This document shows positions 1-29,608 of a DNA stretch of 29,608 nucleotides, in pieces (within the stretch, counting starts at the first letter, position 1; every line of letters starts with the position of its first letter). The translations under genes were made by a program, and so were the position numbers. The notes below the pieces were generated by a model. It did not search any database and was not told the origin of the DNA. It was given only the letters and a program-made list of their open reading frames with translations. Source of the DNA: a virus; the IMG/VR virus record IMGVR_UViG_3300031251_000976, positions 1 through 29,608 of that record; one strand, written 5' to 3'.

Positions 1-1950
1 ATGACCGATCTCTCCCGCTATTTTGCCGCCGACGGCCCCTTGGCCGAAACCATCCCCGGCTACCGCCTGCGCGCGCAGCAGCTAGAAATGGCGCAGGCCA
101 TCGCCCAGGCGATCCAGGGCAACAGCGTGCTGGTAGCGGAGGCCGGTACCGGCACCGGCAAGACCTTCGCCTACCTCGTCCCCGCGCTGCTGTCGGGTGG
201 CAAGGTCATCATCTCCACCGGCACCAAGACCTTGCAAGATCAGCTGTTCAACCGCGACCTGCCGGCGGTGCGCGACGCGCTCAAGGTGCCGGTCACCGTG
301 GCCATGCTCAAGGGCCGTGCCAACTACGTCTGCCACTTCCACCTGGAGCGCGCCGCCAACGAGGGGCGTTTTTTGAATCGGGAAGACGCGCGCTATGTGC
401 ACGTCATCCAAAACTTCGCCGCAACCAGCGGCAGCGGCGACAAGAGCGAGCTGCCGGAAGTGCCGGAAAACGCCACCATCTGGCCGGCGGTGACCTCCAC
501 CCGCGACAACTGCATCGGCCAGGAATGCGCGCATTACAAGGAATGCTTCGTCATGGAAGCGCGCAAACGCGCGCTGGCGGCCGACGTGGTGGTGGTCAAC
601 CATCACTTGTTCTTTGCCGATGTCATGCTGCGCGACGAAGGCGTTTCCGAGCTGCTGCCCGCCGCCAACACGGTGATCTTCGACGAAGCCCACCAACTGC
701 CGGAAACCGCCGGGCTATTCTTCGGCGAGGATGTTTCCACTAGCCAGATCATGGACCTGGCGCGCGACGCCTTTGCCGAACACCTCACCAGCGCCAAGGA
801 TTGCCTGGCCTTGCCGGAAGCCACTGCCGCGCTGGAAAAAGCCACGCGCGACTTCCGTCTGGTGTTCGGCCTGGACGGCGCGCGTATGCCGGTGCAGAAG
901 GCGCTGGAACGCAAGGGTTTCGACGACGCCTTTGCCGCCATGCTGGACAAGCTCACAGCCTTGGCCGCCGTGCTGGAAACCCAGGCCGAGCGCGACCCGG
1001 TGCTGAAAAACTGCTGGCAGCGCGCGCTGCTGCTGCGCGACCAGCTCAAGAGCTGGCAGGCCGGCGCCAACGCCAACCTGGTGCGCTGGGTAGAAGTGTT
1101 CACGCAGTCGGTGCAGCTGCACGCCACGCCGCTGTCCATCGCCGACATTTTCGGCAAACAGATGGAAGGTCACCCGCGCGGCTGGATATTCACCTCAGCC
1201 ACGCTGGCGGTTAAAAGCGACTTCGGCCACTACCTCGGCCAGATGGGTCTGCCGCAAGCCGTCACCGCGCGTTGGGACAGCCCGTTCGACTACTCCAGCC
1301 AATCCGTACTGTACGTGCCGCAAGGTATGCCGCCGCCGAATAGTCCTGGATACGTGCCCGCAGTGGCAGCGCTGGCGCTGCCCGCCATCCGCGCCAGCCA
1401 GGGCCGCGCCTTCGTGCTGTGTACCAGCCTGCGGGCCATGCGCGACATCCACGCCCTGCTCAAGGACGCCTTCGAGCGCGAAGGGCTGAACTATCCATTG
1501 CTGCTGCAGGGCGAGAGTTCGCGCAGCGAGCTGCTGGACCGCTTCCGCCGCCTCGGCAACGCCGTGCTGGTGGGTTCGCAAAGCTTCTGGGAAGGCGTGG
1601 ACGTGCGCGGCGAGGCGCTGTCGCTGGTCATCATCGACAAGTTGCCGTTCGCCCCGCCGGATGATCCGGTGTTGGCGGCGCGCATCGACAAGATGAACGC
1701 CGAAGGCAAAAACGCCTTCATGGAATACCAGCTGCCCTACGCCGTCATCACCCTCAAACAGGGCGCCGGGCGGCTGATTCGCGACGAGACCGACCGTGGT
1801 GTGCTGATGATCTGCGACCCCCGCCTGGTAGAGAAGCATTACGGCAAGCGCATCTGGCAGAGTTTGCCACCGATGAAGCGGACGCGGGATGTGGCCGATG
1901 TGGAGGCGTTTTTCGCCTCTACCCCCTCTCACCTTGTGGGAGACGAATAA
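1..1950 (+). CDS. ATP-dependent DNA helicase, DinG/YoaA (XPD-like) family
   Basis: This 649-residue superfamily 2 helicase belongs to the DinG/YoaA branch related to XPD, 5'-3' DNA helicases of DNA repair that carry a 4Fe-4S cluster. Visible motifs are Walker A AGTGTGKT (residues 48-55), four cysteines spaced like the iron-sulfur ligands (C111, C171, C176, C182), the DEAH box (228-231), and in the second RecA lobe GSQSFWEGVD and QGAGRLIRDETDRG (motifs V and VI). Length suits YoaA (about 640 aa) better than E. coli DinG (about 716). The ATG is the first base of the window, so promoter and ribosome site cannot be judged. The last nine codons (residues 641-649, TPSHLVGDE) come from a dispersed palindromic repeat unit (1921-1946), so the native C-terminus may have been replaced. 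This is a host gene outside the prophage. Confidence 0.93.
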   Translation: MTDLSRYFAADGPLAETIPGYRLRAQQLEMAQAIAQAIQGNSVLVAEAGTGTGKTFAYLVPALLSGGKVIISTGTKTLQDQLFNRDLPAVRDALKVPVTVAMLKGRANYVCHFHLERAANEGRFLNREDARYVHVIQNFAATSGSGDKSELPEVPENATIWPAVTSTRDNCIGQECAHYKECFVMEARKRALAADVVVVNHHLFFADVMLRDEGVSELLPAANTVIFDEAHQLPETAGLFFGEDVSTSQIMDLARDAFAEHLTSAKDCLALPEATAALEKATRDFRLVFGLDGARMPVQKALERKGFDDAFAAMLDKLTALAAVLETQAERDPVLKNCWQRALLLRDQLKSWQAGANANLVRWVEVFTQSVQLHATPLSIADIFGKQMEGHPRGWIFTSATLAVKSDFGHYLGQMGLPQAVTARWDSPFDYSSQSVLYVPQGMPPPNSPGYVPAVAALALPAIRASQGRAFVLCTSLRAMRDIHALLKDAFEREGLNYPLLLQGESSRSELLDRFRRLGNAVLVGSQSFWEGVDVRGEALSLVIIDKLPFAPPDDPVLAARIDKMNAEGKNAFMEYQLPYAVITLKQGAGRLIRDETDRGVLMICDPRLVEKHYGKRIWQSLPPMKRTRDVADVEAFFASTPSHLVGDE

Positions 1951-1990
1951 CCTCCTCGCCCGCAAGCGGGAGAGGGCTGGGGAGAGGGGA
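1921..1990 (+). repeat. Dispersed palindromic repeat, copy A (tandem pair)
   Basis: Two degenerate units lie in tandem. The first (1921-1946) encodes the helicase C-terminus. The second (1951-1990) has the core CGCCCGCAAGCGGGAGAGGG followed by a G-rich tail. The same core and tail recur at 16133, 21229, 21984 and 22062, always in this orientation. Confidence 0.8.
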
Positions 1991-2106
1991 ATTTCGTCAT
2001 TCCGGGCTTGACCCGGAAAACGAGCCGAAGGCGAGTTTCGAGCAAGCGAAGCGCAGCGGCCATCCAGTGATTTCAATTCAAAATCGTCGGTCTCGCCCGA
2101 CTGGCG

Positions 2107-2142
2107 AGTTACCTTATTTTGCTTGCCCAAAATAAGGTAACT
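2107..2142. repeat. Perfect 15-bp hairpin, left half of a split host repeat
   Basis: AGTTACCTTATTTTG (2107-2121) and its exact complement (2128-2142) flank a 6-base loop. There is no T tract, so it is not a classical intrinsic terminator. The last six bases, GTAACT, are repeated at 28273-28278 on the far side of the prophage, so the phage inserted at the edge of this hairpin. The rest of the host repeat appears to continue from 28279. Confidence 0.75.
2137..2142. repeat. Target-site duplication, left copy (GTAACT)
   Basis: GTAACT abuts the terminal TG of the prophage at 2143 and recurs at 28273-28278 directly after the terminal CA. Mu itself duplicates 5 bp. Here a flush TG...CA needs 6 bp, so either this phage makes a 6-bp duplication or one base matches by chance. 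Confidence 0.65.
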
Positions 2143-2232
2143 TGAAGCCGCGCGCGAAAAATCAGGCGCTATTTGCGAGATAAATTAAGTTTAAGCTATT
2201 TTCACAGCAGAAAACATAATTGCGAACAAAGC
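2143..2232 (-). other. Mu R-type prophage end with transposase-site-like repeats
   Basis: The terminal TGAAGCCGCGCGCGAAAAA (2143-2161) matches 17 of 19 positions of the Mu right-end R1 site as I remember it. Further in, a second site resembles Mu R2 by its GATAAAT core (TTTGCGAGATAAATTAAG, 2172-2189). A third motif, TAATTGCGAACAAAGC, lies at 2218-2233. GAGATAAAT and TAATTGCGA both recur, in the same order and in inverted orientation, inside the opposite end near 28272. The similarity to Mu is from memory, not from an alignment. Confidence 0.7.
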
Positions 2233-2264
2233 AAAAGTACCTCGCACTGCATAGCAGCACCGAA

Positions 2265-3068
2265 TCAAAATAACCCGCCCATATTGTTCGGATCGTAATT
2301 CGTAATCACCAGCTCACGGCTGGATTCAGGCGTGCCGTGAGCATTTCCCACGCTGTACTTAATCCCCAGCGCATCACCGTCGAAAATCGTCAGGCCGGAA
2401 TAGGCGCGGCGGATGTCTAGATGGTCGTTGATGCTAACCATCACCTTACCCTTGCATGACCTCATGAACTCGGCCATCTTCTCGTACTGCTCGAACTCGA
2501 ACGGCACGCCATAGCCCTCGGTCTCCCAGTACGGAGGATCACAATAGAAGAAGGTGTGCTCGCGATCGTAGCGTTTCATGCAATCGTACCAGTCGAGGTT
2601 CTCAATATTCGTGCCACCAAGGCGGCGCCATGCGGCCGTCAGGCTTTCGCCGATTCTGGTGATATCGAACCCGCTGCCCTCAGTGACTGTGCCGTAATTC
2701 TGGCCAGAGACTTTGGCGCCAAAGGCGTGCTGCTGAAGGTAATAGAAACGCGCTGCGCGCTGAATGTCGGTCAGGGTTTCCGGCCGGGTCATTTTTTCCC
2801 ACTCGAAGACCTGCCGGCTGCTGATAGCAAACTCGAACTGGCGAATGAATTCCTGCAGATGGTTCTGCAGCACTCGATACAAACGCACCAGGTCACTATT
2901 GAAATCATTCAGGACTTCGACCTTGGCCGGAATCGGCCGGATGAAGTAAAGCGCCGCCCCGCCGCAAAACACCTCAACGTAGCATTCATGGGGTGGAAAC
3001 AGTGGAATAAGCCGATCAGCCAGCCGGCGCTTACCGCCCAGCCAGGGAATAATAGGTAAAGCCGACAT
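2265..3068 (-). CDS. DNA adenine N6-methyltransferase, Dam/D12 class, phage-encoded
   Basis: This 267-residue D12-class (Dam-like) methyltransferase transfers a methyl group from S-adenosylmethionine to adenine N6 in duplex DNA. The N-terminal PWLGGKRRLADRL (GGK at 11-13) is the AdoMet-binding FxGxK-type motif, EVFCGG (32-37) belongs to the cofactor fold, and DPPYW (177-181) is the catalytic motif IV. It is the last gene of the leftward late operon and lies beside the R end, where Mu keeps its DNA-modification gene mom. Protection of phage DNA from restriction is therefore the likely role, by position. The recognition sequence cannot be read here. AAAGG lies 7 bases upstream of the ATG and may be masked by leader structure (see 3070-3150). 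The gene looks intact. Confidence 0.92.
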   Translation of the reverse strand: MSALPIIPWLGGKRRLADRLIPLFPPHECYVEVFCGGAALYFIRPIPAKVEVLNDFNSDLVRLYRVLQNHLQEFIRQFEFAISSRQVFEWEKMTRPETLTDIQRAARFYYLQQHAFGAKVSGQNYGTVTEGSGFDITRIGESLTAAWRRLGGTNIENLDWYDCMKRYDREHTFFYCDPPYWETEGYGVPFEFEQYEKMAEFMRSCKGKVMVSINDHLDIRRAYSGLTIFDGDALGIKYSVGNAHGTPESSRELVITNYDPNNMGGLF

Positions 3069-3069
3069 C

Positions 3070-3150
3070 GTGAGCCTTTCTTGATGGTATTGGTTTGTGC
3101 TAGGCTCCCATTGCCGCGTCGACGTGGCAGGGAGCCTTGGCTTGGCTCAC
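3070..3150 (-). promoter_or_regulatory. Structured leader of the methylase gene
   Basis: In the leftward transcript, GTGAGCC (complement of 3144-3150) can pair with GGCTCAC (complement of 3070-3076). That pairing overlaps the end of the AAAGG ribosome site and stops one base before the ATG. Inside lies a second long inverted repeat at 3102-3137: outer arms AGGCTCCC and GGGAGCCT around the near-palindrome TGCCGCGTCGACGTGGCA. The nested layout suggests translational masking, as known for Mu mom, but no Com-like activator gene is seen next to it. Confidence 0.45.
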
Positions 3151-3211
3151 AGGACTATTCTGTGTACTAAGTGGCCGGGGCCGTGTTGACGCACAGCTCC
3201 GGTCGCTCTCT

Positions 3212-3514
3212 CTAAACAACTTCGCTTTTATCTACGTTCAAAGCACCTTCAAACGCTCCCTGGTTAGGCGCCGAAGCCTCCCAGCGCCAGCGCAACACGC
3301 CTGGCACGGAAAGCAAGATATCCGCGTGATACATCCCCATAGAATCGCGCACAATATCCGCCCCTGCACCATAGGTCATGGTTTGCAACGTGCCACCAGC
3401 CGGCTTTATTCTCAGCACCAAACCACCCGGATCGGCAAGCTGGCCGGTAATATCACGGACAGCAAGCGGAATCCGTACCGTCGAACCGACAAGAAAACTA
3501 GCATCTACAGACAC
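3212..3514 (-). CDS. Small phage tail-region protein, function unknown
   Basis: A 100-residue protein beginning VSVDASFLVGSTVRIPLAVRD and ending in a segment rich in tryptophan and charge (VLRWRWEASAPNQGAFEG). From memory, similar small beta-rich proteins sit at the end of Mu-like and other tail operons; I know no assigned function. I chose the GTG at 3514 because GGAG precedes it at good spacing and because the frame then overlaps its upstream neighbour by only 17 bases. An upstream ATG at 3574 would add 20 residues lying inside that neighbour. It precedes the methylase, with 143 bases of structured leader between. Confidence 0.6.
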   Translation of the reverse strand: MSVDASFLVGSTVRIPLAVRDITGQLADPGGLVLRIKPAGGTLQTMTYGAGADIVRDSMGMYHADILLSVPGVLRWRWEASAPNQGAFEGALNVDKSEVV

Positions 3515-3677
3515 AGAACGGCTCCGATAAAAAAGTGGAAATTCCAACAGGCCGAGAATCCAGCTGCCCGCCAACAGCCATCACGCAAGAACTCATCCTG
3601 GTTGCTTCAATAGCCCGCGAATCAAACCTTCCGCCGATGGCTATCACACCGGAATCCAAAACAGCCAGCGCTGTCAC
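3498..3677 (-). CDS. Small protein with two tandem GG-x-hydrophobic-DSR repeats
   Basis: Read from the GTG at 3677, which is preceded by AAGGGTGGGG, this frame gives 59 residues built mainly of two copies of one short unit: VIAIGGRFDSRAI followed by VMAVGGQLDSRPV. A longer frame starts at 3746, but its first residues look like non-coding translation. The stop overlaps the start of the next gene. The pattern looks like a short beta-hairpin repeat. I do not recognise the family. Its place among tail-end genes suggests a virion-associated role, which is inference only. Confidence 0.5.
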   Translation of the reverse strand: MTALAVLDSGVIAIGGRFDSRAIEATRMSSCVMAVGGQLDSRPVGISTFLSEPFCVCRC

Positions 3678-3748
3678 GTCCCCACCCTTAAAGCAAAAAG
3701 TGCGCGGCTTTAAAGAAGGAACACGGCGCCATAACCAAAGCAGCACGG

Positions 3749-3940
3749 CTATTGTTCCTGGCTGATTTTAACCAGCTCATCCGAGTGGTTTTTATTGCTG
3801 GCGTCATACGATAAGCTCGCCATCCCGGACGAAACAATATCCATCGCCAGCGCGTCGGCATCAAAAACCACCACGTCCCAAGGCACATAAGTCACACCCT
3901 GAACTTCCTGCCCCTGTAGCATCTTGATTTTGGTCGTCAT
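3749..3940 (-). CDS. Small phage tail-region protein, hypothetical
   Basis: A 63-residue, acidic, soluble-looking protein (MTTKIKMLQGQEVQGVTYVPWDVVVFDADALAMDIV). AGGGA sits a few bases upstream of the ATG at 3940, supporting that start. It lies 45 bases downstream of the 206-residue virion protein and on the same strand as the tail operon. There is no transmembrane segment, so it is not a holin. No function can be assigned. It could be a fibre-associated chaperone or a minor tail component. Confidence 0.55.
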   Translation of the reverse strand: MTTKIKMLQGQEVQGVTYVPWDVVVFDADALAMDIVSSGMASLSYDASNKNHSDELVKISQEQ

Positions 3941-3985
3941 CGCAATCCCTAACTAGGCCGCCCCAAAAACGGGACGGCCTGTTGA

Positions 3986-4606
3986 TTACACCGGAACTTC
4001 TTCCCAGTCGAACGAGAACAAGCCAGTGATGGAGGTTAAGCTGTAGATTGCCGCGTAGGCACCGGGAGGAAGGATCAACCCGCCTTCAACGTCCACCAGA
4101 GCCGGGCCAACGCCAGGCAATGCCGCAGCGGTAAACCCGCCCATCAGCGGCTCCACCAGCACTGGAGCAGTCGGTAGGGTAGCTGCGGTATCCACCAAAC
4201 CGGAACCGGCCGCGCCAGCGCCGAAGAATTTATTGCGCGGCGTTCCCGGCGTCGTATGCGTCACATTGGCGCCGCTGTTGTAACCGGCCATCAGGCCAAT
4301 GGCCGCGATGGCGGCCGGCGCGGCAGTCAGCGCAATGCCAACCTTGTTCAGCACCAGATTTACCGGAGAACCAATCGGATTACTCAGCACCAGCCCGGTA
4401 TAAGCCGTAGCAAGTGCAACCGAAGTGGCCTGGGCAGCTTGATTAGCTGCGTTGAAAAGCGCGCGGCGATAAGCTGCCTCGTAGTACCGCCCGTGAAGTT
4501 CGGACACGATGAGATCGCCCATGTTGCCCGCGCGGGCTGGTGCCTGAATACCTGGGCTGAGGGACTGAGTGGAAGCTACTGGGCCTACTTGACCTTGCAC
4601 AAGCAT
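3986..4606 (-). CDS. Putative virion or fibre-associated protein
   Basis: 206 residues. The N-terminal third is polar and helical (LIVSELHGRYYEAAYRRALFNAANQAAQATSVALAT). The middle is rich in Ala, Gly and Val, and the C-terminus looks like a beta sandwich (GGLILPPGAYAAIYSLTSITGLFSFDWEEVPV). AAAGGAG precedes the ATG, a strong ribosome site. It sits 12 bases after the large fibre gene. Proteins of this general look are seen among phage structural genes, so a distal fibre or decoration role is my inference. No enzymatic motif is seen. Confidence 0.6.
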   Translation of the reverse strand: MLVQGQVGPVASTQSLSPGIQAPARAGNMGDLIVSELHGRYYEAAYRRALFNAANQAAQATSVALATAYTGLVLSNPIGSPVNLVLNKVGIALTAAPAAIAAIGLMAGYNSGANVTHTTPGTPRNKFFGAGAAGSGLVDTAATLPTAPVLVEPLMGGFTAAALPGVGPALVDVEGGLILPPGAYAAIYSLTSITGLFSFDWEEVPV

Positions 4607-4618
4607 GGTAATTCTCCT

Positions 4619-6667
4619 TTACTGGTTAAAAATGGTCGGGTCGGAACGGAATGCTGAAGGCTCGTCCGCATTAACGGCTCCCGAATTGAGCAACAACGGG
4701 ATGGAAAACATTTGCTGGTTAAGAATTTTCAGCTCCAACAAAATCTGCGCCAGCAGCTCAATCTGCGAAGCCCCTTCAAACTGCGAGGTATCCTGCACAT
4801 TCTGCGCGGGCTGGTTTTGATAGGTAGGGCTGATGACGCCAAGTTGGCGTTGGATGTTGGCCTGATCTACGCCAACGGAAGTTGTTTGAATACGCCCGTA
4901 GCTGTCGGTGAGAACTCGACGGGCAAGGCCGGAGGGATCAACCCCTCCGGTCAGCACAGGGTAGGATGTGGGGCCAACGCCAATCGGGGTATTGCCCCCA
5001 ACGGCGAGAAGCCCGGCAACACCACCGGTAACCGTTGCTATACCGTTGATGTTGGCTAGGCTTACGGGTAGCTGCCCGGCTGTAACAAGGGTGCCATTAA
5101 CGTGGGTGATGTTTGTTACGCCATACCCGTTATAAAGCTCCTGCGGGATGACTGAGCCTGTTTTCAATACAATCGAGGCGTTAGCGGGGAATCCTGTAGG
5201 CGTTATTCGATAAAACTTGCTGCTGATGGGTATTAACCCTATTGTCCCCGATGAAATAGAACTAGCTGGCAAAGCCCCACTGCCAGATGGGAACACGTAC
5301 CGTGTCACCCAGTTTACGCCGTCATTGCTTGCTGAAACTGTTGCGGAGCCAGCCGTCAAATGCACAGAAAGAGACTGATACCCGGTACAGTCAATAGTCA
5401 GCGGCTCATTGCTTCCGGTCAATGCCGAATAGTTATACTGCACCCCGTCACTCAGCACCAGCGCCTTATTCGCATCGGTTTTCAAACCATCCTTCAGCGA
5501 TACGCCCAGCGGCATGTTCTGCTCGCTGGATAAAGCCATTGAGAGGTTCTCGGCAGCGGACGGCCCCGCCGTGGCCCGCCCCACGATATTTAACGTCAGG
5601 TTACCGGTGATCTGTTGAATGCTGTAGCGGATGTACTTCGTTGAGGTCTTCAGCGAATAATTACCCGGCATCACAATGGTATCGCGCAAGCTGAAATCAT
5701 CCAGCGGTAGGAACATCAGCTCATCCCAAGCCGTACCGTCGTTGCTACCCTCGAAATAGCAAGTGTACGTTCCAACCCCGGAGGCCTGAATCGCCACGGA
5801 ATGGAATCCCGTCGTATCAAGCTGCGTGCCCGCACCAACGGTATTAAGTGTGCCTGAATAAAGCTGTGTGCCATCCGCTGCATCAAGAGAAACTGGAACC
5901 GGACTAGCACGCAACTCCAGATCAGTCAGGCCGCTACCGCCTGGGGGAAGTGAAACCGGGATGCGCCCGCCTGACAACTCCGGCAGCTTGCCGTTGATCC
6001 CTGCAAGCGTCGTTTCGGTAGCAGCGCCGGCTGGAAGTGGTAGCGCGGCAGCCGATACCGGCTGTGTTGCTGGGAAGTTGCCCACGTTGATATTTTCCAG
6101 CGCTGCCAAGCTGGGAGCATCCAGCGCCACCGTGCCACTAACTGGAACAGCAGCAGCCCGCAGTTGCGTGTCGGTAAGCGGCTGCGCCAGCCCAGTGTTG
6201 GCCGCCACCGTGCCGCTGATCCCGACGGTACCCTGTACCGTCAGCGTGCCGGCCAGTACGGCACGGATCGCCTCCAGCTTTTCAAACGCGCCCCGCAACC
6301 ATCCGCGCACACCGGTACCGGCAATACTCGGTGGCGCGGCGCCATCAGTCCCAAGAGATGTGCCAACGCCGGCGAGCGTTGCTTCGGTAGCCGCACCGGC
6401 AGGGAGCGCAATGGAATCAATAGAGACATGCTCAAGCGCAGCCAGCGAAGCGGAATCCAGGGCCACGGTACCGCCAACGGTGATGTTCTCCAGCGCCGCC
6501 AGCGATGCCGCGCCCAGCTCGAGCGTACTGACTTCGCCATTGGCATCAACCATCACCACTGCGGCGGCGATCTTATCTGCCCCGGACGCATCCTTGACGG
6601 TAACCGTCGCCGCATTACCCTGCGGATCATGCAAGTCGACGCCAGTGTTATTGACAACGCTTGTCAT
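4619..6667 (-). CDS. Large tail fibre-like protein with internal repeats
   Basis: 682 residues with low-complexity, beta-rich repeats. SLAALENI-type units occur near residues 55-61, 74-80 and 184-193, PAGAATE-x-TLAG near 89-100 and 212-223, and LTD-x-x-LRA-x-x-VPVS near 164-177 and 247-260. The middle resembles a carbohydrate-binding-like sandwich (CYFEGSNDGTAWDELMFLP, near 302-320) followed by a second similar domain (VSASNDGVNWVTRYVFPSG). The C-terminus (NVQDTSQFEGASQIELLAQILLELKILNQQMFSIP) looks like an oligomerizing helix. Such repeat-rich proteins usually contact the host surface. The start is 3 bases after the stop of the preceding gene. Host range cannot be inferred. Confidence 0.75.
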   Translation of the reverse strand: MTSVVNNTGVDLHDPQGNAATVTVKDASGADKIAAAVVMVDANGEVSTLELGAASLAALENITVGGTVALDSASLAALEHVSIDSIALPAGAATEATLAGVGTSLGTDGAAPPSIAGTGVRGWLRGAFEKLEAIRAVLAGTLTVQGTVGISGTVAANTGLAQPLTDTQLRAAAVPVSGTVALDAPSLAALENINVGNFPATQPVSAAALPLPAGAATETTLAGINGKLPELSGGRIPVSLPPGGSGLTDLELRASPVPVSLDAADGTQLYSGTLNTVGAGTQLDTTGFHSVAIQASGVGTYTCYFEGSNDGTAWDELMFLPLDDFSLRDTIVMPGNYSLKTSTKYIRYSIQQITGNLTLNIVGRATAGPSAAENLSMALSSEQNMPLGVSLKDGLKTDANKALVLSDGVQYNYSALTGSNEPLTIDCTGYQSLSVHLTAGSATVSASNDGVNWVTRYVFPSGSGALPASSISSGTIGLIPISSKFYRITPTGFPANASIVLKTGSVIPQELYNGYGVTNITHVNGTLVTAGQLPVSLANINGIATVTGGVAGLLAVGGNTPIGVGPTSYPVLTGGVDPSGLARRVLTDSYGRIQTTSVGVDQANIQRQLGVISPTYQNQPAQNVQDTSQFEGASQIELLAQILLELKILNQQMFSIPLLLNSGAVNADEPSAFRSDPTIFNQ

Positions 6668-6670
6668 CTT

Positions 6671-6958
6671 TTACCCAAGCTGCGCCCGCAGCGCCTCGAT
6701 CTGGCCATTCACCCCCGCCAGCCAGCCGCCATCAATCCCCAGGATCGCCTCACGCCGGCGGCGCGGCGTATCCGCCTCCGCCTCCAGCGCCGCGATCTGC
6801 TGCCGAATCAAATCACTGGCCGACACCTTGGATGCCCGAAGCACCGCCAGCGCCTCATCCGAAATCGGCACCAGCCCTGGCTTGATAAAGTCGTCCTGGC
6901 TGCCATCCTCTTCATAGGCAAATATCTCATCGTTTACTGGGTCTTTAAAGTGCTTCAT
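6671..6958 (-). CDS. Small tail fibre-associated (chaperone-like) protein
   Basis: 95 residues beginning MKHFKDPVNDEIFAYEEDGSQDDFIKPGLVPISDE and ending in a basic, helical segment (TPRRRREAILGIDGGWLAGVNGQIEALRAQLG). This N-terminal form is common in small proteins encoded beside tail fibre genes, several of which are annotated as fibre assembly proteins. AAAGGA stands just upstream of the ATG. It sits between two fibre-like genes, so a chaperone for one of them is the natural reading, but no experiment is implied by the sequence. Confidence 0.65.
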   Translation of the reverse strand: MKHFKDPVNDEIFAYEEDGSQDDFIKPGLVPISDEALAVLRASKVSASDLIRQQIAALEAEADTPRRRREAILGIDGGWLAGVNGQIEALRAQLG

Positions 6959-6973
6959 GTCTTAATATCCTTT

Positions 6974-8095
6974 CTAACTATCTAGCTCCCACCAATAGTT
7001 GTAGGAGGCCGCATTCATGGAATAGGTGGCTCCGGGCGGAATAATCATACAAAACCCACCTATACTTGTTCCTGAGGTATTTCCTCTCATAGCTACTGCA
7101 GATCCATTGATATAAAAATAGTAATTTGAATTAACAACTCCAGAAGAAACCAACACGAATCTTGGCCGACTTTTACTGTTCGTATACGTGGTGTTAACAG
7201 CACGACTTCCAGACATATCCTGATATGTCTGGTTGACGCCAAGAGGCACCTGATTTCCATTGAGCTGTATCCAATTAGCCCCATCTGAAACCAGCGAGAC
7301 TGATTCCCCCTGGGCTAAATTAATAGTTACTGCTCCACCGACCCCTCGAGCATAAAAGTTGCTACCGCCTACCGCATTAAGCGTTAAAACGCCAACGCCA
7401 AGATTGGAGATGGCAATAGGTTTGCTGGTGGGAGTAGCTGCAGCTGATGGCATCGTCCATGACCCAGCCGACACGCCGACGTAGTAGTTAAGGTAATTGG
7501 CACTGCCGACTGTAAGAGTTGTCCCTGTCGGAACAGATAAAGGGCCATAAATTCCTGGAGTACTATCTTCCCTGGAAAACGTCAGACCCGTTGTCCCCAG
7601 CGTGATCGTGCCGTCAGTCGTCAACATCCACAAGCTATCTGCCAGCGTTACCCCGCCTGCAATGCGCGTCAGCGATCCATTTTTAAGCTGAACCTCCGCC
7701 GACACATCAGCCCAACTTGCTCTCGCCCATGCGCCGCTTGCAGCGACATACCAACCGTTTTGCGAGGCGGTCGCCTGGTCTTTGGCCAGCACAATGTCGC
7801 CAGCGGCCAAAGCCGCAGTCCAATCCCCTCCCGCCTGTGTGCCAAGGCCTGAAAGAGAAATATTCCCGGTCGTGGTATATCCAATAGTAACGTCACCAAC
7901 ACTTGTCGGAAGCATGCTGGCCACATAAGCCATAATCGCATCCCTGATCTGCGTCTCGCTCCCACCCGATCCGCTCAACGCTGCGCCGTTCATCGTCGCC
8001 ACGTTCACCAGCTCGTTGATAACGGTATTCACCAGCGGGCTGGGCAGCGCCGCCCGGTTTGGAAACGGGAATTCTCCTGCTGCGGGTTTCCACAT
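6974..8095 (-). CDS. Tail fibre protein
   Basis: 373 residues. The N-terminal part (residues about 1-60) would attach to the baseplate. Residues about 85-180 carry a motif frequent in phage fibres (GDIVLAKDQATASQNGWYVA, then WARASWADV and LWMLTTDGTITLGTTGLTFSR). The C-terminal half is beta-rich (WTMPSAAATPTSKPIAISN, YYFYINGSAVAMRGNTSG), as expected of a receptor-binding tip. GGAGG precedes the ATG at 8095 by 7 bases. It directly follows the gp48-like gene, the usual place for the first fibre gene in Mu-like operons. Confidence 0.8.
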   Translation of the reverse strand: MWKPAAGEFPFPNRAALPSPLVNTVINELVNVATMNGAALSGSGGSETQIRDAIMAYVASMLPTSVGDVTIGYTTTGNISLSGLGTQAGGDWTAALAAGDIVLAKDQATASQNGWYVAASGAWARASWADVSAEVQLKNGSLTRIAGGVTLADSLWMLTTDGTITLGTTGLTFSREDSTPGIYGPLSVPTGTTLTVGSANYLNYYVGVSAGSWTMPSAAATPTSKPIAISNLGVGVLTLNAVGGSNFYARGVGGAVTINLAQGESVSLVSDGANWIQLNGNQVPLGVNQTYQDMSGSRAVNTTYTNSKSRPRFVLVSSGVVNSNYYFYINGSAVAMRGNTSGTSIGGFCMIIPPGATYSMNAASYNYWWELDS

Positions 8096-8107
8096 AACTA
8101 TTGCCTC

Positions 8108-8740
8108 CTATGGCTCAAAAAGTACCAGCGTCTGTGCCGGCTTCAGCGTGGCAATCAAACTCTGCAAAGTCCCCTGCGCATCCACCGCAAAAGGGGTATC
8201 GTCCATCGTGTCGTAATCCAGCTCGAACAGCTCCACGCGCGGCTCCTCGATCCCCAACCCGCAGCCCGGCAGGTAAGCCGGCTTTACCACCCCGGCATCG
8301 GTCGGCAAACCCTTCATGATCCACACGAACTGGTCGCCGTCTTCGCCCATAGGCGTCGTATCCATCTCACTTAAATCAAGCTGGAAGTAATCCAGCTCAT
8401 CAATCGTCACGCCCGGGTAGCCGCACAACGCCGCTACCCAGATAAACCAGTCCTTATCCAGCCGCGCCGGCGAAAGGTTGATCTTCACCGTGCAGCGGTC
8501 GCGTCGGGATTGCACGTCCAGGTAAGGGCACGCCGGCAATCCAAGAAAACGCTCCCAGTCATCCAGCAAAGCTTCCGGGCAAGTCATCGGCGTCATCGCA
8601 TCGCGCAACAGCTTTGCATCCGCCTGCACCTTGTCCAAAGCCGTCCCCGCCGCCTCCAGCTCCGCCGCCAGGCGCGGCTGCACAGGGTCATAACTGACCG
8701 GCGGCAGCAAGCGGGCAAGCAGATCGGCGTGTTGGCTCAT
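8108..8740 (-). CDS. Tail/baseplate protein, Mu gp48 (YmfQ-like) family
   Basis: 210 residues from the ATG at 8740, which overlaps the preceding stop as ATGA. The longer frame adding 12 residues is unlikely. The N-terminus MSQHADLLARLLPPVSYDP and the ALLDDWERFLGLP segment followed by RRDRCTVKINL match the Mu gp48/YmfQ family (DUF2313), a late baseplate component linking the baseplate to the fibres. It follows the J-like gene and precedes the fibre gene, as in Mu. Confidence 0.85.
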   Translation of the reverse strand: MSQHADLLARLLPPVSYDPVQPRLAAELEAAGTALDKVQADAKLLRDAMTPMTCPEALLDDWERFLGLPACPYLDVQSRRDRCTVKINLSPARLDKDWFIWVAALCGYPGVTIDELDYFQLDLSEMDTTPMGEDGDQFVWIMKGLPTDAGVVKPAYLPGCGLGIEEPRVELFELDYDTMDDTPFAVDAQGTLQSLIATLKPAQTLVLFEP

Positions 8741-9804
8741 GGCTGCGTCAGCGTCACCGTCCCAAGCTGCACCCACTCCAGGTGGCTGGCATCCACTAGC
8801 GGCATCACGTTGGCGCTGGGGCTGGTCACCACCCGGTCGCGCACCCCTTGGATATTGGAAAGAATCGCCTCGATCCGGCTTTTAAGGATCACCGTGCCCG
8901 GCGGTTGCGAACCGATATAAAGCGTCAGCGCCGCGCTAAAATCCGCCGACACCTGCGCCAGCGATCGCGTCCCATCCAGCACAACATCGGCAGCCACATT
9001 AAGCACATTTGCTGTCGGCGCCAGGATCATCCAACCCCGCAACCCGACCGGCCGCACGCTCTCCACGTGCGCCGTCACGTCATCCAGCAATTGCGTTGAA
9101 GGTATCCCGCTGGTCGAAATAATCGCCACGTCCACCGTCCCGTTCCCGCGCCGCAGGTCGTAGACAAACGCATCCACCACCCCCGGCACCTCCTTCGCCC
9201 AGCGCCGCCAGTCGAACTTGTTTCCACCGGCAGACGGGTAACGGATGATGTCCAGGTAACGCGCCAGCAGCGCGGCCGGAGATTCCACATCCGAGCCGCT
9301 CCCCATCGTCAGCAGCACCGCATTGCTGTCAACGCCGGCCGGTGCATCGGTCAGCGTCACCGCCGTATTGTCCGGCTGGTTGGAAAGCGACCCTGGCAGC
9401 ATCGCCACCGCCGCAATATCCACCGAACCGTCCACCCCGATCGTTCCCGCCGCCGAGGTCTGATAAGCCAGTCCGCTGCTATGGTTCGCCGCCGTATAGA
9501 TCGGCACCGTCGCCCCGGCCGTGCCGGTAATGCGTATCGTGCCGGTCGCCGCCGTCGCCGCCAGGCGCTTGATCAAGCGCTGCGCGCAATGCAGCTCCAG
9601 CATTTCAATATCGGAAGTATCGGGAAAAATCTGCTTAACGATCCACGCCTGGTGCTGGTAAAGCCCCTCGCAGGCACTGGCCACACCGCTCGCGCGCAGA
9701 TAAAAATCGGAATCCGCATCCACCGCGATCTGGCTGTTCAGCCCCAGCATCGAAGTCAGGATGCTGTCGCGGATTTGCTGATAATTTAGGGTGGTATAAG
9801 GCAT
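8737..9804 (-). CDS. Baseplate J-like protein (Mu gp47 family)
   Basis: 355 residues. The start MPYTTLNYQQIRDSILTSM, the ASGVASACEGLYQHQAWIVKQIFPDT region (near 40-65), the LELHCAQRLIKRL segment and the PSAGGNKFDWRRWAKEVPGVVDAFVY region are typical of the baseplate J family (P2 gpJ, Mu gp47, T4 gp6-like), which forms wedges of contractile-tail baseplates. The ATG at 9804 overlaps the upstream TGA by one base. A GTG one codon earlier is possible. The stop overlaps the next start as ATGA. Confidence 0.93.
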   Translation of the reverse strand: MPYTTLNYQQIRDSILTSMLGLNSQIAVDADSDFYLRASGVASACEGLYQHQAWIVKQIFPDTSDIEMLELHCAQRLIKRLAATAATGTIRITGTAGATVPIYTAANHSSGLAYQTSAAGTIGVDGSVDIAAVAMLPGSLSNQPDNTAVTLTDAPAGVDSNAVLLTMGSGSDVESPAALLARYLDIIRYPSAGGNKFDWRRWAKEVPGVVDAFVYDLRRGNGTVDVAIISTSGIPSTQLLDDVTAHVESVRPVGLRGWMILAPTANVLNVAADVVLDGTRSLAQVSADFSAALTLYIGSQPPGTVILKSRIEAILSNIQGVRDRVVTSPSANVMPLVDASHLEWVQLGTVTLTQP

Positions 9805-10169
9805 CACTCCACCCCGACGAAATACTCAAGCTGGGCCACCTGCTCGCCCGCCTGCAACACCTTGACCAGAATCCGCAGCCGCCCATCCCCGCGCTGCTCG
9901 GTCACCGTCTCGTTGCTATCCGCGCGCCCATCGTCCAGCAGCGGCTGCAACGCCTCGGCCACGTACTCCTTGGCCCGCACCGAGCGGTTCGACAAATCCT
10001 TCTCGCGCTGCAGCAAGTGCAAGCGCGATCCGAAGTTCTCATCATCCCAATAGGAGCCGCGCGGCGTGATAATGCGCACGTAAACCGCGTTGAGCAGGTT
10101 AAAGCTGGAGCTGCCGCTATAATCGGCAGATCGGGGATCGATCCCAGGTTGTCGGAGGCCGGCCGTCAT
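9804..10169 (-). CDS. Baseplate protein, Mu gp46 family
   Basis: 121 residues. FNLLNAVYVRIITPRGSYWDDENFGSRLHLL and AEALQPLLDDGRADSNETV match the Mu gp46 family, a gpW/gp25-like baseplate wedge subunit of contractile tails. An in-frame stop lies just upstream, so the ATG at 10169 is the earliest possible start; no strong ribosome site precedes it. It ends in a one-base overlap with the J-like gene. Position between gp45-like and gp47-like genes supports the call. Confidence 0.88.
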   Translation of the reverse strand: MTAGLRQPGIDPRSADYSGSSSFNLLNAVYVRIITPRGSYWDDENFGSRLHLLQREKDLSNRSVRAKEYVAEALQPLLDDGRADSNETVTEQRGDGRLRILVKVLQAGEQVAQLEYFVGVE

Positions 10170-10237
10170 GATGCAGCATCATGCGTTTAACCAGGCGCCG
10201 GCAACACCGCGACGCCGGTCGCGCAACCGGCTAAAGG

Positions 10238-10813
10238 TCAGGCAATCGCGCTGGAAGTGTTCGGCCCGTCATGCTCGGTATGGTGGTGCCCGCGTACTGA
10301 AGTCCCGCTGGCGTAGATATCGGTCGCGCTCACGTTGCCACTCATGGTGGTTTGCGGCGAGGTCAAAGTCACCGAACTGCTCGCCGTCGCATGCAGCACC
10401 GGAGAATTAATGTTCACCGCCACCGCCGCATTGATATTCAGCGTGTCGCAGCTGATCTCGATGATACGGCCGTTCTTCAGGTAGATGAAATGGCCGTCTG
10501 TTTCATTGAATATGGCTGTCTCTCCATCCTGCATGTTGGCCACGTGCAGCTGGCCATTGGCACAGGAAATAATCACGCCGTGAGCGCTCTTTCCGTGCAA
10601 AGGAATAATAATGACCTCCGCATTTTTCAGAGGTCTGGAACGAAAACCGGCCTGCTGGAAATATTCAGCGCGTTGGAATTTATCGCCACTCAAAGCCTCT
10701 GCCTGGCCAAGCATGATCCGGCTTCCAGTCAATCCATAGAGTTTTGCACGCACAGCCTGGCGCACGCCCAGCAGCGCCCGGTCAATCAGGTTGCGTATCG
10801 CGCTCGGGTTCAT
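10238..10813 (-). CDS. Baseplate spike protein, Mu gp45 family
   Basis: 191 residues. Residues about 65-115 look like the OB-fold region of baseplate assembly protein V-type spikes (AEVIIIPLHGKSAHGVIISC). A beta-helix-like stretch of short repeats follows (DTLNINAAVAVNINSPVLHATASSSVTLTSPQTTMSGNV). Near the C-terminus is GHHHTEHDG (175-183), the histidine cluster that in Mu gp45 and P2 gpV binds iron at the needle tip. It would form the membrane-piercing spike under the tail tube. The start overlaps the stop of the preceding gene by 4 bases. A 68-base gap to the gp46-like gene holds no supported gene. Confidence 0.9.
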   Translation of the reverse strand: MNPSAIRNLIDRALLGVRQAVRAKLYGLTGSRIMLGQAEALSGDKFQRAEYFQQAGFRSRPLKNAEVIIIPLHGKSAHGVIISCANGQLHVANMQDGETAIFNETDGHFIYLKNGRIIEISCDTLNINAAVAVNINSPVLHATASSSVTLTSPQTTMSGNVSATDIYASGTSVRGHHHTEHDGPNTSSAIA

Positions 10814-11886
10814 TTAACGTAGCTCCCGCGCCGCTTGTGGAAATCGTTGCGGCGCTTCGCCTTGAGATAAGCCAGGTGCAGCATCCAGCTGCCATCCTCG
10901 ATAAAATGCAGTTCCGTGATCTTGCCTTCGTAACGGGTCAGCCTCAACGTCCGCCGGATCAAGTACCAGATCCCGCTCACCCGCTTGTCCGGGCACTCCA
11001 GCACCGCCCGCATGCCCGGCGTCCACACCTGCCCGTTTCCCGCCCGGTGGCCGCTCACCCGTACCGAAATCCGGGTGCCCGCCATCCGGCCGTCACCGAT
11101 CAGCTTTTGCGCGCGTGCCGTGGCCAGCGCCGTGGTCTCGCAATTGCCGTCCACCACCACCTTATGCCGCTTCACCCGCACCGCCTCATCCGTCGCCCGG
11201 CCCACCACGTGCACCACGCCATCCTCACCGTCACCCGCCGCTTGGCCGTAAACCGTCACCTGGCTATACCGGCTGGTCATGTCGCGCACCACCGCCATCT
11301 CCTCCACGTTGGTGCGCTCACCATCCAGCACCAGCGTTGCCACCGGCGGTACCGTATAATCCGGCTCGCCGATCACCAGCGTCCCGTCCGGCTCAAACCA
11401 CGGCCACACATTGTTCGCCTCGCAGGCCGCCTGCAGCCACTCCCACACCGATTGCCCCGGCTCCGTATGCACCCGTGTGCGCACCGTCTTCTCCGGCGCC
11501 TGCCACCGCACCTTGCTGATGCCCAGCGGCAGCACCGCCTTGGTGATGATCTGTTTCAGCGTGGATTCGTTAAGCGTCAGGATTTCAGCCGAGCAATCAA
11601 TCAGCAGCGCCCCGGCATCCCGGCCTGTAAGGGCAACGGTGGTGCCGGCCGCCTTGTTGGTCGTATCGGTGATCGTGTCGATGCTGCCGGTCAGGATCAG
11701 CGCATCATCCAGCCGCAGCTTCACGTCCGCCCCTTCGTGGATATACGCCGGCAGCGCCTCGCCGATCCTGCCCAGATTCACTTCCCAGCCATCCGCCGGC
11801 GTCAGCAAATCCGAATCAATGCGATAGCTCTCCCAAGTGTCGCGCGTCATCCCGCCCACTTCCAGGCTGATGACGTCACCGGGCAT
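10810..11886 (-). CDS. Baseplate hub protein, Mu gp44 (gpP) family
   Basis: 358 residues from the ATG at 11886 (MPGDVISLEVGGMTRDTW). An earlier start at 11979 lies within the upstream gene and gives an implausible N-terminus. WESYRIDSDLLTPADGWEVNLG and GTTVALTGRDAGALLIDCSA resemble the Mu gp44 / late control D type hub that surrounds the spike. The middle contains VWEWLQAACEANNVWPWFEPDG. The start overlaps the upstream stop by 11 bases, which suggests translational coupling. Order N, gp44, gp45 is as in Mu. Confidence 0.85.
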   Translation of the reverse strand: MPGDVISLEVGGMTRDTWESYRIDSDLLTPADGWEVNLGRIGEALPAYIHEGADVKLRLDDALILTGSIDTITDTTNKAAGTTVALTGRDAGALLIDCSAEILTLNESTLKQIITKAVLPLGISKVRWQAPEKTVRTRVHTEPGQSVWEWLQAACEANNVWPWFEPDGTLVIGEPDYTVPPVATLVLDGERTNVEEMAVVRDMTSRYSQVTVYGQAAGDGEDGVVHVVGRATDEAVRVKRHKVVVDGNCETTALATARAQKLIGDGRMAGTRISVRVSGHRAGNGQVWTPGMRAVLECPDKRVSGIWYLIRRTLRLTRYEGKITELHFIEDGSWMLHLAYLKAKRRNDFHKRRGSYVK

Positions 11887-13186
11887 AAGCGTTAATCCGG
11901 GTACCCGGCTCGATAAAGTTGGGCTGCTGGATTTCCGGGTTGAGCCGCAGCAGCTCATCCGCCCGGGAGGCATCGGCATACCACCAATGCGCGATCAGAC
12001 GCAGGTTCCCCGGCGCATTGGTCGCCCGCTGCACCATCGGCGGATGCCGGTTAATCACGCTTTCCGCCAGCGCCTGCAGATCCACCGCAATCCGCTTCAG
12101 CGCCTCCGTCACCGGCCGTGCATCGTTAAGGTCTGGGTACTGCCCACGCCACGCCGTCATCGCCGCCTCGATATCCGTCCGCGCCTCGGCCGCCACCGCC
12201 GCAATCTCGCGTGGCGTCAGCTTGGCCGCCTCATCGCTCGCCAGAAAATCGTTCGCCGCCCGAGCCAGCGCCAGTGCCTGCTGCAATTGCACCTGCGCCA
12301 TCACCGCCGGATGCCGGTCGCGCGTCACATTGTCCGCATCAACGTACTGCTGCTGCAGGATCGGTTGCCGGATGTGGTCGCGCGTCTCCTGCCAGCTCGG
12401 CACCACCGCCTTGGTGCTGGGAGAACTCCCGTTCTGCGACAGCACCGCAACCAGCATGGCCGGGATGTACTGCACCAACTGCACCCGACCCCACAACGCA
12501 TCAACGCTGGCCAGCAACCCGCCCTGCATATCCTGGATAAACGAAACTGCGCTCAACACATAATCCACATCGGCTGTCAGCGAACCCAGTACCTGGAATG
12601 CCGGCGCCCCCAGGGCACGCACCTTCGCCTGCATCTCATCAATAGCGGTTTTCATTGCCTGCAAGGCGTTTTCCTTGTCCGCAATAAAGCTGTAACTCTC
12701 GGTTTTGGCAATCGCAGTCTCAAACGGCGGGATACTCGCCTCCACCGCCGCATCGATCCGCGCATCAATCCCCGCCGCCTGGTTGCTTACCGTCACCAGG
12801 TTAAACAGCGGCGCATCCAGCGCATCCTCGATCCACTGTATCTGCAACCCGCAGTAATTCGGCTCCTCCGCAAAAAACGGCGCGCAGATTTCAACCACCT
12901 TGGCATGGATGGCGCCGAACACCGGATGGATCAATTCCCCGCTGCCAGGCTGGTCCAGTACTGCAAGCAAGGCTGTCAGCAGCTCTTCGTAATTGTCCTG
13001 CCAGAACACCGCCGTCATGAAAATGGTTCGCGGATCGCGCCCGGTATCCTCGATATTGGCGCCCGCCTTGTAAGGATAGCTATGCTGCGCGTAGCGGTAA
13101 TTGATCTCGTCGTTGCTTCGGATAACATCGAAACCAACACCCCGGAAAGATGCCGGCTGCAACGACATACGCTCTTGCCAACTCAT
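11876..13186 (-). CDS. DNA circularization/tail protein, Mu N (gp43) family
   Basis: 436 residues. The N-terminus (MSWQERMSLQPASFRGVGFD, FMTAVFWQDNYEELLTALLAVLDQ, GELIHPVFGAIHAKVVE) is the DNA circularization protein N-terminal domain seen in Mu gpN. In Mu this protein rides in the virion, enters with the DNA, and is needed for tail assembly. The C-terminal tail (PGNLRLIAHWWYADASRADELLRLNPEIQQPNFIEPGTRI) looks like a short LysM-like segment. The ATG overlaps the tape measure stop as ATGA. No frame damage is seen. Confidence 0.88.
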   Translation of the reverse strand: MSWQERMSLQPASFRGVGFDVIRSNDEINYRYAQHSYPYKAGANIEDTGRDPRTIFMTAVFWQDNYEELLTALLAVLDQPGSGELIHPVFGAIHAKVVEICAPFFAEEPNYCGLQIQWIEDALDAPLFNLVTVSNQAAGIDARIDAAVEASIPPFETAIAKTESYSFIADKENALQAMKTAIDEMQAKVRALGAPAFQVLGSLTADVDYVLSAVSFIQDMQGGLLASVDALWGRVQLVQYIPAMLVAVLSQNGSSPSTKAVVPSWQETRDHIRQPILQQQYVDADNVTRDRHPAVMAQVQLQQALALARAANDFLASDEAAKLTPREIAAVAAEARTDIEAAMTAWRGQYPDLNDARPVTEALKRIAVDLQALAESVINRHPPMVQRATNAPGNLRLIAHWWYADASRADELLRLNPEIQQPNFIEPGTRINAYAR

Positions 13187-14976
13187 TGCCGGCTCGCCTC
13201 CCTGCCGTTGATCTCATTCACGGTTTTAGCCACCACCTGGCCGTCCAAGTGTAAATTGGTTTCCACCACGATAGGTTGCCTGTTACCGCCGGCCGCATCG
13301 TTTTTAACCATCCACTCGCCGATCGCATTGCCGATCGCGCCGCCGATCAGCGCCCCAGGGACAGCCCCGAACCCGCCGAACAAAGCCCCGATCCCGCCGC
13401 CGATCGCCGCCCCGGTAATCGAACCAGCGGTACCAGCCGCCGCACGCTTGTACTCCTGCTTTTTCTGCTCGGCGTTCAACGCATCGTTGCTGTAGGTGCT
13501 GTAGGCATCGGCCGCGCCAAATGCCAGCGCGACCGGCGCGCCAAACTTCAACGCCCCCTTGATCCCCGCCCCAAAGCGCGAAAACTTCCCTGCCTTGGCA
13601 GCCCCCCCGCCGGCGCTGCCTTCCGCCCCCGGCAACCCGGCATTCGGCACCCCCGGCCAGTTAGTCACGAATACCGGCTGCGCGCCACCAGGCAACCCGC
13701 CAGACAGACCTCCCGCACCTTGGCCGCGACCATTCCATCCCTTCCACGCCAGCCGCCCGCCCATCAATACACCCAGCCCGCCAACCGCCGCTTGGGATGG
13801 GTGCTCGCTTGCCCAATTCACCGCATTCGACCACCAGCCGGTGGCCTTAGTCGCAGATTCCCCGGTCTTGGCCGATTCGATCCTGCCTTTAGCCTCGAGC
13901 AGCTTGCCGAAATTACTATTTTTCATTTCCTTCACGTCCCGGTCAATCACGTTGCCGCCGGCGCTGCTGGTAGCCAACTGCATCTGCTCCCTGATCTTGG
14001 CCGAGTTATCCATCATTTGCCGCCAGAAATTCTGCGTGTACTGCTCCCGGAACCCGGCCTTGCCCATCTTGAACGGGTTATCCAGACCCTTTTTCTTCAT
14101 CTCATCGGCCAGATCCAGCATCCCCTGCACGCCGCCTTCGCCGTAGAACTTGCCGTTCGGCATGAATTTCTTGATGTCGATGCCAAACTTGGCCAAACCC
14201 TTCACGTAATGCGGCATCGTCATGTGCCCGAGGCCATGCTTGATCAGCGTCGCCACTTCCCCCGGCTGCGTTGCCGGCGCGATCTGCTGCATCACCTGCG
14301 TCAGCGCCCCGGCAAAGTTCAAGCCGGATTCTCCGCCGATCCCGACCTTGCGCATCTCGTTCAGGTAATCAGGAGCAAAGGAAGACAGGCTTTTCGCCTC
14401 GAACCGGCCCTGCTTGGAGTGGTAATACAACATCTCATGCATCGTCTTCATACGCGATGGGTCAATGTTAAATTTTTGCTGGATGTCGAAATCCATGTTG
14501 GCGATATCGGAAATCGTCGATCGGAACACCAGCGCCGCGCGCGCGGCCTCCTCGATCGTGCCGCTGATGGCGTCATACTTCATGCCGGCGTTGGCCAGCG
14601 TGCGCATGCCTTCGGCAATTTCCTGCGGCGTGGAAAGAAGGTCGCCGGATTTCTTGATGGCGAAATCGCGCATCCCGGCCGCCTGCGCTTGCGTCATATC
14701 GGCCAGTTGCTTCATCTCGAGGATTTTCTTCTCGAACTCCAGGTTGGCATCCAGCGCATTGCGCAGCAGCGCCATGCCGCCGGCCGCCACCGCCAATTGG
14801 GAGATCGCCGAAAAACCGTTGAGCTGCTGATAAAGTCCACTGACACTGCGAGAGAGATCCGCGATCTGGGCCTTGCCGCGCGAAGCCAGCCGTCCCACCG
14901 CGTCTTGCGCTGTACGGGCGCCGGCATTAAACTGGCTACCGTTAAGCGTCAGAATATATTGGAGCGTATTGCTCAT
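13183..14976 (-). CDS. Tail tape measure protein
   Basis: 597 residues. The start MSNTLQYILTLNGSQFNAGARTAQDAVGRL and the long helical first half (MTQAQAAGMRDFAIKKSGDLLST, IAEGMRTLANAGMKYDAISGTIEEAARAALVF) are typical of tape measure proteins, which set tail length and sit inside the tube. A glycine-rich hydrophobic region (GSITGAAIGGGIGALFGGFGAVPGALIGGAIGNAIG, near 535-570, given here as successive short segments) could act at the membrane during ejection. AAAGG precedes the ATG. At the usual ~1.5 angstroms per residue the tail would be short for a myovirus, near 90 nm, which is a rough inference. Confidence 0.88.
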   Translation of the reverse strand: MSNTLQYILTLNGSQFNAGARTAQDAVGRLASRGKAQIADLSRSVSGLYQQLNGFSAISQLAVAAGGMALLRNALDANLEFEKKILEMKQLADMTQAQAAGMRDFAIKKSGDLLSTPQEIAEGMRTLANAGMKYDAISGTIEEAARAALVFRSTISDIANMDFDIQQKFNIDPSRMKTMHEMLYYHSKQGRFEAKSLSSFAPDYLNEMRKVGIGGESGLNFAGALTQVMQQIAPATQPGEVATLIKHGLGHMTMPHYVKGLAKFGIDIKKFMPNGKFYGEGGVQGMLDLADEMKKKGLDNPFKMGKAGFREQYTQNFWRQMMDNSAKIREQMQLATSSAGGNVIDRDVKEMKNSNFGKLLEAKGRIESAKTGESATKATGWWSNAVNWASEHPSQAAVGGLGVLMGGRLAWKGWNGRGQGAGGLSGGLPGGAQPVFVTNWPGVPNAGLPGAEGSAGGGAAKAGKFSRFGAGIKGALKFGAPVALAFGAADAYSTYSNDALNAEQKKQEYKRAAAGTAGSITGAAIGGGIGALFGGFGAVPGALIGGAIGNAIGEWMVKNDAAGGNRQPIVVETNLHLDGQVVAKTVNEINGREASRQ

Positions 14977-15169
14977 GGGAACATACCTTTTGCTGGTTTG
15001 CTTGCTTGCCTGGCTGGCGCTCTGCCTGGATGGCCCGGGCGCGGCAGCGGGTGTGTTCGCCTGGCTGGTCTATTTTCCCCTGTGGCTGCTCGGCCAGCTC
15101 ATTTTGGCGCCGGGTCGCTTAATCTCCGGCTGGCTGTGCGCGTCTTGGTCTGCGCCTCGCCACTCTTAG
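14975..15169 (+). CDS. Possible antisense small membrane protein
   Basis: This 64-residue frame reads against the tail operon. It starts at an ATG at 14975 with GGAG ten bases upstream. It has two strongly hydrophobic segments, TYLLLVCLLAWLALCL (3-18) and AGVFAWLVYFPLWLLGQLIL (25-44). Codons 1-41 coincide almost exactly with the 122-base gap between the end of the chaperone extension (15099) and the tape measure start (14976), the only stretch here not coding on the minus strand. That coincidence is why I list it. GC-rich non-coding DNA can produce such frames by chance. A holin-like role would be guesswork. Confidence 0.3.
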   Translation: MGTYLLLVCLLAWLALCLDGPGAAAGVFAWLVYFPLWLLGQLILAPGRLISGWLCASWSAPRHS

Positions 15170-15311
15170 CGTCACCGTCTTCCGCCATCACCATCCCCAG
15201 CACGTAAAGCCACTGCCCGTCGGTCAGGCGGCAGGCGGGTTCACCAAATAAGTGATAAGCCTTTTCAGCGTGTCGGAACTTGAATCGTTCAAACGTGGCG
15301 TCCCGGGATTT
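15099..15311 (-). CDS. -1 frameshift extension of the tail assembly chaperone (T part)
   Basis: This is the part of the long chaperone form read after the slip in the A9 run. It supplies 70 residues (KSRDATFERFKFRHAEKAYH, then LTDGQWLYVLGMVMAEDGDA), giving a fused product of about 204 residues against 162 for the short form. The LTDGQWLYVLGMVMAED segment is coherent and typical of such extensions. The frame's own upstream ATG (15464) gives residues that look like shadow translation. In lambda and Mu-like tails the long form contacts the tape measure while the short form coats it. Confidence 0.75.
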   Translation of the reverse strand, partial: KSRDATFERFKFRHAEKAYHLFGEPACRLTDGQWLYVLGMVMAEDGDAKSGEAQTKTRTASRRLSDPAPK

Positions 15312-15712
15312 TTTTTTACCTCCTCGAACAGCGCACCAAACTCGGCATCCGTCAGCGTCCGTCCACTGGGCGAATGCGCTTTCTCGAATTCCAGGTAAGC
15401 GTTGACCACCACCTCGTTCTCGCCGCGCGTAAAAGCGGCGCGGGCAGCTTCCGCATCGGCGCACACCGGGCTGCCATCGGCTGGATCAACCAAGAAACGG
15501 CAGGTCAATTGCGCCGCCTTCTCCGCCTCGAACAAATCCGCTGTACCCACGTCCAGCGCGATGGACTTGGCCTTCATTGCCGCATCCACCGTCAGCCCGG
15601 CCTCGAAATAATCCTGCTCGGTCAACAGCCGCAGCCCGAACGCCACGCCGTTCACCGTCACGCTGCCCAGCGCCGCCCGCCCCGCCTTCAACCGCTCCAG
15701 CAAATCGCTCAT
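15224..15712 (-). CDS. Tail assembly chaperone, short form (Mu gp41/lambda G type)
   Basis: 162 residues (MSDLLERLKAGRAALGSVTVNG, LRLLTEQDYFEAGLTVDAAM, RFLVDPADGSPV). It lies between tail tube and tape measure, exactly where contractile-tail phages encode the chaperone pair. It starts 4 bases after the tube gene stop. The frame passes through GGTAAAAAAAAATCCC (15320-15305), a slippery run at codons 132-135. After it the zero frame ends in 28 further residues, while the -1 frame continues to 15099. It would be needed for tail assembly but absent from the finished virion. Confidence 0.85.
   Translation of the reverse strand: MSDLLERLKAGRAALGSVTVNGVAFGLRLLTEQDYFEAGLTVDAAMKAKSIALDVGTADLFEAEKAAQLTCRFLVDPADGSPVCADAEAARAAFTRGENEVVVNAYLEFEKAHSPSGRTLTDAEFGALFEEVKKNPGTPRLNDSSSDTLKRLITYLVNPPAA
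15309..15318 (-). promoter_or_regulatory. Slippery run (T-A9) for -1 ribosomal frameshifting
   Basis: Nine consecutive A residues on the coding strand are read GTA AAA AAA AAT in the zero frame. A one-base back-slip gives AAA TCC and enters the extension frame. Position relative to the tube and tape measure genes fits the conserved G/GT arrangement of long-tailed phages. Polymerase slippage on the same run could give a similar result. Confidence 0.75.
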
Positions 15713-15715
15713 CGC

Positions 15716-16105
15716 TTATTGCTCCAGCTTGTCCAGCGCGTGCATCTTGATCGAGCGGCGTGCCTCGGTTTCCACCGTGTACTTGCTGCCGATCTCGCTC
15801 ACGCAGCACCCCACGTAGATTTCGCGCAGGCCACCGGCCGCATCGCACCCAGGGTACAGCGTCACCGTGGCGTTCGTGATGTCCTTCCAGAGCGGCTCCG
15901 AACCGTCCAGCGGGATCGCGCACTCCAGCGATAAATCGTATTCCCACGTGCCGCAGGTGCTGCCCAACGGCCGCAGCTTGCTGTTCATCGTCTTCACCGG
16001 CTTGCGCGTGGATTTCGCCGTCACGTCCACCGAAATCACCTCATACTCGGCGCTGTCCACCTCCAGCACAATCGTGCCGCAATATTCCTTGGTACTGATA
16101 CCCAT
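15716..16105 (-). CDS. Tail tube protein (Mu gpM type)
   Basis: 129 residues (MGISTKEYCGTIVLEVDSAEYEVISVDV, then WEYDLSLECAIPLDGSEPLW). The length, beta-rich composition and place directly downstream of the sheath gene identify the inner tube subunit of a contractile tail, comparable to Mu gpM (118 aa). AAGGAG lies 6 bases before the ATG at 16105. Several cysteines (C9, C51, C61 and the CC pair near 105) are unusual for a tube protein but do not argue against it. Confidence 0.88.
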   Translation of the reverse strand: MGISTKEYCGTIVLEVDSAEYEVISVDVTAKSTRKPVKTMNSKLRPLGSTCGTWEYDLSLECAIPLDGSEPLWKDITNATVTLYPGCDAAGGLREIYVGCCVSEIGSKYTVETEARRSIKMHALDKLEQ

Positions 16106-16132
16106 GTCGTTCTCCTTTTAATTACCCTATTT

Positions 16133-16203
16133 AACCCCCTCTCCCGCATTTAATTTGATCCCCTCTCCCTCTGGGAGAGGGTAAGGGAGAGGGCGGGGTT
16201 GGG
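16133..16203 (+). repeat. Dispersed palindromic repeat, copy B (between sheath and tube)
   Basis: A partial unit (16133-16147) is followed by a full one with hairpin CCCTCTCCCTCTGGGAGAGGG (16161-16181 region) and tail TAAGGGAGAGGGCGGGG. It occupies the gap between the sheath stop (16215) and the tube start (16105). In the leftward mRNA it would form a GC-rich hairpin ahead of the tube ribosome site, possibly affecting relative sheath and tube levels. Confidence 0.75.
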
Positions 16204-16214
16204 TTAAAAAAGCG

Positions 16215-17660
16215 TTAGTTCTTCGCCGGCGAAATATACAAATCGAACCGGCTGGCGATCAGGTGCAAGCCCGGCACGATAGGGGAGGGCACCTTCAGCT
16301 TCAACCGGTTCGGGTTCTGCGAATCCGGCTCCCACACGAACTGATCCTTGTAGTCGTCCACGTTCTGCAGGATTTCCAGGTCTTCCAGCTGCTTGGCGAT
16401 CTCGTAGGCACGCTGCTTGATCGCGTTCGCCACCCGCTTCGAGAACTTCTCGCGCCCAAAGCGGATTTTCTGGTCGTTCACCACTAGCTCGCGGAAGTAG
16501 AACATCGTCTTCGGCGTGGTGATGTCCAGCAGCGCCGCATCCGGCGCACCGGCGGCGCTGGTAGTGTAGGTGGTAATGGCCCGCACCACCTGCATCAGGT
16601 TGCCCGGCCCCGGTTCGATCGGCGTCACCCCGGCGTAAAGCATGGCTTCCTGCTCGCTGCGCGATAGCACATCCACCCGATCCGGCACCGCCAGCGTCGG
16701 CAGCGGCAAGGTATTCAGCGGACGCGCCGGGTCTTCCTCGAAAGCGTCCACCGCCGCCATCGCCGCCGCGATATTCCACGGTGCGCTGCGCGCACCCTTG
16801 CTTTGCGTGTAACGGGCAAGCGCTTCGTGCAGCAGCCAGCCGTTCTGGCCGCTGGCCAGCGTAGTCGAATTTGCCACCGAACCATTGCTGCCGAACCAGG
16901 CGCGGCAACCCCGGATTTCCACCGAATTGGAAACCGTATTCACATGATTGCGGATCGCCGTCAGCGTCGTCGCATCGTTGAAAGCCGAAGCGATGATCTT
17001 GTGCCCGGCGGTAAAGATGCTGGTCAATGCCGCCGCCACATCATGCGCCAGCGTACCGCTCGCAAACTGCGTCACCGCCCGCGCCGCGCCCACCGTGCTG
17101 CCGGATGCGTTGATCAGCAGCTGATTATTCAGCAAGCCCTTGTGGCGAGAAGTCAAAGTCAGCGTACCGGTCGCCGCTGCGGCCGTCACCGTCAGCCACG
17201 GCCGCGCATTGATCGCCGCCGCCATTGCTGCGGCAATCGTCGTTGCCGTATCGGTCGCCGCCGTGGCGATTTCCACCTTTTCGTCATCCACCCACACCGC
17301 CTCGGTACCGGCGCCGGTAATCGTCCCGGAATAAACCACCGAAGCGGTCGCATTCGCGCCGGCCGGATCATCCACCAGCACCAGCCACAGCGTGGCATAA
17401 GGATTGGTGGCCAGCAGGTGCCGCGCCATTTCCGCCGCGATACTGCCAACGCCGGCATAAGTGTCCGCATCGCTGTTGCTGTAAATCTGCGTCGGCGTCG
17501 CGGCCGCCAGCGTACCGGCTGCCAGCTTCGGCGCCAGGATCACGATCGGCTGCAAATTCGCCGACAATCCCTGGTTGGCCAGCTTCAGGTTGAATTCCGC
17601 ATACGTCAGCGGCTTGCGGATGCTCGCCGGGATCGTGTCGAAAAAGATGGTGGTGCTCAT
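16215..17660 (-). CDS. Contractile tail sheath protein (Mu gpL type)
   Basis: 481 residues, near the 495 of Mu gpL. The N-terminus MSTTIFFDTIPASIRKPLTYAEFN, the IVILAPKLAAGT region and the central nucleotide-fold-like stretch (AHDVAAALTSIFTAGHKIIASAFND, near 205-230) are those of Mu-type sheath subunits. The conserved C-terminal region includes EEDPARPLNTLPLPTLAVPD and FYFRELVVNDQKIRFGREKF-like segments. It forms the contracting outer layer of the tail. AAAGGAG precedes the ATG, which overlaps the upstream stop as ATGA. Confidence 0.93.
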   Translation of the reverse strand: MSTTIFFDTIPASIRKPLTYAEFNLKLANQGLSANLQPIVILAPKLAAGTLAAATPTQIYSNSDADTYAGVGSIAAEMARHLLATNPYATLWLVLVDDPAGANATASVVYSGTITGAGTEAVWVDDEKVEIATAATDTATTIAAAMAAAINARPWLTVTAAAATGTLTLTSRHKGLLNNQLLINASGSTVGAARAVTQFASGTLAHDVAAALTSIFTAGHKIIASAFNDATTLTAIRNHVNTVSNSVEIRGCRAWFGSNGSVANSTTLASGQNGWLLHEALARYTQSKGARSAPWNIAAAMAAVDAFEEDPARPLNTLPLPTLAVPDRVDVLSRSEQEAMLYAGVTPIEPGPGNLMQVVRAITTYTTSAAGAPDAALLDITTPKTMFYFRELVVNDQKIRFGREKFSKRVANAIKQRAYEIAKQLEDLEILQNVDDYKDQFVWEPDSQNPNRLKLKVPSPIVPGLHLIASRFDLYISPAKN

Positions 17661-17923
17661 TGCTTGTTCTCCTTTTTACCGGTCTTGGGGGCTTGCTCGG
17701 CGGCACTTGCCGCAGCCTGTTCCGCCTCCGCTTGGGTTTTCGCATCCAGCGCGGCGATTTCCTCATCGGTCGCTAGCCGGATATCGCCGTCCAGGATCGC
17801 GCGGCGGTAATAGTGGCTATCCTCCACCGGCGTCGCCGTGGCACCGGCCACTTGTCCGGGCCGGCCTTCCAGCGGCAGCGCCACGTCCGGGCTGCCGATG
17901 ATGTAAATAATGTTGTCGTTCAT
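17657..17923 (-). CDS. Small tail protein, Mu gp38 / DUF2635 family
   Basis: 88 residues. The opening MNDNIIYIIGSPDVALPLEGRPGQ and VEDSHYYRRAILDGDIRLAT match the short DUF2635 proteins encoded just upstream of the sheath gene in Mu-like phages. The C-terminus is an Ala/Glu/Lys-rich helix and tail. Exact role is not known. Both ends overlap neighbours as ATGA, so it is translationally coupled to the gp37-like and sheath genes. Confidence 0.8.
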   Translation of the reverse strand: MNDNIIYIIGSPDVALPLEGRPGQVAGATATPVEDSHYYRRAILDGDIRLATDEEIAALDAKTQAEAEQAAASAAEQAPKTGKKENKQ

Positions 17924-18543
17924 ACGGGGTTCTCCAGGTTAAATTCAGCGCTGACGCGCGGATCGTTCTCGCCGGGCAGGTAAAACCCATCGGCAATGCT
18001 CTGCAACTCGGCCATGCCCTCCACCACCGCGCAATCCGGCAGGTCGGCCTCCCACTGCACTTGGCTGGTCAGGTGTACCGCAACAACGCTCACCGCCTTC
18101 GCCTCGTTGCGCCGCGCACCGAACAGCGGCTCGATGCGCTTCACCCGCAACGGCTTGATCGGCTGCCCCAGCCGCTGGTTGGCCAGTATCCCGGCCACAT
18201 CCTCCGCCAGCTGGTACGTCCCCACCTCATGCGGAGCGCCTTGCCGCTGCGCCCGTTCGTTGCGCGTGTTGTAAGCGGCGCAATACACCACATAGTCCAG
18301 GTTGTAGTTACCCGTGCGCTCGCCCAGGGCTTTCTCCATCCTGAAATCGCCAAACGCCACGAACAGCGCCGGCATGTTAAAAGTCGCCATCACCGTCGGG
18401 TTTCCCGCATCGTCCACCGCGATTTGCCCGCCGTAGCTGGCAATGGTCGGCACCCGGTACGGCCAGGCATTTGCCGGATGCAGCCCGACTGTTTTATCAA
18501 GCCGCGCGATGATCGCATCCTCCACCGCGCCGATCACACTCAT
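17920..18543 (-). CDS. Tail completion/terminator-like protein, Mu gp37 family
   Basis: 207 residues (MSVIGAVEDAIIARLDKTVG, FNMPALFVAFGDFRMEK, DVAGILANQRLGQPIKPLRVKRIEPLF). It matches the Mu gp37 family (DUF1834), proposed to act at the head-proximal end of the tail. It overlaps its neighbours as ATGA on both sides and lies in the Mu order gp36-gp37-gp38-sheath. Confidence 0.85.
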   Translation of the reverse strand: MSVIGAVEDAIIARLDKTVGLHPANAWPYRVPTIASYGGQIAVDDAGNPTVMATFNMPALFVAFGDFRMEKALGERTGNYNLDYVVYCAAYNTRNERAQRQGAPHEVGTYQLAEDVAGILANQRLGQPIKPLRVKRIEPLFGARRNEAKAVSVVAVHLTSQVQWEADLPDCAVVEGMAELQSIADGFYLPGENDPRVSAEFNLENPV

Positions 18544-19025
18544 CCCAGCAACCCCATAAAGCCCGCGTTCTGCCCCACCGTAAAAATCCGCCCGGCGCTT
18601 TCCGATTCCGCCCGCCCGGCGCTGCCGTCATCCACATTCAGCCCGCCGCTGCCGTCGGCAGCCGTCGCACCCAATTGGCAGATCAGCAACTTGCCCGCGA
18701 TCACCTTGTCCAGGTCAGCGCGCGCCTCCTTGTAGCGGTCGGAAATATCGTCCGTCACCACCACCCCGGAAGCCCCGGTCAAACGGTAACGCGCGATATC
18801 CAGGCACCAGCGCCGCAGCATCCCCCTCACTTCGGCCGAGGTACTCTCCGGCAGCGGCAGCGGGCATTTCTGCCCCACCGCATAGTTGATCTGCTGGCTG
18901 GCATCATCCAGCGCCGCCTGCACTACCCCCGGCTCATAAAACCCGTCCTGGTCACGATCCGCGACCATATTGGTTTCCCGCAGGCCGAACCCGTCAACAA
19001 ACTCATCGGGTGTGGCGTAGCTCAT
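18540..19025 (-). CDS. Head-tail connector-type protein, Mu gp36 / DUF1320 family
   Basis: 161 residues (MSYATPDEFVDGFGLRETNMVADRDQDGFYEPG, then MLRRWCLDIARYRLTG and VVTDDISDRYKEARADLDKVIAGK). This is the DUF1320 family, Mu gp36, thought to be a head completion or adaptor protein. The start overlaps the upstream stop by one base (TGATG) and the end overlaps the gp37-like start. Confidence 0.87.
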   Translation of the reverse strand: MSYATPDEFVDGFGLRETNMVADRDQDGFYEPGVVQAALDDASQQINYAVGQKCPLPLPESTSAEVRGMLRRWCLDIARYRLTGASGVVVTDDISDRYKEARADLDKVIAGKLLICQLGATAADGSGGLNVDDGSAGRAESESAGRIFTVGQNAGFMGLLG

Positions 19026-19393
19026 CAGGCAGCCGGAGCGCTCAGTTCAGCCCAGGCCGCATCACGCTCCTTGGCGGATACGTCCCAGCCGGTAATAGCA
19101 ACAATCGCTGCCGTAGTCGGCCGGCCGTCCGTGGTATGGGAAGCCTTGTCCGTCGGATCAATTTTCCCGATGGCATCCTTGATCGCAGCCATGCGTTCGG
19201 CGTCATCGGCCTGGGTAGTGACTGTGGAGGCTGTCGGTGCTGAAGCGGAATCAGAGTTTTCATCGGCAAGCCGAATCGCACCCAGCTCCAGCAACGGCTG
19301 CGCATCTTCATCTTTCAGAGATACCCTGGCGTTAACCGGGAGCGGCTTGTCTTCGATCCCGGCCAACGGGGTATTGCAGATGTAGTCTTTCAT
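19025..19393 (-). CDS. Mu gp35-like (HI1506-related) head protein
   Basis: 122 residues. The N-terminal KDYICNTPLAGIEDKPLPVN is followed by VSLKDEDAQPLLELGAIRL and a flexible acidic linker. The C-terminal half (ERMAAIKDAIGKIDPTDKASHTTDGRPTTAAIVAITGWDVSAKERDAAW) resembles the HI1506-type domain found at this position in Mu-like prophages. Function is unproven. GGAGG precedes the ATG. It sits between major capsid and gp36-like genes. Confidence 0.75.
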   Translation of the reverse strand: MKDYICNTPLAGIEDKPLPVNARVSLKDEDAQPLLELGAIRLADENSDSASAPTASTVTTQADDAERMAAIKDAIGKIDPTDKASHTTDGRPTTAAIVAITGWDVSAKERDAAWAELSAPAA

Positions 19394-19405
19394 GTCACTC
19401 CTCCC

Positions 19406-20341
19406 TTAAAACACGTTCTGAAGAAGGAATCCGGCACCAGCTCCAGCAATCACCGGGGCGCGTTCGTAATGGACGCCATACACCCAGGATTCGCGGTTCT
19501 CATCGCGATACGGCACCTTGACGAAAGGATGGCCACGCAGCCGATAGGTATAGCCGAACGATGGTGTGCGCGCGGAGCGCGCTGTTCCGCGTGCTGGCGC
19601 GACATAGGCGAACAGCACGTTATTGCCCCAGACGTCGCTCATGTTGGCGTTGGCCGAGGTCGCATAGACCGCGTTGCATTCCACCACCTTGTCGACTTCG
19701 AAATAGCGTGCCAGCATGTCGGCGTTGACGCTGTCGGAACTCGTGAATTTCAGCCGGTCACGAATCAGTGCATGGTTGTCGAGTTTCGCAATGCCTCCGG
19801 GCGGAAGAACCGCCACGTTCGGAAACTTGCCGGTGGCCGCGCGGATGGCTGCTTTCGCAGTCACCAGGTCATTTTTAGGCGTCGATGCGGCGTTGCTCCA
19901 TTGCGTCACGCCGCTCAGCGCCAGCTTGTTGCTGGCAGCATAATTGGCGGCGTTCGAGGCCAGCTGCACCGCCTGGTATTCACGGCGCAGCATGATTGCG
20001 TCCAGGGCGACGCCCAGGCTCTCCTGAGCCAAGTCGATACCAGGAACAATCATCGCATCGCGGCCAAGCTCATCCGGCACCGGCACTTCCAGCGCATGGT
20101 TTTCCAGGGCATAGGGCTGCCCGTTATAGGAGATTTCGATGCGTGTTGTAGACCCGCCCGGAACCCGTTGCGTGTCGTAAAGCATGAACGCTTCTTTGCC
20201 GAAGGTAATCACCTGGCCGCCCGAAACAGGCACATCGACTTCGGGAAAAATGAGGCTGCTGATCAGATCGTTCTGCAAGTAGCCGCGCGCGAATGTCGTC
20301 AGAATCGGGTCAATCACCCGCCCCTGTTGTTGGTTAAGCAT
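19406..20341 (-). CDS. Major capsid protein
   Basis: 311 residues from the ATG at 20341 (MLNQQQGRVIDPILTTFARGY), chosen because AAGGAG lies just upstream. The longer frame adds basic residues of shadow type. Segments such as SSLIFPEVDVPVSGGQVITFGKEAF, FPNVAVLPPGGIAKLDNH, MLARYFEVDKVVECNAVY and the C-terminal PSFGYTYRLRGHPFVKVPY are those of a widespread family of major capsid proteins of HK97-like type. The sequence looks unlike Mu's own capsid protein T, so the head module may come from another Mu-like lineage. It is followed by the gp35-like gene and preceded by the decoration protein. Confidence 0.88.
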   Translation of the reverse strand: MLNQQQGRVIDPILTTFARGYLQNDLISSLIFPEVDVPVSGGQVITFGKEAFMLYDTQRVPGGSTTRIEISYNGQPYALENHALEVPVPDELGRDAMIVPGIDLAQESLGVALDAIMLRREYQAVQLASNAANYAASNKLALSGVTQWSNAASTPKNDLVTAKAAIRAATGKFPNVAVLPPGGIAKLDNHALIRDRLKFTSSDSVNADMLARYFEVDKVVECNAVYATSANANMSDVWGNNVLFAYVAPARGTARSARTPSFGYTYRLRGHPFVKVPYRDENRESWVYGVHYERAPVIAGAGAGFLLQNVF

Positions 20342-20355
20342 GTCTTTTCTCCTTG

Positions 20356-20703
20356 TTAAACGGTTGGTGTGAGGACGATTTCGACCAGGTCGCCGGCAGC
20401 GGAAGCGCTTTGTCCGGGCTTCAGCTTGCCCAGGCAAGCGGCAACAACTCCACCGGCTTGCGCGCGTCCATCGGCTGCCGCCGTGAGATATTTGGTACCA
20501 GCCGCGATCGCACCGGCGGCCTCGATAATGGCCGTGCCATGCGTAACGACCGGAAACATCTGGCCTGTATTGGCATCGGTAAGCGACACGCCAAGCAGGT
20601 CGGCCGCGCCGTTGGCGCCACCCATCGTGACCGCGCGATACTTCACAACCGCCGCTGTCGCGGTGAGGTTCAATGTCATCAAACTCAAGGCTTGAGCACT
20701 CAT
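20356..20703 (-). CDS. Capsid decoration protein, DUF2190-like
   Basis: 115 residues (MSAQALSLMTLNLTATAAVVKYRAVTMGG, GTAIIEAAGAIAAGTKYLTAAADGRAQ, ending LKPGQSASAAGDLVEIVLTP). Small Ala/Gly-rich proteins of the DUF2190 type encoded between protease/scaffold and major capsid genes are thought to decorate or stabilise the capsid. AAAGGA lies upstream of the ATG. There are 15 bases between its stop and the capsid start. Confidence 0.8.
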   Translation of the reverse strand: MSAQALSLMTLNLTATAAVVKYRAVTMGGANGAADLLGVSLTDANTGQMFPVVTHGTAIIEAAGAIAAGTKYLTAAADGRAQAGGVVAACLGKLKPGQSASAAGDLVEIVLTPTV

Positions 20704-20717
20704 GACTTATTTTCCTT

Positions 20718-21206
20718 TCACTTAGGTTTAACGGCCAAAGCCGCAGTAATCAGGTCAACGCCTGGGTGTGATGCTTGATACTCGACTGCGGCCTGGTACA
20801 GCTCCGCATCCTCGGGCGACATGCTGTATCCGGCTGGCGTCGAGAAACTCGCTGCTTGTGCAGCTGCACCCTCTTTCGGCTTCCTCAGCTCACCCAGGCT
20901 CACCTGCACCGGCAGCGCGGCCAGCAGACCTTGCGCCAGTTCCAGCGGCGTTTTGCCGTGGTTTTCGTCGCCGGCGGCAAAAGCGGCCGAAGGCTCCTTG
21001 CGCTCTGCCAGTGCCGTCAGGATTTCCGTCACCGCCAGCTTTTGCACCGGCAGCAAACGCCCCTCGGACACCAGCTTGTCGGCATACGCCGCAAACTCGG
21101 CGCCCTGGGCCGCCTTTTCCTTTTCCGCCAGGGCGGCCTCGCGCGCGGCAAGTTCCTGCTCGCGCAGTTTCAACGCGGCGTCATCCGCCGCTGCTTGTCC
21201 AGACAT
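20718..21206 (-). CDS. Nested capsid scaffold protein (Mu gpZ type), internal start
   Basis: An in-frame internal ATG at 21206, preceded by AAAGGAG six bases upstream, would give a 162-residue protein identical to the C-terminus of the protease. It begins MSGQAAADDAALKLREQELA and continues as an Ala/Glu-rich charged helix (AAREAALAEKEKAAQGAEFA), the composition expected of a scaffold. In Mu, gene Z lies within gene I and encodes the scaffold in just this way. The strength of the internal ribosome site against the poor one at 21923 suggests more scaffold than protease, as assembly requires. Confidence 0.75.
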   Translation of the reverse strand: MSGQAAADDAALKLREQELAAREAALAEKEKAAQGAEFAAYADKLVSEGRLLPVQKLAVTEILTALAERKEPSAAFAAGDENHGKTPLELAQGLLAALPVQVSLGELRKPKEGAAAQAASFSTPAGYSMSPEDAELYQAAVEYQASHPGVDLITAALAVKPK

Positions 21207-21923
21207 TTCAACTCCTTTCGTGGATGTGCTCCCCACGCCCGCAAGCGGGAGAGGGGCAGGGGGTGAGGGTAGGGGTGCTACTTGTTGCGAAAATGCGGCT
21301 TGTGGTTGATCCCCTTCTTCTTCCTGCACGGCCGCCTCGGCCAGCGTGTTGACATCCCAATCCGGCAACACGCGGTCGGCGGTTTCCACGCCTTTCTCGC
21401 CGATCATCCAGTCGCGCAAACTGCGGAACAGCCGCGCGACCACGCGATCCTCGTAATCGAAAGCCACGCTGAACTCCACGCTGCCGTCATCGCTCGCCGC
21501 CAGCGCCACCGGCGCCATGCCAGGCACCGCAGGCGGCACGCCGCCCAGGAAGCCGACGTGCTGCAGGTAATGTTTTCCAGGTTTGGGATTGGCCGGGGAA
21601 TCCGGCAGGAACATCTTGATGCTGATCTTGTTGTAGCGCTTCTCGCCGATGGCCGCCGCCGCGAATTCCGGCGTCACCTCGCTCTTCATCACCTGCAGGG
21701 TCTCGCCGGATTTACCCAGCGCCCCCACATGGCCATAAGCCGGTGAATCCGTCTTCGGGTGGCCCACCACAATCGGCGCGGCAAAAACGGCCGGATCGTA
21801 ACTCTCCGCCAGCTCATCAATCACGCTGGGTTGAAAAGTCAGCTTGCGCCCATCGTTGGCAACAAAGCTGCCGGGCTTGAAAGCATCAAAAGGCTTGAGC
21901 GGTACAAGGTTCGGTGTGTTCAT
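20718..21923 (-). CDS. Phage prohead protease-scaffold precursor (Mu gpI type)
   Basis: 401 residues from the ATG at 21923 (MNTPNLVPLKPFDAFKPGSF). The N-terminal domain contains PIVVGHPKTDSPAYGHVGAL and FLPDSPANPKPGKHYLQHVG followed by FLGGVPPAVPGMAPV, hallmarks of Mu-like prophage I proteases that mature the prohead. The C-terminal part doubles as scaffold. Residues about 216-232 (PLPSPPAPLPLAGVG region) are encoded by a dispersed palindromic repeat, copy C, lying between the two domains without breaking the frame. Normally G lies directly upstream. Here the upstream DNA is repeat-rich and G is 6 kb away on the other strand. The start has no clear ribosome site, and GGCACAGTTTGTGCC forms a small inverted repeat just upstream of it. 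Confidence 0.87.
   Translation of the reverse strand: MNTPNLVPLKPFDAFKPGSFVANDGRKLTFQPSVIDELAESYDPAVFAAPIVVGHPKTDSPAYGHVGALGKSGETLQVMKSEVTPEFAAAAIGEKRYNKISIKMFLPDSPANPKPGKHYLQHVGFLGGVPPAVPGMAPVALAASDDGSVEFSVAFDYEDRVVARLFRSLRDWMIGEKGVETADRVLPDWDVNTLAEAAVQEEEGDQPQAAFSQQVAPLPSPPAPLPLAGVGSTSTKGVEMSGQAAADDAALKLREQELAAREAALAEKEKAAQGAEFAAYADKLVSEGRLLPVQKLAVTEILTALAERKEPSAAFAAGDENHGKTPLELAQGLLAALPVQVSLGELRKPKEGAAAQAASFSTPAGYSMSPEDAELYQAAVEYQASHPGVDLITAALAVKPK
21229..21278 (+). repeat. Dispersed palindromic repeat, copy C (inside protease gene)
   Basis: CGCCCGCAAGCGGGAGAGGG core at 21236-21255 followed by the tail GGTGAGGGTAGGGGTGC. On the opposite strand it is translated in frame as a Pro/Leu-rich linker. 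It ends about 23 bases upstream of the nested scaffold start, leaving that ribosome site intact. Confidence 0.8.
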
Positions 21924-21983
21924 GGGGCACAGTTTGTGCCGGACGGAAAACTGCGCGCAGGGCGACCCCCGTCGCGTCGTTGT

Positions 21984-22028
21984 CACCCCTCGCCCTCCGG
22001 GAGAGGGGTGGGGGTGAGGGCGCTTTTA
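21984..22028 (+). repeat. Dispersed palindromic repeat, copy D
   Basis: CCCCTCGCCCTCCGGGAGAG followed by GGGTGGGGGTGAGGGCGC. It is a shortened-core version of the same element, in the same orientation, about 60 bases upstream of the protease start. Confidence 0.75.
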
Positions 22029-22061
22029 AATCTTGGGAATGGTCAGTGAAGAGGAGGGGGT

Positions 22062-22111
22062 GATCCCCTCTCCCGCAAGCGGGAGAGGGTTAGGGTGAGG
22101 GCACTTTCAAA
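22062..22111 (+). repeat. Dispersed palindromic repeat, copy E (best-preserved copy)
   Basis: The perfect palindrome CCTCTCCCGCAAGCGGGAGAGG (22067-22088 region) is followed by the tail TTAGGGTGAGGGCAC. This is the most regular copy and serves as reference for the other four. Confidence 0.85.
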
Positions 22112-22198
22112 GCAGGAAAATACAAGCAAGGGATGCAATCAGCGAAAACCCCTCCGCCCGCGCACCCCAAACCCCCTCTAAAACCGTTTTATAAAACT

Positions 22199-22549
22199 TT
22201 ATACGGCCTCAAAACAACAAACGGGTGCCCTTGTAGCCACCCGTCCGGCAAAACCCGCCTGATGCGCTTTCTTGTGCGAGCACATCCTGCGCTCCACCTT
22301 GTCCTTCTTTTTCGAATCCTTCAGCGTCTGCCACTGCATGTTGCTGGGGTCATCCGCACCCCCCGCACACAGCGGCTTGACATGATCCATCACATACCCC
22401 GGACAAGACCCCTTGGTCTTCCCGTTCGCCGGGCAAGGATGCGCCGCCTTGAAATCCCGCTTCGCCGCATAACTCCGATACTGCCCGGCATCGGCTACCC
22501 CACTAAACAAAATGGCCAACATGGCCAATATGAAGCCGCAACTATTCAC
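22199..22549 (-). CDS. Small HNH endonuclease-like protein with signal peptide
   Basis: 116 residues starting at a GTG that overlaps the preceding stop (GTGA). Residues 1-21 (MNSCGFILAMLAILFSGVADA) look like a signal peptide. The core contains CPGYVMDHVKPLCAGGADDPSNMQWQT (49-75, shown here as a motif with D55, H56 and N70), the HNH-type arrangement of small proteobacterial HNH proteins. Cysteines at 39, 49, 61, 90, 111 and 112 would suit disulfides in the periplasm. It ends an operon with the repressor and a membrane protein, so it may be expressed in the lysogen. A role against incoming DNA is speculation. The C-terminus after residue 100 looks loosely conserved. Confidence 0.7.
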   Translation of the reverse strand: MNSCGFILAMLAILFSGVADAGQYRSYAAKRDFKAAHPCPANGKTKGSCPGYVMDHVKPLCAGGADDPSNMQWQTLKDSKKKDKVERRMCSHKKAHQAGFAGRVATRAPVCCFEAV

Positions 22550-23241
22550 TTTTTGTTTTCAGGCAAATCGAACATGCCAACCAGATGCACCGCATGCTCT
22601 ACGCCACCACCACTATTCTGGTAATTATTTTTCCCGGTGACAATTCCGCAAAATCTGGCCACACTACCACCGACCAGATCACCTGTAGATTTAACTGCCA
22701 CAAATCGGTAAACGCGCGCAGCTTCGTCAATCATACCGCCCAGATACACCTTATCCTGAATGCCGTTATCAACCTCGATCTCGATAATTCCGCCATGAGT
22801 GCATAGACGTTTACCGCGCTGGCTATCCGGGTCTTTCATCACCAGCGCATATTTCCCTTGGTCAACCGCTTGCAACTCCTCCCAGCTCATATGCTTTGCA
22901 CCCCACAAAGCAAGAAAAGCAGCGCCTTGGCTAATATCGGCATCATCGAAATCAGTCATCTTGGATTTGAATGCCACAATCGCATCCGCGAGTGACGTAA
23001 ATTCAAATTCTGGAGGCCGCTTGGTCTCCGGTATTACGGTTGTGTCGGCATTAGGGATTGATCTGGCTTCAGTAGTAGATGAATGCTGATATGCATTTGG
23101 TATCCAAACAGCCAGCCCCACACCAACCAATCCGACGATGGCCCCGGTTAACCAGCCTTTAAAGTCTGGCTGCCCCCGCTTGGCAACCAGGACATACCCT
23201 AGGTATGCCAGTGCTCCACCAATAAAAATCACCTCTTTCAT
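22546..23241 (-). CDS. Membrane-anchored protein of unknown function beside the repressor
   Basis: 231 residues. Two hydrophobic segments (about 4-20, IFIGGALAYLGYVLVA; about 30-47, WLTGAIVGLVGVGLAVWI) are followed by a linker and a soluble domain with well-structured C-terminal motifs: GIIEIEVDNGIQDKVYLGGMIDE, VYRFVAVKSTGDLVGGSVARFCG and GGGVEHAVHLVGMFDLPE. GAGG precedes the ATG. It lies 46 bases downstream of the repressor stop and overlaps the HNH start, so the three form one operon. The position suggests a lysogenic-conversion gene, perhaps superinfection exclusion. I do not recognise the family. Confidence 0.65.
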   Translation of the reverse strand: MKEVIFIGGALAYLGYVLVAKRGQPDFKGWLTGAIVGLVGVGLAVWIPNAYQHSSTTEARSIPNADTTVIPETKRPPEFEFTSLADAIVAFKSKMTDFDDADISQGAAFLALWGAKHMSWEELQAVDQGKYALVMKDPDSQRGKRLCTHGGIIEIEVDNGIQDKVYLGGMIDEAARVYRFVAVKSTGDLVGGSVARFCGIVTGKNNYQNSGGGVEHAVHLVGMFDLPENKK

Positions 23242-23287
23242 ATATCCCTCTTAAGATAATTCCCTCTTTAGTGGTTTAGCCGCATGC

Positions 23288-24049
23288 CTACAGCTTGAAC
23301 TTTCCAAACTTCCACGGCAACACCTTGCCGATAACCCGCAGCAGCTCGGATTGTTCAGAGGTTAGCACCTCGGTATCGTAGGCTGGGTTGTCGCTCTTGA
23401 TTGCCACAGATCCATCGAACCGTATCTGCACCCGCTTGATTTTGAGGTGGCCGTCATACTGAATGGCGTACACCGCATCATTGTCGAAGTGGTCGCAACG
23501 CCGATCTACCAGAACCTGCTCACCATCGGCCAACGTAGGCTCCATGCTATGGCCATCCACTTTGATGATATCTACCTTCCCCGGCTCTGCATGCAGCACG
23601 TCACGCACCCAAGAGCGGCTGACTTCAAGGTATCCAATCGCCTGCTCATCGTAAACCACGGTGCCATACCCGGCGCTACCCTTCACATTGAACTGGTGGA
23701 TCAGAACAGATTCTTTTGAAGACGATCTTCCCCTTGGCTCATCGTTGACCTGGTAACTCGCTCGTTCCGGCACAAAACCACCAGCGGATTCATCTTGAAC
23801 CTCAACCCCTCTCAGTAGGTAATCCAAAGAGACATTGTGCTCACGGGAAAAACCTTCCAGATATTTCAACGATACCGCACCGCGCCTTCTCCATGTTTTT
23901 ATCGTATTTTCAGAGACATCAAGCGCCTCCCCGTAGCTTCTGAATAATGGATTCCCCAGCACCTTCATCATTCTGCCGAGAACAGCATCAAACCCCTCCA
24001 CTGATTCACGATGGAATTTATTTGTTTTATCACTATTGACATGATTCAT
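23288..24049 (-). CDS. CI-like phage repressor with S24 peptidase domain
   Basis: 253 residues. An N-terminal helix-turn-helix region (about 35-65: FRSYGEALDVSENTIKTWRRRG) is followed by a linker. The S24 LexA-like domain begins near 120 (QFNVKGSAGYGT, with Ala126-Gly127 a possible self-cleavage point). The catalytic serine is S168 in GHSMEPTL and the lysine K205 in LKIKRV. It should hold the lysogenic state by binding the operator at 24066-24082 and be inactivated after DNA damage. AAGGG lies 6 bases before the ATG. Divergent from the Ner-like gene, as c and ner are in Mu, although Mu's own c protein is of a different type. Confidence 0.9.
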   Translation of the reverse strand: MNHVNSDKTNKFHRESVEGFDAVLGRMMKVLGNPLFRSYGEALDVSENTIKTWRRRGAVSLKYLEGFSREHNVSLDYLLRGVEVQDESAGGFVPERASYQVNDEPRGRSSSKESVLIHQFNVKGSAGYGTVVYDEQAIGYLEVSRSWVRDVLHAEPGKVDIIKVDGHSMEPTLADGEQVLVDRRCDHFDNDAVYAIQYDGHLKIKRVQIRFDGSVAIKSDNPAYDTEVLTSEQSELLRVIGKVLPWKFGKFKL

Positions 24050-24065
24050 TTTGAACCCTTATACT
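24036..24065 (+). promoter_or_regulatory. Early promoter driving the Ner-transposase operon
   Basis: TTGACA (24036-24041) and TATACT (24060-24065) separated by 18 bases form a near-consensus sigma-70 promoter pointing right. The -35 lies inside the first codons of the repressor gene. Transcription would start near 24072, within the operator. Confidence 0.75.
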
Positions 24066-24082
24066 GGTTTCAACTTGAAACC
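24066..24082. promoter_or_regulatory. Perfect 17-bp operator between repressor and Ner genes
   Basis: GGTTTCAA C TTGAAACC is a perfect palindrome with 8-bp arms. It covers the predicted early start site, and on the other strand it lies just upstream of TATAAG, a possible -10 for the repressor. A half-site, TTGAACCC, lies at 24051-24058. Repressor, Ner or both could bind. Confidence 0.7.
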
Positions 24083-24106
24083 GTAACCGGAAAAAGCCCG
24101 TAAAAA

Positions 24107-24331
24107 ATGCACCCAGCAGACATACGCGCCGCCTTGATGAAGGCTGGCACCAGTCAATCCAGCATTGCCGAGAAACTCGACGTTTCTCACAACGCCGTCT
24201 CACTCGTCGTTCATGGGCGCACTAAGTCATCTCGCATTGCCAAGGCAATCGCACAAGCAACCGGTATTTCCATTCACGTTTTATGGCCGGGCAGATATGT
24301 CTCCCGTGACCAATTGCGTAGAGCTGCATAG
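24107..24331 (+). CDS. Ner/Nlp-like DNA-binding regulator
   Basis: 74 residues, near the 75 of Mu Ner. A helix-turn-helix is visible (SQSSIAEKLDVSHNAVSLVVHG, about 16-37), and IAKAIAQATGISIHVLWPGRY is typical of the Ner/Nlp family. In Mu, Ner turns down early and repressor transcription during lytic growth. Position as first gene of the early operon, facing the repressor, supports the call. There is no strong ribosome site before the ATG, and the leader is short. The next 109 bases (24332-24440) hold no gene I can support. Confidence 0.85.
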   Translation: MHPADIRAALMKAGTSQSSIAEKLDVSHNAVSLVVHGRTKSSRIAKAIAQATGISIHVLWPGRYVSRDQLRRAA

Positions 24332-24440
24332 ATGACCTCGCTCGTTTTGACTTGCCGCCATTTTGCAACCGAGCAAAGGCTTTGCATAGGGCAAAAACCA
24401 GCATTTGTTTCGAAACCAATCCCCGGAGGCATTTAGAAAA

Positions 24441-24917
24441 ATGGCCAGAAATTGGAAAAAGGTAATTCCAAGGTCGCATACCGAGGCGCTGCGCCTGTGC
24501 AAGGACTACGCCAAGGAAATGCACAACCTCTCCATCGAGCGCATCGCCGATGAAATGGGCGTCACCGCCGACATCCTTTACAAGTGGCTGGCCAACGGAA
24601 GCATGCCGCTCAACCGCATCCGCAGCTATCAGCTGGCCTGCCGCTGCAATTTCGTTACCCGCTACATGGCCTACAGCGACGGCAACCTGCTGATCCCGAT
24701 CCCGGCCGGCAAGGCCATCACCGACGGCGACATGATGCAACTGAACCAAAGCTTCCACAGCGCCATGACCTTGCTGGCTGGTTTCTACAAAGGGGCAACC
24801 GACACCAACGAAACAATGGATGCCCTGGTCGCCCACATGCAGGCCACCGGCTGGCACCACGCCAACGTGCAGAAACACCTGCAACCCGAACTTGATTTCG
24901 TAGCCGAGGAGCAATGA
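24441..24917 (+). CDS. Early phage HTH protein of transposable phages
   Basis: 158 residues from the ATG at 24441 (MARNWKKVIPRSHTEALRLC). A TTG 36 bases upstream is less likely. An HTH-like region covers about 33-60 (LSIERIADEMGVTADILYKWLANG). The C-terminal half is helical (MMQLNQSFHSAMTLLAGFYKGATDTNETMDALVAHM). Proteins of this form are common in the early operons of Mu/B3-like phages of beta- and gammaproteobacteria, with no defined role that I know. The stop overlaps the next start (ATGATG). Confidence 0.7.
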   Translation: MARNWKKVIPRSHTEALRLCKDYAKEMHNLSIERIADEMGVTADILYKWLANGSMPLNRIRSYQLACRCNFVTRYMAYSDGNLLIPIPAGKAITDGDMMQLNQSFHSAMTLLAGFYKGATDTNETMDALVAHMQATGWHHANVQKHLQPELDFVAEEQ

Positions 24918-25225
24918 TGGCCAAACACCGCTACGACAACGCCGGCCAGCAACGCGTGCTCAAGGTCATGCTCGCCATGTTCGGCCATGAGATTGAAGGC
25001 ATATCCCCCAGCCAGCTGGCCAAGGCCGTCGGCGCCAGCCCCAGCTGCATCACCCGCGACTTGCACAACCTGGTCGAAGCCGGCATTGCCGAGCGCATGC
25101 CGCACAACGAAAACGCCCGCATCGCCCCCCGCATCGGCCAAAGGGCGCTGGCCATCCTCAACAACATCGACATCGCCGCCCGGCGCGTCGAAGAAGCCCG
25201 TAACCGCTACACCCGCGAAAACTAG
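24914..25225 (+). CDS. Winged-helix (IclR-type HTH) early regulator
   Basis: 103 residues. The region RVLKVMLAMFGHEIEGISPSQLAKAVGASPSCITRDLHNLVEAGIAERM (given as a domain, about 14-62) reads as a winged helix-turn-helix with recognition helix SPSCITRDLHNL. Likely a small transcription regulator of early genes. The start is ambiguous between ATG codons at 24914 and 24917. Both overlap the upstream stop. It is followed after 9 bases by the DUF3102 gene. Confidence 0.7.
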   Translation: MMAKHRYDNAGQQRVLKVMLAMFGHEIEGISPSQLAKAVGASPSCITRDLHNLVEAGIAERMPHNENARIAPRIGQRALAILNNIDIAARRVEEARNRYTREN

Positions 25226-25234
25226 GAGATAAAA

Positions 25235-26230
25235 ATGGCAAGGCAACCCAGGAAAGCACCGGAACCCACGCAAGACACATTCGACCACGGCCAGATGGCC
25301 GCCGACATGGAAAAAGTCAACGCGCTGGCGCTGGCCACCTCGCAGGCTAATGAAAACGCCCACGCCGTAGCCCACCAGCTCGGCTATGACGGTGCCCTGA
25401 CCGTCGGCGCACTGGAAGATGAAATCCGCTTCTACCAGCGCCGCACCGCCGAAGCCTGCCTGGAGCTGGGCAAGCGCCTGCTGATCCTCAAGGAACTCAC
25501 GCCGCATGGTGAGTTTCAGCAACGGGTCGAGTTGCTGGGGATAGATTTACGATTGGCGCAGCGCCTTATGAAGGCTGCGTTCAAGTTTTCCAAAAGCGTA
25601 AATTTGCCGCTTTTGACCGACAAGATCGGCAGTCAATCCAAGTTGCTGGAATTGTTAGCGATGGACGATGACGAACTAATCCAGCTTGCAGATGGTGAAT
25701 CCGTGCGCGGCCTGACGTTGGACGACATCGAAATCATGACCTACAGCCAACTCAAGACCGCCCTGCGCGAAGCCCGCCAGAACGAAGAAGCCACCGGTCG
25801 CATTCTGACGGATAAGAATGCCGCCATTGACAACCTGGCGGCCAAGCTCATGAAAAAAGAACAGCGCGTCGCCACCTTGCCGCCGGACGACATCGCCAGG
25901 GAGCTGCGCACCGAGGCCAGCGTGCATGCGTTCATGGCCGAGCACACCATTCTCAACCAGCTGATCCCATCTTTCCGCGCCCTCACCGAGCACGCCCTGG
26001 ACAACGGCGGCGAGCATCAAGAGTACATGCTTGGCCTGGTGGCACAGATCGAACTGGCCATCCTTAAAGTCCGCGAAGACTTCGGCCTTTCCAAGTCATC
26101 GCCTGACAGCGACCCAACTCCGCTCTGGCTGCGCCCGGGAGCGGATGCCGTGATGCAAAAAGCGGCTGACGAATGGCAAGCCGCGCAAGCGGGATTGGCA
26201 GGCCAGAACGGGTCTGGAAAGGCCAACTAA
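25235..26230 (+). CDS. DUF3102-like early phage protein
   Basis: 331 residues. Residues about 60-110 (LEDEIRFYQRRTAEACLELGKRLLILKELTPHGEFQQRVELLGIDLRLAQRLM, an all-helical domain) correspond to the DUF3102 type found in phages and mobile elements. A coiled-coil-like region follows around 175-215 (LREARQNEEATGRILTDKNAAIDNLAAKLMKKEQ, helix). Function unknown; some relatives are described as DNA-replication or partition accessory proteins, which I cannot confirm. AGGAG precedes the ATG. It stops 2 bases before the transposase start, so the two are probably coupled. Confidence 0.7.
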   Translation: MARQPRKAPEPTQDTFDHGQMAADMEKVNALALATSQANENAHAVAHQLGYDGALTVGALEDEIRFYQRRTAEACLELGKRLLILKELTPHGEFQQRVELLGIDLRLAQRLMKAAFKFSKSVNLPLLTDKIGSQSKLLELLAMDDDELIQLADGESVRGLTLDDIEIMTYSQLKTALREARQNEEATGRILTDKNAAIDNLAAKLMKKEQRVATLPPDDIARELRTEASVHAFMAEHTILNQLIPSFRALTEHALDNGGEHQEYMLGLVAQIELAILKVREDFGLSKSSPDSDPTPLWLRPGADAVMQKAADEWQAAQAGLAGQNGSGKAN

Positions 26231-26232
26231 CC

Positions 26233-27492
26233 ATGTCATCCCCAGCCCTCACCGAACGCCTGGTAGAAATCGCGCAAGCCGCACGCATCGCCGGGCATGG
26301 CAACAAGACGGCGATCTACAGCGCCGCCTGTGCCGAGCTGGGGATCACCCGTGCCACGCTGATGCGCAAGATCAAGGGCGTAGCCGTCGCCAACCCGCGC
26401 AAGCGCCGGTCTGATAGTGGCGAAACCGCGCTGGAATACAAAGATGCCGAACTGATCGCCGCCTACATGCGCTACAACACGCGCGCCAACGGCAAGCGCC
26501 TGGCCACGCTGGAACGCGCGGTGAAAATCCTGCGCTCCAACGGCGAGATCAACGCCGGGCGCACCGACGAGGAAACCGGCGAATTCTTCCCGCTATCCAT
26601 ATCCGCCATCCGGCGCGGCTTGAAAGGCTACGGGCTGGATATCGAAACCCTGACCGCGCCGCCGCCTGCCATCCAGATGGCCTCCAGGCATCCCAACCAC
26701 CTGTGGCAGCTGGATGCCTCGCTCTGTGTGCTCTATTACCTTCCCAAGGGCGGGCTGCAGGTCATGGATGCAGCGGTGTTTGAAAAAAACAAACCGGCCA
26801 ATTTCAGGAAAGTGGAAATGGATCGCGTCTGGCGCTACGCCGTGGTAGACCATTGCACCGGCGCTATCTATGTCGAATATGTCTTCGGCGGCGAGTCCGG
26901 CGCCAACGTGGCGCAAGTTTTCCTCAACGCCATCCAGCAGCGCGGAACCTACCCATTCTACGGGGTACCGTTCAAAGTCTACGTTGACCCCGGATGTGCC
27001 AATACAGCCGGCGTATTCAAGAACATGTGCCGCGGCCTGCAAATCGATCTGCGCTGGCACCTTCCGGGCAATGCCCGCGCCACCGGCTCGGTAGAAAAGT
27101 CCCACGACATCATCGAATGTGAATTTGAAGGCTGCCTCAAAGGCCTCGACGTCCAATCGTTGGATGAACTCAACTTCCAGGCCAGGCGCTGGATGCACAT
27201 GTTCAATGCCAGCCATGAACACAGCCGCCACGGCATGACCCGCTATGGCGCCTGGATGCGCATCAAGGAAGACCAGCTGCGCATCGCCCCGCCGCTGGAA
27301 CTATGCCGCGAACTGGCCCGCACCGTGCCGATCGAGCGCAAGGTCAGCGAATTCATGACCATTGATTTCAAGGGACGCGAATACGACATCAGCCACGTTC
27401 CTGGAATCTGCGTCAACCAAAAGGTGCTGGTCTGCCTCAAGCCGCGAAGACTTCCAGCGCGAGCGTGGCGACTTTACAACCAGCAGCGGTGA
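26233..27492 (+). CDS. Mu-like DDE transposase, C-terminally truncated by a deletion
   Basis: 419 residues from the ATG at 26233, where about 600-700 would be expected. N-terminal helical DNA-binding region (GITRATLMRKIKG near 37-49). The catalytic core has D161 (LWQLDAS), D252 (VYVDPG) and E288 (GSVEKS), the DDE triad with 35 residues between the last two. The beta-barrel region follows (IDFKGREYDISHVPGICVNQKVLV). Native sequence ends near residue 404. The last 15 or so residues (RLPARAWRLYNQQR) are F-gene DNA read out of frame. The C-terminal domain that in MuA contacts MuB is lost, so replicative transposition should fail even if strand-transfer chemistry survives. Confidence 0.88.
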   Translation: MSSPALTERLVEIAQAARIAGHGNKTAIYSAACAELGITRATLMRKIKGVAVANPRKRRSDSGETALEYKDAELIAAYMRYNTRANGKRLATLERAVKILRSNGEINAGRTDEETGEFFPLSISAIRRGLKGYGLDIETLTAPPPAIQMASRHPNHLWQLDASLCVLYYLPKGGLQVMDAAVFEKNKPANFRKVEMDRVWRYAVVDHCTGAIYVEYVFGGESGANVAQVFLNAIQQRGTYPFYGVPFKVYVDPGCANTAGVFKNMCRGLQIDLRWHLPGNARATGSVEKSHDIIECEFEGCLKGLDVQSLDELNFQARRWMHMFNASHEHSRHGMTRYGAWMRIKEDQLRIAPPLELCRELARTVPIERKVSEFMTIDFKGREYDISHVPGICVNQKVLVCLKPRRLPARAWRLYNQQR

Positions 27493-27646
27493 AGGACGTA
27501 TGGAGGATGTTGAAAAGACCTGGAAACGCCGCGACGGCAGCATGGCCAGTGAGACGGTGCGCGGATATAAGAATCCGGCCACCGGTAAAATCATCACCCC
27601 CGATGTCGGCTGGGACTACAACCCCGGAAAGGCGGCCTACCATTGA
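27443..27646 (+). pseudogene. 3' remnant of an F-like head morphogenesis gene (Mu gp30 type)
   Basis: About 67 codons in a frame one base off the transposase. REDFQRERGDFTTSSGEGRM is followed by RGYKNPATGKIITPDVGWDYNPGKAAYH; the ending D-x-G-W-x-YNPGKA is typical of Mu F-like minor head proteins. The upstream few hundred codons are missing, and the fragment has no start or ribosome site of its own. It ends with a TTGA overlap into the G-like gene, as F and G are adjacent in Mu. This marks the right side of the deletion. Confidence 0.7.
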
Positions 27647-28143
27647 GCCTGGTTGCACTTAAAGTAGACGACCGCGCCGTTGTCAGCGCGTTTGATCGCC
27701 TGGCCAAGTTCGGCCAGGATCAAAGCGTCGCTACAGCCAGAATTGCGCAACAGATGCTGCGTTCCACCGAAGATAATTTCGCCAACGAAGGCCGCCCGAA
27801 ATGGGCACCGATGGCAAGATCAACAAGAGCGCAACGTGGTGCCGGTGCAAAGCTGCTTCAAAAAAGCGGCAAACTCGCCGCATCCATTACGCCATTTAGT
27901 ACATCCAATACTGCCGGCGTCGGCACCAACCGTAAGTACGCCATCTATCAACAGAATAAAACACGCCCGCACATCATTAAACCAAAAAACAAGAAAGCAC
28001 TATACTGGCTAGGCGCAGGCCACCCTGTAAAACAAGTAAACCACCCCGGCACCCCAGCCCGCCCGTTTTTCAATTTAACCGACCAGGACAAACTGGACAT
28101 CGTGGCCATTATCAACCAACACATCCGTTCAATTGCCGGCTAA
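27643..28143 (+). CDS. Virion morphogenesis protein, Mu gpG family
   Basis: 166 residues (LSLVALKVDDRAVVSAFDRL, SVATARIAQQMLRSTEDNFANEGRPKWAPM, GTNRKYAIYQQNKT, HPGTPARPFFNLTDQD). These are features of the phage virion morphogenesis family (Mu gpG), needed for tail/head completion. The start is a TTG overlapping the F remnant stop (TTGA), with GGAAAGG about 9 bases upstream. In Mu the next gene is the protease I. Here it is followed by the L-type prophage end, and the protease is 6 kb away on the other strand. Confidence 0.85.
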   Translation: MSLVALKVDDRAVVSAFDRLAKFGQDQSVATARIAQQMLRSTEDNFANEGRPKWAPMARSTRAQRGAGAKLLQKSGKLAASITPFSTSNTAGVGTNRKYAIYQQNKTRPHIIKPKNKKALYWLGAGHPVKQVNHPGTPARPFFNLTDQDKLDIVAIINQHIRSIAG

Positions 28144-28152
28144 TTTTTTCGG

Positions 28153-28272
28153 CGTTTTTATTTTCGCCTGTCGCAATTAATTTTAAATCCCCATCCCGTC
28201 TAATCCCACCAAATCCCACCACATCCCAGACTTATCTCACTCCACCCCCCTTATTTATCTCACCCCGGATCA
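28153..28272 (-). other. Mu L-type prophage end
   Basis: Read inward from 28272 the end begins TGATCCGGGGTGAGATAAAT. A second GTGAGATAA follows (complement of 28231-28240). Next are four 10-bp GGGAT-type units (complement of 28188-28227), then TTAATTGCGACAGGCGAAAA. GAGATAAAT and TAATTGCGA are shared with the R-type end at 2143. A run of GGGAT units near the left end of Mu is also what I recall, which is why I call this the L end. Confidence 0.6.
28188..28227 (-). repeat. Four 10-bp direct repeats (GGGATNTGGT type) in the L end
   Basis: On the minus strand: GGGATGTGGT, GGGATTTGGT, GGGATTAGAC, GGGATGGGGA. The period of one helical turn would put each GGGAT on the same DNA face, as for a cooperatively bound protein. 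Confidence 0.7.
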
Positions 28273-28278
28273 GTAACT
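28273..28278. repeat. Target-site duplication, right copy (GTAACT)
   Basis: GTAACT directly follows the terminal CA and equals 2137-2142. Joining the two host flanks restores one copy at the end of the hairpin arm. Confidence 0.65.
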
Positions 28279-28500
28279 CAACAAAAAGGCACCCCCTGTC
28301 GCGCCCCTTCGGGGTTCCCTTCGCTGCTCACCAAGCCGGGCGGCTGCGCAACTCGCCCTAACAAGCCGCACAAAACGCGGCTTGTCGCGGAGCTCAAACA
28401 GTGCTCGCCGAAAGCTCCCGTCTTGGTTGTGCTGCTCGGCGCGGCAGCAGGGGAAGGGATGGTGTTAGGCGTAAGGCGCCGTAACTCGCCGACTGAAGAG
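28279..28500. other. Host intergenic region, right half of the split dispersed repeat
   Basis: I see no gene here. It contains a CCCCTTCGGGG hairpin (28304-28314), the inverted repeat ACAAGCCGC/GCGGCTTGT with a 7-base loop (about 28361-28385), and GC-rich sequence of the kind that often follows the 2107-2142 hairpin in dispersed proteobacterial repeats. It also lies just downstream of the leftward gene 28501-29118, whose terminator I cannot identify. Confidence 0.5.
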
Positions 28501-29118
28501 TTAGTTACTAGGAACGATAAAATCAGGTAGCTCTTGGATGTACCGAGATTTTTTTACGTGTACGGAGTATTGCTGGGAATCTGGCCCCCAGTCAAAATAT
28601 GCGCCATTCTCTGGGGTGAGTAGTTGTTGGGCAACCGCATCTGATAGTGTGAGCGTGATTGAACACAGATTGTGCGGCTTGGCACTACCAACGAGGGTTG
28701 CAAACACATCGACTTGGTATTCCCCCGCGAGAAATTGAAACTGAGTTCCGTCGGCCGGGAGTAAAAAATGATGGTTGCACACCACGCCAGTTTCTCCGAC
28801 GAACAAACCACTGCCACGGGAAAGCGTGGCATCGCCGTAAACCCAGATATTGAAATTTTGGCGGGACTCACCTCTGCGTAGGGTTACAAACATTGCCTCA
28901 ACCACGCACCCCCGCTTTCCGGTGCTATACATCAGCGATCGAAGGTGAATTTTCCTAGGGACATCTTCACCGAGCTTTATCGGGCCATCTGCGCCAAAGT
29001 AAACTACTGTGGGTTTGGTCATCTTCAAGATGCCGCGTCGAAAGAGTGTGAGCCAAGCGGTTGCAATCGATACTACAAGGGCAGCCGCTGATACGATGAG
29101 TGATGTGGGATCGGCCAT
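28501..29118 (-). CDS. Hypothetical protein with N-terminal membrane anchor
   Basis: 205 residues from the ATG at 29118. The longer frame runs into arfB on the other strand and is not credible. Residues about 5-22 (SLIVSAAALVVSIATAWLTL) form one transmembrane helix, followed by basic RRG. The rest is a soluble, beta-rich domain (KIHLRSLMYSTGKRGCVVEAMFVTLRRGESRQNFNIWVYGD, then RGSGLFVGETGVVCNHHFLL). It is not phage-like, lies outside the prophage, and is divergent from arfB. Function unknown. Confidence 0.65.
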   Translation of the reverse strand: MADPTSLIVSAAALVVSIATAWLTLFRRGILKMTKPTVVYFGADGPIKLGEDVPRKIHLRSLMYSTGKRGCVVEAMFVTLRRGESRQNFNIWVYGDATLSRGSGLFVGETGVVCNHHFLLPADGTQFQFLAGEYQVDVFATLVGSAKPHNLCSITLTLSDAVAQQLLTPENGAYFDWGPDSQQYSVHVKKSRYIQELPDFIVPSN

Positions 29119-29200
29119 GCTTCGCTGATAATGTGAAATAAAAGACGCAATCATCGCACAATTTTCCTGCGAAGAAATCAGGGACATAATAGCCACCCAA

Positions 29201-29608
29201 ATGCAAGACGAAATCCCCATCCCCGACACCGAAATCGAACTCACTTTCGTCCGTGCCCAAGGTGCGGGCGGGCAGAACGTCAACAAGGTTTCCAGTGCGG
29301 TGCATTTGCGCTTCGATATCGGGGCGTCATCATTGCCGGAGGCGGTGAAGGAGCGGCTGTTGAAGTTGCGCGACCAGCGCATCACGGCCGACGGCGTGGT
29401 CATCATCAAGGCGCAGCGCTACCGCACCCAGGAGGCGAACCGGAGGGATGCCATCACCCGACTGCATGCGCTGGTGAGCCACGCGGCACGGCCGCCGCTG
29501 GTACGGCGGGCGACCAAGCCGACTTTGGGGTCGCAGAAGCGGCGGATGGAGGGCAAAGTTCAGCGCGGGCGGGTCAAGGCATTGCGGGGGAAGGTGGATG
29601 AGCAGTAA
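29201..29608 (+). CDS. arfB: Alternative ribosome-rescue factor B (peptidyl-tRNA hydrolase)
   Basis: 135 residues, close to E. coli ArfB/YaeJ (140). RAQGAGGQNVNKVSSAVHLR carries the GGQ motif (23-25), which hydrolyses peptidyl-tRNA on stalled ribosomes. The C-terminal tail is basic and lysine/arginine-rich (RRATKPTLGSQKRRMEGKVQ, then RGRVKALRGK), as needed to enter the empty mRNA channel. It lacks the tRNA-recognition domain of RF1/RF2, which separates it from release factors. The TAA ends at the last base of the window. It is a host gene. Confidence 0.93.
   Translation: MQDEIPIPDTEIELTFVRAQGAGGQNVNKVSSAVHLRFDIGASSLPEAVKERLLKLRDQRITADGVVIIKAQRYRTQEANRRDAITRLHALVSHAARPPLVRRATKPTLGSQKRRMEGKVQRGRVKALRGKVDEQ

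Follow-up and report, generated by a model that had tools for sequence, protein, structure and literature searches.

The gene for the head maturation protease of a Mu-like prophage contains, in frame, a short palindromic repeat that the published sequence pattern identifies as a diverged copy of the triplex motif (TM), formerly called PIT (potential intrastrand triplex). Quite probably, the protease-scaffold gene acquired this copy within the phage lineage and has tolerated it since, as an in-frame insertion that does nothing specific. The motif was described in Escherichia coli by Holder (2015, PMC4666352), who gave 23 copies in strain MG1655, and TM/PIT elements had been reported earlier by Hoyne (2000, 2002), as cited in that paper. 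Triplex formation in vitro was shown for E. coli copies, which were described as always intergenic and without any link to phages, transposons or plasmids (PMC4666352).

The prophage and its host

The stretch of DNA that was analysed (the window; IMGVR_UViG_3300031251_000976) is 29,608 nt long and consists of a Mu-like prophage flanked by the host genes yoaA (1–1950) and arfB (29201–29608). Because these two genes are adjacent in the closest genomes, with gaps of 47 to 90 bases (L203 and L202), the DNA between them is an insertion. According to the YoaA protein, whose best matches reach 87%, the host belongs in or near Methylophilaceae. The similarity of yoaA to its relatives ends at position 1916; the final codons resemble one incomplete half of a TM, and directly behind the stop codon there is a further TM (1916–1988). 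The left host/prophage junction is thus set among TM sequences.

No terminase and no portal were found among the phage open reading frames tested between 3986 and 27492, and the MuA-like protein of the window covers just positions 130–529 of the 696 in its family. The prophage may be incomplete, although a compared sequence, L003, keeps the same gene order around the protease. A 35-base stretch at 22169–22203, whose minus strand contains TTTTATAAAACGGTTTTAGAGGGGGTTT, shows no difference at all between the window and L003 (100% identity), although identity in its surroundings is only about 70%; it is possibly a regulatory site.

Identity of the repeat

The strict TM/PIT pattern used for identification was CCCTCNCCC-N3-6-GGGNGAGGG-N3-GGGNGAGGG, with the consensus taken from PMC4666352. 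A tolerant scan found five TMs in the window, two of them exact, and none in 100 dinucleotide shuffles (Table 1). The same scan of 654 kb of related phage loci gave three weak TMs only. All five window copies (1953–22101) are oriented on the plus strand. They follow the E. coli elements in order and sequence (CCCTCNCCC, a loop, GGGNGAGGG, a short spacer and GGGNGAGGG), two of them exactly.

The in-frame copy does not fit the strict pattern, as it has CCCACGCCC as one arm and a second spacer of 5, but it does pass a relaxed test of three homologous arms in class II order with one arm change allowed. It is therefore a diverged member of the TM class. It also differs from the copies of E. coli K-12 in lying within a phage gene rather than between genes. 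The first-pass annotation was right in recognizing a palindromic repeat at this place. The 20-mer that it named, CGCCCGCAAGCGGGAGAGGG, is part of a longer unit, composed of a stem, a loop, a second arm and a GGGTGAGGG tail.

Table 1. Coordinates of the protease-scaffold gene, its insert and the TM copies in the window
Feature	Position	Strand	Basis or remark
Mu-type head maturation protease with nested scaffold, 401 aa	20718..21923	-	phrog_976, E=1.2e-90, residues 9-398; homologue alignments
In-frame insertion, approximately 54 nt, residues 216-233 (APLPSPPAPLPLAGVGST)	21225..21278	-	Length compared with L001
Shine-Dalgarno AAAGGAG of nested scaffold	21212..21218	-	13 nt downstream of element in mRNA
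Nested scaffold start codon, M240	21204..21206	-	M conserved in L001; predicted scaffold helix 236-286
In-frame diverged TM/PIT	21232..21269	+	CCCACGCCC-GCAAGC-GGGAGAGGG-GCAGG-GGGTGAGGG; one arm mismatch, second spacer 5 not 3
TM copy, intergenic upstream of protease	21987..22020	+	Tolerant scan; second spacer 4
Exact TM copy, intergenic upstream of protease	22066..22101	+	Strict consensus match
Exact TM copy, intergenic near tail sheath gene	16161..16193	+	Tolerant scan, strict consensus match
TM copy directly after yoaA stop, left host/prophage junction	1953..1988	+	Tolerant scan; 1 arm mismatch

The insert in the protease-scaffold gene

The gene shares with the Mu I/Z protease-scaffold genes the arrangement of a protease and a nested in-frame scaffold within one open reading frame. 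Its membership in this family is indicated by the phrog_976 profile match, the conserved M240 with its Shine-Dalgarno sequence and a two-domain structural model. Compared to other members, it is ordinary except for the inserted linker. Counted by hand, the distance from Q200 to M240 is 41 residues here and 23 in L001, the closest relative (69% identical), which makes the window gene longer here by 18 residues (54 nt). The insertion expected from the first-pass annotation at about residues 216–232 corresponds to residues 216–233, which L001 lacks, and the element itself is translated from the minus strand as PSPPAPLPLAGVG (residues 219–231). The insert is likewise absent from two more distant Methylophilaceae homologues (L210 and L211). 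An initial genome scan with the protease alignment gave no matches. Because the relatives are distant, the exact edges of the insertion are uncertain, and no empty site is similar enough to define them or to reveal a target duplication.

In the AlphaFold model, residues 1–203 form the protease domain, the stretch 206–234 has a pLDDT below 50, and a long helix at 236–286 represents the scaffold; the insert is therefore located between the two domains, as had been proposed from the sequence. Linker length is highly variable across homologues, and Burkholderia-type members have long Pro-rich linkers that are unrelated and contain no palindrome. These observations indicate that the position is a permissive one. 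The inserted peptide was found in none of about 80 viral homologues.

The nested start is likewise spared, in agreement with the first-pass annotation. The insert does not cover the Shine-Dalgarno sequence, and the predicted accessibility of the region from there to the AUG is 0.53 in the window and 0.50 in L001, which has no element. Folding predicted a hairpin in the mRNA at the element; blocking of the nested ribosome site by this hairpin was ruled out by the same predictions. The precise interdomain position, with the nested ribosome site following after 13 nt, together with the hairpin, could suggest that the palindrome was recruited as a functional linker that tunes cleavage between protease and scaffold or translation of the nested scaffold. 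However, this explanation is unlikely given the unchanged accessibility, the hypervariable linker and the presence of similar inserts in unrelated genes.

In-frame copies in other genes

A scan of viral contigs with the strict pattern found at least 145 TM copies in at least 120 stretches. In-frame TMs were found at about 20 places besides the one in the protease gene. In phages, TMs with a single protein family on both sides were found in MuA (phrog_310) and in portals (phrog_2662, phrog_21 and, twice, phrog_113). Further phage copies of this kind are located in genes for DksA-like zinc-finger proteins (phrog_54, two loci), GemA (phrog_286) and phrog_3193. Bacterial genomes related to the host have in-frame TMs in the genes for PurL, HrpA (two), TilS, Cas1, PrmC (two genomes) and RibD. 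The open-access papers searched on TMs and on coding palindromes contained no report of TMs in frame. Measured against the intergenic-only description in E. coli, it is new that TMs recur in frame across many genes of phages and bacteria.

For some in-frame copies, the size of the insert could be estimated. In the terminase gene, a 54-nt in-frame insert is common to five contigs and missing in relatives whose proteins are 86–90% identical; its presence in five contigs makes an assembly artefact unlikely. Comparison of MuA with relatives of 60% identity gave a gain of just 8 amino acids, or 24 nt, and there is thus no fixed insertion length. Net gains of 54, 54 and 24 nt in the protease, terminase and MuA, respectively, do not look like the product of one defined transposing unit. 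Among relatives of the L314 portal, the linker is too variable for sizing the insert, and at RibD and PrmC the site as such varies in length, which leaves the insert edges uncertain there.

By our own tally, it is the pyrimidine strand that codes for protein in 17 of 22 confirmed in-frame TMs (binomial p=0.017). All three frames are open in 68% of TMs on this strand and in 13% on the purine strand, where the GGGTGAGGG tail contains TGA; the pyrimidine-strand figure equals what is expected from composition alone (66%).

Since Mu-like phages are mosaic and other phage genes commonly contain in-frame TMs, recombination with a gene of another phage or of a host that already carried a TM could have brought the element in, with no insertion at this site. 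Such an origin is unlikely, as the protein can be aligned with L001 to the left and right of the insert and homology is broken nowhere else.

Some individual loci deserve mention. In two unrelated contigs (L247 and L263), a TM occupies the same site of the DksA-like gene, between the N-terminal helix and the zinc finger. At the PrmC loci of one genus (L477–L500), the linker before the methyltransferase domain contains, from genome to genome, differing repeat-like peptides at the same place, either of the TM type or of a FRRKSESS...DSDFRRND type, which suggests that this linker is a hot spot for coding repeats. A phage open reading frame of 2002 amino acids (L251, 6566–12571) contains several in-frame TM-type peptides.

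Comparison with REP and Rickettsia palindromic elements

Rickettsia palindromic elements (RPE) are short palindromes found in frame in many unrelated genes, to which they add a tolerated peptide, and they belong to the tagged REP-like repeats (PMC3733652). The resemblance noted in the first-pass annotation holds as one of kind, since TMs likewise recur in frame in unrelated conserved genes. Going by the published description of RPE, TMs would differ from them in sequence, length and host group, and they have no tag. REP and REPIN elements, the GTAG- or CGTC-tagged repeats associated with RAYT, are also palindromes of 20–40 bp that are sometimes present inside open reading frames (PMC3733652), but the in-frame TM has neither terminal tag and no link to RAYT was found.

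Within Methylophilaceae, TMs are rare. At least one near-strict match was present in 34 of 187 genomes, with a maximum of 12, and the nearest relatives by YoaA had 0–4 copies under such a pattern. Copying of the element into the prophage after integration by a RAYT tyrosine transposase of the host, as in active REP-type mobility, would be consistent with the occurrence of RAYT matches in 65 of the 187 genomes (41 above the cut-off) and with a co-occurrence with TMs beyond expectation (15/34, p=0.001, without control for genome size). However, several observations make this mechanism improbable. First, 19 of the 34 TM-bearing genomes have no RAYT above the cut-off, and G010 has seven TMs and no match at all. 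Second, the association weakens to p=0.08 when the comparison is restricted to genomes of 1.6 Mb or more. Third, four RAYT loci (L334–L337) contain no TM, and in the RAYT regions examined in G062 and G068 there is only a weak copy or a TM at a distance of 1.7 kb. Finally, the element starts with CCCACG and ends with GTGAGGG and thus has no GTAG tag. Membership in the RAYT type of REP was rejected on the tag, the missing RAYTs and the TM-free RAYT loci, and the RAYT connection raised in the first-pass annotation was not supported.

A naturally long linker whose likeness to the repeat is due to chance or convergence, for which the Burkholderia-type linkers would be the model, is extremely improbable and is excluded at the nucleotide level, because the TM anatomy is complete, tail included, and CGCCCGCAAGCGGGAGAGGG is present exactly at 21236–21255 and again at 1957–1976 (20/20 nt, including the GCAAGC loop), with 1 mismatch at 22070–22089, compared to 0.02 matches expected by shuffling even with up to 3 mismatches.

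Origin and significance

The preferred explanation is a tolerated insertion. A TM would have entered the protease-scaffold gene in the phage lineage and would owe its retention to three features. First, the net gain is a multiple of three. Second, the coding strand is the pyrimidine-rich one, on which stop codons are largely absent. Third, the site is a disordered linker of naturally variable length that joins the protease to the scaffold helix, and the internal ribosome site further downstream stays uncovered. The encoded Pro/Leu/Gly-rich spacer would then be nearly neutral and probably without a specific role. Points that speak against this explanation are the departure of the in-frame copy from the strict pattern, the absence of a sufficiently similar empty site, the unequal net gains among the genes compared and the apparent stability of a TM-bearing locus in E. 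coli.

By comparison of the two genes, the insertion is younger than the split from L001-type phages. The first-pass annotation had placed mobility of the repeat after the arrival of the phage; in this form the claim could not be upheld, as the relatives are too distant to place the insertion after integration into this host. With low confidence, we favour spread of TMs by a host-encoded process other than RAYT, such as template switching or the capture of folded single strands.

A wider view is somewhat more doubtful than not: TM/PIT repeats could be widespread, coding-compatible mobile DNA of Proteobacteria and their phages that is spread by a non-RAYT activity and has repeatedly lengthened interdomain linkers of conserved proteins, among them the capsid protease, portal, terminase, MuA, Cas1, PrmC, RibD and PurL. 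These repeats have hitherto been treated as intergenic DNA-structure motifs. Their presence in frame in phage structural genes and conserved housekeeping genes makes them a source of protein linkers, akin to the coding palindromes of Rickettsia but across a far wider range of bacteria and viruses. Empty-site comparisons, such as that of the 54-nt terminase insert, may provide a handle on the mechanism by which TMs spread.

In E. coli, no precise empty sites were present among the matches listed for frlR-yhfS and zntA-tusA. The zntA-tusA region, where one TM is located, is conserved almost in full in 5365 of 5426 genomes, a count that refers to the locus and not to the TM itself; this suggests that TMs can be old and static. 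Two TMs of E. coli K-12 (L501, 1102–1136 and 8247–8279) lie inside the annotated cryptic prophage CP4-6, contrary to the published statement that these elements have no link to phages.
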